From contig JAJRYD010000029.1 in NCBI GenBank assembly GCA_024275955.1, positions 1 through 64,000 of the forward strand: a DNA stretch of 64,000 bases. Direction: 5' to 3'. Numbering within the stretch: position 1 is the stretch's first letter; each line of letters starts with the position of its first letter. Below the pieces are notes generated by a model. It was not told the origin of the DNA, searched no databases, and saw only the letters and a list, made by a program, of their open reading frames with translations. Both the position numbers and the translations under genes were made by a program. Source of the stretch: Nitrospirota bacterium. Its GTDB lineage: Bacteria > Nitrospinota_A > UBA7883 > JACRGQ01. Shown here one piece after another: positions 1 through 64,000 of the stretch.

Positions 1-234
1 ATTTTTTGGGAAGTTCTGTGGAGGCAAGTACAAGCCCCAGCTTTTTAAGGTGAATCACTCATTGCTTGCAATTATAACCGGTAGGAAAGGCACTTTCACT
101 CAATATCTATAGGGGTAATAGAGCTTTTCAGGGACGACTATTTAAGGCTTATGAAATGGGGGCGCTATGAGCGGTAGACGATACGGTAAGAGCTGTCACT
201 TGAGAACTGAATAAAGCACTTTTTCAAAAGCGGT
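1..234. other. Left edge, no gene seen
   Basis: 234 bp downstream of the NHL-repeat gene. No open frame, repeat or hairpin that I can support. Confidence 0.5.
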
Positions 235-3200
235 CTATCTAAAATCGGTTTTGAAAAGCTTTACCGTGCCATCGGTATAATCTGCCAGTACAATGTAGTT
301 TTTTTCTGTAGCGATTGTAATCAGTCCTTGGCTGTTGATTTTTATAAGTTCAATGCTGTCGAGCTTAGATGTTAAACGGAACAGTTTATTGTTTTCTACC
401 GCAATGGCAAAGGTGTTGCCATGCTCGTCGCTTGCGATGCTGGATATAGCGCTGAAGGTTTCATTAGGCGGGCTGAACGATTTTTTTTCGTTTCCTTGGA
501 GGTCTAAAGATATAAATTTGCCGTTCCCGCCGGCTATGATTTTATCTCCTCTAAGGAGAAACCCCCATACCTTTTTGATACCGGCAAATTTATCGGCCCC
601 TATTTCTCGAACCAGCTTGCCGTTTGAGTCAAAAACCGAAATCCCTATTCCATCAACAAACGAGAGGTAAAAGTTTCCATCACTATCCGTACTCACCCTA
701 AAAGGAATCCGCCCTTCTTTGATATCCATCTCTATTTTTCTGGTTGATTCACCGTCGCTGGAAATCTCGATTAAGCCCGATGGAAACCCGTGCGAGAGTA
801 GAAAGTTTGAATTTCCAATGCTCCTGTAATCAAGCCCGAGCAAAAAAGCTTTAGGCACTTTTCCGAATTTTCTGCTGTTGCTTAATACTTTTCCGTTTAA
901 GTCTAATTTTATAAGGTTTGGAGAGTCGTTATAAAGTATAGAGATCTGGCCGTTAGTGATGGAAAGCCCCATCGGCGCGGAAAGAGGTTCCGAAACTTCT
1001 AGCGGGCGGTGAAAAACCGTAACAGGTTTTAGCATGCTGTCGCTGGAGATATTTTTTTCGGCTATTTTTAGAAAAGCTCCAAGACATCTGTAGTACCTTT
1101 CCAGCAGGTTAAAGACGCTATGGTCTATTTTTAATTTACTCTTCTCTTCGGAGTTTTCTGATCGGCCAGCCTCATCCCATCGGACGCTTGCTTTTTCATT
1201 CATGGCAAAAAAATTGAAAGTAGAAGTTCGCGCCAGCTCTTCCAACTGCTTTTTAGTGTCATCCAACTCTTTTTGGGAAATTGCTCCGTCTGCAAGCGAG
1301 AAGATGGCGTACCGCAGAAGGTATTCTTTTGCCATACTGCATATGTAGCGTTCCTGAAAGGTTATATGGAACGATAGGAGGTTTACTTTAGCTTCGATTT
1401 GGGCCGCTTGCGCAGGGTCGGACTTTTGGGCAAGCGGCAACTGTTGTAAAAGCCGTAGCTGTTCCGACTGTATCGGCTCCACCTCTTTGGGGAAACGGTT
1501 AAACTCGTTGTGATAAAAATCTCTAATTTTCCCCCACGAACCGGCTTTTAGCTCTACTTTTTCTGTAGGCTCATCTGCCCATAGCGTGGGGAGTAGGCGG
1601 TAGGCTGAGTTTTCGCCTTGTTTTATGTTTTCCTCACGGCTAAGCTGCTCCCACAGTGCGTCTTTAGAAACATTTTCTATGATAACGGCCGTCCATTTGC
1701 CGCCCAGCTTATCGAAAAGCAGTTCCAGCGATTTTAGGTAGATGCTGTTTTCCGTAAAAAGTTTTGGAACTATGGAAAATAGTTCCAGCGATATAATAAC
1801 AATCGAATCGAATTTCTTTTTTTCTTCATCGTTTAATATTTTTGATATGCCGGCCAGCTCGCAGTTTTGCTCCGCGGCAAAGTTAGAAAAGGTTTGGAGT
1901 TCGGTGGCTGTAAAATTGTGGCGATTGTAGTTTTTAAGAAAAGTTTCGCGTTCCTTTGCAGTGCTATTGAAGTTAAGTGACGGGGCTTCCTTTTCGGCAA
2001 TAGAAAACCATTCGATAGATTTTGCGTTTACTTTTAATATGAACTCAAGGTTTTCTTGTAATTTATACAGTCGCTCATTAACGCTTATTCCGTAAAAAGC
2101 GAACCTTCGAGAGAACTCCTCTATCTTTTTAAACGCGGTAAACTTCTCTCTGATGCTTGAAGATTTCTCGAACAGTTTTTTAGTCGCCAGATATTTGGAT
2201 ACCATTAACTCGTCAACCAAAGCTGGCTGTGTGCCGGAGAGCAGTGCCTTTTCGAGATTCAGGGAAGCTTGCGTAAAGTCGTCACTGACAGATGCTTTTT
2301 GCGCTATATCGTTTTCTATTTCCTTTAGCACCTTTGACGACTGGCTGGAAAGAAATGCCGTGAATGGCTCAAACCACTTTTCGTTACACTCTCCATCTGG
2401 TTTGGAAAAGCTGAAATCGTTTTCCGGAAGCAGTTTTGCCAGTTCGCTGGGAGAAGGCTTTGGAGAGGTCTCTGCCGCCGCCTGTAGGTTTCTTCCCGCC
2501 TCTTTCCAATCGCCATTGCCGAGTTTTTCTATCGCTGTTTTTAAATGGTAGCTGAAGCTATCCTCAAGGCAGATACTGCGTGTATGCTTTGGCGAAATTG
2601 TCAGCCGTGAAACGCCGGCTTTTATTCCATCAGCAAGGTATATTGATTTGCCGTTAGCGGCTGTGTAAAGCGGTATTTTTATCCCCGAATCGTAGGAGTA
2701 GAGGTGTATCCCCTCTGGAGAATATACGTTTATTTTTTTGTTGTTGAATTGCGTTATATGAAGGTTGCCGGACGAATCGCAGGTAAGGCCTGATGGGAAC
2801 TTGATTTTGGACAGATGATACCACGACACTACGGCTAGGTCGTTGTTAAGCTTTACCACGCGGTGGTTGTTAGTATCGGCAATGTAGAGCGCGGTTTCTT
2901 TTTCATTGACCGCTATCGCCGATGGAAATTCGAAAACGGGGGTACTGAAGGTTCTTGGAATCCAGTTTGAAACGTAAAAAGCTTCCTGCTCGGCAACAGA
3001 GCCTCTACCGCCTATAGTGCCGATAGGTTCGCCGTCCATTTCGAAGAACTGCACGCGGTGGTTCGATTTTTCTACCACCGCCAGCATGCCGTTCCATATA
3101 GATACGTCTACAGGTTCGTCGAGTTCACCACTGCCGCTACCGAGCTTCCCAAAACTTTTGCTGAATGTAAGATTTGGTTTAAGGATAACTATCCGGTGGT

Positions 3201-3711
3201 TCCACGCGTCCGCGATGTAGAGCTTGCCGTTTTTGTCTATGGCGATACCGCGCGGGTAATGGAACTCGCCGTCACCAGAGCCTTTCGAGCCGGTAACCTG
3301 TTCCAGTTTTCCATCCTGCGTGTAAACCGATATACGGTGGTTGAACTCGTCGGAGAGGAAAATTGTTCCGTCAGGCGCCACGGCGATACCGCCTGCCGGT
3401 GATAGCCCATCGTCAGAATGAAATATGCCGGAATTTTTGGCAACAACTAGCGAGACACCGTCTATGCCAGCCTGTTTAATGGCGCTTAACGCATCCTCTC
3501 TAAGGTCGCTTTTTTCCACATTATTAAGGAATTGGGTAGTTTTTTCTAACTTTAGCGGGTGAGGCGATTTATTTTCCATACAGTTATGGACAATCCTAAT
3601 GTTTGGAAAATCCAAAAGCAACGCTAAAAGCTGTAGCGGTGCCGGCTCCGCCTGCCCGCATAGCTGTGGGGCTTGCAAGAACAATGAAAAGAAAGGCTTA
3701 ATATGGTACAC
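235..3711 (-). CDS. Giant NHL-repeat / two-propeller protein
   Basis: The open frame encodes 1158 residues. Residues ~105-375 contain about five NHL-type repeats (GIAVAPDG..., PRGIAIDKNGKLYIADAWNHRI, ALYIADTNNHRV, PSGLTCDSSGNLHI), the signature of a beta-propeller. Residues ~380-890 are mainly charged alpha-helical sequence without a recognised family. From ~905 to the end there are further strand-rich repeats (APMGLSITNG, GLDYRSIGNSN, VSTDSDGNFYLSF, ASDEHGNTFAIA) that look like a second propeller. NHL propellers usually bind proteins, RNA or ligands; no enzyme motif is visible. The start is uncertain: the frame opens with GTG at 3711, but the ATG at 3579 (protein of 1114 residues) precedes the more protein-like sequence. 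Neither has a strong ribosome binding site, and I see no convincing signal peptide. It is transcribed divergently from the HEAT-cyclase gene across a 178-bp gap. Confidence 0.85.
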   Translation of the reverse strand: MYHIKPFFSLFLQAPQLCGQAEPAPLQLLALLLDFPNIRIVHNCMENKSPHPLKLEKTTQFLNNVEKSDLREDALSAIKQAGIDGVSLVVAKNSGIFHSDDGLSPAGGIAVAPDGTIFLSDEFNHRISVYTQDGKLEQVTGSKGSGDGEFHYPRGIAIDKNGKLYIADAWNHRIVILKPNLTFSKSFGKLGSGSGELDEPVDVSIWNGMLAVVEKSNHRVQFFEMDGEPIGTIGGRGSVAEQEAFYVSNWIPRTFSTPVFEFPSAIAVNEKETALYIADTNNHRVVKLNNDLAVVSWYHLSKIKFPSGLTCDSSGNLHITQFNNKKINVYSPEGIHLYSYDSGIKIPLYTAANGKSIYLADGIKAGVSRLTISPKHTRSICLEDSFSYHLKTAIEKLGNGDWKEAGRNLQAAAETSPKPSPSELAKLLPENDFSFSKPDGECNEKWFEPFTAFLSSQSSKVLKEIENDIAQKASVSDDFTQASLNLEKALLSGTQPALVDELMVSKYLATKKLFEKSSSIREKFTAFKKIEEFSRRFAFYGISVNERLYKLQENLEFILKVNAKSIEWFSIAEKEAPSLNFNSTAKERETFLKNYNRHNFTATELQTFSNFAAEQNCELAGISKILNDEEKKKFDSIVIISLELFSIVPKLFTENSIYLKSLELLFDKLGGKWTAVIIENVSKDALWEQLSREENIKQGENSAYRLLPTLWADEPTEKVELKAGSWGKIRDFYHNEFNRFPKEVEPIQSEQLRLLQQLPLAQKSDPAQAAQIEAKVNLLSFHITFQERYICSMAKEYLLRYAIFSLADGAISQKELDDTKKQLEELARTSTFNFFAMNEKASVRWDEAGRSENSEEKSKLKIDHSVFNLLERYYRCLGAFLKIAEKNISSDSMLKPVTVFHRPLEVSEPLSAPMGLSITNGQISILYNDSPNLIKLDLNGKVLSNSRKFGKVPKAFLLGLDYRSIGNSNFLLSHGFPSGLIEISSDGESTRKIEMDIKEGRIPFRVSTDSDGNFYLSFVDGIGISVFDSNGKLVREIGADKFAGIKKVWGFLLRGDKIIAGGNGKFISLDLQGNEKKSFSPPNETFSAISSIASDEHGNTFAIAVENNKLFRLTSKLDSIELIKINSQGLITIATEKNYIVLADYTDGTVKLFKTDFR

Positions 3712-3889
3712 TCGCCTGAGTTGCCTGTCTGGTAGTTTGGTTTAGAATGCTGTGGGGGTATGATAAATCTAATTGAGGAACATGGTAATTGCGCTTGACT
3801 GTAGGAGGTGTTCCCGATATTGGGTGGTAAAATAGTGCAAAACCTGCTTTATGTTTTGTTTTTCGACAGGAAAATGATGAGACGGTGGT

Positions 3890-5950
3890 ATGTTCGAATC
3901 GTTTAAGATAAAAAAACTTATTTCCCAGATTATTGCGACATCTAGGGATAATAACTCGGGGAATATAAAGGCACTGCGTCTATTTGGGCCAGATGGGCTT
4001 GCCGCACTCATTGAAATGTACCGAAAAGGCAAGATTCTTGCCCCTGACCTAGGATCGTACTTAAACACCTTTTATGAGCATCATTTTCTCGAGCTTTATA
4101 CGGAGCTTTTGGGGGACCCTAAAGAGGATGTACGCAAAATATGTAAAGGGATAATAGAAAAACGGACTGGAGTTTCCTCTATTCCCAGCCTGATAGAGGT
4201 GATAAGCGACGGGAATTTTCTGCAAAAGCGCGCCGCATCGGACCTCATAAAAAAAATGGGCGGGCCGGCCACAGTCGCCAAGCTTACACCGCTTCTAGAA
4301 AGCGGCGGGCGCGATGTAAAAGCGGCAGTGATTGAGATAATAGGAGCGATAGGCGGCGCGAAAGCAAGCGCGGAAATTATAAAGCTACTCACCTCCAACG
4401 ACTACTGGGTCAGGAAAAAGGCTGTCGACTCTCTTTGTAAGCTAAAGGACCCTAGCTCCGTGAGGCCGTTGATGGCACAGCTGGAAGTTGAGAGAGATCC
4501 TAAAATAAAGAGCGTAATTATTGCGACTCTTGGTGAGCTTGGCGACCCTGAGTCGGCTAGGAAGCTGGTACGGCTGATTAGCGACGATGATATTGTGGTT
4601 CGGCAGATGGTTATCGAGGCGGTAGAGAAAACCGCCGATACATCTATCGTGGACGACGTGATTTATCTCGTAAAGGATTCTGGTGATGTTAATGTGCGCA
4701 GAGCCGGAGTAGAGATATTGCAAAATATTAAGGACCCTAAAGCTACGGCGGTACTGATAAAGGGGATGCGTGATTCCGACTGGTGGGTGAGGGAAATCTC
4801 TACAGATGCTCTTACCACGATGAAATCGGAAGACCTTACCTCCAAGATACAGGAGCTTTTTAAAAGTGACGACGAAAACGTGCGGCGGGCGGCTGTCGAA
4901 TTTTTTAAGCGTATGCCGGATGAGTCTACGTTTGAGCCGCTTTTAACCCTGCTAAAAGATGACGACTGGTGGGTGAGGGAAAAAGCGGTAGAAGCTCTTG
5001 GCGAACTTAAGGATGAGCGGGCCGTTGATGAAATAATTCTGCTCATTGATGACCCTGATGTCCGGTGGGTGGTTCCAAAGGCGTTGGCAAATATCGGAGG
5101 CTTGAAGTCGATAACTTTTCTTACCGATTTTCTACAAGACCCGGACAGAGCGGTAAGGCTTGCCGCTCTTGAGGGGCTGGGGAGGATAAAGGATAAGAAT
5201 ACGCTTAAGACTATAAAAGCCTGCGTAAAAGATTCTGATTCGGATATACGAAATAAGGCTCTGGAGATAATAAAGGAGATGACCGGCCGCGCTGTGAAAG
5301 CAAGCGATATTATAGCGGAACAGGAGCGTCAGGAATGGTCGGGCGGGAGTACCGTGATGTCGGCATACGTTCCAGATAAGCCGCAGATACTCGTTGAAGC
5401 TATTTTAGTGCTGGATCTTTGTAATTCTACAGAGATAGGGGTGAATTTTGGTGATGACTTTGCGCTAAAGATTACCTCTCGTCTTGTTGAGCTGACAAAG
5501 CCGATAGCTACAAGGCATCGGGTAAGGTTTACAAAAAGCACGGGCGATGGATATCTTATGACGTTTGGCGAGTTAAAAGGCTCTCTGGAGTTTGCCAAAG
5601 CTATTTCTATAGCGATTACCCAAAGCAATTCCAAGGTTCCGGCAAATGAAATGATAGACATTAGAATTGCCATTAACTTTGGCGAAACAAGAGTCGATAC
5701 CAAGGGGGATAGGCTTGGTACGGCGGTGAACAAGACCTTCCGCGTTGAAGGGCTTAAAGGGGAGGATATTATCGAAGATGAAGGCGGTATGACCCCTGAT
5801 GAACTACCAGCGGTAAATCGAACGCTGATAACTGAGGCTGTACACGAGGCGCTGGACAAGTGCGACGGCTTCTTGTCTAAGTATGTGGGGCTTTTTGACC
5901 TGAAAGGCATTTCCGGCAGGCACAGAATATATCAAATGGTATCTGATTAA
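3890..5950 (+). CDS. HEAT-repeat protein with C-terminal class III adenylyl cyclase domain
   Basis: 686 residues. Residues ~70-480 form at least ten HEAT-like repeats (recurring VRRAAVEFF, WWVREKAVEALGELKD, AVRLAALEGLGRIKD), a solenoid for protein contacts. Residues ~505-680 are a class III nucleotide cyclase domain with the expected catalytic residues visible: metal-binding Asp509 (LDLCNST) and Asp553 (STGDG), a base-selecting Lys549 and Thr611 (GTAVN), and the transition-state residues Asn614 and Arg618 (VNKTFR). Lys plus Thr at the purine-contact positions argues for ATP, hence cAMP, rather than GTP; this is inference from family knowledge. There is no membrane segment, so it is probably soluble. 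A cyclic-nucleotide-binding protein starts 13 bp after its stop, so product and effector are probably co-transcribed. HEAT-cyclase fusion is an uncommon architecture. Confidence 0.9.
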   Translation: MFESFKIKKLISQIIATSRDNNSGNIKALRLFGPDGLAALIEMYRKGKILAPDLGSYLNTFYEHHFLELYTELLGDPKEDVRKICKGIIEKRTGVSSIPSLIEVISDGNFLQKRAASDLIKKMGGPATVAKLTPLLESGGRDVKAAVIEIIGAIGGAKASAEIIKLLTSNDYWVRKKAVDSLCKLKDPSSVRPLMAQLEVERDPKIKSVIIATLGELGDPESARKLVRLISDDDIVVRQMVIEAVEKTADTSIVDDVIYLVKDSGDVNVRRAGVEILQNIKDPKATAVLIKGMRDSDWWVREISTDALTTMKSEDLTSKIQELFKSDDENVRRAAVEFFKRMPDESTFEPLLTLLKDDDWWVREKAVEALGELKDERAVDEIILLIDDPDVRWVVPKALANIGGLKSITFLTDFLQDPDRAVRLAALEGLGRIKDKNTLKTIKACVKDSDSDIRNKALEIIKEMTGRAVKASDIIAEQERQEWSGGSTVMSAYVPDKPQILVEAILVLDLCNSTEIGVNFGDDFALKITSRLVELTKPIATRHRVRFTKSTGDGYLMTFGELKGSLEFAKAISIAITQSNSKVPANEMIDIRIAINFGETRVDTKGDRLGTAVNKTFRVEGLKGEDIIEDEGGMTPDELPAVNRTLITEAVHEALDKCDGFLSKYVGLFDLKGISGRHRIYQMVSD

Positions 5951-5962
5951 AGGGAGGCGGTC

Positions 5963-6424
5963 TTGGACAAGACAAGAAATATTTTGGTTGAGATGATAAA
6001 AGGTTTACCGTTTTTTGACGGGTTTGAAGATGATGATATAAGAAAGCTTACAACCTACATGAGTTTACGGCAGGTTCCAGAGGGGGATGTGCTGTTTGAA
6101 GAGGGCGACATTGGCGACTACCTCTTTTTCATAATTGAAGGGGTCGTCGAAATAATACTGGGCGGGGAAAGCCACGGCAATAAAGTTATCGCCTCGGTGT
6201 CGGCTGGTGCATCGGTGGGCGAGATGTCTCTTATCGACAGTTATGAAAGATCGGCAACCGTTCGGGCCGCTACTGACCTTGAAATACTAATTCTTACTAA
6301 AACAAGGTTTGACAGAGTAATTAAAGAAACTCCAGATATCGGCGTAAAGGTATTGATGGGATTGGCAAGTAATATCAGCGGCCGTCTTCGCACTTCTCAA
6401 GGACGCTATAGGGATCTTGTTTGA
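5963..6424 (+). CDS. Cyclic-nucleotide-binding (CAP_ED) domain protein
   Basis: 153 residues starting with TTG, preceded by GGGAGG. The whole protein is a single CNMP-binding beta-barrel: PEGDVLFEEGD early in the barrel, then the phosphate-binding cassette GEMSLIDSYERSATV, in which the Glu and the Arg-Ser pair match those that hold cAMP in E. coli CRP (ERSAWV). A C-terminal helix follows (GLASNISGRLRTSQ), but there is no helix-turn-helix, so it is not a CRP-type DNA-binding regulator. It may work as a sensor subunit acting on a partner protein. It lies 13 bp after the adenylyl cyclase and 6 bp before the multiheme cytochrome, which suggests one transcription unit. Confidence 0.9.
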   Translation: MDKTRNILVEMIKGLPFFDGFEDDDIRKLTTYMSLRQVPEGDVLFEEGDIGDYLFFIIEGVVEIILGGESHGNKVIASVSAGASVGEMSLIDSYERSATVRAATDLEILILTKTRFDRVIKETPDIGVKVLMGLASNISGRLRTSQGRYRDLV

Positions 6425-6429
6425 GATAG

Positions 6430-7620
6430 ATGAAAGAAAAAAGAGCTAATCTAGGGGTGTTGCCGTTTTTATTGCTTTGCGGCATCGTTGCCTTTGTTGG
6501 GCGTGGCGATACACTCGCGGAAGATTCTGGCCTATCCGGGCAATGGATAAACTCCCACTGGTTCCACCCGCTTCCGCCCATGGGCAAAAAGCCTACGGGC
6601 TTTTCGGATCTCGAAGCTTCGCTGATACCAAAGGATTGCGGTGAATGCCATGAAAAGCAGTATAGCGACTGGTCTGCTTCACGGCACTCAAAATCTATGG
6701 GGAATGGCGTTGTCGGACAGTTTCATCCGCCGTGGATAGATGACAAAATGAGAGTGAGCTGTCAGGAATGCCACGCGCCTTTGTATGAGCAAAACCCTGT
6801 CGTGGTCGCTGGCGGGGAGATAGTTAAGAACAGGCTTTATAAAAAGGATGTCGCGTCATACGGTGTTTCGTGCGCCGTATGCCATGTCCGAAAGCATGTA
6901 AGGTATGGCCCGATACCAAGAAAATTACAGGATCCAGATACGCCGCATAACGGGTTTATCGAGAAAAATGATTTTAACAGCTCCGAATTTTGCAAACCTT
7001 GCCATCAGTTCAACCCTAACGGCAGGTCGCTAAACGGAAAGCTTATGCAAGATACCTATGAACAATGGAAGCGGTCGCCTGCCGCCAAAGAGGGGAAGGT
7101 TTGCGCTTCTTGTCATATGCCGGACAGGAAGCATATTTTTCAGGGAGTACACCACGAACAGATGGTTAACGAAGGGCTTTCGGTAGATTTGGAAAGAGGG
7201 GCCGAGTACGCGACTCTTTCGGTTAAAAATACTGGGGTTGGGCATAAATTTCCGACATATGTCACCCCAAAGGTTGTGGTTTCGGGAAAGGTCATAAATC
7301 TCGACGGAAAGGCTGTAGATGGAACCCTAAAGGAGTATTACATTCAATGGAGTGTTTCGCTAGATTTAAGTGAGGAGTATTTTGATACAAGGCTCGACCC
7401 AGACGAAACGCTTAAGGCGTACTTCAAGTTTCCTATGGAGCATTCCGGTAATATATTCGAGATAGATATCAGAGTTTACCCAGATGAATTCTACAGGCGG
7501 TTTTATGAGGCTATGATAGCAAATCCTCCAAAGGGGGTAGATGTTCCCATGCTTAAAAAAGCGCTAAAAGAAGTAAAGAGTTCGGATTTCTCTGTCTACA
7601 ACCGGCGAGTCGCGTTTTAG
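6430..7620 (+). CDS. Pentaheme c-type cytochrome, cytochrome c-554-like
   Basis: 396 residues. The N-terminus (Leu8 to about Ala30: PFLLLCGIVAFVG, ending ...TLAED) reads as a Sec signal peptide, so export to the periplasm is expected. Five CxxCH heme-binding motifs are visible: Cys70-His74 (CGECH), Cys111-His115 (CQECH), Cys148-His152 (CAVCH), Cys188-His192 (CKPCH) and Cys225-His229 (CASCH). Spacing and the His-rich stretches between them (SRHSK, GVHHEQM) resemble the cytochrome c-554 / multiheme oxidoreductase superfamily. The C-terminal ~150 residues have no hemes and look like a beta-rich domain. The exact redox partner cannot be deduced. It sits 6 bp after the cNMP-binding protein. Confidence 0.88.
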   Translation: MKEKRANLGVLPFLLLCGIVAFVGRGDTLAEDSGLSGQWINSHWFHPLPPMGKKPTGFSDLEASLIPKDCGECHEKQYSDWSASRHSKSMGNGVVGQFHPPWIDDKMRVSCQECHAPLYEQNPVVVAGGEIVKNRLYKKDVASYGVSCAVCHVRKHVRYGPIPRKLQDPDTPHNGFIEKNDFNSSEFCKPCHQFNPNGRSLNGKLMQDTYEQWKRSPAAKEGKVCASCHMPDRKHIFQGVHHEQMVNEGLSVDLERGAEYATLSVKNTGVGHKFPTYVTPKVVVSGKVINLDGKAVDGTLKEYYIQWSVSLDLSEEYFDTRLDPDETLKAYFKFPMEHSGNIFEIDIRVYPDEFYRRFYEAMIANPPKGVDVPMLKKALKEVKSSDFSVYNRRVAF

Positions 7621-8358
7621 TATTAAGCTGTTGATTTTTTTCTGCTCATGGTGCCTGTTAGGTTGCCGCGAGGCGAACCGTCTGGCAACTGTCTTGTTAC
7701 ATCATAATCATCGTCACTTGGTTATTTTTTTTGGTAAGTCGATACCGCAATAAGGGGACTGTTTTCAAAAGAGTTTTTTGAGCATTTTAAGGGGAAGTTT
7801 ATTTTCTAACTTCTTAAAAATAGAATCGTTAGAGATTGGCAATTTGTAGCAAAACCAAGATTGTCTTATTTGCCAACAGCCCCGCAAGGTGTGGCTATCG
7901 TGCTTTTGATGAGGCTGTTAAACTTAAAATGCTAATAAGGTTAGATATTTTCAAGCTTGGCCTGCTTTTTTGTTTTTAAGCCCTACCTGCTAGTAAGTGC
8001 AAAGGATTCGTCTCAGCCTTCCGGCGGAAGGTCTGTTGTTTTTGGCAAATAGTTCACCTTTCGCATATTGCTGTGGCTGTAATTTTCATTGCAATGAACA
8101 AGCTTTCGTATCGCTGTTTTCTGGCGGTGCTGTGCGCCTATCCTTGGCACCGATAGCCGGTGATGGAGCTAACGCAATTACTCGGCTTAAAAAGAGCTGG
8201 AGCCTATGTTACAATGCCGGATTAAGCTAGCAATACGGCATGGGGGAATGCTGGGGAGCGCGCTTGTTTCTAGTTCGGTAGAGAATATTTTATATCTTTT
8301 AGATATTTCTGCCGGCGTCAAAAATAAAATAAGCCTTGAAGGGCGGGGGTAGGAGCTG
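7621..8358. other. Intergenic stretch, 738 bp
   Basis: The gap lies between the pentaheme cytochrome and cheR. It contains one copy of the 130-bp inverted-repeat element (7754-7883). About 40 bp beyond it, near 7925, is an 11-bp inverted echo of an internal motif of that element (CTTAAAATGCT). Otherwise I see no convincing gene: the longest open frame (7997-8230) has cysteine-rich composition, no ribosome binding site and no family resemblance. The last ~40 bp carry GGGCGGGGGTAGGAG, the ribosome binding site for cheR. Confidence 0.6.
7754..7883. repeat. MITE-like inverted-repeat element, copy 1
   Basis: 130-bp AT-rich sequence about 90% identical by eye to 62902-63030. Its right end, read in reverse complement, starts GGGGCTGTTGGCAAA. 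The left end, GGGGACTGTTTTCAAAA, is a diverged version with one extra A. No open reading frame of note lies inside. The flanks (left caataa, right gcaagg) do not show a clean target-site duplication. Ends of the form GGGGCTGTTG..CAAA resemble those of several DDE-transposase insertion sequence families, so this is probably a non-autonomous derivative. Confidence 0.8.
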
Positions 8359-9234
8359 ATGGAGCTGAAAAACGAAGACTTTCTTGAACTAAAAAACTAT
8401 ATACACAAAACGTGCGGCATACATATCAATGAGAGCAAGAAATATCTTGTACAGCAAAGGTTATCGCCTGTGGCGCAATCGCTGGGGCTTGAATCGTTTA
8501 GAAAACTTATACAAAAACTGGAGAACGATTCTGCCTTGGGAGAGAGGATAGTAGAAAGCATAACCACGAATGAAACAAGTTTTTTTAGAGATGACCATCC
8601 TTTTGGCACTTTTGGGACGATGATTCTTCCAAAGCTTGGAGAGCTGATACGCAAGAGAAAAGAGCGTCAGAATAATATGGAAGGGCCGAAAGTGAACCTA
8701 TGGTGCGCCGCGTCGTCAACAGGTCAGGAGCCTTATAGCCTTTCTATGCTGATAAGCGAGTACGTCGATTCGAATAAATATAACGGCATCTCTATAGACG
8801 ATTTTTCAATACTCGCGACAGATATTTCGTCTGAGGTTTTGTCTCAGGCTATATCTGGAGAGTATTCGAACTTGGAGGTAAGACGCGGCCTTTCAGACGA
8901 GAGAAAAAAGAAATATTTTATCAAGAGAGAACCTGACGGATGGATTCTTAGCGGAGCAATTAGAGGCATGGTCGATTTTAGAAAAATAAACCTCGCTGAA
9001 AGTTTCACAACGCTTGGCCGGTTTGATGTCATTATTTGCAGAAATGTTTTGATCTATTTTGACGACCATACTAAAGGTAGAATTTTTAGTCAATTTAGGA
9101 AGATGCTGTCTGACGATGGTTTGCTTGTTCTTGGAGCGTGCGAAAATGTCCGCCTGCTTACTGACGAATTTGAATCTTTTACACATGGGCAGACAATAAT
9201 GTATAGGCCAAAAACATCTAAGGCTCCTCGGTGA
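8359..9234 (+). CDS. cheR: CheR-type protein-glutamate methyltransferase
   Basis: 291 residues, ATG preceded by GGAG. It has a CheR N-terminal helical domain (residues 1-~75: FLELKNYIHKTCGIHI, then SITTNETSFFRD) followed by an S-adenosylmethionine-binding methyltransferase domain (LWCAASSTGQEPYSLSM, ILATDISSEVL, the characteristic IICRNVLIYF and a final LFVLGACEN-like strand). CheR uses S-adenosylmethionine to methylate glutamates of chemoreceptors. It is the first of two CheR genes here and lies 42 kb from the main chemosensory cluster. The frame continues in register after its TGA (9232-9234) with CheX-like sequence, so the gene may once have been longer or followed directly by cheX. Confidence 0.92.
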   Translation: MELKNEDFLELKNYIHKTCGIHINESKKYLVQQRLSPVAQSLGLESFRKLIQKLENDSALGERIVESITTNETSFFRDDHPFGTFGTMILPKLGELIRKRKERQNNMEGPKVNLWCAASSTGQEPYSLSMLISEYVDSNKYNGISIDDFSILATDISSEVLSQAISGEYSNLEVRRGLSDERKKKYFIKREPDGWILSGAIRGMVDFRKINLAESFTTLGRFDVIICRNVLIYFDDHTKGRIFSQFRKMLSDDGLLVLGACENVRLLTDEFESFTHGQTIMYRPKTSKAPR

Positions 9235-9480
9235 ACGCAGGGTGGAGCCGATATAACTGAGCTGGTAGACCTAGGGGAAAGTAAAACGAGTAACGTCAGT
9301 GGTGCTAAGTTTATAGACGCGAGAGCGGTTAATGCTTTAATCGAGTCGACTAAAAATGCCCTTACCACGGCCTGTTAGACGGCACCAGTGTGGTACGGAA
9401 GACGATAGTTGAGATATTTTCCCTGCTAGTGATGTTGCGTAAGCGGCGCGATGAGGAAGGCCGCCTTGTTCTTTACGGCT
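9235..9480 (+). pseudogene. Possible decayed CheX-like domain downstream of cheR
   Basis: In the same frame as cheR, after its TGA, the translation reads TQGGADITELVDLGE..., then AKFIDARAVNALIESTKNAL, before TAG at 9376-9378 and a second TAG at 9406-9408. AKFID..AVNALIESTKNAL resembles the start of CheX-family domains (xxYINPFxxAxxNVxxTM). From about 9390 a different frame gives VEIFSLLVMLRKRRDEEGRL, which fits the next CheX strands (evSglvgltgd.eGrlvls). This is consistent with a CheX phosphatase domain broken by nonsense codons and a frameshift. There is no good start codon or ribosome binding site. The resemblance is short and judged by eye. Confidence 0.4.
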
Positions 9481-10276
9481 CAGGTTTATCTGTTTTCTCT
9501 ATTTCCGAGGTTGCGGGTGGGGCGGTTTTATCGAACCGTGCCAATTTGCTTTTAACCCATGTAAACGGGCCCGACCCCGCGTAGATTAACGCGACAAGAA
9601 AAAGCATCAGTTCTGGCAGTACGGCGATAACATAAATAAAAAGTACGGTAAATACCAGAAAACTAAAAGTTTTTCTCTTCTCGAACTCGAATTTTTTAAA
9701 CGACGCGTATTTAAGATTGCTAATCATCAGAAAGGCAAGAGCGTAGACAGTAGCGACGATAATAACCGGATGCAGTTTTTCTATTACAAAAAACTCCTTC
9801 GTGAGAATAACCATAGACGCTATAAGCCCGGCGGCGGCCGGAATCGGCAGGCCTATAAACCTGTTGCCGGCAGTGATGGTGGAGCTGTGCGTATTGAAGC
9901 GGGCAAGCCTAAGCGCGCCGCAGATAACGTAGAGAAACGCCGCCATCCAGCCGACCCTTCCATAAGGCTGGAGTACCCACGAATAGACAAGAAAAGCGGG
10001 AGCGATGCCGAACGACATAAGGTCGGCAAGCGAGTCGTACTCCATTCCGAAATGCGATGTGGAGTTGGTAAGCCTTGCTACTTTGCCATCTAAAAAGTCG
10101 AAAAAACCGGCTAGTATTATCAGGTACGCCGCGTTCAGGTACTCGCCATTGAAGACCGATATAAGAGCATAGAACCCGCAGAAAAATCCAAAAGTAGTTA
10201 TTAGGGACGGCAGTAGGAACACCCCTTTCCTAAGCTTTTGCTTTACGGTAAGCATTGTTCCTTCATTGTCAGCCAT
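9473..10276 (-). CDS. pssA: CDP-diacylglycerol-serine O-phosphatidyltransferase
   Basis: 267 residues, multi-pass membrane protein. The CDP-alcohol phosphotransferase signature DG-x2-AR-x8-G-x3-D-x3-D is present as DGKVARLTNSTSHFGMEYD with SLADLMSFG following. It makes phosphatidylserine from CDP-diacylglycerol and serine at the inner membrane. It is the last gene of the minus-strand ilvB-ilvN-ilvC-psd-pssA series, and the decarboxylase for its product lies directly upstream, so the two steps to phosphatidylethanolamine are co-encoded. The start at 10276 lacks an obvious ribosome binding site; ATG 21 bp further in (MLTVKQKL) has GAAGGA just before it and is an alternative. About 40 hydrophilic residues at the C-terminus are an extension. 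Confidence 0.95.
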   Translation of the reverse strand: MADNEGTMLTVKQKLRKGVFLLPSLITTFGFFCGFYALISVFNGEYLNAAYLIILAGFFDFLDGKVARLTNSTSHFGMEYDSLADLMSFGIAPAFLVYSWVLQPYGRVGWMAAFLYVICGALRLARFNTHSSTITAGNRFIGLPIPAAAGLIASMVILTKEFFVIEKLHPVIIVATVYALAFLMISNLKYASFKKFEFEKRKTFSFLVFTVLFIYVIAVLPELMLFLVALIYAGSGPFTWVKSKLARFDKTAPPATSEIEKTDKPEP

Positions 10277-10313
10277 CGGTCGATATTAACACTAAATGCC
10301 TCTAAATTGGCAG

Positions 10314-10943
10314 TTAGTCCTTCATATGGGCGATTATGGATGAGCCGCCATGCACCTTGTCTTTTAGTTTAACATCGACCGTAGCTGTGGCGGGCAATGT
10401 TACATCCATCCGTGATCCAAAGCGTATTAGGCCGTATCGTTCGCCTTTTACCGCTTCGTCTCCCTCCAGCGTATTGCATACTATACGACGGGCGATTAGC
10501 CCTACAATCTGCTTTACGGTAACTTTTCCATAAGCAGAGTTTATCGTAATCACAGAGCGGGAATTTTCTTCCGATGCCATATGGTTGAACGCCGCAAGGA
10601 ATTTACCGTCTATCATCTCTTTTTTAATCACTTTTCCCGATATAGGGTAGCGGTTTATATGCACGTTGAAGATGCTAAGAAAAATGGAAATTCTTATTCT
10701 TTTTTCATTGGTGGTGTCGTCGAACCAGTCACGGTCTATCTTTACCACCACCCCATCAGCGGGAGATACCACGGCGTTCGGCTCGTTGGTGATTTTGCGG
10801 TACGGGTCGCGAAAAAAGAACAGTACAAAAAGCGCGAGCGAGAAAACTATTCCAGCCGCTGGCTTTTGTTCTGCGAAGTATAGCCCACCTGCCAGCCCGA
10901 GTAGCGGCAGGAAGAACATCCACGCGTCTCTTGCGACACTCAT
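10314..10943 (-). CDS. psd: Phosphatidylserine decarboxylase proenzyme, short type
   Basis: 209 residues, the length of the short bacterial/archaeal PSD class. There are two N-terminal hydrophobic segments (WMFFLPLLGLAGGLYF, GIVFSLALFVLFFF). The core includes VSPADGVVVKI and FLSIFNVHINRYPISG. Near the C-terminus, IRFGSRMDV holds the Gly-Ser pair at which the proenzyme cleaves itself to give the pyruvoyl cofactor. It decarboxylates phosphatidylserine to phosphatidylethanolamine. It starts 4 bp after the ilvC stop and is followed by pssA after 37 bp, so it is in the same operon. Confidence 0.95.
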   Translation of the reverse strand: MSVARDAWMFFLPLLGLAGGLYFAEQKPAAGIVFSLALFVLFFFRDPYRKITNEPNAVVSPADGVVVKIDRDWFDDTTNEKRIRISIFLSIFNVHINRYPISGKVIKKEMIDGKFLAAFNHMASEENSRSVITINSAYGKVTVKQIVGLIARRIVCNTLEGDEAVKGERYGLIRFGSRMDVTLPATATVDVKLKDKVHGGSSIIAHMKD

Positions 10944-10947
10944 AAAG

Positions 10948-11952
10948 CTAGTCTTTAATCTTTTTGCCGATCCAAGGCATCATCGACCGGAGCTTTTCTC
11001 CAACTTTTTCGATTGAGTGTTCGGCATCTTCTTTGATGCGCGCGTCCATCACAGGCCTTCCATTCTTATTCTCCGCCATCCACTCGTCAGCGAACTGCCC
11101 ACTCTGAATTTCAGCCAGAATTTTTTTCATCTCTTTTCTCGTCTCTTGGGTGATGATTCTTTTCCCTCGCGTAACATCGCCGTATTCGGCGGTGTCGGAT
11201 ATCGAGTAGCGCATGTTGGCGATGCCGCCTTCGAAGATGAGGTCGACTATAAGTTTTGTTTCGTGCAGACATTCGAAGTATGCTATTTCCGGCTGGTATC
11301 CGGCTTCGACCAGCGTGTCGTATCCAGCGCGGATAAGCTCCGACAGCCCGCCGCAGAGAACCGACTGCTCGCCAAAGAGGTCTGTTTCTGTCTCTTCTTT
11401 AAAAGTGGTTTCTATAACGCCGCCGCGGGTACAGCCTATAGCCTGTGCGTACGCGAGGCCTACCTGCTTGCCGCTACCGGTAGCATCTTGGTTTACCGCT
11501 ATAAGGCCCGGCACGCCGCCGCCTTCGGTGAATTGTCTTCGTACAAGATGTCCCGGGCCTTTTGGCGCTACCATGAACACGTCGATATCTTTTGGCGGGA
11601 CGATTTTATTGAAGTGTATTGAAAACCCATGAGCGAATGCAAGAGCGTTTCCCTTTTCCAGGTTTGGAGCGATGTCGCTTTCGTACAGGCTCGGCTGTAT
11701 ATGGTCGGGAACCAGCATCATTATAACTTCTGCCTTTTTTGCCGCATCGGCAAACGAGAACGTTTCTATCCCTGCGTCGTTCGCTATTTTATTGAACTTG
11801 CTCTCAGGCCTAAGCCCAACGATTACGTTGATGCCGCTGTCTTTCATGTTTAGCGAATGCGCGTGTCCCTGCGAGCCAAAGCCCATTACAGCGACAGTTT
11901 TCCCTTGTAAATATTTTATGTCGGCATCTTTTTCGTAGTACATGGTAGCCAT
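10948..11952 (-). CDS. ilvC: Ketol-acid reductoisomerase (NADP+)
   Basis: 334 residues from the ATG at 11952. An upstream in-frame ATG at 11958 lies only about 3 bp from the AGGGGA ribosome binding site, so the second ATG fits better. The N-terminal Rossmann domain reads [24 protein letters not shown], then [13 protein letters not shown] and [20 protein letters not shown]. The C-terminal knotted domain has [19 protein letters not shown] and the Mg-binding acidic residues. It is a class I (short) enzyme converting acetolactate or acetohydroxybutyrate to dihydroxy acids in valine/isoleucine synthesis. It lies 32 bp after ilvN and 4 bp before psd. Confidence 0.97.
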
Positions 11953-11984
11953 TATCATTTCCCCTTTTCTAATGCAGGTAGATA

Positions 11985-12506
11985 CTACCTGCCGTTATTT
12001 TTATCTTTGTTGTTTTTTTCAGTAAGCATCTTCGAGCCTCGCGAGAGAGCGATCTTTCCGGTACGAGCGACCTCCTTTAGGCCAAGCGGTTTGATGATTT
12101 CCAGAAAAGCATCTATCTTCCCGTCGGAACCTGTCACCTCTATCGTATAGGCTTTTGGAGAGACATCTACAATCCTACCCCTAAATATGTCGGTTATACG
12201 CAGTATCTCCGCGCGGTTTTTCTCCGTAGCGCTAACCTTTACCAGCATCAATTCACGGTCTACGAACTCCTCGGCGGTAACATCACGCACCTTTATAACG
12301 TCTATCAGCTTATTAAGCTGTTTGTTTATCTGCTCGACGATTTTGTCGTCGCCTCTTGTTACGATGGTCATTCTAGAAACCGCAGGGTCTTCTGTTTCTC
12401 CAACGGTAAGCGATTCGATGTTGAACCCACGGCCGGAAAAAAGACCCGACACGCGGGAAAGGACGCCAAACCTGTTTTCAACCAGTATTGTTATTGTATG
12501 TTTCAT
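11985..12506 (-). CDS. ilvN: Acetolactate synthase small (regulatory) subunit
   Basis: 173 residues, typical for IlvN/IlvH. There is an N-terminal ACT domain ([38 protein letters not shown]) that binds valine for feedback inhibition, followed by the family's C-terminal domain ([19 protein letters not shown], then [21 protein letters not shown]). It pairs with the catalytic subunit encoded 3 bp upstream. A Lys/Asn-rich tail ([11 protein letters not shown]) ends the protein. Confidence 0.97.
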
Positions 12507-12509
12507 CTT

Positions 12510-14204
12510 TCAAGCCAACATCATATCTTTAACGGTTTTCCCCGCCGGTACCATAGGAAAAACATTTTCGCTCGGGTCGCAGACAAACTCCATAAATACC
12601 GGCTTGTTAACGGAGAGCCCCTTTTTAATTACACTTTTTACTTCGGAGGTTTTGGTAGCTCTAAGGCCTACCGCGCCGTATGCCTCTGCCAGCTTTACGA
12701 AGTCTGGGTAATTAGGCATTATGCTGGAGGAATACCTCTTGCCGTGGAAGAACTCCTGCCACTGCCGAACCATGCCTAGTGTTCCATTATTAAGGATAGC
12801 TACCTTGACGTTAAGCCCATTCTCGATAGCGGTTGCCAGCTCCTGTATGTTCATCTGTATGCTTCCATCTCCGGCTATGCATATAACCAGTCTTTTTTGG
12901 TCGGCCGCCTGAGCGCCAAGCGCCGCTGGGAAACCAAACCCCATAGTCCCAAGCCCGCCGGAGGAGAGAAATGTCCTCGGCTCGGTGAAGCTGAGGAACT
13001 GCGCCGCCCACATTTGCGCCTGTCCTACTTCTGTCGAGTAGATAGGGCTTTTGTCTTTCGCAAATTCATCTATAGCTTCGATAACCTGCTGAGGTTTTAT
13101 CTTTCCATCTTTTTTTGCCGGTTTGTATTTAAGCGGGTATCTTTTTTTCCATTCGGCTATCTGGGTAAGCCAGTCCTTATGTTTCTCTTTCCAGCCGGTT
13201 TTGTCTTTTTGAACATGCTGGTTTAGCTTTTTCATTATGTCCAAGAGGTCGCCGACCACAGGTATATCGGCGGAAACATTTTTGCCTATTGAGCCGGGGT
13301 CGATATCTACATGGACAACTTTACTGCTAGGCGAAAACTGATCCAGCTTTCCGGTAACTCTGTCGTCGAAACGGGAGCCGAGTGCTAAAAGCAGATCTGT
13401 CTCGTGGACAGCCATGTTTGCCGAATAGGTGCCGTGCATGCCGAGCATTCCAAGCGAGATTGCGTTATCGCTTGGGAAAGCGCCCATTCCCATAAGTGTG
13501 GTGGTGACAGGTATTTTGGTCTTCATCGCGAACTTATAAAGCTCTTTGCCGGCGTTGGCCGTTATCATTCCGCCGCCGATATAAAGCACAGGCTTCGAGG
13601 CCGATTTTATAGCCTGAAAAGCTTTTTTAATCTGTGCAGGGTGGCCTTCGTAAGTAGGGTGATAGCTTCTTATAGAAACGCTTTTGGGGTACGAGAAGTC
13701 GGCCGTAGCTAGAAGGACGTTTTTGGGCAAATCTATTAGCACAGGTCCTGGCTTTCCGGTGGTCGCTATGTATAGGCCTTCCTTAATCGTCTTCGCTAAG
13801 TCGCGGACATCCCTAACTAAAAATGAATGTTTTGTACATGGTCTGGTTATTCCTATTATATCGGCCTCTTGGAAAGCGTCGTTTCCTATCATCTCTACAT
13901 TTACCTGTCCGGTAAATACAAGGAGAGGTATTGAGTCCATATAGGCGTTGGCTATGCCTGTAACTGTGTTCGTAGCTCCCGGCCCGCTTGTTACAACGCA
14001 GATGCCGCACCTGCCTGTCGCCCGGGAATAACCATCCGCCATATGAACGGCACCTTGCTCGTGCCGTACGCGCAGATGCTTAAGCTTGGACTTGTACAGC
14101 GCGTCGTAAAGCGGAAGCACAGCTCCTCCGGGGTAGCCGAATATTAGGTCAACCCCTTCTTTTAGAAGGCTTTCCACGAAAATTTGCGCGCCAGAGAGCT
14201 TCAT
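12510..14204 (-). CDS. ilvB: Acetolactate synthase large subunit
   Basis: 564 residues, full length. It is a thiamine-diphosphate enzyme: the N-terminal pyrimidine-binding domain has the catalytic Glu context RHEQGAVHMADGYSR and SGPGATNTVTGIA; the central FAD-binding domain follows; the C-terminal domain has the ThDP/Mg motif IAGDGSIQMNIQELATA...NNGTLGMVRQWQE. It condenses two pyruvates, or pyruvate and 2-oxobutyrate, as the first step of branched-chain amino acid synthesis. It is the first gene of the ilv-psd-pssA operon and is transcribed away from the MshEN-like pair across 114 bp. I see no T-box or leader-peptide attenuator in that gap. Confidence 0.97.
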   Translation of the reverse strand: MKLSGAQIFVESLLKEGVDLIFGYPGGAVLPLYDALYKSKLKHLRVRHEQGAVHMADGYSRATGRCGICVVTSGPGATNTVTGIANAYMDSIPLLVFTGQVNVEMIGNDAFQEADIIGITRPCTKHSFLVRDVRDLAKTIKEGLYIATTGKPGPVLIDLPKNVLLATADFSYPKSVSIRSYHPTYEGHPAQIKKAFQAIKSASKPVLYIGGGMITANAGKELYKFAMKTKIPVTTTLMGMGAFPSDNAISLGMLGMHGTYSANMAVHETDLLLALGSRFDDRVTGKLDQFSPSSKVVHVDIDPGSIGKNVSADIPVVGDLLDIMKKLNQHVQKDKTGWKEKHKDWLTQIAEWKKRYPLKYKPAKKDGKIKPQQVIEAIDEFAKDKSPIYSTEVGQAQMWAAQFLSFTEPRTFLSSGGLGTMGFGFPAALGAQAADQKRLVICIAGDGSIQMNIQELATAIENGLNVKVAILNNGTLGMVRQWQEFFHGKRYSSSIMPNYPDFVKLAEAYGAVGLRATKTSEVKSVIKKGLSVNKPVFMEFVCDPSENVFPMVPAGKTVKDMMLA

Positions 14205-14318
14205 CTTTATCCTCGTTAAAAACGGAAGATTCTACCACATTTACGGCCGATTACCCAAATCATGTTTTTACATGACAGGTTGGGAAAAAACTGTTTCATT
14301 CTGCTATTATGATTTCCT

Positions 14319-14885
14319 ATGGGTCGGCTTAATTTATCTAACTTGCAGAAAGACGAGCGGATTTTGGCAAAGGTTCTTCTTAAAAACGACATTGTGGGCG
14401 AGGCGAGCCTTCAGCAGTATATGGACTTTAATAAGATACATGATGAGGTTGGCAAAGAATTTTTAGGCAAGATACTTATTCGGCTTGGCTACATCACCGA
14501 GGCCGACCTTGATCGGTACATACTTGAAAAGGAGAAGCCATACCTTGAGTTTTGCGAACTGCTTGTGAAGGATGGTTTTATAAAACCGGAGCAGTTTCAA
14601 GAGGTCAAAAGACGGCACGAAAGCGAAGGGCAGGATGTTTTGACGGCTGTCTCCGATATGAACATAATGACCAGAGATACGTTTGTGCGGAGCTTCAATA
14701 ATAAAATGTTCGGTTTAAGGCTTGGGGAATGGCTGAAGTTGAGCCAGAAAGTTACAGACGAGCAGATAGAAAAAGCCCGTGACGCACAAAAAGTTTACAC
14801 TCTTTCCGCTTACCTCATTCACAAGGGGCTTTGTTCCAAAGCGGTAATTGAGCAGGTAGAAGAAAAGATAGCGTTGGCTACATAA
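14319..14885 (+). CDS. MshEN-like helical-repeat protein, paralogue 1
   Basis: 188 residues, soluble and mainly helical. The sequence falls into repeats of the kind LLKNDIVGEASLQQYMDF / ILIRLGYITEADLDRYILEK / LLVKDGFIKPEQFQEVKRRH and ends with RLGEWLKLSQKVTDEQIEKARDAQ (split here: RLGEWL...VTDEQIEKARDAQ). This matches the spacing of the MshEN (T2SS E N-terminal) motif RLGxxLxxxxxxxxxxLxxAxxxQ, which binds c-di-GMP in MshE-type ATPases. No catalytic domain is attached. It is about 45% identical by eye to the next gene, with which it is collinear over its full length. Function unknown; a small ligand-binding adaptor is plausible. Confidence 0.8.
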   Translation: MGRLNLSNLQKDERILAKVLLKNDIVGEASLQQYMDFNKIHDEVGKEFLGKILIRLGYITEADLDRYILEKEKPYLEFCELLVKDGFIKPEQFQEVKRRHESEGQDVLTAVSDMNIMTRDTFVRSFNNKMFGLRLGEWLKLSQKVTDEQIEKARDAQKVYTLSAYLIHKGLCSKAVIEQVEEKIALAT

Positions 14886-14958
14886 ATTCTTATATAAGTG
14901 CGGAACGTTTGTGAACGAGTGCCGGGGGAATATTGAGATAAGTGGGGGAGTTATAAAC

Positions 14959-15522
14959 GTGGCTGATCTGGATTTTGACGCGCTGGAAACAAAAGAAAAA
15001 AACCTAGCCAAAGTTCTATTAAAGAACAACCTGATGACCGAAGAGGTCTTTGGCAAATACCTTAAATTTAAAGAAGAGTGTGACGATATGGGCAAGCAGT
15101 CGCTTTGGAAAGTCCTTTTGCGTCTTGAGTATCTTACTCAAGGTGACCTAGATGAATATATTGAGGAGAGGAAAGAGCCGTACATACAGTTCTGCAAGAC
15201 GCTGGTTAACGACGGCTTTATGGAGCAGGAGCAGTGGGAGGCGGTTCAAGAGCAATGCAAGAACGGTAAAGAGATAGTGATGGCTTTGAGTGATGAGAAT
15301 GTAATGACGAGAGATAACTTTTTGCGTAGTTTTATACGTCATACAGGCGAGCCGAGATTGAGCGAATGGCTGGTTAGTAAAGCCAAGCTGACCGCTGAAC
15401 AGCTAAAGAACGCTAAAAAGCTTCAGCGCGAGTGCCGGTTATCCGATTTTTTAATTCAGCATGGTTTTTGCAAAGAGAATGTCGTGAGGAAGGTCGAGGA
15501 AAAGATAGCCGCCGTCAGCTAG
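14959..15522 (+). CDS. MshEN-like helical-repeat protein, paralogue 2
   Basis: 187 residues from GTG at 14959. That start has GGGGGAG about 8 bp upstream and aligns residue for residue with the N-terminus of the preceding paralogue (MADLDFDALETKEKNLAKVL against MGRLNLSNLQKDERILAKVL). The frame is open further upstream to GTG 14911, but the paralogue alignment argues against that. Repeats match paralogue 1 (LLKNNLMTEEVFGKYL, VLLRLEYLTQGDLDEYIEE, RLSEWL...LTAEQLKNAKKLQ). In the last repeat the motif glycine is replaced by Ser (RLS), so ligand binding may differ between the two. Its 3' end overlaps the converging P1 peptidase gene by 8 bp. Confidence 0.78.
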   Translation: MADLDFDALETKEKNLAKVLLKNNLMTEEVFGKYLKFKEECDDMGKQSLWKVLLRLEYLTQGDLDEYIEERKEPYIQFCKTLVNDGFMEQEQWEAVQEQCKNGKEIVMALSDENVMTRDNFLRSFIRHTGEPRLSEWLVSKAKLTAEQLKNAKKLQRECRLSDFLIQHGFCKENVVRKVEEKIAAVS

Positions 15523-16417
15523 TTTTTACCGCCTTCATAATAGCTTCTACTGCCGTTTCCGTCGCCCATATCCCAAGGCTGTTTATGTCGGCTTTCTTTC
15601 TTCCTGTCGAAACCGTAAAAAGAGTATCACCATCGTAGAGCGTGCGCGATGGGCTGGCGGTTTTTGCTATTGCGTCGCTTGCCATCATCGCCACACGCTT
15701 TGCCTGCGAACCAGTTAAAAGCGCGTCGGTAACGATTATACCAATGGTGGTGTTTCCCATCGGTTTTTTTGCCATTGTGCCGCTTGTAAAAGGTATTGTT
15801 TTGCCGTTTGCGTCGGTCGCGCCGGCGATTGTTGCTCCGTTTGACGGGTTGACGATATTTCCATAAGAGTTTACCGCTATGGCAACCGCCATGTTTATAT
15901 TTTTAAACTTACGGGTAACGACGGAAAAGCCTCCTTTAGCGCCTGCATATTTTTTCGACCACTTGCCGACGGTAGCTCCGGTGCCGGCTCCGATATTGCC
16001 GGAAGATGGGGAGCTATAAGCGGCTTTTTGGCACGCTCTGTAGCCTTGTTTCGATGTTGGGGCAGATCTTTTTCCAACGCTTCTGTCGTAAATTACTGCC
16101 GCGGGAACGATCGGGATTTTATCTTTTCCTACGGCGAATCCTACCTGCTTTTCATCAAGGAACCGCATCACTCCATCGGCCGCGGCAAGGCCGAACGAGC
16201 TTCCGCCGGTTAGGAGTATCGCGTTGATATGTTCTACGAGGCAGGTTGGTTCTAGTAGGTCGGTTTCTCTCGTGCCGGGTGCTCCGCCGGAGGTATGAAC
16301 GCCGCATATTGACGGCCTGTCGAACAGGAGTACTGTGCATCCGGTGAGGGTGGTTTTGTTGGTGTAATGTCCTACTTTCGCGCCAAGCTGTTCGAGAGAT
16401 ACTTTGTCTATACTCAT
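15515..16417 (-). CDS. P1 family peptidase (DmpA / L-aminopeptidase-D-esterase, S58)
   Basis: 300 residues. The family hallmarks are clear: VGHYTNKTTLTGCTVLLFD near the start, CGVHTSGGAPGTRETDLL, INAILLTGGSSFGLAAADGVMRFL, GNIGAGTGATVGK and ATTVGIIVTDALLTGSQAKRVAMMA-like sequence towards the end. Members mature by self-cleavage before an internal Ser/Thr that becomes the N-terminal nucleophile, and hydrolyse N-terminal amino acids or amides. No signal peptide is seen. It starts 3 bp after the stop of the REC-PP2C gene, so the two are probably co-transcribed. Confidence 0.9.
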   Translation of the reverse strand: MSIDKVSLEQLGAKVGHYTNKTTLTGCTVLLFDRPSICGVHTSGGAPGTRETDLLEPTCLVEHINAILLTGGSSFGLAAADGVMRFLDEKQVGFAVGKDKIPIVPAAVIYDRSVGKRSAPTSKQGYRACQKAAYSSPSSGNIGAGTGATVGKWSKKYAGAKGGFSVVTRKFKNINMAVAIAVNSYGNIVNPSNGATIAGATDANGKTIPFTSGTMAKKPMGNTTIGIIVTDALLTGSQAKRVAMMASDAIAKTASPSRTLYDGDTLFTVSTGRKKADINSLGIWATETAVEAIMKAVKTS

Positions 16418-16420
16418 CTT

Positions 16421-17590
16421 CTAAAGAAACTCTACGGTAACGATAGCGATATCGTCCTGTTCATCATTTTGATTCCAAAACGATTCCACATCGGCGACTA
16501 TTTCATCAGTCATTTCCTGCGCCGTTTTTTGCCGTTCTGCTTTTACAAGTTTCGCAAGACGCTCAATGCCGTATTGGTTTCCTTCACTGTTGGAGGCTTC
16601 GTAAACGCCGTCGCTAAAAAGCACCAGCTTATCGCCTTTTTGGAAATTTACGGTTTCTTCTTCAAAAAATGCGTTGCCGTTATCAAATATTCCGATAAGC
16701 GAACCGGTACTCTTTAGAACTCCGGGAGCGTTATCGCGTTTCCCGACAAGGTATGGCGGAGGGTGGCCGGCGGTTACATATGTAAGCTCGTTTTTAGAAA
16801 AGTCCGCAATGCCGAAAAAGCAGGTAACAAAATGTGTCTCCGGTGTCATCTTTGTAAGTTTTGCGTTAAGGCGTAAGGCAAGTTCCCGTGGTGTCGGGTA
16901 GTCTAAGCTTTCGCTCTGTATAAGCGCCTTGAGTAGCGCCATAATGAGCGCCGCCGCCGGGCCGTGGCCTGCTACATCGGCCAGCACGAAAGCGGTTCTA
17001 TCTTTTCCATATTCAAAGACATCATACATATCCCCGCCGATATTAGTAGCGGCTTTGTAATGGGCGGCGATACCGCAGTTTTTAAAATTGCTAAGATGTT
17101 CCTCGGAAGGAAGCATATCTCTTTGGACTATTTCGGCCACCCGCAGGTCCATCTGCATCTGATCCTGCTGTTTCTTTACTTTTTTCAGCAGTTTCATATT
17201 GTCGTCATGCAGATGTTTTAACCGTAGCATTGATTTAACGCGGGCAATTAGTTCGTTTTCGTCAAACGGTTTTGTCAGGTATTCCAGCGCTCCTTCTTCC
17301 AGCCCGCGAATAACATCGCCTGATTCCCTTCTCTTTGCCGTTATAAGAATTATAGGAATATGGGCGGAACGCTCCATATTGCGGATACTGCGGCTCGCTT
17401 CAAACCCGTCCATTTTCGGCATCATTATATCCATCAATATAAGGTCTATATCGTTATTCTTGACAGCCTCTACAGCCTCTAGGCCGTTAGTGGCAGGAAC
17501 GGTTACGAAGCTGTGGTTTTTGAGGATTACCTCAAGGAGGAAAATATTATCTAAATCGTCGTCTACTATTAGAATGTTGGAATTTTTCAT
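16421..17590 (-). CDS. Response regulator with PP2C (SpoIIE/RsbU-type) phosphatase output
   Basis: 389 residues. The N-terminal receiver domain (1-~125) has the acidic pair Asp10-Asp11, the phospho-acceptor Asp54 (LILMDIMMPKMDG) and the switch Lys (YLTKPF). A short coiled coil (~125-170) links it to a PP2C-like Ser/Thr phosphatase domain (~190-389) with GGDMYDVFEY, LADVAGHGPAAALIMALLKA, YVTAGHPPPYLV, LVLFSDGVYEA and the final DDIAIVTVE. Such proteins dephosphorylate anti-sigma-factor antagonists in partner-switching pathways when the receiver is phosphorylated. No STAS or anti-sigma partner is encoded in the window. It is the first gene of a two-gene unit with the P1 peptidase. Confidence 0.93.
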   Translation of the reverse strand: MKNSNILIVDDDLDNIFLLEVILKNHSFVTVPATNGLEAVEAVKNNDIDLILMDIMMPKMDGFEASRSIRNMERSAHIPIILITAKRRESGDVIRGLEEGALEYLTKPFDENELIARVKSMLRLKHLHDDNMKLLKKVKKQQDQMQMDLRVAEIVQRDMLPSEEHLSNFKNCGIAAHYKAATNIGGDMYDVFEYGKDRTAFVLADVAGHGPAAALIMALLKALIQSESLDYPTPRELALRLNAKLTKMTPETHFVTCFFGIADFSKNELTYVTAGHPPPYLVGKRDNAPGVLKSTGSLIGIFDNGNAFFEEETVNFQKGDKLVLFSDGVYEASNSEGNQYGIERLAKLVKAERQKTAQEMTDEIVADVESFWNQNDEQDDIAIVTVEFL

Positions 17591-17708
17591 TTTTGCCTTA
17601 ATTTTTGAGTCTTGTATCTTTTGGTTATTCTAAACTGCAATTACCTGAATTTTGCCGGAAAAATTGTCGGGACTACCAATTCATCATTTTTTTGGTAGAA
17701 TCGCTGTT

Positions 17709-18161
17709 ATGAGCTGGCGTTTGGTTTTTAGAGAAAATATTGCCGTTCCATTGGAATGGCGTGTAAACGGCTTTGAGATGATCGACAGCATGGAAAAGTT
17801 TGTAGCACCGGTAAAGGACCTGCTTTATGATGAAGAGGCCGAAAAGATACGCTACGTTATAGCTACTATGGGAGGCGGTATAGGAATAAGGGGAAAAGAC
17901 CTTGTTATTCCCCTAGCTATGATTTCCGATGGCGGAAGCGGAACTCTGGTGGTAAATTCAACAGCCGAACATATGTCGGAAGCGCCGATGGTGGAAAATA
18001 TAGAGAACCCAGACCGCGATTTTGAAGAAAAGATGTTTCGGCACTATGGTGTGAAACCGTACTGGGAGGAAGAGGCTGAACTGGAAGAACTTGGTGAAAA
18101 GGAAAAACTAAAAGCACCTCCTGATGTAGGCACTCCGACAATGGAAAAAGATGACAACTAG
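17709..18161 (+). CDS. PRC-barrel-like domain protein
   Basis: 150 residues from ATG 17709 (MSWRLVFRENIAVPLEWRVN). The frame runs further upstream without a better start. Residues ~15-95 resemble a PRC-barrel: EWRVNGFEMIDSMEKFVAPVKDLLYDEEAEKIRYVIA and KDLVIPLAMI follow the strand pattern of the family found in RimM and photosynthetic reaction centre H subunits. The C-terminal third is acidic and low-complexity. It overlaps the VKOR-DsbA gene by 11 bp, so translation is coupled. Function not known; PRC-barrels mostly mediate protein or RNA contacts. Confidence 0.65.
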   Translation: MSWRLVFRENIAVPLEWRVNGFEMIDSMEKFVAPVKDLLYDEEAEKIRYVIATMGGGIGIRGKDLVIPLAMISDGGSGTLVVNSTAEHMSEAPMVENIENPDRDFEEKMFRHYGVKPYWEEEAELEELGEKEKLKAPPDVGTPTMEKDDN

Positions 18162-19188
18162 CCAAGAAGAATCAATTTCGGTAAAAGACAGAGCTTTTTA
18201 CCTTTTAATCGCCGTCGGGGTGGCAGTTAGCGTTCTTACCGAGCTGGAAAAGGTTTCACCTTTCGTAAAACAGCTTTGCGGGGGCGATACCGGCGGATGT
18301 GCCAAGGTGGGAGCTTCTGAATATTCAAGCCTGCTCGGGGTTCCGCTAGGGTATTGGGGGGTTCTTTCCTACATAGTTCTTCTACTGCTATACAGGTACC
18401 GGCGCAATTTTTCCGTAATTTTCGTTTCCGTAATGATGGGTGCCGAAATTTACTTCGTTTACCTTCAATACGCCGTAATAAAGTCTTTTTGCATGCTTTG
18501 CATGGCGAATTTTGCTGTTGTCGCCATTCTCACTTTGCTACTTTTTGTTACCGCGTTAACCAAAGAGAAGCAGGATAGCTTTAGGGTGGTAGGGGCTGTC
18601 GTTCTCCTCGTTACATTTTTTGCTTTCTTTATTCCGCTAGAGTTAAAGCTACAGGACAGGCAGTCCGGCGAAACGGCTAAGAGGGTAGAGTCTATTACAA
18701 GCTTTGGCGATTCATCGTCGCCTTACAGGCTGGAGATATTTACCGACTATATGTGTTCGCACTGCGCGCACTACGAGGAGACGGTAAAAAGAATTATAGA
18801 GCAGTACCCTGAGATATATATAGTCTTTAGGGATGTTATCTTCGATCCGAAATCGCTTACGCCTATGGCGGTTGCCTACACAGGGTCGGTAGCTTATTAC
18901 GAAGGGCAGAAAGAGTACGTCAAAAGACGGTTCGAAACTTTTGAAAACCAGAAAGATATTTACAACTACCTTGCCCCGCGTTTCAAGCTTATCCCTAAAG
19001 ACGACGAGATGCGCGCGGCTATAAAAAAGAAACTGGATGAAGACGCAGAACAGGCCGAAAAGCTTGGGATACATGCCACCCCGACGACGGTAATCATCTC
19101 TAACGGGAAACGGCAAGATATGATAAGCGGCTATATTGATTTTCATAAGCTAAAGCCAAAGCTGGAAAAGCTTTTGGGCCGTCAGTAG
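18151..19188 (+). CDS. VKOR-DsbA fusion: disulfide bond-forming membrane protein
   Basis: 345 residues. Residues 15-~160 are a vitamin K epoxide reductase-like four/five-helix membrane domain with the loop cysteines Cys43 and Cys50 (CGGDTGGC), the family's conserved Ser in a GASEYSSLLGVPLGYWG loop, and the quinone-side pair Cys114-Cys117 (CMLC). Residues ~185-345 are a DsbA/thioredoxin-fold domain with active site Cys202-Ser-His-Cys205 and the cis-Pro context HATPTTVI. The fusion can oxidise protein thiols in the periplasm and pass electrons to quinone, replacing DsbA plus DsbB. It is a likely helper for the multiheme cytochromes of this organism. Confidence 0.95.
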   Translation: MTTSQEESISVKDRAFYLLIAVGVAVSVLTELEKVSPFVKQLCGGDTGGCAKVGASEYSSLLGVPLGYWGVLSYIVLLLLYRYRRNFSVIFVSVMMGAEIYFVYLQYAVIKSFCMLCMANFAVVAILTLLLFVTALTKEKQDSFRVVGAVVLLVTFFAFFIPLELKLQDRQSGETAKRVESITSFGDSSSPYRLEIFTDYMCSHCAHYEETVKRIIEQYPEIYIVFRDVIFDPKSLTPMAVAYTGSVAYYEGQKEYVKRRFETFENQKDIYNYLAPRFKLIPKDDEMRAAIKKKLDEDAEQAEKLGIHATPTTVIISNGKRQDMISGYIDFHKLKPKLEKLLGRQ

Positions 19189-19198
19189 AGCATTAGGA

Positions 19199-21373
19199 AT
19201 GACCGGCACCCCGCTTAACGAAAAGCAGGCCGAAGCTGTCGCTCATGGCGATGGTCCGGCGCTTATCCTTTCTGGAGCCGGTTCCGGCAAGACAAGAGTT
19301 ATAACCAGCAGGGCGGTAAGGCTTATCTCCGATGGTGTCGCGCCGTGGTCGGTATTTTGCGTTACCTTCACAAACAAAGCGGCGGGCGAGATGCGCCATC
19401 GTATATCTTCCATGCTCGATATAGACGCCACAAATCTATGGATATCGACCTTTCACTCATCCTGTCTGCGGATACTAAAAGATGAATACCGAAATGCCGG
19501 CTACCAGTCGATGCCGACTGTCTTTGACGCCGTTGACCAAAAGTCGCTGGTGAAAGGGATAATAAGGGGCATGGGAAGGACAGACGCGGAACTGCCGCAC
19601 CGCAAATGTTTGTCGGTAATAAGCCGCTACAAAAACGATATGAAAGGGCCGGAACATCTAGCGTCGGAAGATAGCTACCCGCAAGCGAAAGAGACAGCGG
19701 AAGTTTTTCAGCAGTATCAGGAAGCGTTGATAAAGAATAATGCCGTAGATTTTGACGACCTTATGCTTGTTGTTATAAGGCTTTTTAAATCGCGCGAAGA
19801 TGTTTTGGGAAAGTACCGTGAACGGTTCAGATATATCATGGTAGATGAGTTTCAGGATACCAACATGGTGCAGTACAGCCTTATACGACTGCTTGTTGGG
19901 GAAAAGAAGAACATCTTCGTGGTGGGTGATGACGACCAGTCGATATACCGATGGCGCGGGGCGCGGATAGGCAACATATTAGGCTTTGAAAAAGATTTTC
20001 CAAACTGCAAGGTAGTGAAACTTGAGGAGAATTACAGGTCTACCAAAAATATTCTCAAAAGCGCGTACGAGGTCGTGAAAAATATTCATGGCCGTAAAGA
20101 AAAAGAGCTATGGACCAAGTCGGGAGATGGGAGCTTGGTAACTATCTTTACAGGCGAGACGGAAATTGACGAGGTGGAGTTCGTGGTGGGAGAAATTATC
20201 CGTAGAGTGAAAGATGGCGGGGCAAATTACGGAGAGTTTGCCGTTTTTTACAGGACGAACGCCCAGTCGCGCGTATTCGAGGAATCGCTCAACAGAAACA
20301 GGGTGCCGTACCGGATGTACGGAGGCTTAAAGTTCTACAGCCGAAAAGAGATAAAGGACGCTCTTTCTTACTTTCGGCTTGGGGTTAATGAGATGGACGA
20401 GGTAGCCTTTTTGCGGGCTATCTCATCTCCTCCAAGAGGTATCGGCCCCGCGGCGCTTTCGAAGCTAAAAGGGTACTGCGTAGAGAAGAATGTTTCTCTG
20501 CTTGCGGCATGCGGCGCCGAAGATAACGGCATAGCAGGTACGGCTGGGAAAAAACTTCTGGATTTTTTTGAGATTATTAAAAAGATAAAAATGAACGCCC
20601 CCGTAAAGCCTGCCGGAGAGCTTATCGAAATGGTTCTAGAGGGGAGCAGGTTTATAGACTATCTTTTAGATAAGCGGACAGCTCAGGATAACGCGAGAGT
20701 GGAAAACCTTAAAGAGCTGGTCTCGGCCCCACACAAGGAGGAACTGCTAACGGAATTTATAGAGAGGGTCGCGCTTCAGGCAGAGGCCGACCTTGTGGAA
20801 GATAGCGGTGAAAATGTTTCGCTTATGACTCTTCATGTTTCGAAAGGTTTGGAATTTAATTCTGTTTTTATGGTCGGCATGGAGGAGAATCTCTTTCCCC
20901 ACTTTAATTCTATGGATAGCATTGAAGAGCTGGAGGAGGAGAGGCGGCTTTGCTATGTGGGGATGACCCGCGCGCGGAATAGACTGTATATGACCAACGC
21001 CTCCACAAGAAAGATGTACGGGCAGTTTTCGATGAACGAGCCTTCGCCGTTCTTGACTGATATTCCAGAAGAAATTATCGAAAGAAAACGCTCCCCCAAA
21101 AAACAGTTTGCCGGTAGCTCCAGCCAAAGCTCTGGGTACCGTTCTAGCTACAGCTCTGGGCAGGGCTTTAAAAAGCGTGAACAGCGTTCGGCTTCCGGGT
21201 TTGGTGCTTCTGTCGGCGTTTTCTCGCCGGGAAAAGAGGTGAAGCACCGTATATTTGGCAAAGGCGTTATAAAAAAATGCGAAGGGGCTGGAGACGAAAC
21301 GAAGCTTACGATACTTTTTCGGCATGCCGGAATGAAAAAGCTTAAAAGCAGGTTCGTGGAGCTAGTAGCATAA
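19199..21373 (+). CDS. pcrA: UvrD/PcrA-family ATP-dependent DNA helicase
   Basis: 724 residues, full length for UvrD/PcrA/Rep. Superfamily 1A motifs are in order: Q-motif LNEKQAEAVAHGDG, Walker A ILSGAGSGKTRVITSR, Ia FTNKAAGEM, II VDEFQDTN, III GDDDQSIYRWRGA, IV ENYRST, V SLMTLHVSKGLEFNSVFMVGMEE and VI EERRLCYVGMTRARNRL. The C-terminus has a Ser/Gly-rich linker (~residues 640-670) and a Tudor-like end (GVFSPGKEVKHRIFGKGVI) as in PcrA, which binds RNA polymerase. It unwinds 3'-5' in nucleotide excision and mismatch repair. Confidence 0.95.
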   Translation: MTGTPLNEKQAEAVAHGDGPALILSGAGSGKTRVITSRAVRLISDGVAPWSVFCVTFTNKAAGEMRHRISSMLDIDATNLWISTFHSSCLRILKDEYRNAGYQSMPTVFDAVDQKSLVKGIIRGMGRTDAELPHRKCLSVISRYKNDMKGPEHLASEDSYPQAKETAEVFQQYQEALIKNNAVDFDDLMLVVIRLFKSREDVLGKYRERFRYIMVDEFQDTNMVQYSLIRLLVGEKKNIFVVGDDDQSIYRWRGARIGNILGFEKDFPNCKVVKLEENYRSTKNILKSAYEVVKNIHGRKEKELWTKSGDGSLVTIFTGETEIDEVEFVVGEIIRRVKDGGANYGEFAVFYRTNAQSRVFEESLNRNRVPYRMYGGLKFYSRKEIKDALSYFRLGVNEMDEVAFLRAISSPPRGIGPAALSKLKGYCVEKNVSLLAACGAEDNGIAGTAGKKLLDFFEIIKKIKMNAPVKPAGELIEMVLEGSRFIDYLLDKRTAQDNARVENLKELVSAPHKEELLTEFIERVALQAEADLVEDSGENVSLMTLHVSKGLEFNSVFMVGMEENLFPHFNSMDSIEELEEERRLCYVGMTRARNRLYMTNASTRKMYGQFSMNEPSPFLTDIPEEIIERKRSPKKQFAGSSSQSSGYRSSYSSGQGFKKREQRSASGFGASVGVFSPGKEVKHRIFGKGVIKKCEGAGDETKLTILFRHAGMKKLKSRFVELVA

Positions 21374-21383
21374 GCGGGGTCTG

Positions 21384-22235
21384 ATGCGTTTATTGTCGCT
21401 GATACTAAAGGATATTCGGATAGAGCATACGCTCTTTGCTATGCCGTTTGCCGTTATGAGTGCCTTTATAGCGTCTGGCGGGCTTCCGGCCGGCAGGGAA
21501 ATTATGCTTCTTTTGCTTGCGCTTGTTTTCGCAAGGAGCGCGGCGATGGCGTTTAACAGGCTTGTCGATGCCAAATTCGACATGACCAACCCGAGGACAG
21601 AGGGCAGGCCGCTTGCTTCCGGCAAAGCAGGGGTTAAAAGCTATCTTATATTCGTTGTCGTAATGTCGGTTTGCTTTATCGTTACGGCAAAGTCTTTAAA
21701 CGAGCTGGCATATTTCCTTTCTCCTCTCGCGCTACTTATAGTTTTTTTCTACTCGCTTACCAAAAGGTTCACCGCCTACTCGCATTTCTTTTTGGGCTTC
21801 GCGTTGGCGCTCTCCCCTGTGGGGGCATGGGTCGCCATAACGGGAGAGATAGGAACCGAGTCTCTTTTGCTTGGTCTTGCGGTAATCTTCTGGCTTGCAG
21901 GGCTCGATATTATCTACTCGTGCCAAGATGTCGCGCACGATAAGGAATTAGGGCTGTACTCGATACCGTCACGGTTTGGCGTAAAGAAAGCTCTTTTCTA
22001 CTCGTCGCTCTCTCATCTGGTGATGGTTGCTTTTTTGATATTTCTCTTTGGCATCACTCCGCGTCTCGGGCCGATTTTTCTTTTAGGCCTCGCTTTTACC
22101 TCTGCCTTTCTCTGGTACGAGCATAGCCTTGTAAAGCCTAACGACCTGCGGAAAGTAAACAGCGCCTTTTTTAACGTGAACGGAATAATATCGGTGGGGC
22201 TTATGGTCTTTGTGATAGCGGACATGCTTTTATGA
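21384..22235 (+). CDS. mqnP: UbiA-family prenyltransferase, probably MqnP (menaquinone, futalosine route)
   Basis: 283 residues, about eight membrane helices. The two Asp-rich motifs of UbiA prenyltransferases are present: NRLVDAKFDMTNPRTEGRPL and YSCQDVAHDKELGLYSIPSRFG. The combination with NPRT..RPL and GLYSIP fits the MqnP/UbiA branch that attaches the polyprenyl tail in futalosine-type menaquinone synthesis. UbiA proper (4-hydroxybenzoate) cannot be excluded, as no other quinone genes are in the window. It starts 10 bp after pcrA and overlaps radC by 4 bp (ATGA). Confidence 0.85.
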   Translation: MRLLSLILKDIRIEHTLFAMPFAVMSAFIASGGLPAGREIMLLLLALVFARSAAMAFNRLVDAKFDMTNPRTEGRPLASGKAGVKSYLIFVVVMSVCFIVTAKSLNELAYFLSPLALLIVFFYSLTKRFTAYSHFFLGFALALSPVGAWVAITGEIGTESLLLGLAVIFWLAGLDIIYSCQDVAHDKELGLYSIPSRFGVKKALFYSSLSHLVMVAFLIFLFGITPRLGPIFLLGLAFTSAFLWYEHSLVKPNDLRKVNSAFFNVNGIISVGLMVFVIADMLL

Positions 22236-22963
22236 CGGAAACTAACGGGAAAGATAAAAGAGAAGGACACCGCAAAAGGCTTAGAGAAAAGTTTTTAGAG
22301 CATGGCCTTGAAAAGTTTACCGACGAGGAGATAGTCGAGCTGTTGCTGACTCTTGCTACGCCGAGGAAAGACTGCAAGCAGGCGGCAAGGGAGGCATTAA
22401 AAACTTTTGGAACGCTCCGCAACGTGCTGGAGGCCGACCTCGATTCGTTGACGGAGATAAAAGATATAGGCCCTTCCAACGCTTTTGGCATTAAGTTTAT
22501 CCATCAGGTTACGAAAAAGTTTCTGCGCGACAGAATGATAGAGAAAAGGGCGTTTCATTCTTCCGATGACCTTCTTGACTATCTTAACCACTCTATGAGG
22601 TCGCTTAAGAGAGAGGTTTTTCAGATTATATATCTTGACGCGGTTGACAGGATAATTGACGAAGAAATCATAGCAGTAGGCACGGCGACGGAGGTGCCGG
22701 TCAGCCCCCAGCAGATAGTCGAGCGGGCGGTAAAGCGCGGCGCGGCGAATATTATGATAGCGCACAACCATCCGGGCGGCGAGGCGGAACCTTCGGAGGA
22801 CGATAAGGCTATGACGCGCGAAACGGTTTTTGTCTGCGGCATGATGAAGCTAAAGCTAAGGGAGCATGCGATTGTCGCTCCGCGCGGCCACTTTAGTTTT
22901 TCAAAGGAAGGTCTTATCGCCGAGTATGAGCATCAGCTCCGCAAGGTGCAAAAGAAGATTTAA
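22232..22963 (+). CDS. radC: RadC-family JAB/MPN domain protein
   Basis: 243 residues. An N-terminal helix-hairpin-helix region (HRKRLREKFLEHG, then DIGPSNAFGIKF) precedes the JAB1/MPN metalloprotease-like domain with the zinc motif AHNHPGGEAEPSEDD. RadC proteins are widespread; a role in recombination repair was once proposed but remains unproven. Start ATG overlaps the stop of the prenyltransferase, and its 3' end overlaps the converging hypothetical gene by 4 bp. Confidence 0.95.
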   Translation: MTETNGKDKREGHRKRLREKFLEHGLEKFTDEEIVELLLTLATPRKDCKQAAREALKTFGTLRNVLEADLDSLTEIKDIGPSNAFGIKFIHQVTKKFLRDRMIEKRAFHSSDDLLDYLNHSMRSLKREVFQIIYLDAVDRIIDEEIIAVGTATEVPVSPQQIVERAVKRGAANIMIAHNHPGGEAEPSEDDKAMTRETVFVCGMMKLKLREHAIVAPRGHFSFSKEGLIAEYEHQLRKVQKKI

Positions 22964-23850
22964 CAAGTAGAGCTATCAGTTGTCTGCCTGATTTTTTCAG
23001 GTAGGGCAGGTAGGTCTTTTTCAGTCAGCAGGGCTAATCTAGCTTTTGGGGCGAAGGCATATCTTCCGACCCTTCTGATTGATAGTTTTATAAAGTCTTC
23101 CATCCATTTTTCTTCTCCAACCCCGAAGTCTCTTTTTGGATTTGCTTTTCTGGAGGTTTCTTCGTTTCCGACGACTGATGTGAGATACCCAAAGTCATTT
23201 AAAATGGTGAGGCTTATTTTAAATTTTCTGCTTGCTTTGCATCGGTTCTGTCGGTGGTGATCTTCCGCAATATCTTTGTTCTCGCAACTTTTTTTGTCGC
23301 ATTTGCAGATATCACTGGCTTCTTTTTCCAAAATGGTTAGGCAGGTATAGCCGATATCGGTTAGGCGGGCACTCCCTTTTTTATAAGTTTCGAGTAGTTT
23401 AAGCATTATTCTTACTGTCGAAGAGAATTGGAATTTTTCAGGTGGTGAAGGGTAAGCTCCTGCTTGAATATTCCGCGACATTGGGCATTCTGCTGAGACC
23501 GGCCGCCTCGTATACTGATGGGCTAAACTGCCATCGGCTCTCTCTTTTAGAATGCCGGCATTTTTATATTTAAATCTTGTCCCATAAAGATTATGTTTCA
23601 AAATGATTTCAGCTTCCCACGCTAGTACAAAATCTTTAACATGCGACTTGGCTTCCTCGATATCTTTAAAATATTTTTTGTCTTTGAATTGTATTGTCAA
23701 TTTTCCGTCGGTATGAGCTTCGTCTGTTTGTTCTAGGATGGCTGTAAAGTCTTCGTATTCCTTTATGATAGGTTCTGGATTGTCGAAAAGCATTGGGGAT
23801 GGTGTTAGCAGGCTGTACGTAAGCTTCTCGACATAAATAGTTTCAGCCAT
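22960..23850 (-). CDS. Hypothetical protein downstream of hicBA
   Basis: 296 residues; I do not recognise a family. The first ~120 residues are mixed alpha/beta and hydrophilic. The middle has a helical segment followed by a Cys/His cluster (ICKCDKKSCENKDIAEDHHRQNRC) that could bind zinc. It is followed by SLTILNDFGYLTSVVG, which looks like the recognition part of a winged helix, so DNA binding is conceivable. There are no membrane segments or signal peptide. It starts directly after the hicA stop, so it is the third gene of the hicB-hicA unit and may belong to the same accessory module. Confidence 0.7.
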   Translation of the reverse strand: MAETIYVEKLTYSLLTPSPMLFDNPEPIIKEYEDFTAILEQTDEAHTDGKLTIQFKDKKYFKDIEEAKSHVKDFVLAWEAEIILKHNLYGTRFKYKNAGILKERADGSLAHQYTRRPVSAECPMSRNIQAGAYPSPPEKFQFSSTVRIMLKLLETYKKGSARLTDIGYTCLTILEKEASDICKCDKKSCENKDIAEDHHRQNRCKASRKFKISLTILNDFGYLTSVVGNEETSRKANPKRDFGVGEEKWMEDFIKLSIRRVGRYAFAPKARLALLTEKDLPALPEKIRQTTDSSTC

Positions 23851-24075
23851 TTATTTACAGTTTTCCAAAAACTGTTCCGTTGTTAGGCCTGCTCTGGAAA
23901 TCAATGCCCTTAAGGTACCCCTTGCGACTGTTTGATGGTTTGGTACCGAAAGTGTGGCTATATGGCCATCTTTGGTGAGGATAATATGCGAACCTCTTTG
24001 GCGTACTACCTGCCATCCGAGCCTTTCGAATGCTTTTACTATTTTCTTGGGTCGTAAAAGCGGAAGGGGCGGCAA
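23851..24075 (-). CDS. hicA: HicA-family mRNA interferase toxin
   Basis: 74 residues with a double-stranded-RNA-binding-like fold: KKIVKAFERLGWQVVRQRGSHIILTKDG followed by SVPNHQTVARGTLRALISRAG (full motif split: GSHIILTKDG, SVPNHQTVARGTL). The conserved active-site His in GSH is present. The start is TTG, directly after the hicB TAG. In HicAB systems the toxin cleaves mRNA when the antitoxin is lost. Here the antitoxin gene comes first, the reverse of the common hicA-hicB order. Confidence 0.9.
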   Translation of the reverse strand: MPPLPLLRPKKIVKAFERLGWQVVRQRGSHIILTKDGHIATLSVPNHQTVARGTLRALISRAGLTTEQFLENCK

Positions 24076-24282
24076 CTAAGCGGGGATCTCTATGTCGCGT
24101 GTAGTTACTGTTGGCGACATTCCCTGCTCTTCGCGTGCGGCAATACATTCTTTTGCCGCTTCCATAATGTTTTTCATTGCTTCATCCATTGTTTTGCCCT
24201 GTGATATGCAACCGGGAATAGACGGACATTCGGCGATGAATATTCCATCCTCGTCTGTAACAATAGTAACCTGCAGTTTCAT
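24076..24282 (-). CDS. hicB: HicB-family antitoxin
   Basis: 68 residues from ATG 24282 (MKLQVTIVTDEDGIFIAECP). A longer open frame runs upstream, but the HicB fold begins here. The sequence follows the HicB partial RNase H-like domain: GIFIAECPSIPGCISQGKT, then DEAMKNIMEAAKECIAAREE and a basic/acidic tail. No C-terminal DNA-binding domain is present, so this is the short HicB type. It lies 40 bp after the citrate synthase stop on the same strand and is directly followed by hicA. Confidence 0.9.
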   Translation of the reverse strand: MKLQVTIVTDEDGIFIAECPSIPGCISQGKTMDEAMKNIMEAAKECIAAREEQGMSPTVTTRDIEIPA

Positions 24283-24322
24283 AAAAGCTCCAATATCGTA
24301 CAGTTTATGAACCTCTTGTAGC

Positions 24323-25615
24323 CTACCTCTTGTCCATAGGTATGTAGCTTCTTGTTGCCGCTCCATCGTACAGCTGTCTCGGCCTGCCGATTACCCGTTT
24401 GGGGTCTTGTATCATTTCCGCCCATTGCGCCATCCAGCCGACCATCCTGCCCATAGTAAAGACTACGGTAAACATGTTGACCGGAATTCTTATCGCCTTG
24501 TAGGTTATGCCGGAGTAGAAGTCTACATTAGGGAAAAGCTTTCTCTCAACGAAGTAATCGTCTTTCATCGCTATCTCTTCCAGCCGTAGGGCTATCTCTA
24601 ACAGCGGGTCGTTGCCGTCGGTTTTTTCTATTATGTCTCTCGACATTTTTTTGATAAGTTTCGCGCGTGGGTCGTAGTTTTTGTAAACCCTATGTCCAAA
24701 ACCCATCAGGCGGAAGGAATCGTCTTTGTTTTTTGCTTTGTCTATAAATTTAGGGATGTTTTTCACGTCGCCTATCTCTTCCAGCATAGTGAGTACAGCC
24801 TCGTTTGCTCCGCCGTGCGCCGGCCCCCAAAGCGCGCCGACACCTGCCGAAGCGGCCGCGAACGGGTTTGCTTCCGAAGAGCCGGCAAGCCGTACCGTCG
24901 ATGTCGATGCGTTTTGCTCGTGGTCGGCATGGAGAATAAGTATAAGGTCTAGCGCTTTTGCATGTAGCGGGTCTACCTCGTACTTTTCGGCAGGTACAGA
25001 GAACATCATATGGAGGAAGTTCTCCGCGTAGCCTAGTTTGTTATCGGGGTAGTTGATAGGCTGTCCTATAGAGTATTTGTAGGCCGCCGCCGCTATCGTT
25101 GTTATTTTTGCTATCAGCCTGTGCGCCGAAATTTCCTGATGTTTCGGGTTATGTATCTCTAGCGAGTCGTGGTAAAAGGCGCTAAGCGCGCCGACCATGC
25201 CGACCATGATAGCCATAGGGTGGGCATCGCGCCTGAATCCGGCTAGGAATGATTTGAAGCCTTCGTGTACCATCGAGTGGCGGGTGATGATGCCGGCGAA
25301 TTTGTCGTACTCCTCTTTTGCGGGCAACTCTCCGTGGAGAAGAAGGTAGCAGACCTCTAGATAGTTGCTTTTTTCTGCCAGCTCTTCGATGCCGTATCCA
25401 CGATAGAGGAGTATTCCTTTTTCGCCGTCTATGAAAGTTATCTTGCTTTTGCAACTGGCGGTTGACTTAAAGCCGGGGTCGTATGTGAATATCCCCATTT
25501 TTGAGTAGAGCGTGCGTATATCAGCCACGGATGGGCCGTGAGTGGGGTGCAAGAGAGGAAATTCCTCGCTGGCGCCTGTGGCATTGTTGGTGATTGTTAT
25601 ACTCTCTTTTCCCAT
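24323..25615 (-). CDS. gltA: Citrate synthase
   Basis: 430 residues from ATG 25615, which is preceded by AAGGAGGCG; an upstream in-frame start adds six residues but lacks a site. It is the hexameric type II class by length. The N-terminal region has [35 protein letters not shown]. The catalytic His and Asp contexts are GAMWGPAHGG-like ([14 protein letters not shown]), [15 protein letters not shown] and the late NVDFYSGI. It condenses acetyl-CoA and oxaloacetate. It is transcribed divergently from the DAHP synthase across a 195-bp gap. Confidence 0.97.
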
Positions 25616-25715
25616 TATCGCCTCCTTAAACAAATTAAGACCACTACGACGGGCTGATTTCGCGTTTCTCGACTGACTTCATTCTAGTACGTTTTTGCGA
25701 TATCGCCTAGTATAC

Positions 25716-25765
25716 CGTCGGCCTATTTTGCATAGGTTGACGGTTTGGGCTATTTGCAGTATCTT
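25716..25765 (+). promoter_or_regulatory. Predicted promoter of the DAHP synthase gene with overlapping imperfect palindrome
   Basis: TTGACG (25737-25742) and TATCTT (25760-25765) are separated by 17 bp, a fair sigma-70 match 46 bp before the start codon. The -35 box forms the right arm of an imperfect inverted repeat, CGTC-gg-CCTAT-tttgc-ATAGG-tt-GACG (25716-25742). An operator that would block the -35 is possible. No measured data. Confidence 0.4.
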
Positions 25766-25810
25766 CGTAAATTAGCTTAATATTTTCCTCTTATTGGAGA
25801 GATGTAGAGA

Positions 25811-26827
25811 ATGATTGTTGTTATGAAGCCGGAAGCCCCGCAAGAGGCTGTAGATGAAGTAGTTAAAATTATTAAGGATATCGGTTATACCCCGCATCTC
25901 CTTGCTGGAGAGATACAGACGGTGATTGCTGCTGTTGGAGATGGAAGGGAAAAATCAAGGATCGAATCAATGGAATCGCTAAAGCATGTGGAAAAGGTAG
26001 TTCCTATCTTGAAGCCTTACAAGCTTACCTCGCGCGAGACGACACCTGCCGACAGTATAATCAAGGTAAGGGATGTGGAGATAGGCGGAAAGCATATCGC
26101 CGTGATGGCTGGCCCTTGTTCTGTTGAAGGAGAGGATCAGATTATCGGGGTAGCGAAGTCTGTCAAGGAGGCTGGAGCGAACATCCTTCGTGGCGGAGCT
26201 TTTAAGCCAAGAACCTCTCCATATTCCTTTCAAGGGATGGCTGAGGATGGTTTAAAGCTTCTTGAGAAGGCAAGAAACGAGACAGGCTTGCCTATAGTAA
26301 CCGAGGTACTCAACCCACGAGATCTGGAGTTGATATGCAAATATACCGATATCGTCCAGATAGGCGCGCGGAATATGCAGAACTTTTCGCTTCTAAAGGA
26401 AGTTGGGCTTATAGATAAGCCGATTCTTCTCAAAAGAGGCTTGGCAAACACTATAGACGAGTGGCTTATGTCTGCCGAATATATACTTGCTGGCGGAAAC
26501 CGGCAGGTAATCTTGTGCGAGAGAGGCATAAGGACATTTGAGACAGCAACAAGGAACACCCTAGATTTAAGCGCGGTGCCTGTTGTTAAGAGCAAAACTC
26601 ATCTGCCGGTCATTATAGATCCTTCGCATGGTACCGGCTATTGGCAGTATGTGGGAGACCTTGCCAAGGCGGCTGTTGCTGTTGGCGCGGACGGCCTTAT
26701 GATAGAGGTTCATAACCAGCCGGAGATTGCGTTTTCGGATGGCGCGCAGTCGTTAAAGCCTAAAAAGTTTGCCACTCTTATGGACGAGCTGAGACCTATT
26801 GCCAAGGCGGTAGGCAGGACTATTTAG
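25811..26827 (+). CDS. aroF: 3-deoxy-7-phosphoheptulonate synthase (DAHP synthase, type I-beta)
   Basis: 338 residues. The N-terminal ferredoxin-like ACT-type domain (1-~75: MIVVMKPEAPQEAVDEVVKI) is typical of the I-beta class seen in Thermotoga. The barrel has VMAGPCSVEGEDQIIGVA, GANILRGGAFKPRTSPYSFQG, QIGARNMQNFSLLKEVG, KPILLKRG, LCERGIRTFE and PVIIDPSHGTGYW. It condenses phosphoenolpyruvate and erythrose-4-phosphate as the first step of the shikimate route. In this class the N-terminal domain mediates feedback inhibition. Confidence 0.96.
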   Translation: MIVVMKPEAPQEAVDEVVKIIKDIGYTPHLLAGEIQTVIAAVGDGREKSRIESMESLKHVEKVVPILKPYKLTSRETTPADSIIKVRDVEIGGKHIAVMAGPCSVEGEDQIIGVAKSVKEAGANILRGGAFKPRTSPYSFQGMAEDGLKLLEKARNETGLPIVTEVLNPRDLELICKYTDIVQIGARNMQNFSLLKEVGLIDKPILLKRGLANTIDEWLMSAEYILAGGNRQVILCERGIRTFETATRNTLDLSAVPVVKSKTHLPVIIDPSHGTGYWQYVGDLAKAAVAVGADGLMIEVHNQPEIAFSDGAQSLKPKKFATLMDELRPIAKAVGRTI

Positions 26828-26861
26828 TATGGGTAACCTTGCCTAGCCTAAAAAGCTTTTG

Positions 26862-28742
26862 ATGGAAGTCTCCCGGGTATTTGAGCCGGGGGGGCTACTC
26901 TCCCAGTCTCTTGAAGATTACGAGCCTCGGTCAGAACAGATAAAAATGGCAGAGGCTGTGAGCATCGCTATTGATTCCTGCCGAATGCTTGTTGTTGAAG
27001 CTGGAACCGGAACAGGTAAAACGCTTGCCTATCTTGTTCCGGCAATTCTAAGCGACCGGCAGGTTGTCATCTCTACAGCTACGAAGAACCTTCAAGAGCA
27101 GGTTTTTTTTAAAGATATTCCATACCTCAAAAAGCATCTTGGGGTAGATTTTTCCGCTATGATGATGAAGGGTCGTTCCAACTATCTTTGCCCCCATAGG
27201 CTCGATAAGTTTTTACAAGGGAGCATGTTTACCAACGCTTCCGAGAAGAGACTGCTTGATAAAATTTTCAAGTGGTCCCAAAAAACAAAGACAGGCGATA
27301 AGGCGGAACTTTTAGACCTTCCTGAGGGTAGCAGGCTATGGAGCCAGATATGTTCCACGCCAGATTTTTGCGACGGTTTAAAGTGTCCCCGCCAGACCGA
27401 CTGCTTTATCTCCAAGTTAAGAAAACAGTCGGAGGAATCGCAAATTATTGTTGTAAACCACCACCTCTTTTTTGCAGATTTGGCAATCAGGGATAAAGGA
27501 TTTACCGGAGTTTTGCCCGATTACGATGTGGCGATCTTTGACGAAGCGCATCAAGTGGAAGAGACGGCATCGCAGTACTTCGGTTTTTCAGTTACAAGCC
27601 ATCGGATGGATGACCTTGTGCGGGATACGGTAAAGGAAGTTGACAAGCTTAAAAGCAAGGGCGAATTGATAAAGGATATAGACAACCTTGACACAAGGAT
27701 CAAAAATTTCTTTTACGGTTTTCATAAGGAAAGCGACAACAGGTTCAGCCTTTCCGAATTTCCTTTCGATATGGAGTCGGCCGAAATAGTTCTTACCTCT
27801 TTACTTGCCGTTGAGTCTAAGCTTTCTTCTTTAAAAAAGAGCGATGATACGCTCAAAGCTCTTGCATCCAGATATCTGATCATACATGACGAACTTGCGC
27901 GGCTTATAGCGTGTGAGGGGAGCGATTATATTTTCTGGGGCGAGACCAGAGGTAAATCGGTTTTCCTTTATGCTTCTAGTATTGATGTTTCTCCGATGCT
28001 AAAGAAGAGCCTTTACAGCAGATGCACCACGCTGTTTACCTCTGCCACACTCGCTTCTGCGGGCGAATTTGACTACTTTCGGTCGCGGCTCGGGCTAGAG
28101 GAGACAGACACGCTTCTTTTACCTTCACCTTTCGATTTTGAAAAACAGGTGAGCATTTATATCCCGAAACTGCCGGAGCCTAGCAGTGCCGCTTTTCTCG
28201 ACGGTCTTTTAGATGAATCGCTAAAAGTGATTAATCTTGTAAAGGGTAAGACGCTTTTTCTTTTTACATCTTTTAGGAATATGCATGAGGTGAGAAGAAG
28301 GCTGGAGGGCAGACTGAAGTTTTCGATATTAACTCAAGGGGAGGCGCCGAGGCATATTTTGCTAGAGCAGTTTAGGAACGATATAGATTCGGTTTTACTC
28401 GCTACATCGAGCTTTTGGCAAGGCGTCGATGTGAGAGGGGAGGCACTCAGCTGTCTGATTATAGATAGGCTTCCTTTTGCTTCGCCGGGTGATCCTGTCA
28501 TGTCGGCCAGAATTGAAAGAATAGAGAAAAACGGCGGCAACCCGTTTCGCGACTATCAGCTTCCTTTTGCAGTGCTACTGCTCAAACAGGGACTCGGGAG
28601 GCTTATTAGGCACCGTAATGACAAAGGGATAATAATGATTGCTGACAATAGAATTACGACCAAGCGGTACGGCAAGAGCTTTCTCAAGTCGTTGCCGCCG
28701 GCACCTATAGTCAGCAGGTTTGAAGAGCTTGCTTGGGGCTAG
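26862..28742 (+). CDS. dinG: DinG-family ATP-dependent DNA helicase
   Basis: 626 residues from ATG 26862. Superfamily 2, XPD/DinG type: Walker A VVEAGTGTGKTLAYLVPA, Ia ISTATKNLQEQ, motif II FDEAHQVEE, later TSATLAS, motif V-like ATSSFWQGVDVRG and motif VI GLGRLIRH. Four cysteines between the Walker motifs (YLCPHR, then ICSTPDFCDGLKCPRQ and TDCF) can hold the iron-sulfur cluster of this family. It unwinds DNA 5'-3' and resolves structures such as R-loops during repair. It is encoded 34 bp after aroF. Confidence 0.93.
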   Translation: MEVSRVFEPGGLLSQSLEDYEPRSEQIKMAEAVSIAIDSCRMLVVEAGTGTGKTLAYLVPAILSDRQVVISTATKNLQEQVFFKDIPYLKKHLGVDFSAMMMKGRSNYLCPHRLDKFLQGSMFTNASEKRLLDKIFKWSQKTKTGDKAELLDLPEGSRLWSQICSTPDFCDGLKCPRQTDCFISKLRKQSEESQIIVVNHHLFFADLAIRDKGFTGVLPDYDVAIFDEAHQVEETASQYFGFSVTSHRMDDLVRDTVKEVDKLKSKGELIKDIDNLDTRIKNFFYGFHKESDNRFSLSEFPFDMESAEIVLTSLLAVESKLSSLKKSDDTLKALASRYLIIHDELARLIACEGSDYIFWGETRGKSVFLYASSIDVSPMLKKSLYSRCTTLFTSATLASAGEFDYFRSRLGLEETDTLLLPSPFDFEKQVSIYIPKLPEPSSAAFLDGLLDESLKVINLVKGKTLFLFTSFRNMHEVRRRLEGRLKFSILTQGEAPRHILLEQFRNDIDSVLLATSSFWQGVDVRGEALSCLIIDRLPFASPGDPVMSARIERIEKNGGNPFRDYQLPFAVLLLKQGLGRLIRHRNDKGIIMIADNRITTKRYGKSFLKSLPPAPIVSRFEELAWG

Positions 28743-28883
28743 TTTTGCTCCATCCCTGTAAATTAAAGTAATATATATAAATTTTTCAACTATTCCGGCC
28801 TGATATAAGGTAAACTCGTGGGCTGACGGGGATTTCCACTTTGGAGTTTAACTTACTGAAAATATAGCGTATTTGGGGTCTGA

Positions 28884-29741
28884 ATGAGCATTGAAAGAGC
28901 GGATGTAGTTAGTCAAATAGACAAGCTTCCGGCCTTTAACGCTACTGTGGCAAAGGTGATACAACTTTCAAACGATCCAAAATCCCAGCCGAAAGACCTT
29001 GTTCACGCAATCAGTATCGACCCTATATTGACGGCCGAGATTTTAAAGCTAATTAACTCCGCCTATTTCGGCGTTGCGACTCAGGTTGTTTCCCTTCAGC
29101 GGGCTGTGGTTATGCTTGGGTTGAACACTGTAAAAAATCTTGCTCTCAGCTCGTCTCTTATCTCCAATATAAAGATGCGCAACAACTTTCAATGGTTCAC
29201 CAGTGACGAGTTTTGGGAACATTCTCTTGGAACTGCTGTAGGTGCCAAGTTGGTGGCGGCTAGCAGGTCTGTGCCTATTGCGGAAAGGGAGGAATATTTT
29301 ATCGCCGGACTGCTTCACGATATGGGTAAAATCGTATTTGTGCAGTATCATCACGAGGAGTATGCGAGAATTATGGATCCTGATTTCAGGCCTGGAGAAA
29401 GAAAGTCTAACCTAGAGGTGGAATCGTTTGGCGTGAATCATGCCGAGCTTGGCGGCCTTATGACCGAAAGCTGGAAGCTTCCCCAATCGCTTTGCGACTC
29501 AATAAAGGAGCATCACAGGCCGAGTTTTAACGGCGATTCGTCTGATATTGTAAAGGCGGCGGTGAGTCTTTCGGATTTTGTTTGCAATAAAAGACAGCTT
29601 GGGATAAAAAGCTATGTAGGGATGGAAGAGCCCGACCCGATGGTATGGGAGGTTCTTTCGCTTGATGAAGGCGACGTGGATGGCCTGTTTGCTAACCTTG
29701 ACAAGGAAGTCGAGAAAGCAAAGGTCTTTTTAAGGCAGTAG
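28884..29741 (+). CDS. HDOD-domain signalling protein
   Basis: 285 residues. The HDOD domain covers most of the protein: IDKLPAFNATVAKVIQLSND, SIDPILTAEILKLINSAYFG, LQRAVVMLGLNTVKNLALS and FIAGLLHDMGKIVFVQ, then SVNHAELGGLMTESWKLPQ-like sequence and a final SLCDSIKEHHRP. The HD residues of true phosphohydrolases are only partly kept (GLLHDMGK and EHH present). HDOD proteins often relay chemosensory or cell-cycle signals. No other domain is attached. Confidence 0.9.
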   Translation: MSIERADVVSQIDKLPAFNATVAKVIQLSNDPKSQPKDLVHAISIDPILTAEILKLINSAYFGVATQVVSLQRAVVMLGLNTVKNLALSSSLISNIKMRNNFQWFTSDEFWEHSLGTAVGAKLVAASRSVPIAEREEYFIAGLLHDMGKIVFVQYHHEEYARIMDPDFRPGERKSNLEVESFGVNHAELGGLMTESWKLPQSLCDSIKEHHRPSFNGDSSDIVKAAVSLSDFVCNKRQLGIKSYVGMEEPDPMVWEVLSLDEGDVDGLFANLDKEVEKAKVFLRQ

Positions 29742-29747
29742 GTTTGT

Positions 29748-30629
29748 ATGAAGCTTAGGTTTTGGGGAGTAAGAGGTTCTGTACCTACTCCGGGTCCTGA
29801 TACGGTTTATTTTGGCGGCAATACCTCTTGCCTACAGCTTACGGATAGCGATGAGCCTGTGGTAGTACTCGACGCGGGGACTGGAATAAGAGGTATCGGC
29901 CTAGACCTTGTAAGCAAGCATCCAGATAAAAAGGAAATACATCTCCTCTTTTCGCATACTCACTGGGATCATATTCAAGGGCTTCCGTTTTTCGCTCCGC
30001 TTTACATTCCGGGCTACAGTATTGACATTTATGGGCCGGTTCATTATGAAAAATCTCTCGAAGAGATACTCGACCGGCAGATGGAGTATACCTACTTTCC
30101 TGTTCGTGTGGCGGAGCTTCAGGCCAAAATCACATATCACGAATTGAAAGAGGAAGATTTTTCAATCGGAGGCTACAACTGCGCCTCAAAATATCTCAAT
30201 CATCCGGTGCTTTGTCTCGGATACAGGTTCAAAAAAGAGGGCAAATCGGTAATCTACTGCACCGACCACGAGCCTTATTACAACTACCTCGGCGAAGATG
30301 ATACAGGTGAGGAAATGGGGGCGATAATAGAAGAGCAAAACGGCCGTCTTGAAGATTTTGTTCGCGGTGCGGACCTCCTTGTGATGGATTCGCAATACAC
30401 AGAGGGAGAATACCGATCGCACCTCGGGTGGGGGCATAGCACCACAAAGCATACCATCGACCTTGTGCTGAAAACCGGCGTGAAGCGTTGTTCGCTTTTT
30501 CATCACGACCCCGACAGGAAAGACGATGACGAAAAGAAAATTATAGAGGGACTCCAAAAGCACCTTGATGAATCTCCAGACCTGATTGATATCTTCGGAG
30601 CTAGGGAAGGCATGGAAATTGACATTTAA
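29748..30629 (+). CDS. Metallo-beta-lactamase-fold hydrolase
   Basis: 293 residues starting MKLRFWGVRGSVPTPGPDT. The zinc motif HTHWDH (LFSHTHWDHIQGLPFF) is complete, with later ligands in IYCTDHEP, MDSQYTEGEY and the terminal LFHHDPDR. The opening WGVRGSVPTPG and SLQLTD are typical of a branch that includes cyclic-nucleotide phosphodiesterase-like enzymes and is often found beside signalling genes. The substrate cannot be fixed from sequence. It begins 6 bp after the HDOD gene, so the two are likely co-transcribed. Confidence 0.88.
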   Translation: MKLRFWGVRGSVPTPGPDTVYFGGNTSCLQLTDSDEPVVVLDAGTGIRGIGLDLVSKHPDKKEIHLLFSHTHWDHIQGLPFFAPLYIPGYSIDIYGPVHYEKSLEEILDRQMEYTYFPVRVAELQAKITYHELKEEDFSIGGYNCASKYLNHPVLCLGYRFKKEGKSVIYCTDHEPYYNYLGEDDTGEEMGAIIEEQNGRLEDFVRGADLLVMDSQYTEGEYRSHLGWGHSTTKHTIDLVLKTGVKRCSLFHHDPDRKDDDEKKIIEGLQKHLDESPDLIDIFGAREGMEIDI

Positions 30630-30648
30630 TTTTTTCGACTAGATTTTT

Positions 30649-31314
30649 ATGGCGTCGAATTTTAAAAGCGACCTGAGGAATCTTTTTTTCGCAGGCCTTC
30701 TCGTAACTCTGCCTCTGGTATTTACGGTATTTCTTCTTCATTTTCTTTTTGTCAGCCTTGACAACCTGCTTGGCCCCGGTGTCGCTATTCTTTTGAATAA
30801 GGTTGGCTACAATATAGACCCAGCTTTTAGGCTTCCAGGGTTAGGCATAGTCGCGCTTGTATTGCTGGTGCTTCTTGTGGGGATATTTGCCAGAAATATA
30901 CTTGGCGAAAAGATAGTAAGCCTTTACGAGTCGATTCTTGTGCGAATACCATTCGCGAAAAGTATCTATGTAGGTGCCAAGCAGATTGTGGAGACTTTTG
31001 GTAAATCTATGGGCGATAAGTTTAACAAAGTGGTAATGATAGAATACCCGCGAAAAGGGATTTACGCGCTTGCTTTTACCACAAGCAAATCTTCCGGCGA
31101 GGTGGTGCGCAAAACAGGCAAGGAGATGACTAATGTTTTTCTTCCAACCACTCCTAATCCTACCTCCGGTTTTTTTCTGCTCATCCCGAATGAAGAGATA
31201 ATCGATCTTGATATGTCCGTGGAGGCCGGCATAAAGATGATTATTTCAGGCGGGCTGGTTACACCGCCCAACGGCGCAAAAGGGGAGCCGGAGAAGATTA
31301 AAAATGGCCAATGA
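30649..31314 (+). CDS. DUF502 family membrane protein
   Basis: 221 residues with two or three N-terminal hydrophobic segments (LFFAGLLVTLPLVFTVFLLHFLF, LPGLGIVALVLLVLLVGIFA) followed by the conserved cytosolic part: YESILVRIPFAKSIYVGAKQIVETFG, VMIEYPRKGIYALAFTT, NVFLPTTPNPTSGFFLLIP and EEIIDLDMSVEAGIKMIISGG. DUF502 proteins are widespread and uncharacterised. It overlaps the next gene by 11 bp. Confidence 0.92.
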   Translation: MASNFKSDLRNLFFAGLLVTLPLVFTVFLLHFLFVSLDNLLGPGVAILLNKVGYNIDPAFRLPGLGIVALVLLVLLVGIFARNILGEKIVSLYESILVRIPFAKSIYVGAKQIVETFGKSMGDKFNKVVMIEYPRKGIYALAFTTSKSSGEVVRKTGKEMTNVFLPTTPNPTSGFFLLIPNEEIIDLDMSVEAGIKMIISGGLVTPPNGAKGEPEKIKNGQ

Positions 31315-31654
31315 ACCGGAATTCGATAACAGAATTATTGAAAAACCTCTCACAAAAGACGAGCTTGAGAAGATGGCTAAAGGCCACAACGGAACAATAA
31401 AGCTAGTGGCAGATATTCAAAGGGAAAGAGTTGCCGCCGGCGCCAAGTGGCATAGCGGTTTGCGTAATCTTTTGGTCGCTGAAGGCTCAAATCCTGACGA
31501 TTGCTGGGGCGCCAAAATTGATATCAATTCAGGCGGGATAGTCTACGAATCGCAGATAAATAAAGAAAAACCGCAGCACAATGCGGTGGAGATAAAAGAC
31601 GACGCGGTTAGAAAAAAAATGAAGCTGTTTATAGAAAGGTTTTTCGTGCCTTAA
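31304..31654 (+). CDS. DUF5674-like small protein
   Basis: 116 residues, soluble. IIEKPLTKDELEKMAKGHNG, VADIQRERVAAGAKWHSGL, GSNPDDCWGAKIDINSGGIVYESQINKEKPQ and the closing EIKDDAVRKKMKLFIERFF follow the layout of the DUF5674 family, small proteins of unknown function. Start ATG lies inside the DUF502 gene, so translation is probably coupled. Confidence 0.72.
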   Translation: MANEPEFDNRIIEKPLTKDELEKMAKGHNGTIKLVADIQRERVAAGAKWHSGLRNLLVAEGSNPDDCWGAKIDINSGGIVYESQINKEKPQHNAVEIKDDAVRKKMKLFIERFFVP

Positions 31655-31867
31655 GAGACTGTTTTCCAAGCTTGACAGATGTAACCGAGCGGAAAAGGCA
31701 GGCGACAGAAAATACCGCCGCGGAAAAAATGATATGCAGTTTGGCGATACTTGCGATCCTACCGAGCGGTAGTGCAGAAAGGATGCTTATCACTTTGCGG
31801 CGGGGTAGTCTTACTGCCTGCTTTCTTAGAGGAATTGCAAGTTTGTCTGGCATCTCTTTCAAATACC

Positions 31868-32029
31868 TCAAAGTTTTAAATCAATCCTGCCTGAGCTTGA
31901 TTTGGTACTGAAAATTTCCTTGGCCATCTTGGATGCTATCTCTCTCGACTTGACCTTGTATTTTTTGTCGGCTATCTCTTTGCGGAACTTCTCGACCAGC
32001 TCCTTGCGTATTCCGCTTACCGGCGGCAC
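31868..32029 (-). CDS. Small FlgM-like (anti-sigma-28) protein
   Basis: 53 residues, GTG start preceded by GGAGGG at 7 bp, a strong ribosome binding site. The core KELVEKFRKEIADKKYKVK, then SREIASKMAKEI, matches the C-terminal helices of FlgM (..IR.AIANGxYxVxxxxIAxKML), the part that binds sigma-28 (FliA). FlgM is normally 80-100 residues, so this is a short or truncated version: it lacks the N-terminal half. No flagellar gene lies in the window. Alternatively it is an unrelated short helical protein. The TAA immediately before the GTG ends another in-frame short ORF, so the gene may have lost its front part. Confidence 0.5.
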   Translation of the reverse strand: MPPVSGIRKELVEKFRKEIADKKYKVKSREIASKMAKEIFSTKSSSGRIDLKL

Positions 32030-32202
32030 TTAATTTCCCTCCAAAAAGAGATATCCCGGCAGGTTTTTACCTAATTCATCCAATACTTGCATAGATTTCT
32101 TATCGGGATTGCAGATATTTTTCATAAGGGTATAGTGATATAGGCTTTTAAAACAGCAAGTTAAGGCATTCTTCTGTGCTGGTTTTTCTGTTTTTCTTTT
32201 TT

Positions 32203-32218
32203 TGGAACGAGGTTTGCT
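32203..32218 (+). promoter_or_regulatory. Sigma-54-type promoter upstream of ParA-coiled-coil gene
   Basis: TGGAACGAGGTTTGCT matches the RpoN consensus TGGCACGNNNNTTGCW at every fixed position except one (A for C at the fourth). The invariant GG and GC are separated by the required 10 bp. It lies 52 bp before the TTG start. This predicts dependence on RpoN and an enhancer-binding activator. Confidence 0.6.
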
Positions 32219-32269
32219 CCTATCTTTGTTAAGTATAAAATATATAAGAACTTAAAACTGGATAGTGAT

Positions 32270-35200
32270 TTGACAAGAGAAAACAGTATCGACCCAGATA
32301 GATATACAACCGGGCCGCCATCTTTAAACTCTGGCGGGCCTAGCGTTGTATCGGTCACAGGTACGGCTGGAGGAGCCGGGAAAACTACGTTGGCACTTTG
32401 CTCGGGGATAGCTGTAGCTTCGGCCGGGCATAGGGTGCTGGTGGTCGATTTAGGTTATTCCGGCGGCCGAATGCTTTCCCTGCTTGGGATGAGCCAGCCA
32501 GACCGAAACCTTCACAACTATTTTAAGAGATCCAAAACGCTTGAAGAGGTAATTATTTCGACCACTGTTCCGCACCTCTCTTTAATTCACGGTGGGGCAA
32601 TCTTGACCGATAGCTTTCAGGGAAAGCTTACCCGCATAAACCTTTTGAGGAACCTGAGGAAACTTCCGTTCGAGTTTATTTTTCTAGATCTCGGCATGTT
32701 GTGGAACAGCCAGAGGTCGGGGCTGTTTGCCTCATCGGATTACCGTATCGTAGTCGGCACGGAGGAAGAATCTACCTCCAGCGCGGTAGTACAGCTGGTT
32801 TCTTCTAACCTATTTTCAGAACTGGGTGACTATCCAAAGCTTACGAGAGAAGATAGGGAAAGCCTCGACGCTATTGAAAACAGATTTGCCTATAACCCAG
32901 ATTTTTCCGTTTTGGGTGGTCAGTTGAAGGAGCAGGTACCACCACTAAAGGAAGAGTGGGAAAAGCTGTTTTCCGGCTATGAGGTAAATATTTTTTTAAA
33001 TAAGGTTTCCTCTCTTGATTACTTTAGGTTCTTAAAAATAGGCTACGAAGAATGTTTTAGAAATGCCTCGCTTAGCGGCTACCGCTTGCTACCGATTCCG
33101 AACTGTCTTTCATTTCCAGAAGATCTTTCCGCAATTTTGAACAGCTCGTTTTTTGCCGCTTGCCGCGGGTGGATTGTAGACCTTTTGGGGCTTGGTGGCA
33201 GGGAAAACGAAGATATTGAAGTGATTTTTTCTTCGGCGCAAGAGCTTTTAAAGGGCGGCCGCGTTTCGGCCGAAATTGCCGGTAAGCCTGTTGTAAAAAA
33301 CTTTGGGAACGAAGTGGAAAAAATTGACCGTGAGATGGAGCTGGTTCGCGCGGAGAAATTTGAAGCGGTCAACCGTGCTGTTGAAAAGAGTATGTTCGAT
33401 CGTAAAAAAGAGGCATCGCATAAACTTGAACTGGAAGCGGAAGAAAAGCGGTATGCCCTTAATGACGAAGTCGAAAACCAGAGGCGCAGATTTCAGCTTG
33501 AGATGGAGAGGGAAGCCGACATCCTAAGAGCCGAAAGAGACGCAAAACTCTCTATGGAGTTCAACGAGAAATCGGCACAATTTACCGAAGAGCTTTCCTT
33601 GATACGCGCGAGCAGGATAAAGGATATGGAAAGCCAGCTGGAGAAATATTATCCAAGCGCTAGAGCCGCCTTTGAAAACGAGATGAAGATGAAAAGAAAA
33701 AGGCGGGAGATGGAGATTGAAGACGAACTTCGCCTGCTGAAGAAAAAACGGTTAAGCAAAATCGAAAATGAGCTGGCGGTAGAAGTAGATAAGGTTCGTG
33801 AAATGATATGGCAGGAACTTGAAACAAAACGCGAAACGAGAATGTCTCAGATTGACGACAGAATCCACCAGTACAGAGAGGAAAAACGCAAAGAGGTGGA
33901 TAATGAGTTTAAGAAAAAGAAAAGTTTTCAGATCTCTAAACTTGACAAAGAGATAAGCGTTCGAAGGGAGAACCTTCTTATGGATATCTTTAAGGAAGTG
34001 ATGGAGACTACGTCACTTTTAGATGAAGAAGAATATCAAAGAAAGGCGAAGCTACAAAGCCGCCTAAACGCGGAACTTTCAGAAGAGAGAGAGGCGGCGA
34101 AAGCGCGAATGCGCAAGGAAGTAGATAACTACCGCGACGAAAAGACGGCTGAAATTCTAAATCAGATAAGCGCGTTTAAAAAAGAAAAGATGGAAATGTT
34201 CAAAGGAGAGGTAGACGAACTTCGCGAAAGGCTTAAGGAAGAGGCGACCGAAGAGGCAGAAGATGTACGAAAAAAGATAATAAGTAAAACTTCCGCGATT
34301 CTGAATAGAGAACGTATTGAACGGATGGAGAAAGTAGATAGAGAAATTCGTGCAATAAGAACATCTAGAGAGTTGTCGCTCGACAAGGAGATGACAAAGC
34401 TTGAAGACAAAATGAGAGGGGAAGTACACCACAGGATTATCGAAGAGGAAAAAAGGCTTGTCTCTATGCTTGAAAAAACCTTTTCAGACAGAAAGAAGGA
34501 AAAGGAAAATATACTGCGCGGCTTTCTAAAAACCGAACGGACAAAGAAAATTACCGAGCTCAATGATGATGTTAAAAAATTAAAACAGACAATGCTGGAA
34601 AATATTTCCAGTGAGATGGAGGTTGTTAAGGCTCTTCAGGTTGAGAATGTCGAAACAGAGGTTACCAGTATAAGGGAGGCGCGGCACAAAGAACTTGAAA
34701 AGGGCCTGCAGGATGAAATAAGAGAGAGGACAAGAGCTATCTCTTACGCGATTCGCGGCAAGGAATCTAAGCTTCGCACTGAAATGGCGGAGGGGGTATC
34801 TAATGAGGAGGTGCGGTTGCGGGCGTTGATACATGAAAACCTGAAAGTAGAATCGAACGAACTGCGCAGAAAGATGCTAAGCAAACTGGCTAGTCAGGAA
34901 GACGAGCTGAGAACGCAAAGCAGGGTTGAAGTTGATAATGAAAAAAGCCGGAGGATGGACGAGCTGGAAAGAGAAATTGATTTGAAGAAAAGAGATGGCG
35001 CCGAACTGCTTGAAGGCTGGAACAGTAGGAAGAAAGCGGAGATGCTTCGCGATGTTATAGCTGGTATTAGTGAGGAGGAAAAGCTAAGGCGCGAGCTTAT
35101 GTCCTCGGAATTAGAGTACGAGATGAAAAACGAAAGGCGCAAACGGATGATTCGATTACAGCGGCTGGAGGAAGAAGAAAGAAAAAAGCTAAAGTTGCTT

Positions 35201-35650
35201 ATCGAGCGAAGCAGGCTGTCCGCGACCAGCAAAATCAAGAAAATAGCACGCGAAGAATATCTCCGGCGGCTCGACTCGATGCAAGAGGAATTTAAGATGG
35301 AGAGGGAGAGCCGGCTTGAACTATTGATAAGGGATATTGACTCTGAAAAGAAAATTCAAATGAGCCGTATAGGTGAGACGATTTTAAGGAAAAAGGAAGA
35401 TGCTCTTTTAGAGCTTGAAAACGAGCTAATCGGGGTTAGGGCTAAAAAGCTGTCTGAGGTAGAAAGATATGTGGAAACTCAAGAAAGGAAAGTAGATGAA
35501 AGGCTCGACAAAAGATATTCCGAGCTTTTAAGGAAAAAAGATGAGTGGGTAGATTTTGAGGCGAGAAAGACAGCTATTAAAGCCAAGGAAAGATTGCACG
35601 AGGAGCTTGAATCTGAAAAAGAGCGCTGGCTTCAGGGATACCTTGCGTAA
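32270..35650 (+). CDS. ParA/MinD-like P-loop NTPase fused to very long coiled coil (ends at an in-frame TAA)
   Basis: 1126 residues to TAA 35648-35650. Residues ~25-330 form a SIMIBI-class NTPase: P-loop GTAGGAGKTT (31-40), RVLVVDLGYSGGRMLSLLG and FIFLDLGMLWN. The deviant Walker A of ParA/MinD starts with a Lys (KGGxGKT); here that position is Ala (AGGAGKT), so the sandwich-dimer chemistry of ParA may be altered. From ~340 to the end the sequence is an almost unbroken, highly charged coiled coil rich in Glu, Lys, Arg and Met (repeats of the type EMKMKRKRREMEIEDELRLL). Start is TTG 32270 with a weak ribosome binding site. A filament-forming or polarity protein is plausible. The frame continues after the TAA. 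Confidence 0.85.
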   Translation: MTRENSIDPDRYTTGPPSLNSGGPSVVSVTGTAGGAGKTTLALCSGIAVASAGHRVLVVDLGYSGGRMLSLLGMSQPDRNLHNYFKRSKTLEEVIISTTVPHLSLIHGGAILTDSFQGKLTRINLLRNLRKLPFEFIFLDLGMLWNSQRSGLFASSDYRIVVGTEEESTSSAVVQLVSSNLFSELGDYPKLTREDRESLDAIENRFAYNPDFSVLGGQLKEQVPPLKEEWEKLFSGYEVNIFLNKVSSLDYFRFLKIGYEECFRNASLSGYRLLPIPNCLSFPEDLSAILNSSFFAACRGWIVDLLGLGGRENEDIEVIFSSAQELLKGGRVSAEIAGKPVVKNFGNEVEKIDREMELVRAEKFEAVNRAVEKSMFDRKKEASHKLELEAEEKRYALNDEVENQRRRFQLEMEREADILRAERDAKLSMEFNEKSAQFTEELSLIRASRIKDMESQLEKYYPSARAAFENEMKMKRKRREMEIEDELRLLKKKRLSKIENELAVEVDKVREMIWQELETKRETRMSQIDDRIHQYREEKRKEVDNEFKKKKSFQISKLDKEISVRRENLLMDIFKEVMETTSLLDEEEYQRKAKLQSRLNAELSEEREAAKARMRKEVDNYRDEKTAEILNQISAFKKEKMEMFKGEVDELRERLKEEATEEAEDVRKKIISKTSAILNRERIERMEKVDREIRAIRTSRELSLDKEMTKLEDKMRGEVHHRIIEEEKRLVSMLEKTFSDRKKEKENILRGFLKTERTKKITELNDDVKKLKQTMLENISSEMEVVKALQVENVETEVTSIREARHKELEKGLQDEIRERTRAISYAIRGKESKLRTEMAEGVSNEEVRLRALIHENLKVESNELRRKMLSKLASQEDELRTQSRVEVDNEKSRRMDELEREIDLKKRDGAELLEGWNSRKKAEMLRDVIAGISEEEKLRRELMSSELEYEMKNERRKRMIRLQRLEEEERKKLKLLIERSRLSATSKIKKIAREEYLRRLDSMQEEFKMERESRLELLIRDIDSEKKIQMSRIGETILRKKEDALLELENELIGVRAKKLSEVERYVETQERKVDERLDKRYSELLRKKDEWVDFEARKTAIKAKERLHEELESEKERWLQGYLA

Positions 35651-36175
35651 AGTAATTTAGAGAAAGAGCATCTTCGCTCCAAGATGCTGGAAGAGATTAA
35701 AGACGAAAAGAAGAAAATGCTCGCGGAGGCTATGGAGTCGGTCGACATTGAGAGAGAAAAACGCTTTCTGGAGATAACGGAAAGCCTGCATGGTGAAAGC
35801 AGAAAGGAGCGAGAGTCTCTCTATAAGAAGCTGGAGCTTTGGGAGCTGGAGCGCAAAGGCGAGATAGAGAGTGAGCTTGACGAGGAAAAAGAAAAACGGC
35901 TTGAAGCTTTTGAAAGAGAAATGCAGATAGAGCGCAACAGAAAAATGGAGCAGATGCGTGTCGAGATTAAGACCGAGGAGTATTCCAAACGGCAGGAGAT
36001 ACTTTCTGAAATAATGCAGAGAAAGTCGGAGCTTGATAACTTTTATCAGAATGAGAAAAAGAAATATCTTGAAAGACTGCAAGATGAAATTTTAAAGGAA
36101 GGACAAAAGGGTAGAGCGCCGGAAATTCTTCAAGACGAGATCGAAAGGCTTCAACGCAAATGGCGGATGAACTGA
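35651..36175 (+). CDS. In-frame continuation of the ParA-coiled-coil gene
   Basis: Reading straight through the TAA, the frame stays open for 174 more codons to TGA 36173-36175 and keeps the same composition and heptad-like pattern (LEKEHLRSKMLEEIKDEKKK, ELEKKGEIESELDEEKEKRL-like sequence). The first internal ATG is at 35684, but no ribosome binding site precedes it, so independent translation is unlikely. The simplest view is one ancestral gene of 1301 codons (32270-36175) cut by a single nonsense change (for example CAA to TAA), or a stop that is read through. Confidence 0.7.
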   Translation, partial: SNLEKEHLRSKMLEEIKDEKKKMLAEAMESVDIEREKRFLEITESLHGESRKERESLYKKLELWELERKGEIESELDEEKEKRLEAFEREMQIERNRKMEQMRVEIKTEEYSKRQEILSEIMQRKSELDNFYQNEKKKYLERLQDEILKEGQKGRAPEILQDEIERLQRKWRMN

Positions 36176-36697
36176 CCGGCAATAGGCCACGGATAGGCAA
36201 GGTATTCGGCTCTTAATCTTTAGACGGCAATATCTTAGAGAACCTGCGCTCAGCTCGCTTATGATCGAGTTTGCCAAGAAGGATGCCGGAAATAATGTAA
36301 ACGGGCAGTTACACAGAATTATTTACAGGGTCTTTTTTTGTCGTACATTTTTAGTTTTTATAAACTTCTGTTTTTGCCTTTAGGCGCGCGTACGCAGGCA
36401 GTTCGTTAATTTTTCGCAAAACTACCCCTCCAGTTCCCCGCCTGCGGTCTCTACCGTTTTGACAGCCACTAGGAGTTTTCTTAAATTTTTTTTGCGTCTC
36501 TCTTGAGTTGATAGAGAAGTGAACCTCTTGCTCCTTATTTTTAAACCGTACGACAATGCAGACGGTAATGAGTTTACAAGCGTATTTTCAGTTATTTATT
36601 CTTTAAAGCGACTTTAAGTGATTGCCTGTAAATAGTCGTCGTGGTAATGTAACTCCCTTATTTGGAACTGATTTTCAACCTAAACGGTGGAGTTTTT
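36176..36697. other. Intergenic stretch, 522 bp
   Basis: I see no gene here. A perfect 10-bp inverted repeat, TATTTACAGG at 36320-36329 and CCTGTAAATA at 36625-36634, brackets 295 bp; the left arm sits in GGGCAGTTACACAGAATTATTTACAGGG (split: GGGCAGTTACACAG / AATTATTTACAGGG), reminiscent of insertion-sequence ends. There is no transposase remnant of useful length and no target duplication. The last bases contain GGTGGAG, the ribosome binding site of the transketolase gene. Confidence 0.4.
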
Positions 36698-37531
36698 GTG
36701 AACTTTACGAACGACATTGACGAACTAAAAGAGATATCCCGCAGGATGCGGATTGACATACTTAAGATGCTCCATAAATCTGGTTCTGGGCATCCTGGCG
36801 GGTCGCTTTCCTGCGTAGACTTTCTGGTCGCTCTTTATTTTTCCAAGCTGGACCACTCTCCTGCTAGAGGTAAAAGAGATAAGCGCGACAAATTTGTCCT
36901 CTCCAAGGGGCATGCGGCACCTGCCCTTTATTCCGTTTTAGCCGAGGCCGGGTATTTTGACAAGGACGAACTCTGGACACTCCGGCAACTCAAAAGTTCG
37001 CTCAGCGGCCACCCACACGCTCTTTCTACCCCCGGTGTCGAGATAACAACCGGCTCGCTTGGTCAGGGGCTTTCGCAGGCAAACGGCATAGCGCTGGCCG
37101 ATAGGCTAAACGGCCACGATTCCAATGTTTACTGCGTTATTGGCGATGGCGAAAACCAAGAAGGGCAGATATGGGAAGCGGCGATGACAGCGGCTCATTA
37201 CAAGCTTGGGGGGATGATTGTGTTTCTCGATAATAACGACCTGCAGATTGATGGTCATCTGCGTGATGTTATGAGCATATACCCGATAAAGGAGAAGTGG
37301 GAAGCTTTTGGCTGGCACCTAGAGGAGATAGACGGCCACGACTTTGGGCAGATATTCGAGGCTATTGAGAACGCAAAGAAGGAGAAGGAAAAGCCTTCGC
37401 TGATATGGGGACATACAGTGAAAGGTAAAGGCGTTTCCTTTATGGAAGGCTTGGCGAAATGGCATGGCGTGGTGCCAAGCGATGAAGAACTAAAAACAGC
37501 TCTTAAAGAGCTTGCGCCGGCGGGGAAATAG
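36698..37531 (+). CDS. Transketolase, N-terminal subunit
   Basis: 277 residues from GTG 36698, which has GGTGGAG 5 bp upstream; the open frame reaches TTG 36662. It carries the thiamine diphosphate-binding half of transketolase: HKSGSGHPGGSLSCVDFLVALY, DKFVLSKGHAAPALYSVLAEAG, SGHPHALSTPGVEITTGSLGQGLS and the Mg/ThDP motif GDGENQEGQIWEAAMTA...NNDLQIDG. It transfers two-carbon units between sugar phosphates. The other half is encoded 2 bp downstream, so the enzyme is a split heterodimer as in many bacteria and archaea. Confidence 0.95.
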   Translation: MNFTNDIDELKEISRRMRIDILKMLHKSGSGHPGGSLSCVDFLVALYFSKLDHSPARGKRDKRDKFVLSKGHAAPALYSVLAEAGYFDKDELWTLRQLKSSLSGHPHALSTPGVEITTGSLGQGLSQANGIALADRLNGHDSNVYCVIGDGENQEGQIWEAAMTAAHYKLGGMIVFLDNNDLQIDGHLRDVMSIYPIKEKWEAFGWHLEEIDGHDFGQIFEAIENAKKEKEKPSLIWGHTVKGKGVSFMEGLAKWHGVVPSDEELKTALKELAPAGK

Positions 37532-37533
37532 AG

Positions 37534-38484
37534 ATGGCAGAACAGTTGGCTCTTCGTGAATATTACGGCAAAACGATTGTCGAGCTTGGGGAAACCAATA
37601 AAGATATTGTGGTGCTGGATGCCGATCTTTCCGGCTCTACCAAAACATCGATGTTCGCGAAAAAATTCCCTGACCGTTTTTTTAATATGGGGGTGGCCGA
37701 GCAGAATCTTATAGGCACAGCGTCTGGGCTGGCGGCTGGCGGCAAAATACCTTTTGCCTCTACCTTTTCCATTTTCGCGAGCGGCAGGGCGTGGGAGCAG
37801 GTAAGGCAGGCGGTATGTTATCCGAGACAGAATGTAAAGATAGTCGCCACTCATGGCGGTATTACCGTCGGGCCGGACGGCCCTTCGCATCAGGCGACGG
37901 AAGATGTTTCGCTCATGCGCTCGATACCTAATATGAACGTAGTAGTGCCGGCCGACGCATACGAGACAGCGGCGGCTGTAAGGAGAGCGGCTGAATATAA
38001 TGGGCCTGTTTTTATACGCCTCGCGCGCGGAAAATTTCCGGTAATTTATGACGAGTCTAAAACCTATTCGTTTGGGAAAGCCGATTTTCTAAAGAAAGGG
38101 AGCGGCCTTTCGATCATCGCGTGCGGGCTTATGGTAAGCATAGCGATGGAAGCGGCCGAGATCTTAGAAAATGACGGCGAGTCTGTCTCGGTTATTAATA
38201 TGTCGAGCATTAAACCGCTGGACAAAGAGGCGGTTTTGACAGCGGCTCGGGAAACTGGAGCTATAGTAACAGCTGAAGAGCATTCCATAATAGGCGGGCT
38301 TGGCAGTGCGGTTGCGGAGACGGTTTGCGAGGATGAGCCTGTGCCTGTTGTAAGAGTCGGCGTTCGGGATATGTTCTGCTCTTCCGGTTCAGCAGAGGAA
38401 CTGCTTGAGTGCTATCATCTTGACAGCAAGTCGATAGTGGAAGCTGGGAGGAAGGCGCTTTCTCTTAAAAGGCCGACCGGCTAA
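37534..38484 (+). CDS. Transketolase, C-terminal subunit
   Basis: 316 residues. The pyrimidine-binding half: VVLDADLSGSTKTSMFAKKF, FFNMGVAEQNLIGTASGLA (with the catalytic Glu), PFASTFSIFASGRAWEQVRQ and HGGITVGPDGPSHQATEDVSL, followed by the transketolase C-terminal domain (LSIIACGLMVSIAMEAAEIL, SVINMSSIKPLDKEAVL, TAEEHSIIGGLGSAVAE). It pairs with the upstream N-terminal subunit. Confidence 0.95.
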   Translation: MAEQLALREYYGKTIVELGETNKDIVVLDADLSGSTKTSMFAKKFPDRFFNMGVAEQNLIGTASGLAAGGKIPFASTFSIFASGRAWEQVRQAVCYPRQNVKIVATHGGITVGPDGPSHQATEDVSLMRSIPNMNVVVPADAYETAAAVRRAAEYNGPVFIRLARGKFPVIYDESKTYSFGKADFLKKGSGLSIIACGLMVSIAMEAAEILENDGESVSVINMSSIKPLDKEAVLTAARETGAIVTAEEHSIIGGLGSAVAETVCEDEPVPVVRVGVRDMFCSSGSAEELLECYHLDSKSIVEAGRKALSLKRPTG

Positions 38485-38505
38485 ACCCTAAAATTGGAAT
38501 TGTAA

Positions 38506-38985
38506 ATGGGAGTAGCAGTCTATCCGGGAACTTTTGACCCTGTTACCAACGGGCATCTTGATTTGATTAACAGGAGTTTATCAGTTTTTGGAAAGGTAAT
38601 CGTCGCTGTTGCCGATAACAGCGGGAAAGGCCCGTTATTTACTGTTGATGAGAGGGTGGAGCTTGTGAGAGAATCTACAAAAGGTATTGCGGGTGTGGAG
38701 ATTTTTTCCTTTAATAACCTCCTGACGGAGTTTTGTACTATGCATGGTGCTACGGTTGTAGTGCGTGGCCTGAGAGCTGTTTCCGACTTTGAGTACGAAT
38801 TACAGCTTAGCCAGATGAACCGAAAATTAAACGATAAAATAGAATCAGTTTTTTTGATGCCTAGCGAGGAGTACACTTTTCTAAGCTCCAAAATAATTAA
38901 AGAGGTAGCAAGCTTCGGCGGTGATGTTTCGAGCCTTGTGCCGTTGCCTGTAGAAGATGCGTTAAAGAGAAAGTTTGGCAGGTAA
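38506..38985 (+). CDS. coaD: Phosphopantetheine adenylyltransferase
   Basis: 159 residues, the normal length. It is a nucleotidyltransferase alpha/beta phosphodiesterase fold with VYPGTFDPVTNGHLDLI (TxGH-type motif), VVRGLRAVSDFEYELQLSQMN and the closing YTFLSSKIIKEVASFGGDVS. It transfers AMP from ATP to 4'-phosphopantetheine in the fourth step of coenzyme A synthesis. It lies between the transketolase pair and an aminotransferase, with 8 bp to the latter. Confidence 0.97.
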   Translation: MGVAVYPGTFDPVTNGHLDLINRSLSVFGKVIVAVADNSGKGPLFTVDERVELVRESTKGIAGVEIFSFNNLLTEFCTMHGATVVVRGLRAVSDFEYELQLSQMNRKLNDKIESVFLMPSEEYTFLSSKIIKEVASFGGDVSSLVPLPVEDALKRKFGR

Positions 38986-38993
38986 AGAATAAG

Positions 38994-40184
38994 ATGAAAC
39001 TAGCAAAAAGAATGTCGTCTTTCGCCCCTTCGGCGACAATGGCAATAGGCGCTCTGGTTAATGAAAAGCGGAACGAAGGCAAAGATATTATCGGGTTTTC
39101 TGCTGGTGAGCCTGATTTCGACGTGCCTGACTTCGCAAAAGAGGCGGCGATAAAAGCGATAAGAGAGGGAAAGAACAAGTACACTCCTGTCGGCGGGCAT
39201 GACGTTCTCAAGGACGCGATAATTAACCATATAAAAAAAGAGACAGGTATTTCGTATACCAAAAAAGAGGTTATGGTCTCGCTTGGTGGCAAACATTCGC
39301 TTTATAACATTTCGCAGGTGCTTTTCGAAGAAGGCGACGAGGTTATTATTTTTGCTCCTTACTGGGTGAGCTACCCGGACCAGATAAAACTTGCCGGAGG
39401 CAAGCCGGTAATAATCAACTGTGCCGGAGAGAACGGATTTAATCCCGACCCTGATGAAATTACGGCAAAAATCACAGAAAAAACTAAAGGGATAATTCTA
39501 AATTCTCCAAGCAACCCGTCTGGCGGAGTTTTTACCGACGCAGTTGTAAGGAAGATAGCCGACCTTGTGGTTAAGCATAACCTTGTGCTTATATCCGATG
39601 AAATATACGACAAAATAGTTTATGACGGGGTAAAACCGCTCGCGCCTATAACGATAAGCGAGGAGGTTAGAAAACGGACTCTGCTTGTGAACGGGTTTTC
39701 AAAAACATTTTCGATGACCGGCTGGAGGCTTGGGTATACTCTTGGGCCGCAGGATATAATTTCCGCGATGGTAAAGATACAGGGGCAGTCGACTTCTAAT
39801 CCTGTAACGCCTATGCAGTTTGGAGCGGCCGAAGCTCTTTGCGATTTTTCATTTTTAAGTGAGAGGGTGGAAACGTTTCGTGAAAGACGGGATATAATGG
39901 TGAAGGCTATGAATTTGCTGGACGGCGTTGAGTCTGTTTCTCCAAAGGGAGCGTTTTATCTTTTTCCAGATTTTTCAAAATGGATAGGTAAGACAGTTGA
40001 TGGTGAGAGAATAGATAACTCGCTTAAACTTACGGAGCTTTTAATAGAGAAGGCGCTTATAGCTCCGGTGCCAGGCTCTGCTTTCGGGATGGAAAACCAC
40101 CTTCGTTTTTCCTATGCCATGGATACAGAGCGGCTTAAAGAAGGGCTTGTCCGTCTTGCCGATTTTGCCAAACGTATGAGCTGA
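38994..40184 (+). CDS. Class I aminotransferase (aspartate aminotransferase-like)
   Basis: 396 residues, PLP-dependent fold type I. GFSAGEPDFDVPDFAKEAAI, KYTPVGGHDVLKDAI, the substrate/cofactor region ILNSPSNPSGGVF, VLISDEIYDKIVYDG and the PLP lysine motif LVNGFSKTFSMTGWRLGYTLG are present, with the Arg that holds the alpha-carboxylate in HLRFSYAM. It is the subgroup Ib aspartate aminotransferase branch by appearance; aspartate/prephenate aminotransferase is an alternative that would fit the nearby DAHP synthase only loosely. Confidence 0.9.
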   Translation: MKLAKRMSSFAPSATMAIGALVNEKRNEGKDIIGFSAGEPDFDVPDFAKEAAIKAIREGKNKYTPVGGHDVLKDAIINHIKKETGISYTKKEVMVSLGGKHSLYNISQVLFEEGDEVIIFAPYWVSYPDQIKLAGGKPVIINCAGENGFNPDPDEITAKITEKTKGIILNSPSNPSGGVFTDAVVRKIADLVVKHNLVLISDEIYDKIVYDGVKPLAPITISEEVRKRTLLVNGFSKTFSMTGWRLGYTLGPQDIISAMVKIQGQSTSNPVTPMQFGAAEALCDFSFLSERVETFRERRDIMVKAMNLLDGVESVSPKGAFYLFPDFSKWIGKTVDGERIDNSLKLTELLIEKALIAPVPGSAFGMENHLRFSYAMDTERLKEGLVRLADFAKRMS

Positions 40185-40365
40185 TTTCCACTTTTCTCCG
40201 CAGAACTTTAACTCTCGCCTGAGTTTGGACTTTTATAGTTTAATATGTTGCTGAAATTTTGGCACCGGCAGGCTAGTGTATGTAATGAATAATTGCGTTT
40301 TAAGTATATCTAATACGCTTTTTCTTCTCATAGCTTATGCTGTTTTATAAAGCCTGTTTAGGCGG

Positions 40366-40394
40366 TTGGCTAGTTCTTGGCACAAGGGTATAAT
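40366..40394 (+). promoter_or_regulatory. Predicted sigma-70 promoter for the GGDEF gene
   Basis: TTGGCT (40366-40371) and a perfect TATAAT (40389-40394) are separated by 17 bp, 79 bp upstream of the diguanylate cyclase start. It lies in the 289-bp gap after the aminotransferase. Confidence 0.55.
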
Positions 40395-40473
40395 AATTTG
40401 CTAAATTAAGGTTGCTTTGCACTCCATCGCATGGCTTGAGGCGGTGATATGGCTGGCTGATTAAAGGGGATAT

Positions 40474-42600
40474 ATGGGGAAAGCTGAAGCAGGGAAGATG
40501 CCGATAAAGGATATTCTTACCTCCAAGGTTGTATTTTGCGACCCAGATAGTCATCTTTCTGTTGCGGCCAACACCATGATAGAAAAGAAGATAAGTTCTC
40601 TTTTGGTAGTGGATGGCGATACGCCTATCGGCATAGTTACCGAGAGCAATCTGGTAAGAATGGCAAATGACGGCAGACCATTTGAGACGACCAAAGTGAA
40701 AGATGTAATGAGCAGTCCGCTTGTTACCGCTCATGGTGATCTCGATGTTTTTGACGCTTACCGTGTTATCTGTTCCAACGGTATTCGCCACATAGCGATT
40801 GTCGATGACGACGGCAAGGCTGTTGGTATCGTGAGTTATACAAACATAATATCCGGCATGGGGCTGGCGCAGGGGATGGTGCGTAAAGTTTCCAAAATAA
40901 TGACAAAAAAGCCTTTGACCTGCTCCCCATCTGACAGCCTTAAAGAGGTAATATCCAAAATGGTTGAGGAAAATTTCAGCTATACCATTGCTATGAAAGA
41001 GCGGAAGCCTTTGGGGATTGTAAGCGAACGGGATGTAGCAAGGCTTCTAACCGAGAGGGCCGCTCTCGATAGGCTGACTGTGGCTGAGGTGATGAGCCAC
41101 CCTCTTTTATCTATCGACCCGAACATGCCTATTCAAGAGGCGGCGCGCTTAATGCGGGAGAGAAAACATAGACGGCTTGTGGTGACAAGCGGAAACGGGA
41201 ACCTGTCTGGAGTGGTTTCTCAGGGCGATATTATCAAAGGAATGATGGAAGGCAGGTATATCCAATCGCTAAAAGATATCGTAATGAAAGAGGAGCAGGT
41301 TCTAAGCGCTTTTGAAGAGACTTTAATAAAGAAAACTATTTTTCTCGACAGCATGCTTAATTCGGCCAAAGACCTCGCGGTAATAGCTACCGATACTGAG
41401 ATGCGGATCGTTTATTTTAATTCTGCGGCTGAAGATGTTTTTGGGTACAAGCTAAATCAGGTGATTGGTAAAACCGTCATGCAGATACATAGCAAAGAGA
41501 AAGACGGCAATTTTATGAATTTTGAGATGGCTATGAATCAGGTGAGGGAAGAAGGCGAATATAGCGTAATCATCGAGTTAAAAAGAGGCTGTGAAAAAAG
41601 AGTTGTCGGCTTGAGAATATCGCCGATTATTGATTACCGCGACAGGAAAAAGACTACTCAAGGGTTTATGCTGATGGGCAAGAATATAGAAGGGCGGATG
41701 CGTAATGAGGACATACTAAGACAGCAGGAAGCAAAATGGCGTTCTCTTTTTGAGAGTTCCAAAGATGTTGTCTACATATCCGACCTTGACGGGAACCTGA
41801 TTGAAATGAACCAGACAGGCGCCGACCTTTTTGGCTATAAACAAGAAGAAATACTAAGCAAAAATATGAAAGAGTTTTACAAAAACCCTGAAGATAGAGA
41901 CGCATTCGTGGAAAAGATAAGAACTCACAAGTATGTGAAAGACCACGAGGCAGAACTTGTAAATAGAAAGGGAGAACTGATTTTTGCCCGCATTACCGCC
42001 GCTATCCAAAAAGACAAGGCGGGGAAAATCTCCGGCTATCAGGGGATAATAAGGGACGCTACGGAGCATAAGAAAAAAGAAGAAGCGATAAGCTTCCTTG
42101 CTTTCCACGACGCGCTTACATCACTGCCTAATAGACGCACGTTTGAAGATAGGCTCTCGAATACTCTTGAGCATGCCAAACGAACCAAAGAGACGGGGGC
42201 GGTGATGTTTATGGACCTAGACGGCTTCAAGGCGGTAAACGATAACCTTGGACACGATGTGGGAGACGCACTGCTTAAAAAGGTCGCGGAGATACTTAAC
42301 AGCTGTGTACGAGCGGAAGATACCGTGGCAAGATTCGGCGGAGACGAGTTTGTAATTCTGCTTCCGGTTGTAAGAAGTGTGAAAGATGCCGCTATGGTCG
42401 CCAACAAGGTGGTCGGTGCTATCAACCAGACCCAGAAGATAATGTGTAACGATCTGCTGGTAGGAATGAGTATTGGTATAGCACTCTTCCCTGATGACGG
42501 CCTTCAGCCCGACATACTTATCAAAAAGGCGGATAACGCGATGTATCTTGCCAAGCAGTCCGGCAAGAACTGCTATAAGGTTTATTCAGAAAACTTTTAA
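40474..42600 (+). CDS. Diguanylate cyclase with four CBS and two PAS domains
   Basis: 708 residues, soluble. Four CBS repeats (about 8-60, 72-128, 140-190, 202-258; e.g. TPIGIVTESNLVRMA, KAVGIVSYTNII, KPLGIVSERDVARLL, NLSGVVSQGDIIKGM) form two Bateman modules that usually bind adenine nucleotides. Two PAS domains follow (~295-395 and ~415-525). The GGDEF domain (~540-705) is intact: RFGGDEFVILL with the product-inhibition site RAED five residues before it. It should make c-di-GMP from two GTP under control of nucleotides sensed by CBS and a PAS ligand or redox cue. It converges with rluD. Confidence 0.93.
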   Translation: MGKAEAGKMPIKDILTSKVVFCDPDSHLSVAANTMIEKKISSLLVVDGDTPIGIVTESNLVRMANDGRPFETTKVKDVMSSPLVTAHGDLDVFDAYRVICSNGIRHIAIVDDDGKAVGIVSYTNIISGMGLAQGMVRKVSKIMTKKPLTCSPSDSLKEVISKMVEENFSYTIAMKERKPLGIVSERDVARLLTERAALDRLTVAEVMSHPLLSIDPNMPIQEAARLMRERKHRRLVVTSGNGNLSGVVSQGDIIKGMMEGRYIQSLKDIVMKEEQVLSAFEETLIKKTIFLDSMLNSAKDLAVIATDTEMRIVYFNSAAEDVFGYKLNQVIGKTVMQIHSKEKDGNFMNFEMAMNQVREEGEYSVIIELKRGCEKRVVGLRISPIIDYRDRKKTTQGFMLMGKNIEGRMRNEDILRQQEAKWRSLFESSKDVVYISDLDGNLIEMNQTGADLFGYKQEEILSKNMKEFYKNPEDRDAFVEKIRTHKYVKDHEAELVNRKGELIFARITAAIQKDKAGKISGYQGIIRDATEHKKKEEAISFLAFHDALTSLPNRRTFEDRLSNTLEHAKRTKETGAVMFMDLDGFKAVNDNLGHDVGDALLKKVAEILNSCVRAEDTVARFGGDEFVILLPVVRSVKDAAMVANKVVGAINQTQKIMCNDLLVGMSIGIALFPDDGLQPDILIKKADNAMYLAKQSGKNCYKVYSENF

Positions 42601-42632
42601 CAAGCCGGATTGCCCTTTCGCGGCAGACAGGC

Positions 42633-43556
42633 TCACGGTTTTTCCATGTTTCTTAGCCGTATAAGGAGCTTTGCGAAATCTTCCGGCTGTTCGGCCGTAA
42701 ATGTCATCTCTTTTTTTGTTTTGGGATGTATGAGCCTTAGTTCCGCCGCATGGAGGGCGGGGCGGGATATAAGTTTTGTTCTGCGTTTTCCATATACCAT
42801 GTCGCCTAGTATCGGGTGGTTTATCGACGCGAGATGCACCCTTATCTGGTGCGTTCTGCCTGTCCGCAGTTTTACCTTTAGGAACGTAGCTTCTTCGTAG
42901 GTTTCAACCGTCTCAAAGTCCGTTACCGCCTCTTTAGGGGCATTGGTATTTACCGACATTTTTTTTCTATGCTGTGGGTGCCTGCCTATCGGCTTTTCTA
43001 TTCTGCCTTTTTCTTCCCGCATAACTCCGCGTACGACAGCTAGGTAGGCGCGTCCCATAGTATGTTTTGCAAGCTGTTCGCTAAGCGAGAGATGCGCCGT
43101 ATCGTTTTTTGCTATCGCTATAAGGCCGGATGTCTCTTTGTCGAGACGATGCACGATGCCGGGGCGCAGTTCGCCGCCTATCCCGGAAAGGTTTTTACAA
43201 TGGTGCAAAAGAGCGTTTACCAGAGTGCCGGTCAAGTTTCCTTTGGCAGGATGAACCACCATCCCGACAGCCTTGTTGACGATTACGATGTCGCCATCTT
43301 CGTAAACGATATCAAGCGGTATATCTTCAGCTATCGTATCTACTGTCTGTGGAATTTCTGGAGCTATTTCGAATTTATCGCCGGCTTTGGTATGGCGGCT
43401 CGGCAGTACCGCCTTGCCGTTCATTAATATCTTTTTTTCCTTTATAAGGCGAGTAACTTTTACGCGTGTAAATTCCGAAAGCTCTCCCGCTAGGTAGCGG
43501 TCTACCCGTATATCTTCGTCCCCCTCCCGCACTACCACAGTTATCGTTTCTGCCAT
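42633..43556 (-). CDS. rluD: Ribosomal large subunit pseudouridine synthase, RluD type
   Basis: 307 residues from ATG 43556 (MAETITVVVREGDEDIRVDR). There is an N-terminal S4 RNA-binding domain (RVDRYLAGELSEFTRVKVTRLIKEKKILMNGKAV), then the RluA/RluD catalytic domain with the Asp motif GIVHRLDKETSGLIAIAKND and ending LKTGRTHQIRVHLASI-like sequence. It isomerises uridines in helix 69 of 23S rRNA. The frame is open for 60 more codons upstream, giving a hydrophobic N-terminus unusual for the family. I prefer the ATG with TATTAT 9 bp before it, which could give a nearly leaderless message. Confidence 0.93.
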   Translation of the reverse strand: MAETITVVVREGDEDIRVDRYLAGELSEFTRVKVTRLIKEKKILMNGKAVLPSRHTKAGDKFEIAPEIPQTVDTIAEDIPLDIVYEDGDIVIVNKAVGMVVHPAKGNLTGTLVNALLHHCKNLSGIGGELRPGIVHRLDKETSGLIAIAKNDTAHLSLSEQLAKHTMGRAYLAVVRGVMREEKGRIEKPIGRHPQHRKKMSVNTNAPKEAVTDFETVETYEEATFLKVKLRTGRTHQIRVHLASINHPILGDMVYGKRRTKLISRPALHAAELRLIHPKTKKEMTFTAEQPEDFAKLLIRLRNMEKP

Positions 43557-44062
43557 GGCGCTATAATACCGCTTATCGGAGGTTTGCTGATAAAGATTGT
43601 TTGCGGGGAGAGCCGAAAGCTCAATATATGATTTGAATTTGAAGGGTGGTGGCGATACCCAAAAGGTGATGATAGAGAGCATAAAAACAGGTATCACCAA
43701 AACAGTTGGGGCGATTAAACGAGAAAGAAGCATCAACAGTAACTAAGAACAGTCTTTGGCGGTAACGGTATGGAAAACCTGTTGGTGAATTTTCAAGGCT
43801 GTTGTTGTGAATTATTATTTGCAAGACGGGTGACGCTTTGGGGGGGAATAAAATTTTCTAATAAATAATGGTTTTAGGTTTTACGGTTTGTTTTTGCAGG
43901 TGCCGGTTTCTCTGCTTCTAAAGCTGTTATAAGGTGACGGTTTGAGCGTAAAAAACAGCTCTATAAATCTTTTTGATATCGGCTGAGCGGTTCTTTATTT
44001 TTAACAAAGTATTATTTTAGGTTTGGTTCTGGTATAGTTGCCCCTTAATTGCAGGGGGGGCA
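43557..44062. other. Intergenic stretch, 506 bp, between divergent genes
   Basis: It separates rluD (minus) from the DUF59 gene (plus). The 180 bp nearest rluD stay open in the rluD frame and would encode a hydrophobic segment (TVLVIPVFMLSIITFWV), but there is no ribosome binding site at its start. The rest is AT-rich, with GGTATAGTTGCC and TTGCAGGGGGGGC shortly before the plus-strand gene, the latter being its ribosome binding site. Nothing else is recognisable. Confidence 0.4.
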
Positions 44063-44359
44063 ATGCATAAGGAAGATATTTTAGATAGCCTTAAATCGGT
44101 TATCGACCCAGAACTCGGCATAAACATAGTCGATTTGGGTTTGATCTATAATGTTAATGTCAGCGGTAACGACGTTTTTGTTACGATGATGATGACTTCA
44201 CAGGCTTGCCCGATGGGAGACCTCCTTAAAATCGAAGTGGTTGATGCCATCAGGAAGATTTTTCCGTCCGCGGGAAAGGTAGAAGCAGTTCTTACGGTAG
44301 ATCCGCCGTGGACAAACGAAATGATGTCGGGCGACGCAAGGAAACAGCTTGGACTCTAA
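44063..44359 (+). CDS. DUF59 / MIP18-family metal-sulfur cluster assembly factor
   Basis: 98 residues. SLKSVIDPELGINIVDLGLIYNV and TMMMTSQACPMGDLLKIEVVDAI, with the conserved Cys in the SQACPMG loop and the closing TVDPPWTNEMMSGDARKQLG, are the full MIP18 signature. Proteins of this family (SufT, PaaD and relatives) help in iron-sulfur cluster maturation. Ribosome binding site GGGGGG precedes the ATG. It ends 8 bp before the next ATG. Confidence 0.95.
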   Translation: MHKEDILDSLKSVIDPELGINIVDLGLIYNVNVSGNDVFVTMMMTSQACPMGDLLKIEVVDAIRKIFPSAGKVEAVLTVDPPWTNEMMSGDARKQLGL

Positions 44360-44367
44360 AGGTTTCG

Positions 44368-45453
44368 ATGTTCCTTTATAAAGTAAGGTTTCCTCTGCTT
44401 GCTGTCGGTCTGCTCTCGCTTATCGGCGCGCTCTACTCCGGCCTTATAAGGCTCGGTTTCGATCTGCCGTTTATACATTTCGATTTACCGGAGGCGCATG
44501 GGCCTCTTATGATTGCCGCCTTTCTCGGTACCGTGATAGGGCTGGAAAGGGCTGTAGCGCTAGAGACACCGTGGGGTTATCTATCTCCGCTTCTTGCCGG
44601 TGTTGGCGGTCTGCTGGCATTGCTTGGTGTTTCTAACGGTGCGCCGCAGTTACTTATCTTTCTTTCGAGCATAGTTCTTATCTTGATGTATGCCGTAGTT
44701 CTAAAGCGGCAGTTAGAGTTTTTTAATGTCATCATGGCGCTTGGCGCTGTCTCTCTTTTTATCGGAAACCTTCTCTGGCTATCCGGCGAGCCTATATACA
44801 ACTTTGTGCTTTGGTGGGTAGCGTTTCTTGTGCTGACGATAGCGGGAGAGAGGCTGGAATTAAGCCGTGTGCTTAGCCATAGCAAAAATATTCTCTCTTT
44901 ATTTTCTGTTGCTGTTGCTGTTTTTCTTTTAGGTATTGCGTTAGAGCGGTTCTTGCCCGGCATCGGTGTGCGGATAGCAGGCGTTGGTATGATTTTCATT
45001 TCGCTCTGGCTACTCACCTTCGGTGTTGCAAGAGTTACGGTAAGGCAGAAAGGCCTTACACGGTATGTGGCTGTCTGTCTTTTGGCCGGCTACTTTTGGC
45101 TGATAATCGGCGGAGCTATAGCGGTAGTTGCCGGCGAGCTGGAGCCGGGCTTTGTGTACGACGCATTCTTGCACGCACTCTTTTTAGGCTTTACATTTAC
45201 CATGATTTTCGGGCATGCGCCGATAATCTTTCCGGCGGTATTGCGGATTCCTGTTCCGTATAGAGCCGGCTTTTATTCGCACCTTCTGCTTTTGCATGTT
45301 TCGCTTTCGCTTAGAGTAGGCGGCGATATCTTTGACCTTGACGAACTGCATGTATGGGGAGGGGTCGGCAACGTGGCGGCTCTTATACTATTTCTCGTCA
45401 ACACAGTTTCATCGGTTGTAAGAGGTCTTCTGGCAAAACCTGCTAAGGGGTAA
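44368..45453 (+). CDS. NnrS-like multi-pass membrane protein
   Basis: 361 residues from ATG 44368, preceded by AAAGG; the longer open frame overlaps the upstream gene and would start inside it. About ten to twelve hydrophobic segments span the whole length. EAHGPLMIAAFLGTVIGLERAVAL near the N-terminus and LHALFLGFTFTMIFGHAPIIFPAVL near the C-terminus, with conserved His residues, resemble the heme/copper-containing NnrS family linked to nitric oxide stress. The match is by general pattern, so a relative of unknown function is equally possible. Confidence 0.65.
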   Translation: MFLYKVRFPLLAVGLLSLIGALYSGLIRLGFDLPFIHFDLPEAHGPLMIAAFLGTVIGLERAVALETPWGYLSPLLAGVGGLLALLGVSNGAPQLLIFLSSIVLILMYAVVLKRQLEFFNVIMALGAVSLFIGNLLWLSGEPIYNFVLWWVAFLVLTIAGERLELSRVLSHSKNILSLFSVAVAVFLLGIALERFLPGIGVRIAGVGMIFISLWLLTFGVARVTVRQKGLTRYVAVCLLAGYFWLIIGGAIAVVAGELEPGFVYDAFLHALFLGFTFTMIFGHAPIIFPAVLRIPVPYRAGFYSHLLLLHVSLSLRVGGDIFDLDELHVWGGVGNVAALILFLVNTVSSVVRGLLAKPAKG

Positions 45454-45481
45454 AGGGGGGGCTGGTCTGCTTTGTTCGTTC

Positions 45482-45511
45482 ATCCAGCTTCAAGCGGTAA
45501 GCTGGATTTTC
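45482..45511 (+). terminator. Rho-independent terminator-like hairpin
   Basis: ATCCAGCTT (45482-45490), 8-base loop, AAGCTGGAT (45499-45507): a perfect 9-bp stem followed by TTTT and a T-rich stretch. It lies 28 bp after the NnrS-like gene and separates it from the nuclease-like gene. Confidence 0.65.
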
Positions 45512-45576
45512 TCTCATATTTGCTGATAAACTTACCGCGTGGCTGTTAAGGAAATAGTATAAGGGAATAAAGAAGT

Positions 45577-46830
45577 ATGAGCCAGAATTTACGACCGATA
45601 ATCGAGCGCTATAAAAAGGATGGGGAGGCTGTTTATAACACTTGGTTTGTAAATAACGACGAGCGTCTCAAAGCGTTTCGTTCTATTAGGAGAGGCGTGC
45701 AGGATGTTATACGGGATATAAAAGAGAAAAATTTTGGGAATGACTTTAAAGGCTCTTCACTGGAGTTTGTCTTAAACTGTATTACAGAGCAAAAACAGGT
45801 TTTCATCGGCGCTTCGCATCCGTTTTACTGGAAACCGAAATTACGCATTCCTGATATTTATGAAAATGAGGATAACAAAGCCGCATTTGGACAATTTCTG
45901 GAAAACTGCCATAATTCCATCAGTGAAGAACAAATCTTAAAGGAAATAATTTTACTTAATCAGCGTAAGATTAAAGGTCTTGGTCCGGCCGTGGCCAACA
46001 TCTTGTATTTTCTGCACCCAACGATAATTCCGCCTTTCAACACAGCTATAGTGAACGGCTTCAATCGCCTTTTTAAAGAAAAAATAAGACTGGGGTCATG
46101 GGATGAATATCGGAAAATGCGCGCTGTTATTATGCATACAAATGCCGCCTTCAAGAATGATTTATCGAGCGATCTGGGCGCAATTTCCGGGTTTTTGTTT
46201 GATATCGGTGTTGGAAAAATTCATATCGGTGATGAACATACGCTTTCAGAAAAAGAAAAAACCAAAATTGAAAAGATGGTTAAAAACCGTCACCGCAAGG
46301 TAGTGGCGGAAAATGAAGAGGAAGATATCCATACAGAGATGCAGTACCATCTCTTAAAGATTGGCAATTCACTTGGCTATGATGTTATTAGCGCCTCAAA
46401 CGATAGGGCAAAATGCCATAAGGGTAAAAGTTTTTCTTTTATAAGCCTACCAAGCTTTCCTAAATTAGATGTTGGTGTTGATAAAGATACATTCAAAACT
46501 ATAGCTTTGATTGACGCTGTCTGGTTTAAAAAAGGCTCGAACAACATTGTATGTGCGTTTGAAGTGGAAAAGAGTACTTCCATCTATTCAGGAATTTTAA
46601 GATTAAAAGATTTATTCTATACATTTCCTAATAACCGACCGACGCTTTACTTGGTTATTCCCGACAATAGGGAAAAAGAGGTGATGCTACAATTAAACCG
46701 GCCGGCAATCAAAAATGGCGAAGTTGAAGTACGCTATATATTATTTTCCGATTTGAAACTGCATTGTGATTCAATATGCAAACTTGGGGAAAATAAAGAG
46801 ATTATGAAAAAAATAGCCAAGGGTCTGTAG
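45577..46830 (+). CDS. HhH-domain / PD-(D/E)xK nuclease-like protein (orphan)
   Basis: 417 residues. Residues ~60-210 are helical and contain KIKGLGPAVANILYFLHPTIIPPFNTAIV, whose GLGPAVAN resembles the helix-hairpin-helix of DNA glycosylase-like proteins, with a later FN..NR that could be structural. Residues ~290-417 have the pattern of a restriction-endonuclease fold: an Asp in IALIDAVWF, then AFEVEKSTSIYSGILRLKDL, where E-x-K spacing after the Asp and the following STSIYSGILR are typical of REase-like domains attached to modification-dependent or Type II enzymes. The gene stands alone between a terminator and lgt, without a methyltransferase. A defence nuclease is plausible; function is inferred. 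Confidence 0.6.
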   Translation: MSQNLRPIIERYKKDGEAVYNTWFVNNDERLKAFRSIRRGVQDVIRDIKEKNFGNDFKGSSLEFVLNCITEQKQVFIGASHPFYWKPKLRIPDIYENEDNKAAFGQFLENCHNSISEEQILKEIILLNQRKIKGLGPAVANILYFLHPTIIPPFNTAIVNGFNRLFKEKIRLGSWDEYRKMRAVIMHTNAAFKNDLSSDLGAISGFLFDIGVGKIHIGDEHTLSEKEKTKIEKMVKNRHRKVVAENEEEDIHTEMQYHLLKIGNSLGYDVISASNDRAKCHKGKSFSFISLPSFPKLDVGVDKDTFKTIALIDAVWFKKGSNNIVCAFEVEKSTSIYSGILRLKDLFYTFPNNRPTLYLVIPDNREKEVMLQLNRPAIKNGEVEVRYILFSDLKLHCDSICKLGENKEIMKKIAKGL

Positions 46831-46886
46831 GGAAGACAACATAAGGAAGGAGTATCCCTCGACATCGGTCTCCGTTTTTATAAAAC

Positions 46887-47663
46887 CTACCCCTCTGCTT
46901 CCTCATCATGCTTGCTCTTTGCCAAAAGTTTGGCATAAAGGGCGGAGGCTACGGCGAGGGCAACTATGGCAACAGCTTGCGAAGTGCTAAATGGGCCGAT
47001 AAAACCGCGAGGGTCTCCCCGATATATTTCTATAGTAAACCTGCCGATTGCGTAGAGAATCATCCATAGCAAAAATATCTGCCCTTTAAATTGTCTGAAC
47101 CGTCTTACAGATATCAAAATAAGAAAGATTACCAATTCGTTTAGCGCCATGTAGAGCTGGGTTGGGTGTAGCGGTACGTTTAGCGGCGCGAGCGACGCGG
47201 GGTGCGTAAAGATTACGCTCCATGCCACATCGCTGACATCGCCGTAACAGCATCCGGCGCCGAAACAGCCGAGCCTCCCAAACATATGCCCAAGTGCTAG
47301 GGCAGGGGCTATAATGTCTGCCATCTTCCATGCTTCTATATTATGTTTTCTTACAAACCAGATGCTTGTGACTACCGAGCCGATGAACCCGCCGTAAAAG
47401 ACAAGCCCGCCCTCCCATACCATAAAAACTTTTAGCGGGTTATGGATGTAGCTTGGCCATTCTATAAGCACATACATAATGCGCGCGCCTACAAGCGCCG
47501 AGAGTACTATATAGAAAGCTAGGTCTAGTGCTTTTTCTGGGTCTTCGCCTTCGGTTTTTGCTCTGCTGGCCATAAGGAAAGAGGCGACGAGAAAGCCTGT
47601 GGCGGCCATAAGGCCGTATGAATAAAGTTTTAGCGGGCCAATCTCGAATATTACAGGTAACAT
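46887..47663 (-). CDS. lgt: Prolipoprotein diacylglyceryl transferase
   Basis: 258 residues, seven-helix inner membrane protein. The family signature GRLGCFGAGCCYG (with the HMFGRLGCF and Arg in the conserved loop) and PLHPTQLYMALNELVIF, then YAIGRFTIEIYRGDPRG, are all present. It transfers diacylglycerol from phosphatidylglycerol to the lipobox Cys of prolipoproteins, for example the BamD-like lipoprotein at the end of this window. Its start overlaps the stop of the dehydrogenase by one base (TGATG), so they are coupled. Confidence 0.97.
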   Translation of the reverse strand: MLPVIFEIGPLKLYSYGLMAATGFLVASFLMASRAKTEGEDPEKALDLAFYIVLSALVGARIMYVLIEWPSYIHNPLKVFMVWEGGLVFYGGFIGSVVTSIWFVRKHNIEAWKMADIIAPALALGHMFGRLGCFGAGCCYGDVSDVAWSVIFTHPASLAPLNVPLHPTQLYMALNELVIFLILISVRRFRQFKGQIFLLWMILYAIGRFTIEIYRGDPRGFIGPFSTSQAVAIVALAVASALYAKLLAKSKHDEEAEG

Positions 47664-48610
47664 CAGGCTAATAGTATCTTGAGCGCGCCTGTTTTTCCAG
47701 CTTCTTCAAACGCCTTCAAACCTTTCTCCAGCCGATATGTTTTTTGTATAAGCTCTTTTACTTTTACCCCTTTTTGTTCCAGAAGGGCGATGCCTTGCTC
47801 GAACGAACCGCAACGGGAGCCGATTATCGAGATTTCGTCTACGATTATCTGGTTAAGGTCTACATACGGCTGTTCGGCAAGGGTAGACTTTATAACCAGC
47901 TTGCCTCTTGGCTTTATCCGCTCCATAGCGGTAAGGAACCCTTCCTTACTGCCTGTAGCTTCTATCACTACAGAATACTTTTTGTTTGGCAAAAGTTCGT
48001 CCGCTGTTTTGGTGGTGAGGTTGGCCATCTGTATCAGCTCCATCTTTTCCGGGTGTCTGCCGCAAAGCACTACGTCGGCTCTAAGGAACGCAAGAGACTG
48101 CGCTATAAGAAGCCCCAGCTTTCCGTCGCCCAGCACCAGCACATCGTTGTTGATTACCTTTACCTGCTCCGCCACGCGGAAAGCGGCCGATAGAGGTTCT
48201 ATAAATACCGCCTCTTCGTCGCTTATGAAATCCGGCACTGTGTGTAGATTTTTTTCCGGCAGTGTCAGCTTTTCGGCGAATGCTCCGTCGCGCCCCAAGA
48301 TGCCGAGTACTGTTCTGTTCTGGCAGTGGTGCTCGTCGTCTATCCGGCATTCGGGGCATTCACCGCATCCGCAGTTTATATCGCCTACCACTCTGCCGCC
48401 GATGAGGGTTTTGTCGTCTGCGTCTTCCACTATGCCGACGAACTCGTGGCCGGGGACTCCTCTAAAGTTCATGTAACCTTTGGTAAGCTCCAGATCTGTT
48501 CTGCAGATGCCCCGCAGAGTGACTTTTATAAGCGCTTCGCCTTTTGCTCTTTGCGGTTCGGGCAGGTCTGTGCGGTATGTCAGTTTGCCGTCGTAGTAGA
48601 TTGCGTTCAT
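47663..48610 (-). CDS. Zinc-dependent alcohol/threonine dehydrogenase-like protein
   Basis: 315 residues, medium-chain dehydrogenase/reductase. GICRTDLELTKGYMNFRGVPGHEFVGIV carries the catalytic zinc ligands Cys and His-Glu. CGCGECPECRIDDEHHC has the four cysteines of the structural zinc site. VLVLGDGKLGLLIAQSLAF is the NAD-binding GxGxxG-like turn (here GDGKLG). The substrate is unknown; sorbitol, threonine or other polyols are possible. It lies between a sugar-nucleotide transferase and lgt on the minus strand. Confidence 0.88.
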   Translation of the reverse strand: MNAIYYDGKLTYRTDLPEPQRAKGEALIKVTLRGICRTDLELTKGYMNFRGVPGHEFVGIVEDADDKTLIGGRVVGDINCGCGECPECRIDDEHHCQNRTVLGILGRDGAFAEKLTLPEKNLHTVPDFISDEEAVFIEPLSAAFRVAEQVKVINNDVLVLGDGKLGLLIAQSLAFLRADVVLCGRHPEKMELIQMANLTTKTADELLPNKKYSVVIEATGSKEGFLTAMERIKPRGKLVIKSTLAEQPYVDLNQIIVDEISIIGSRCGSFEQGIALLEQKGVKVKELIQKTYRLEKGLKAFEEAGKTGALKILLA

Positions 48611-48619
48611 TATGTTTTC

Positions 48620-49366
48620 CTATTTGATGGAGTATGTTTTGAACCTGCTAAGGGCGACATCCATACGCACATCGGAATAGGTTTTCGGTGTGCCGATATC
48701 TGCCCAGTAGCCTGTATGGTTGTAAGTATATATAGGTTTGCCGGTTTCTACCAGCTTGGGGTAAACTTCTGTAGAGATATCTACCCTCCTGCCTGCCGGT
48801 ATGTAGTCAAAAATTTCTGCTGAGAAGATAGCTACTCCGGTAAACATTTTCTGCTTTGGCTCTACGTTACCGGCTTTGTAGCCCGGCATGGTGGTATCTA
48901 AAAAGCGCGCCAGCCTGCCGTTTGTATCTGCCGCCAAAGTTCCTATCTTGCCGGGGTTTGGGTTGTCCCGCAGTGCCAGTGTCGCTACCGCGCTGTTTGA
49001 TTCGTGGATTTTTAGCATTTCGTCGAGGTTTATGTCGTGCAGTATGTCGCTGTTTATAACGGCAAAAGTGGAGCCTGCAAGAAAGCTCTCGGCGCCTTTT
49101 ATGCCGCCCGCGGTACCCATAATCTCCTCTTCCTCTACTATATGGAGTGTAACCTTATCCCTCACCCCCCAAGAAAGTTCCTTTAGTATCAAGTGGCGGA
49201 GGTGGTGGATATTTATCGCGATATCTTTTATGCCGTAGTGCGTAAGGTAGCCTATGCTGTTTCTTATCATGTTGGTTGTGCCTATGGAGAAGAGCGGTTT
49301 TGGCAATCTGTCGGTTTCTGGTCTTAGACGTATGCCGTAACCGGCGGCGAGAATCATTCCTTTCAT
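48620..49366 (-). CDS. Sugar-phosphate nucleotidyltransferase (MurU/mannose-1-phosphate guanylyltransferase-like)
   Basis: 248 residues. The N-terminal signature MKGMILAAGYGIRLRPETDRLPKPL is the nucleotide-binding motif of NTP transferases. EEEEIMGTAGGIKGAESFL and FAVINSDILHDINL hold the Mg-binding Asp. There is no C-terminal left-handed helix, so it is the short type seen in MurU (UDP-MurNAc recycling) and some GDP-mannose enzymes. The nucleotide and sugar cannot be set. It starts 9 bp before the dehydrogenase gene in the same operon. Confidence 0.9.
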   Translation of the reverse strand: MKGMILAAGYGIRLRPETDRLPKPLFSIGTTNMIRNSIGYLTHYGIKDIAINIHHLRHLILKELSWGVRDKVTLHIVEEEEIMGTAGGIKGAESFLAGSTFAVINSDILHDINLDEMLKIHESNSAVATLALRDNPNPGKIGTLAADTNGRLARFLDTTMPGYKAGNVEPKQKMFTGVAIFSAEIFDYIPAGRRVDISTEVYPKLVETGKPIYTYNHTGYWADIGTPKTYSDVRMDVALSRFKTYSIK

Positions 49367-49441
49367 CTAACCTTCTTATTGAATACTGTTTTAAGAAGCG
49401 GTAGCATACCGCATGCTTCATTTAGATGGAAGGGGGATAGG

Positions 49442-50062
49442 GTGGACTTGATATCTTCCGGCAAGGCGGGGCAGGCCGAGGTGGAGCTGATAGCGATAAC
49501 GCCCAATGCCGATAGGGTTATCGAAAATGCCGGTCGTACCTGCTACCTTTCTCACGATAAAATAAACGAAGAGTCGTCCCGCAAGTTCATAAGAATGCTT
49601 ATAAAAAGCGGTCATACTTCGGTTCTGGAGCATGCGTCGGCCACGTTTCGGATAAAAGGCGGCTCAAGGGCTTTTACGCATCAGATAGTAAGACACCGGA
49701 TTGCCTCTTTTTCCCAACAGTCGCAGAGGTATGTAGACGAAAGTGGTTTTGCGTTTATGATACCGCCCTCAATTGCCGAGAATGACGAGGCGAAAACACT
49801 TTATGACAGGCATCTAAAGCAAAGCCAAGAAGTTTACCAAAAGCTCAAAGCGATGAAGATACGAAAAGAAGATGCCCGCTATGTACTCCCAAACGCTGTT
49901 ACCTCCGAAATTGTGGTTTCTGCCAATTTTCGTGAATGGCGGCACCTTATTGGCCTTAGGGTCGATAAATCAGCACAATGGGAGATTAGAGAGATATGCT
50001 CCGAAATATTGCGTCAGCTTTTTGCCCAAGTTCCGCCTATTTTTGAAGATATGCTTGAATGA
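49442..50062 (+). CDS. thyX: Flavin-dependent thymidylate synthase
   Basis: 206 residues from GTG 49442, chosen because GGAAGGGGG lies just upstream; the frame is open to 49379. The ThyX motif RHRxxSxxxxSxR appears as RHRIASFSQQSQRY. GHTSVLEHASATFRIKGG and the terminal DKSAQWEIREICSEIL complete the fold. It methylates dUMP using methylenetetrahydrofolate and FAD. ThyX users often lack ThyA and dihydrofolate reductase. Confidence 0.96.
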   Translation: MDLISSGKAGQAEVELIAITPNADRVIENAGRTCYLSHDKINEESSRKFIRMLIKSGHTSVLEHASATFRIKGGSRAFTHQIVRHRIASFSQQSQRYVDESGFAFMIPPSIAENDEAKTLYDRHLKQSQEVYQKLKAMKIRKEDARYVLPNAVTSEIVVSANFREWRHLIGLRVDKSAQWEIREICSEILRQLFAQVPPIFEDMLE

Positions 50063-50073
50063 GCATCTTCAAA
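50042..50073 (+). other. Bulged hairpin overlapping the end of thyX
   Basis: TTTGAAG-AT-ATGCT, 6-base loop, AGCAT-CTTCAAA: 12 paired bases with a 2-base bulge, covering the thyX stop codon. No T-run follows, so it is not a standard terminator; it could still stabilise the mRNA end. Confidence 0.35.
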
Positions 50074-50203
50074 TCAATAGTATAAAGGGTAGGTTCATTT
50101 GTTGGCTTTACCGTAGGCTTGCCTTGCCTCTGGTTTTGGCCTGTGCAAATGGTCTGTCCTATTCTCGCGCGCTAGGCCGGTTTTTTGTGGGGTAAGAATT
50201 GTA

Positions 50204-51856
50204 GTGTCCGCCCAAATAATTGAAAAACTCGATAAGCTCGCTATGCACCTTATGATGATAGACGAGTATCTTGGCGATCTTTTGCAGACCTCTGAAGCTA
50301 GTAGCATGGCTGACGAAGTTAAGGTACTGCTCGCCTCTACAGAACCACTCCAGCTTGTCGGTATTTTTGATGGAGTTTCTCAGCTGTTCGAAAAATTTCT
50401 GCTCGATTCCAGCTCCGGTAAAGGCCCTGACGCAATAAGACTTACTAATGAAGGGATAAATATTGTCAAAGATGTGCTTGGCGGAACCTCCGCTTTTGAG
50501 GACGTAAAAGATAAGTTCAATGCTCTTATCGGAGAGTTTAAGTCGGTTTTCGAAATTGAAGTTGAGGTTTTCCCTGTAGGGTCTGGCAGTGTGCCGCCTG
50601 CGCCGAAAAAGCCGGTAGAAACAGTGCCTCCTAAAGAGGAAGCCAAAGCAGATGGTGAAGGTAAGCGTACAGAGCTGGTTCTTCTGGACGAAAACGATGT
50701 CGAAATTTTCGATGGTTTTCTTGAGGAATCTTCTGAAAGTTTAGGAAAGGTGGAGGATTACCTTATCGAGCTTGAAGAAGACGCGAAGAATATGGAGATA
50801 GTAAACTCTCTGTTTCGGATTTTTCACAGCCTTAAAGGCGCGGCCGGTTTTCTTGGTATGACCGAGGTAAACTTTCTTTGCCACCAGACCGAAAACATGC
50901 TGGATCAGGCCCGCAAGTCTATGCTCGATATTGATGCCGAGGTAATAGACATACTTCTTGCTTCAAAGGATTTGCTTGAAAAGGGGCTTCATTTTCTTCA
51001 CGACTTACTTAGCGAAGGAAGGGAAAAGCTTCCTAACTTTAGGGGAGAGTGCGACCCACTTGATGTTAAGCCGATAGTGGAGCTTATCGACAGGAAGCTT
51101 TACCTCGCTTCTATGGAAGATGATGACGATACGGGGCCTCCGAAGCTTGGACAGATTTTAGTAGAGCAAAAAGCGGTTTCCCCCGCGAAGCTGGAAGCGG
51201 CGCTGACCCAAAAATCGAAGCCTGTTGGTGAAGTTCTTGTCGAGATGGGGGTTCCAAGAAAAGATGTAGATAAAGCTGTTGCCACACAAGGCGCGAAAAA
51301 GAAAGAGTTCAAATCCTCCTCTGTCAAAGTAGACACTTCTAAGCTGAACATTTTGCTGGACCTTGTGGGTGAGCTTGTTATTTCGCAGTCGATTATTTCG
51401 CAGAATAAGGCTCTTGCCTCAGACACGAACGCGCGGCTTTCTAAGGATATTTCGGAGATGGCCAAAATTACCGACGGGATACAGGATCATATAATGAGCC
51501 TTAGAATGGTGCCGTTAAAGCAGACTTTCGGCAAAATGAATAGGCTGGTAAGAGACCTTTCTAGGAAAACCAATAAGCGTGTAACTCTTGAAGTAGATGG
51601 GGAAGATACCGAAATAGATAAAACCATAGTAGACCAGCTAAACGACCCGCTTGTGCATATCCTTCGGAATTCGGTTGATCACGGCATAGACACTGTGGAG
51701 GAGAGAATCGCCGCCGGCAAAAGCCCCGAAGGTACCGTTACCTTAAGCGCTTACCACAAAGGCGGTAACGTCGTAATAGAAATCAAGGACGACGGGAGAG
51801 GCTTGAACCTTGCGAAGCTGAAGGCAAAAGGTGTTGAAAAAGGCTTTTTTACCTAA
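50204..51856 (+). CDS. cheA: CheA-type histidine kinase, N-terminal part (stops at an in-frame TAA in the ATPase domain)
   Basis: 550 residues from GTG to TAA 51854-51856. Residues 1-~125 are a helical domain of unknown role. The Hpt domain (~165-275) carries phospho-acceptor His208 (FRIFHSLKGAAGF). Residues ~312-365 hold a double MshEN-like repeat (KLGQILVEQKAVSPAKLEAALTQ / PVGEVLVEMGVPRKDVDKAV). The dimerisation helices follow (~375-440), then the ATPase domain with N box VHILRNSVDHGI and G1 IKDDGRGLN. The TAA falls just before the G2 box, so this product would lack the ATP lid and the CheW-like domain and should not be an active kinase by itself. It is the first gene of the chemosensory cluster. 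Confidence 0.9.
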   Translation: MSAQIIEKLDKLAMHLMMIDEYLGDLLQTSEASSMADEVKVLLASTEPLQLVGIFDGVSQLFEKFLLDSSSGKGPDAIRLTNEGINIVKDVLGGTSAFEDVKDKFNALIGEFKSVFEIEVEVFPVGSGSVPPAPKKPVETVPPKEEAKADGEGKRTELVLLDENDVEIFDGFLEESSESLGKVEDYLIELEEDAKNMEIVNSLFRIFHSLKGAAGFLGMTEVNFLCHQTENMLDQARKSMLDIDAEVIDILLASKDLLEKGLHFLHDLLSEGREKLPNFRGECDPLDVKPIVELIDRKLYLASMEDDDDTGPPKLGQILVEQKAVSPAKLEAALTQKSKPVGEVLVEMGVPRKDVDKAVATQGAKKKEFKSSSVKVDTSKLNILLDLVGELVISQSIISQNKALASDTNARLSKDISEMAKITDGIQDHIMSLRMVPLKQTFGKMNRLVRDLSRKTNKRVTLEVDGEDTEIDKTIVDQLNDPLVHILRNSVDHGIDTVEERIAAGKSPEGTVTLSAYHKGGNVVIEIKDDGRGLNLAKLKAKGVEKGFFT

Positions 51857-52474
51857 GACGGAGAATACAGTGATGAGGAGCTTATAGAGGTAATCTTCAG
51901 GCCGGGGCTTTCTACCCACGCGGTAGCGACAGACCTTTCTGGCCGAGGTGTCGGTATGGATGTGGTGAGGAGAAATGTCGATAGCCTTGGCGGGCGTGTG
52001 GAAGTTCAGACGGTTTTGGGGGAAGGTAGCACCTTTCTTATCAGGCTTCCTCTTACGATGGCTATCGTCGATGGTATGTTAGTGCAGGTTGGAAGCGAGA
52101 GATATATAATCCCTACCATATCAATCAGCGAGTCTATAAGGCCAAAAGCGGAGCAGTTTACGAGGGTTATTGGAAAGGGCGAGATGCTCAATGTAAGGGG
52201 AGAGATGATACAGCTGGTACGCCTGCACGATCTTTTTGGAATACAAAACGGAGATAAGGATATTTCCGAAAGTCTTGTTATAATTGTCAACACTGATAAC
52301 GACAAAAGAGGTCTTTTGGTAGATGATCTGTTGGGCCAGCAACAGGTGGTGATTAAAAACCTCGACAAACGGTTGCAGGGGATAAAAGGTTTTTCAGGCA
52401 GTTCCATACTGGGTGACGGGCTTGTTGGCCTTATCCTTGATATCGGCGGTATTTTTAAGTTGGCTTCTTCGTGA
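51857..52474 (+). CDS. cheA: CheA C-terminal part, in-frame continuation after TAA
   Basis: The frame continues without a gap to TGA 52472-52474, for 205 codons. It completes the ATPase domain (DEELIEVIFRPGLSTHA, G2 box DLSGRGVGMDVVRRN) and adds the CheW-like regulatory domain (FLIRLPLTMAIVDGMLVQVG, NVRGEMIQLVRLHDLFG, LVDDLLGQQQVVIKNL, GDGLVGLILDIGGIF). The first possible internal start is ATG 51956, without a ribosome binding site. Sequence on both sides of the TAA matches CheA with no missing residue other than the one at the stop, so a one-base nonsense change or readthrough explains it. Confidence 0.85.
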   Translation, partial: DGEYSDEELIEVIFRPGLSTHAVATDLSGRGVGMDVVRRNVDSLGGRVEVQTVLGEGSTFLIRLPLTMAIVDGMLVQVGSERYIIPTISISESIRPKAEQFTRVIGKGEMLNVRGEMIQLVRLHDLFGIQNGDKDISESLVIIVNTDNDKRGLLVDDLLGQQQVVIKNLDKRLQGIKGFSGSSILGDGLVGLILDIGGIFKLASS

Positions 52475-52542
52475 ACTGCTTTGGTGTATAATGGAGCGGA
52501 TTCGGGTTTCTCTAGGATTGATAGTTTTGTTAGGAGGTAGAG

Positions 52543-53076
52543 ATGGAAGAATTAGCTGACACTAATAAGTCGTCGGTAGAAACGGCAAATGCCAAAATAC
52601 AGTCCTCCGATGCTAATAGTCAGGAGGGGAAGTATCTTACCTTTGTTCTGTCTGACGAGGAATATGGGCTGGAAATTTTAAAAGTCCGTGAAATTATTAG
52701 TGTTATGGAAATCACTGAGGTGCCTCAGGTACCAGACTATATAAAAGGTGTCATCAATCTTAGGGGCAGGGTTATCCCTGTTATAGACCTCAGGCTGAAG
52801 TTTGGGATGCCGGCGATAGAGTATACCCGTGAGACCTGCATAATCGTGGTAAATGTACTTGATATTCTTCTTGGAATTGTTGTTGATACCGTTGCGGAGG
52901 TGTTGGATATCTCGTCGGCAGATATCGACCCATCTCCGGCTTTTGGAGGTTCTGTCGATACCGACTTTATTCTTGGTATGGGGAAGGTGAAGGGAAAAGT
53001 TAAGATACTTCTCGATATTGACAGAGTACTGTCTGTAGCCGAATTGGAAACGGTAAGGCAGGCCGATTCTACTTAG
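52543..53076 (+). CDS. cheW: CheW coupling protein
   Basis: 177 residues, preceded by AGGAGG. An N-terminal ~30-residue hydrophilic lead precedes the CheW SH3-like fold: YLTFVLSDEEYGLEILKVREIISVMEITEVPQVPDYIKGVINLRGRVIPVIDLRLKF (split here at natural strands), then TCIIVVNVLDILLGIVVDTVAEVLDI and GMGKVKGKVKILLDIDRVLS. It links chemoreceptors to CheA. It follows the split cheA gene by 68 bp. A TATAAT at 52487-52492 in that gap may give it its own transcript. Confidence 0.95.
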   Translation: MEELADTNKSSVETANAKIQSSDANSQEGKYLTFVLSDEEYGLEILKVREIISVMEITEVPQVPDYIKGVINLRGRVIPVIDLRLKFGMPAIEYTRETCIIVVNVLDILLGIVVDTVAEVLDISSADIDPSPAFGGSVDTDFILGMGKVKGKVKILLDIDRVLSVAELETVRQADST

Positions 53077-53204
53077 GCATAGAATACTGTTTTTAGGTGA
53101 CGGCAAGGCTCTTTTGTCGAGAAGGTCGGGTTTGTCGTTGTTTTCATGCTGTAAAGCCGGGTTCGTTGAGCTTTGCTTTAAGCGAGTAGAAATTAAATTA
53201 TAAA

Positions 53205-54080
53205 ATGAGTCTTTTTTCGTCAGCAACAGGTGGTCATCTGAAAGCAGAATTAAAAGATCTTACTGATGAAGACTTTGATCTTTTCCGCCGTCTCATTTAC
53301 GAACAGTCCGGTATTTCACTAAATGATACCAAGAAGGAACTGCTACGCACAAGGCTCCGCTCCAGGCTGATAAGGGAGGGGTATAGGTCGTACAGGGAGT
53401 ACTACAGCTTTATAAAAAAAGACCAGACAGGCAATGCGATAGTGCCTCTGCTTGATGACATTTCGACGAACCTCACTTCGTTTTTTCGGGAAATAAACCA
53501 TTTCAGTTTTCTTGATACCGTTATCCCCAAGATGATAGCCGAAAAGGAAAAGAAGCGCGACAGCACTTTTCGTATATGGAGTGCCGGCTGTTCGTCGGGG
53601 GAGGAGGTCTACTCACTTCTTTTTACGATGCAGGCTCATTTAAAGAACAAAAAACCGGAGTGGAACCTTAAGATGCTCGCTACCGATATTTCGACAGATA
53701 TACTCCAAAAAGCTAGCAACGGACTCTACGATGTAAAACGAGTGGACGCAGTGCCGCCGTATATGGTTAAGAAATATTTTGTAAAAGAGCTTGGCCCTAA
53801 AGGCAGAGAGATGATGCGTATCAAGCCGGAATATAGGCAGATTGTTACTTTCCGAAGATTTAACCTAATGACAGAAAACTTTCCATTTAAGCATCAGTTC
53901 GACTATATTTTCTGCCGCAATGTTATGATCTACTTCGATAAGCCGACACAGGAGGTTCTGGTGTCCAAATATCACAAACTTTTAAAGCCCAACGGATACC
54001 TTTTTATCGGGCATTCTGAGAGCCTGACAGGGCTTAATCATAGTTTTAGGTACGCCCAGCCTACGATTTACCAAAAATAG
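53205..54080 (+). CDS. cheR: CheR-type protein-glutamate methyltransferase, second copy
   Basis: 291 residues. CheR N-terminal helices (FDLFRRLIYEQSGISLNDTK, then LLDDISTNLTSFFRE) and the methyltransferase domain (RIWSAGCSSGEEVYSLLF, MLATDISTDIL, YIFCRNVMIYFDKP, LFIGHSESLTG). GCSSGEEPYS-like motif and the final GHSES are closer to canonical CheR than the first copy at 8.4 kb. It lies 128 bp after cheW inside the chemosensory cluster. The two CheRs are only moderately alike, so they may serve different receptors. Confidence 0.95.
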   Translation: MSLFSSATGGHLKAELKDLTDEDFDLFRRLIYEQSGISLNDTKKELLRTRLRSRLIREGYRSYREYYSFIKKDQTGNAIVPLLDDISTNLTSFFREINHFSFLDTVIPKMIAEKEKKRDSTFRIWSAGCSSGEEVYSLLFTMQAHLKNKKPEWNLKMLATDISTDILQKASNGLYDVKRVDAVPPYMVKKYFVKELGPKGREMMRIKPEYRQIVTFRRFNLMTENFPFKHQFDYIFCRNVMIYFDKPTQEVLVSKYHKLLKPNGYLFIGHSESLTGLNHSFRYAQPTIYQK

Positions 54081-54217
54081 AAGCATGGGATACAAGTTGC
54101 GCGAAATACGGAATTTTCATCTGGAAGCTATCGCTTCTCTATTTTTAAAGTGTAAAGATTTTTTCCAATATTATATAAATAATCATAGTTCAATAGTGGT
54201 TATGATTGCTAGAATGA

Positions 54218-54246
54218 CTGACCGATAGGTTTACTTAAGATATAAT
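54218..54246 (+). promoter_or_regulatory. Predicted sigma-70 promoter for the second cheA
   Basis: CTGACC (54218-54223), 17-bp spacer and a perfect TATAAT (54241-54246), in the 281-bp gap before the second cheA. This suggests the cluster has at least two transcription units. Confidence 0.5.
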
Positions 54247-54361
54247 TTTAGAAGTATGGGTGCCTTTGACAGTTAGCTGGAAAGGACGGATTGTAGCTAA
54301 GTATAAATGTTTAAAAACTCTTTGTTAAATTTGTTGCAAAGTATCGCTGGGGAGTCTTGGT

Positions 54362-56407
54362 ATGACTGATATGGATCCTGAAATATTTCGGGAATATATG
54401 TCGGAAGTGTTCGAGTCGCTTGAAGGGCTTGACGAAAAGTTTGTCGCCCTCGAAACGAATCCAGATGACCTGAATATAGTAGATTCCATTTTTAGACCTG
54501 TTCACAGCATTAAAGGCAGTTCCGCCTTTTTTAAGCTCGATCATATTACCGGCTTTTCTCATAAACTGGAGAACCTCCTTGATGATATCAGGAAGGAAAA
54601 ACGGTCTATCAACCCAACGATTATAGATGCCCTTCTCAAGGGTACCGATTTTCTTATGGAGATGTTCAAAAGGCTTGCCTCTGGCGACATGAAGGTTGAG
54701 CTTCTTCCAGATGAAAAGGACTTTATAGAGAATCTGGATGATAACCTTTCTAAAGGCGATGATAAAGCGCCAAAGACCTTTAACAGCCACCTCGACAATA
54801 TAGACGACGCTGTCAACAGTCTTCGTGAAAGCGGTAGAGATGCCGAACTTTTAGACAAAATCTCCAAAAGCCTGTCGGTTGTCCGAAGGCTGGCGAGCGA
54901 TAAGGGGCAGGTAATAATGATAGGAGAGATTGACAGCATGCTTGGAGATGGGGCTATGCCTCAAATTGGAGTATTGGGCGACCTTCTTGTTGAACCGGAT
55001 GAGCTTCCCAAGGTAGAAAAGCTTGGCGACATTCTTGTAGGCAGTGGAGAGGTAGACAAAGAGGCTCTGGAAATGGCTCTTGCCAATAAAGAACCGGATC
55101 AAATGGTTGGTGACGCTCTGGTAGAGCAAGGCGTAGCGACGGAGGAACAGGTAGGCAAAGCTATTGACAAGCAGAAGAAGGAGAAGGAGGAGCAGAGGAT
55201 CGCCAAACTGAGCATGACGATGCAAAAGACGATGCGCATAGACGAAGAGAAAGTCGATGAGTTTATGGAGCAGATTGGCGAGCTGGTAATCATTTCGGAA
55301 GTGTTCAACTATCTTGATAAAAGACTTAGCTCTATGGATGGAGCCGAGGTTATTTCTAAAGAATTTAAGAACGCGAACATGAATTTTTCGGAATTGACGC
55401 TAAGGCTACAGCATGGGCTGTCGGAAGTGCGGAAGGTAGCTATCAAAGGGATATTCCAGAAAATTCCACGAATAGTGCGCGATATCGCCACCGCAATCGG
55501 GAAAGATGTAGAAGTTATTACCGAGGGAGACGGTATTATGCTCGATAAAAGCCTTGCCGAGAAACTTGAAAGCCCTGTTATCCATATGGTCCGTAACTCT
55601 GTGGATCATGGCGTAGAAACACCGGATATACGAAAGGCGGCCGGCAAACCGGAAAGAGGCACGGTTCGGATTAAGGGCGAAATAATAGGTGAGACACTGC
55701 ATATAACCCTTCACGACGACGGGGCTGGGCTTAATCGGGAAAAGCTTATCGCAAAGGCTATAGAAAAAGGGGTTCTAAATCAGGCTCAGGGTAGCGCGAT
55801 GTCGGACGAAGAGGTGTTTAACCTTATTTTCCATCCCGGCTTTTCCACTGCGGCAAAGGTAACGGATATCTCCGGTCGTGGTGTTGGGATGGATGTGGTT
55901 AGACGGGCTATCGACGATACCAAAGGGAAAATATCTATCCAATCCAAGCTGGGTGAGGGGTCGACCTTTACCATATCGGTTCCGATTTCCACTACGCTGG
56001 TGACTATAAACGGCCTGATTGTCGCCATAGGAGAGAGTAAGTTTATATTCCCTGTCGAGGATGTAAAGGAATCGCTAAGGCCGACCGGCGAAGAGGTCTT
56101 CTCGATTAAAGACAGTATAGAGATGGTCAATATAAGAGGAGATATATATCCCCTTATCAGGCTTCACCAAAAGTTTTCAATCGAAACCGATGTCACCAAA
56201 CCACAGGATGGCGTTTGCCTGATAATTGAAAAAAATGGAAACCGATGCTGTGTCTTGACCGACGCTATAGTGGAGCAACAGAATGTGGTGTTGAAGGATC
56301 TTGGAGTTATTTTTCAGCGGGTAAAGTCTATTATGGGCGGAGCTATTCTGGGCGACGGTTCCATAGGACTTGTTATGAATGTAGAAGGGTTAATGGGGGA
56401 GGGGTAG
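54362..56407 (+). CDS. cheA: CheA-type histidine kinase (second, intact)
   Basis: 681 residues. N-terminal Hpt domain (1-~110) with phospho-acceptor His48 (FRPVHSIKGSSAFF). A second helical stretch follows (~130-195), then a double MshEN-like repeat (~225-280: KLGDILVGSGEVDKEALEMAL / MVGDALVEQGVATEEQVGKAI). Dimerisation helices (~295-375) and an ATPase domain with all boxes: VIHMVRNSVDHGVE (N), HDDGAGLN (G1), FHPGFSTA (F), DISGRGVGMDVVR (G2). A CheW-like domain ends the protein. The CheY/CheB-binding P2 domain is absent or replaced by the repeat insert. Its stop is directly followed by the Hpt-CheW gene. Confidence 0.95.
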   Translation: MTDMDPEIFREYMSEVFESLEGLDEKFVALETNPDDLNIVDSIFRPVHSIKGSSAFFKLDHITGFSHKLENLLDDIRKEKRSINPTIIDALLKGTDFLMEMFKRLASGDMKVELLPDEKDFIENLDDNLSKGDDKAPKTFNSHLDNIDDAVNSLRESGRDAELLDKISKSLSVVRRLASDKGQVIMIGEIDSMLGDGAMPQIGVLGDLLVEPDELPKVEKLGDILVGSGEVDKEALEMALANKEPDQMVGDALVEQGVATEEQVGKAIDKQKKEKEEQRIAKLSMTMQKTMRIDEEKVDEFMEQIGELVIISEVFNYLDKRLSSMDGAEVISKEFKNANMNFSELTLRLQHGLSEVRKVAIKGIFQKIPRIVRDIATAIGKDVEVITEGDGIMLDKSLAEKLESPVIHMVRNSVDHGVETPDIRKAAGKPERGTVRIKGEIIGETLHITLHDDGAGLNREKLIAKAIEKGVLNQAQGSAMSDEEVFNLIFHPGFSTAAKVTDISGRGVGMDVVRRAIDDTKGKISIQSKLGEGSTFTISVPISTTLVTINGLIVAIGESKFIFPVEDVKESLRPTGEEVFSIKDSIEMVNIRGDIYPLIRLHQKFSIETDVTKPQDGVCLIIEKNGNRCCVLTDAIVEQQNVVLKDLGVIFQRVKSIMGGAILGDGSIGLVMNVEGLMGEG

Positions 56408-57370
56408 ATGGCATCTTCCGCGGCGATGGACGCTTTTTTTGAGGAAAGCGATTCTCATATAGAGATAGCAGAAGCGGCACTGCTTGAACTAGAGAAAAAT
56501 AAAGCCGACGCAGATACGATTAATGAGCTGTTTAGGGCGATTCATAGCATCAAAGGGAATGCCGGTCTTGTAGGGCTTACCGAAATACATGCGGCGGCTA
56601 CGGAAATGGAGACTATCCTCGACAGAATAAGAAGCGGCAAGGAAACTGTGTCGGATGAAGATAGGGATAGGCTTTTCGATGATATCGACTTGATTAAAAG
56701 CATGGTGAATAGCGCGAAAAATGATTTGGGGGTAGAAACTGAATCTGCGGTAACAGCGGGAGAGACCTCTACCCCTGATGCCGCAAAACCTGCTGATGAA
56801 ACAGTAGCGCGTGCTGGTTCAGCTCCTACTTCCGCCCCTGTGGGAAAGCCTGACAAGGCGGTCAAAGTAACAGCTAAGAGCAAAGCTCTAGCTAGTGAAG
56901 GCGGAGGAACTGACGATATCCAAAAAAAGACGGTATCGTACCTCACCTTCTTTCTCGGCAAGGAGCAATATGGATTTATTATTGGTGATGTGCGTGAGAT
57001 TATTATAAAGAAAGATATAACTATAGTGCCGAACTCCAAGGAGTTTGTCGCCGGGGTAATGAACCTGCGGGGGGTGGTTATTCCTGTCGTAGACGCAAGG
57101 AAGAGGCTCGGGTTTTCCGAGCGTGGCGACCGGCCAAAAGAGGAGAATATAGTTGTCGTGGAGAATGACGGGTTGTCTACCGGAGTTCTTGTTGATATGG
57201 TAGATGATATACTAAAGCTTGAGCCGGATATGATTGTTTCCGCGGATAAGGCTCTGGGCGGTCTTAGAGACAGCAGTAAATTTATAGGTGGTCTTGGTAA
57301 AGCTGGGAAAAGTACAATTATGCTTATAGAGACATCTTCTTTTTGTGACTCCAACGAAGAGTTTTTTTAA
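56408..57370 (+). CDS. Hpt-CheW fusion protein
   Basis: 320 residues, ATG right after the cheA stop, ribosome binding site GGGGGAGGGG. Residues 1-~110 are a histidine phosphotransfer domain with His46 (FRAIHSIKGNAGLVG). Residues ~115-170 are an Ala/Thr/Pro-rich linker. Residues ~178-320 are a CheW domain (YLTFFLGKEQYGFIIGDVREII, GVMNLRGVVIPVVDARKRLG, LVDMVDDILKLEPDMIV, GGLGKAGKSTIMLIE). It lacks dimerisation and ATPase domains, so it cannot phosphorylate itself. It may accept phosphate from CheA while joined to the receptor array, acting as a phosphate sink or relay. Confidence 0.92.
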   Translation: MASSAAMDAFFEESDSHIEIAEAALLELEKNKADADTINELFRAIHSIKGNAGLVGLTEIHAAATEMETILDRIRSGKETVSDEDRDRLFDDIDLIKSMVNSAKNDLGVETESAVTAGETSTPDAAKPADETVARAGSAPTSAPVGKPDKAVKVTAKSKALASEGGGTDDIQKKTVSYLTFFLGKEQYGFIIGDVREIIIKKDITIVPNSKEFVAGVMNLRGVVIPVVDARKRLGFSERGDRPKEENIVVVENDGLSTGVLVDMVDDILKLEPDMIVSADKALGGLRDSSKFIGGLGKAGKSTIMLIETSSFCDSNEEFF

Positions 57371-57375
57371 CTTAA

Positions 57376-58419
57376 ATGTCAAAAATCAAAGTTCTTATAG
57401 TCGATGATTCTGCCGTAGTGCGGAATATACTTGCCGAGGCGCTTTCCAAAGATTCTGAGATAGAGGTGGTTGGCACCGCTACTGACCCGTATGCCGCCCG
57501 CGACAAAATTGTAAAACTTAATCCCGATGTTTTGACACTCGATGTCGAAATGCCGCGCATGGACGGCATTACATTTTTAAAAAAACTTATGCATTCCAAG
57601 CCTATGCCGGTGGTTATGGTAAGCTCCCTTACGCAGTCGGGTGCCGACACCACAATGGCGGCGATGGAAGCAGGTGCCGTGGAGATTGTCGCCAAACCGG
57701 CGATAGATCTTCATAGAGGGCTCAACGACATGGTTGTTGAGATTGTCGATAAGGTTAAGGCCGCCTCCAAGGTGAAAATGGATGTGTATACGCAAAGGTT
57801 ATCTGCCGTAAAAAAAGCGGCGCCGAAGGTGCTTAGCTCCGCAATGATAAAAACTACCGACAAGATTATTTCTATTGGAGCTTCTACCGGCGGAACAGAA
57901 GCTTTAAGAGAGGTTTTGATGCAGATGCCTTCCAACTCTCCTGGAATCTGCATAGTACAGCATATGCCAGCGGGCTTTACCAAAGCTTTTTCAGATAGGC
58001 TAAACGGGTTGTGCCAGCTTGTAATAAAGGAAGCAGAGAATAACGACACCGTTATACCGGGGAGGGTTCTTATCGCTCCCGGGCATAGCCATATGCTCCT
58101 TAAAAGAAGCGGTGCCAGATATTATGTGGAAGTGAAAGACGGCCCATTAGTGATGAGACACAAACCGTCCGTGGAGGTACTTTTCAATTCCACCGCGAAA
58201 TATGCCGGCGCCAACTCTATAGGTGTGATACTTACAGGTATGGGGGGGGATGGTTCATCCGGCATGCTGGAGATGAAAAAGTCTGGAGCGCATACGATAG
58301 CGCAGGACGAAAAGTCGTGCGTTGTGTTTGGGATGCCAAAGGAAGCTATCAAACTCGGTGGAGTAAACGACATCATTTCGCTGGATAAAATTCCATCAGC
58401 AATACTTAAATCTCTCTAG
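57376..58419 (+). CDS. cheB: Protein-glutamate methylesterase CheB
   Basis: 347 residues. Receiver domain with Asp10-Asp11 and phospho-acceptor Asp56 (VLTLDVEMPRMDG). Linker, then the methylesterase domain with the Ser-His-Asp triad regions ISIGASTGGTEALREVL, IVQHMPAGFTKAFSDRL and ILTGMGGDGSSGMLEMKKSGA. It removes methyl groups from chemoreceptors, opposing CheR. It lies 5 bp after the Hpt-CheW gene. Confidence 0.97.
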   Translation: MSKIKVLIVDDSAVVRNILAEALSKDSEIEVVGTATDPYAARDKIVKLNPDVLTLDVEMPRMDGITFLKKLMHSKPMPVVMVSSLTQSGADTTMAAMEAGAVEIVAKPAIDLHRGLNDMVVEIVDKVKAASKVKMDVYTQRLSAVKKAAPKVLSSAMIKTTDKIISIGASTGGTEALREVLMQMPSNSPGICIVQHMPAGFTKAFSDRLNGLCQLVIKEAENNDTVIPGRVLIAPGHSHMLLKRSGARYYVEVKDGPLVMRHKPSVEVLFNSTAKYAGANSIGVILTGMGGDGSSGMLEMKKSGAHTIAQDEKSCVVFGMPKEAIKLGGVNDIISLDKIPSAILKSL

Positions 58420-58461
58420 CGGCAGAACTTCTTCTCAAACGCCTGTTTTTAGGCTTATAGA

Positions 58462-58490
58462 TTTATCTGGTTTTAAAATTGGGATATAAT
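58462..58490 (+). promoter_or_regulatory. Possible promoter for the long response regulator
   Basis: A perfect TATAAT at 58485-58490 with a poor -35 (TTTATC, 17 bp away), 51 bp before the TTG start of the next gene. Confidence 0.3.
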
Positions 58491-58540
58491 CCGGTGATGG
58501 TAAACCATCTATTGATAAGGGACAACAAAAAGGGGGCGAT

Positions 58541-59896
58541 TTGGGAATAAAACTTCTTTTTGCCGATGACTCTGAAACGATGCGGAAAGTTATAAAGCTT
58601 ACCCTAGAAAACGAAGGGATAGACCTTAGTGTCGTTAGCGATGGGCAGGAAGCGATTAAGGCGGTTTATGAGGCAAAGCCCGATATTGTTGTCGCGGATA
58701 TATCTATGCCGGAAATAAACGGATTTGAGCTTTGCGCGCGGATAAAAGGTTCTCCTGAGACAAAAGATATTTCGGTTGTTCTTATTTCTGGAGAGCTTGA
58801 GAATTATGATGACGTGAGGGGTGGCTCAGTTGGAGCCGATGGACACCTGACTAAGCCGTTTAAATCTAAAGAGTTTGTTGCCGCTATTAAGAGCTTTGTG
58901 GAAAAAAAGGGGACGGCAGAGGCTTTGCCCGCCGAACAGGTGGACGAAAGCAAAGCTACCACAGCTCCTTTTGATTCCAGAAAAATTCTCACACTTACAG
59001 CTTCGCAGGGCGTTTCGCCTATGGCTGGTCAAATTATGCAGACCGACGATGAACTAGAGATTATCGAAGACGACATAGGCTTGGACGATGACCTTTACGA
59101 GGAGCTGGACGATGACGAGATGCTTATCACTCCCAACGATGTTAAAGACGAACCGCCGGGGGGTTTCTCTAGTTCTGTCTTGAGTTCCGGCAGTATGGAG
59201 AACGAGCCTCTTGATAATGACGAAATAGTTAAGGACGGTTCGTCTGCTTTGGAGGATATGCTGGTCGATGAAATTTCTGCCGAGACGGGCTTTGCCCCTT
59301 CGAACGCTCACTCTTTGGCATATAGCTTTGAGAGTGAAATAAAAGAGACGCTTCTTGATGATGACGAAATTGATTCTATCGTGAAGGAGCCTTTAGGATC
59401 CAATCCGCTTCTTGGCAGGTCGAGTATTGAATCTTCCGGGAGTGCGGATGAGTACGATGTAGAGTCTCTCTGGGACTCGTTAAAGGACAAACATAATGCC
59501 GAGGAAGTTACAAAAGCTGTCGATGAGGCGGCGCACCGCAAGATAAGTACCGCACTTGACATCAGCGGTTCTGTGCCTGTTTCGGAGGCAGACGCGGAGC
59601 CGGACTCTTTACGGGAATCTGTAGAGGAGAGCGTGAAAGAGTTTATCGAAAAGCAGGGGAAAGAAGTTTTAGAGGAGATTATCGCGAAGTCTGTAGAGGA
59701 TAACGTAAAGCTTGTTATCGAGAGAGAGCTTGAAAGGTCGATTCGCGAAGAGGTAGCAAAGCTTGTAGGAGATAGTTTTGAGGCGGCTATGCCGGAGCTT
59801 ATCGAATCTGTAAAAGGTATGATATCCGGGCTTGCACCTGGGATGGCGGCTGAAATCGCAAAAAAAACGGCAGGGCGAATAAAAAAAGAGGATTAA
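58541..59896 (+). CDS. Receiver-domain protein with long acidic linker and helical C-terminus
   Basis: 451 residues, TTG start after AAAAAGGGGG. Residues 1-~122 are a receiver domain with Asp9-Asp10, phospho-acceptor Asp53 (IVVADISMPEINGFEL), a Ser at the switch position (VVLISGELEN) and Lys in LTKPFKSKEF. Residues ~130-340 are acidic and low-complexity (IIEDDIGLDDDLYEELDDDE). Residues ~355-451 are amphipathic helices (ESVEESVKEFIEKQGKEVLEEIIAKSVEDNVK, split: SVKEFIEKQGKEVLEEIIAK), with no output domain I recognise. Similar receiver-plus-helix layouts occur in gliding and pilus-linked chemosensory pathways. It is the likely output of the two CheA kinases. Confidence 0.85.
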   Translation: MGIKLLFADDSETMRKVIKLTLENEGIDLSVVSDGQEAIKAVYEAKPDIVVADISMPEINGFELCARIKGSPETKDISVVLISGELENYDDVRGGSVGADGHLTKPFKSKEFVAAIKSFVEKKGTAEALPAEQVDESKATTAPFDSRKILTLTASQGVSPMAGQIMQTDDELEIIEDDIGLDDDLYEELDDDEMLITPNDVKDEPPGGFSSSVLSSGSMENEPLDNDEIVKDGSSALEDMLVDEISAETGFAPSNAHSLAYSFESEIKETLLDDDEIDSIVKEPLGSNPLLGRSSIESSGSADEYDVESLWDSLKDKHNAEEVTKAVDEAAHRKISTALDISGSVPVSEADAEPDSLRESVEESVKEFIEKQGKEVLEEIIAKSVEDNVKLVIERELERSIREEVAKLVGDSFEAAMPELIESVKGMISGLAPGMAAEIAKKTAGRIKKED

Positions 59897-59963
59897 GAGC
59901 TCTTCGACTGTTGTAGAATCGTGGTTTCTTATTTATCCAACATTTTAATTATTCAGGAAAGTT

Positions 59964-62597
59964 TTGAGTAAGCACGAGTTAAGCAAAAGATACGACCCAA
60001 AAGAGGTAGGCAGACGCTGGTATAAGTACTGGCTTGAAAAAGGATACTTCAAAGCGGATGATAACTCAGAGCGTCCTCCGTTTACCATAGTAATCCCCCC
60101 GCCTAACGTAACAGGCTCTTTGCATCTTGGTCACGCGCTCGATAACACATTGCAGGATATTCTCATCCGCTATAAAAGGATGAGCGGCTTTAATACCCTC
60201 TGGATGCCGGGGACAGACCATGCAGGTATAGCTACCCAGAACGTCGTTGAAAAACAGCTCGCCTTAGAAGGTACCGACCGCCACGCGCTGGGACGGGAAA
60301 AATTCGTGGAGCGTGTGTGGGAATGGAAGGAGCAGTACGGCGGAAAAATTATTGAACAGCTAAAAGAGCTTGGCGCGTCGTGCGACTGGGATAGGCAAAG
60401 GTTTACTCTGGATGAACAGCTTTCCAAAGCTGTTCGTGAGGTGTTCGTCAAGCTTTACGAAGAAGGGCTTATATACAGGGCTAAGTATATAACCAATTGG
60501 TGTCCGCGGTGTCATACAGCTCTTTCCGATCTTGAAGTTGAGTATCAAGACAGACACGGGCATCTATATGAGATTGAATACCATCTGTCAGATGGAAGCG
60601 GCTCGCTTATAGTCGCCACTACAAGGCCAGAGACTATGCTTGGCGACAGTGCCGTTGCGGTAAACCCCGAAGACGAAAGATATAAACCGTTCGTAGGCAA
60701 AAAAGTAAAACTGCCGCTTACCGATAGAGAAATTCCTGTAATAGAAGATTCTTATGTAGCGGTCGATTTTGGTACCGGTGCGCTGAAGATAACACCGGCA
60801 CACGACCCTAACGATTTCGAGATAGGCAAACGCCACGGCCTAGAGCAGATTAAGGTAATAGGCGACGATGGGCGGATGGTAAATGTTTCCGATAACTATC
60901 TTGGGCTTAGCCGTGAAGAGTGCCGAAAAAGAATAGTGGAAGAGCTCAAAGAGCAGGGCTTTCTTAAAAGTATGAAAAAACATATTCATGCCGTTGGCGA
61001 CTGTTATAGGTGCAAGACGGTAATAGAGCCTAACCTTAGCATGCAGTGGTTTGTTAAAGCAAAACCGCTTGCGAAGAGAGCGGCGAAAGCGGTTAGGGAC
61101 GGCGAGATGGAGTTTGTCCCGAAAACATGGGAGAACACCTACTTCGAGTGGATGGACAACATCCGCGACTGGTGCATAAGCCGTCAGATTTGGTGGGGGC
61201 ATAGGATACCGGCATGGTACTGCGATGACTGCGGCGAGGTGACGGTATCGCTTGATGAGGTTGTTCAATGTTATAAATGCAAAAGCAGAAAGATAACGCA
61301 GGAAAGCGACGTGCTTGATACATGGTTCTCTTCCGGTCTCTGGCCTTTTTCGACCCTCGGCTGGCCGGAAAAAACCAAAGCACTAGAGACCTTCTATCCG
61401 ACATCGGTGCTGGTAACAGGGTTCGATATCATCTTCTTCTGGGTGGCGAGGATGATGATGATGGGCCTGAAGTTTATGGATAAGGCTCCTTTCTCAAAAG
61501 TTTACATCCACGCGCTTGTGAGAGACGCTAAAGGGAAAAAGATGAGCAAGTCTAAGGGAAACGTAATAGACCCGCTCGAGCTTATGTACAAATACGGTGC
61601 CGACTCTCTGCGGTTTACCATGTGCGCGCTTGAGTCGCAGGGGCGTGACATACGGATGTCGGAAAAGAGAATAGAAGGGTACCGCAACTTTGTAAACAAG
61701 CTTTGGAACGCGTCTCGCTTTGTGCTTATGAACCTCGGTGAGAACGAGAAGGTAAAAGATATTTCGGAAATAAAGCTGGATGTAACCGATAGGTGGATAC
61801 TCAGTCGACTGCAAAAGACCGCCTTTCAGGCTAACAATGCTTTGGATAAATTTAGATTTAACGATCTTGCCAACATACTCTACTCGTTTACATGGAACGA
61901 GTTTTGCGATTGGTATATAGAATTTCAAAAGACACGGCTTCAGTCCAGCGAAAAGGAAGATTCGCTTGCTGTATTGGTTTACGTTCTCGACAAGCTATTG
62001 AAGCTGTTACACCCGATAATGCCTTTTGTAACGGAAGAGATTTACCAAAAGCTTCCCGGCCACGGCGAGTCGATAATGGTTGAGGAGTACCCAACGCGTG
62101 ACGAAAAATTTCTGGATGAAACGGCCGAAGCCGAGATGAAACTGGTGATGGAGGTTTTGACTTCGGCGAGGACTATAAGGTCGGAATTAAAAATTCCGCC
62201 TGATAACAAACTGGTAGCAAAGCTTAAATGTGAGACAGAGGAAATAGCAGGCAAGGTAAGCGCGCATGCCGATTCGATACGCTTTCTAGCAAAACTTTCT
62301 TCGCTCGATATCTCTGTCGAAATGGAGCGTCCGCCGACATCGGCGACAGCGGTAATGGACGATCTTGAGGTCTATATCCCGCTTGGTGGAATAATAGATA
62401 TAGACGAAGAGAAGGCGAGGCTTGAAAAGGAGATTGCCAAAGCGGAAAAAGATATAAAGTTTTTTGAAAAGAAATTCTCAAATGAGAATTTTGTGAAAAA
62501 CGCTCCAAAAGAGGTTCTCGAAAAGGATATGTCCCGCAACGAAGAGCTTAAACGCCTTTTAGTAGGGCTTCGCGACTCGGTATCATGGCTTTCATAA
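59964..62597 (+). CDS. valS: Valyl-tRNA synthetase
   Basis: 877 residues, full length for bacterial ValRS. TTG start after CAGGAAAG. Class I motifs: HIGH as PPPNVTGSLHLGHALDN and KMSKS as DAKGKKMSKSKGNVIDP. The editing domain sits between (TTRPETMLGDSAVAVNPED, PAHDPNDFEIG). There are zinc-like Cys clusters (WCPRCHTALSD, YCDDCGEV..CYKCKS). The anticodon-binding domain is followed by the C-terminal coiled-coil arm (ARLEKEIAKAEKDIKFFEKK). Confidence 0.97.
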   Translation: MSKHELSKRYDPKEVGRRWYKYWLEKGYFKADDNSERPPFTIVIPPPNVTGSLHLGHALDNTLQDILIRYKRMSGFNTLWMPGTDHAGIATQNVVEKQLALEGTDRHALGREKFVERVWEWKEQYGGKIIEQLKELGASCDWDRQRFTLDEQLSKAVREVFVKLYEEGLIYRAKYITNWCPRCHTALSDLEVEYQDRHGHLYEIEYHLSDGSGSLIVATTRPETMLGDSAVAVNPEDERYKPFVGKKVKLPLTDREIPVIEDSYVAVDFGTGALKITPAHDPNDFEIGKRHGLEQIKVIGDDGRMVNVSDNYLGLSREECRKRIVEELKEQGFLKSMKKHIHAVGDCYRCKTVIEPNLSMQWFVKAKPLAKRAAKAVRDGEMEFVPKTWENTYFEWMDNIRDWCISRQIWWGHRIPAWYCDDCGEVTVSLDEVVQCYKCKSRKITQESDVLDTWFSSGLWPFSTLGWPEKTKALETFYPTSVLVTGFDIIFFWVARMMMMGLKFMDKAPFSKVYIHALVRDAKGKKMSKSKGNVIDPLELMYKYGADSLRFTMCALESQGRDIRMSEKRIEGYRNFVNKLWNASRFVLMNLGENEKVKDISEIKLDVTDRWILSRLQKTAFQANNALDKFRFNDLANILYSFTWNEFCDWYIEFQKTRLQSSEKEDSLAVLVYVLDKLLKLLHPIMPFVTEEIYQKLPGHGESIMVEEYPTRDEKFLDETAEAEMKLVMEVLTSARTIRSELKIPPDNKLVAKLKCETEEIAGKVSAHADSIRFLAKLSSLDISVEMERPPTSATAVMDDLEVYIPLGGIIDIDEEKARLEKEIAKAEKDIKFFEKKFSNENFVKNAPKEVLEKDMSRNEELKRLLVGLRDSVSWLS

Positions 62598-62652
62598 AAC
62601 CTTCCTAGCCTTTATGTATCTTTAAGAGCTGGTATCTGGCGGTGTCAGCAGG

Positions 62653-62838
62653 CTAAACGATAATGTTCACACGGGAGCCGATTTCCGACATCTCCGCAGA
62701 CTTTCGTATATCCTGCGTTTCCTGCACTCTGTCGCGCTCCGCCTGTGTGACAGCGTAATTGTCCTTAAGGGCTATCTCTTTGGTTGGCGTGGTTACAGGC
62801 TGGGGAAATTCTGTATGTCCCGATATAGCTTCTGGCAT
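62653..62838 (-). CDS. Small hypothetical protein, 61 residues
   Basis: ATG 62838 is preceded by GAGGTAAGG, a good ribosome binding site, and the codon use looks like that of its neighbours. The protein is hydrophilic: MPEAISGHTEFPQPVTTPTK, then a helix AVTQAERDRVQETQDIRKSAEM. No family is recognised. It lies between valS (converging) and the second inverted-repeat element. Confidence 0.55.
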   Translation of the reverse strand: MPEAISGHTEFPQPVTTPTKEIALKDNYAVTQAERDRVQETQDIRKSAEMSEIGSRVNIIV

Positions 62839-63272
62839 CCTTACCTCATCTTTACCTTAGCTCGATTTTATACTTTTTGCAGGGATATTCAAAGCATTAT
62901 AGGGGCTGTTGGCAAAAGAGTTTTTTAAGCATTTTAAGGGAAAGTTTATTTTCTAACTTCTTAAAAATAGAGCCTTTGGAGATTGGTAATTTGTAGCAAA
63001 ACCAAGATTGTCTTATTCGGCAACAGCCCCATTATAGGGTGCCGGCATCTAAGATAGAATCTGAACGCAAGAGTGCAGGCCTCTTTTTATCTGGTTGTGG
63101 CTGGTGACAGCTTGATGCCGGAGATTCCTTTTTAACAGCTCTGCCGGATACGATAGTGGAGAGATAATTTTTTTTGTTAAATGCAAAAAGTCGTGTTTGC
63201 CGTTTGGGGAAAACTGCCTTTTGCTTTTGCTGGAGGCCAGTGCTACCGCTGGCGGGGCGAGACAGCTTTGGC
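62839..63272. other. Intergenic stretch, 434 bp
   Basis: It holds the second copy of the 130-bp inverted-repeat element (62902-63030). The rest (63037-63272) shows no gene on either strand. Confidence 0.55.
62902..63030. repeat. MITE-like inverted-repeat element, copy 2
   Basis: 129 bp with perfect 10-bp terminal inverted repeats GGGGCTGTTG / CAACAGCCCC. It is flanked on both sides by ATTATA (62896-62901 and 63031-63036), which looks like a 6-bp target-site duplication. It is about 90% identical by eye to copy 1 at 7754-7883 in the same orientation. No coding capacity. This copy has the better-preserved ends and is probably the younger insertion. Confidence 0.85.
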
Positions 63273-64000
63273 TTAGCTGTTTTTTAGTTTTTTTAGCTCT
63301 TCAAGTGCCGCTTTTGCCTGTAATGCCTCTTTTGTTTCGGCAAAGTTTTCTACGATTCTCTGAAAAGTGTTTCTCGCTTTGCTGAACGCTTCTTCTTTCA
63401 TGTACGATTTGCCTTTTAAAAGAAGCGCTTTTGGTGCGTAACGGCTTTTTGGATGTTTTGCTACAAACTCCTCTGCTCTCGATATGCAGGAGACAAAGCT
63501 GTCTATCTGATAATAAAACTCGATTATGTAGATATCCTTTCGGGATATCATGTCGGTCAGCTCTGCTATCTTACTTTTAGCAAAAGGGATTGCTGAATGA
63601 TCAGGGTATTTTATTATAAATTGTTCGAACAGATCTTTCGCTTTTTGAGCCGGTGTTTGATCTCTAGGTATTTTTCCCAGCGACTGATAATGGCTCATCG
63701 CTTTGTAGAAAAGGGCATGGTCAGTGGTGGATGTCATCGGGTAGAGTTCGACAAAGCTCTCGTAGGACGTTTCGGACATTTCATACTCTTTGTTCATGTA
63801 GTATGAATCGGCTACTCCAAGCAGAGCGTGAACCTGAAAAGGGCTGTCTGGAAATTCGTCCAAAATCTGCTTGTAATACTTCCTGGATAGATCGTACTTA
63901 CCGTTGGTGAAGCGGTAGTTGGCATCGTTAAAAAGCTCCAGTTCTTTTTTTACGATGTCATCAGTTTTGCACCCGGAAAGGAAAAGTACCGCGGTGCAGG
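63273..64000 (-). CDS. bamD: BamD-like outer membrane assembly lipoprotein (5' end outside the window)
   Basis: Partial at the window edge. The frame reads through to base 64000 with no start codon fixed. The visible N-terminus ...TAVLFLSGCKTDD is the end of a signal peptide with a lipobox (L-S-G-C), so the Cys is lipidated. It is followed by TPR-like helices: ANYRFTNGKYDLSRKYYKQILDEFPDSPF, EYEMSETSYESFVELYPMTSTTDHALFYKAMSHYQ, DLFEQFIIKYPDHSAIPFAKSKI and ARNTFQRIVENF. The DEFPDSPF and later YPDHSAIPFA match the BamD/YfiO pattern. It would bind BamA in the outer membrane beta-barrel assembly machine. Stop TAA at 63273-63275. Confidence 0.85.
   Translation of the reverse strand, partial: CTAVLFLSGCKTDDIVKKELELFNDANYRFTNGKYDLSRKYYKQILDEFPDSPFQVHALLGVADSYYMNKEYEMSETSYESFVELYPMTSTTDHALFYKAMSHYQSLGKIPRDQTPAQKAKDLFEQFIIKYPDHSAIPFAKSKIAELTDMISRKDIYIIEFYYQIDSFVSCISRAEEFVAKHPKSRYAPKALLLKGKSYMKEEAFSKARNTFQRIVENFAETKEALQAKAALEELKKLKNS

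Follow-up and report, generated by a model that had tools for sequence, protein, structure and literature searches.

A premature stop in a Nitrospirota cheA gene that is probably a base error of the draft assembly

A CheA-type histidine kinase gene (cheA1) of a Nitrospirota bacterium is interrupted, as assembled, by one in-frame TAA, which is probably a wrong base in a draft, metagenome-type assembly. The gene was studied in a stretch of 64,000 nucleotides (the window; GCA_024275955.1, contig JAJRYD010000029.1, positions 1 to 64,000 of the forward strand). A miscall was judged the likeliest explanation because stops of this kind also interrupt several indispensable genes in this draft genome. 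The organism would then probably have an ordinary, uninterrupted cheA1 and make a full-length CheA kinase, and a single cause would be shared by all interruptions found, namely base miscalls, possibly G-to-T changes as from oxidised guanine.

Results

The cheA1 reading frame

The cheA1 frame (50204–52474, forward strand) was translated and comprised 757 codons, with the TAA at 51854–51856 (forward strand) as its sole internal stop, preceded by GVEKGFFT and followed by DGEYSDEELIEVIF, as a sequence-only reading of this DNA had described. By Pfam, the TAA splits HATPase_c: the domain's first half follows Hpt and H-kinase_dim on the upstream side, and its second half precedes the CheW-like domain downstream (51857–52471, forward strand). 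Across both parts the four domains stand in the order usual for CheA histidine kinases (Hpt, H-kinase_dim, HATPase_c, CheW), and the His, N, G1 and G2 motifs are present. Unlike typical CheA proteins, cheA1 carries a TAA within HATPase_c, between the G1 box (DDGRGL) and the G2 box (GRGVGMDVV), and has a stretch of ~160 residues before Hpt that is common to its relatives in the family. The earlier statement that a product ending at the TAA lacks the ATP lid and the CheW-like domain was right.

Sixteen orthologues from the family and the class were aligned across the site without an indel, and their frames were continuous. The two other frames close within about 15 codons of the TAA, so that, given this alignment, a single substitution suffices to explain the interruption; the sequence-only reading had proposed as much, and also that the halves belong together. 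Similarity was equally strong on either side of the TAA, and a chance juxtaposition of two ORFs was rejected on this ground. Frameshifting or slippage at the run of six T residues directly before the TAA was rejected as well, on the quick closure of the other frames and the alignment free of indels.

The comparison of orthologues at the TAA codon, which had been suggested as a check, gave a sense codon in 16 of 16, encoding P (7), S (2), K (2), A (2), E (2) or D (1). The position is thus variable, and the original residue of cheA1 is not inferable from the alignment. Glutamine was found in none of the 16, which leaves the CAA-to-TAA (C-to-T) history offered earlier as one guess among several. 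Candidate conserved stops in relatives (TAG in the CheA matches of genomes G005, G009 and G010) proved to be gene boundaries upstream of the CheA start.

Signs of decay were sought by comparison with the full-length orthologue (62% identity) in G002, the closest relative compared, which belongs to another genus of the same family. Identity was 69% for the P3-P4 stretch upstream of the TAA, 61% for the part of P4 downstream of it and 75% for P5. Of the columns otherwise invariant, 3 are changed in cheA1 alone; the corresponding count for relatives ranges from 0 to 6. The frame is disrupted relative to its orthologues, as in a pseudogene, and constraint does not appear relaxed, although a very recent lesion would look identical. 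By these comparisons cheA1 is without sign of decay, both halves being equally conserved and the motifs intact.

The che cluster

Downstream of cheA1, Pfam profiles identified, all on the forward strand, cheW (52543–53076), cheR (53205–54080), a second cheA (cheA2; 54362–56407), a gene for an Hpt and CheW-like protein (56408–57370) and cheB (57376–58419), giving the order cheA1-cheW-cheR-cheA2-(Hpt+CheW)-cheB. The second cheA is intact, as had been reported. Its presentation as a spare copy is weak, since the two genes also lie within a few kb of each other in relatives (G002 contig 10, G004 contig 53, G005 contig 44 and G012 contig 76, among others); cheA1 and cheA2 are two conserved components of one cluster and cheA2 is no spare. 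The pairing of the two genes in one cluster (50204–56407 in the window) is conserved across the family and the class. A scan of a collection of genome contigs for cheA returned distant relatives only.

Internal stops elsewhere in the genome

The source assembly is a draft of 2.45 Mb in 56 contigs, 98.4% complete, and the genomes compared include no congener. Adjacent in-frame ORF segments gave the first sign of further interruptions, with a TAA in secA and another in a second gene of the window (32270–36175, forward strand; TAA at 35648–35650, forward strand), which encodes a ParA-like N-terminus and a long coiled coil and is full length in 7 family relatives.

Internal stops were then surveyed by two-way tblastn, using 1.43 Mb from this genome and 0.8 Mb from G002. 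At least 8 in-frame stops judged genuine were found in ~110,000 aligned codons of this genome, and none in the ~108,000 aligned codons of the G002 control, where the 4 listed stops were all judged to be upstream extensions or antisense alignments. Candidates were chosen by eye, so the number of other conserved genes affected, about a dozen, is approximate. Cases with good similarity on both sides of the stop were, besides cheA1, secA (TAA, L101:15812–15814, contig C47), ribBA (TAA, L141:7257–7259, C6), nuoD (TAA near the N-terminus, L103:3500–3502, C13, where a start just past the stop is an alternative), an M16 peptidase gene (TAA near the C-terminus, L158:18847–18849, C11), motB (TAG, L090:334–336, C12), a nudix hydrolase gene (TAA, L105 near 15431, C16, maybe with a frameshift too) and a prophage-type terminase large subunit gene (TAG, L099 near 9916, C10). 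A coding-score scan added guaA (TAA, L142:3735–3737, C33), fliN (TAA, L150:5519–5521, C23, minus strand), nifS (TAG, L082:1828–1830, C4, minus strand) and a NarL-type response regulator gene (TAG, L129:15921–15923, C31, minus strand). NCBIfam or Pfam profiles span most of these stops or resume on both sides.

In this genome the sole full-length copies of secA, ribBA and guaA are the interrupted ones; relatives have these genes intact. Loss of all but a truncated SecA would be expected to be lethal to a bacterium, so at least these stops are not plain inactivating mutations. The bases there are miscalled, or else the stops are translated.

A search for frameshifts in both genomes gave mostly shadow-ORF noise and few plausible cases in either. 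One gene (L108 near 14497, C6) differs from its G002 counterpart by both a TGA and a frameshift and is possibly a true pseudogene. Selenocysteine was considered for the NifS of 4 relatives, which showed one TGA each, and was rejected when a 60-residue query around the active-site Cys gave no stop; these TGA codons are probably gene boundaries.

Residues and substitutions at the stops

Both TAA and TAG are affected. In aligned orthologues the stop position holds Glu in secA (16/16), ribBA (19/19) and the coiled-coil gene (7/9), and Glu is the commonest residue in guaA (8/18). A single G-to-T change turns a Glu codon into TAA or TAG. With the codon usage of this genome, the share of nonsense changes expected to fall on Glu codons was 20% under uniform substitution and 54% under G:C-to-T:A change. 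Glu at 8 of 9 sites is unlikely under the uniform model (P ~2e-5) and tolerable under the G:C-to-T:A model (P ~0.03), and Glu at 8 of 13 sites has P ~0.0014 and ~0.39, respectively; the denominators 9 and 13 are the analyst's choice, and the ancestral residue is uncertain in several cases. The Glu bias is slightly above what G-to-T change alone predicts, and no clean TGA case was found in this genome. In G001, another member of the family, secA has a TGA at an otherwise invariant Gly (L185).

Missense changes at invariant columns showed no clear excess in this genome, and no excess of G-to-T-type missense changes was seen in four genes, both at low power. A systematic error of sequence context was rejected: cheA1 and secA share ACC TAA G, other cases do not, and in the genome ACCTAAG is not over-represented and ACCGAAG is not depleted. 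Recoding of TAA only was likewise rejected, as the TAG codons in nifS and motB speak against a TAA-specific cause.

Discussion

The assembly of this genome has an excess of internal stops in unrelated genes, indispensable ones included, and the G002 control has none. Cooley and Wright (2024; PMC11017572) showed that miscalls, made where coverage or quality is low, are a frequent source of internal stops in assemblies, and that poor-quality reads inflate the number of such stops more than that of frameshifts. The present cases resemble the spurious pseudogenes of that study in that conserved genes of a 56-contig draft carry internal stops far more often than those of a relative; they differ in that the stops here are known from the assembled sequence alone, and none of the genomes compared reaches the 99.9% identity that the test of that study uses. 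Oxidation of guanine during shearing in library making produces G-to-T artefacts (PMC5521083). We infer that low coverage or quality, or guanine oxidation, may have been the cause in this assembly. The sequence-only reading had offered a dead kinase or readthrough; both are less likely than a miscall, given that the only full-length secA, ribBA and guaA are broken alike, and the same observation suits a sequencing error, the outcome that reading had itself named as counting against it.

A recent real nonsense mutation, making cheA1 a young pseudogene and leaving chemotaxis to cheA2 or other CheA proteins, is unlikely. One substitution would explain the TAA; cheA is dispensable, the cause in cheA1 may differ from that in the other genes, and the genome has several other CheA genes that are intact. 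Such a mutation would, however, not account for the comparable stops in secA, ribBA and guaA; cheA1 has not decayed further, and cheA2, which lies beside it in relatives too, is no spare.

Considerably less probable is that the stops are real and are read through, UAA and UAG being decoded at some positions, perhaps as glutamate, and still acting as terminators, so that full-length CheA, SecA and other proteins are made. This would account for the good conservation of the interrupted genes, some of them essential, and for the clean cases, which are TAA or TAG and fall for the most part at sites where orthologues have Glu. Against it, none of 40 tRNA matches has an anticodon for UAA or UAG (ARAGORN at the loci of all 40 RF00005 matches found no UUA or CUA anticodon, in an assembly 98% complete). 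TAA and TAG are the genome's usual terminators, and there are about a dozen cases in 1.43 Mb, where tolerated sense use would accumulate. RNA structure next to the stop was no better than chance, folds around the cheA1 TAA scoring z = -0.1, 0.2 and 0.7 against shuffled sequence. The stricter form, in which a few internal UAA and UAG codons yield glutamate, the two codons otherwise keep their terminator role and CheA, SecA and RibBA, among others, are made full length, is more doubtful still. The TGA in secA of G001 is one G-to-T step from a Gly codon, at a site that is not Glu, and as aligned would not be explained by glutamate recoding. To our knowledge no bacterium reads UAR as Glu. The trypanosomatid Blastocrithidia does so, with UAA also a terminator (PMC12153298), and the genome described here is like it in having in-frame UAA and UAG mostly at Glu positions and UAA as a terminator; it is unlike it in that such codons are rare, a cognate tRNA was not found and the host is bacterial.

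A functional split, with the halves made separately and acting together, the second from the earliest in-frame start past the TAA (ATG 51956, 33 codons downstream, with GAGG 8 bases upstream), is the least credible of these accounts: the break lies inside the ATP-binding fold, the second piece would start within the G2 box, the ATG and its preceding bases are already explained as coding sequence for the conserved GRGVGMDVV motif, and no relative is split.

With a miscall as the probable source of the TAA, the stop matters little as a finding about cheA. It calls for caution, as a lone interrupted gene in a draft genome can pass for an inactive kinase or for recoding, and the assembly is exposed as the likelier cause only when its indispensable genes are compared as well. 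Should the secA, ribBA and guaA stops prove true, the question would become one of how UAA and UAG are decoded in bacteria.
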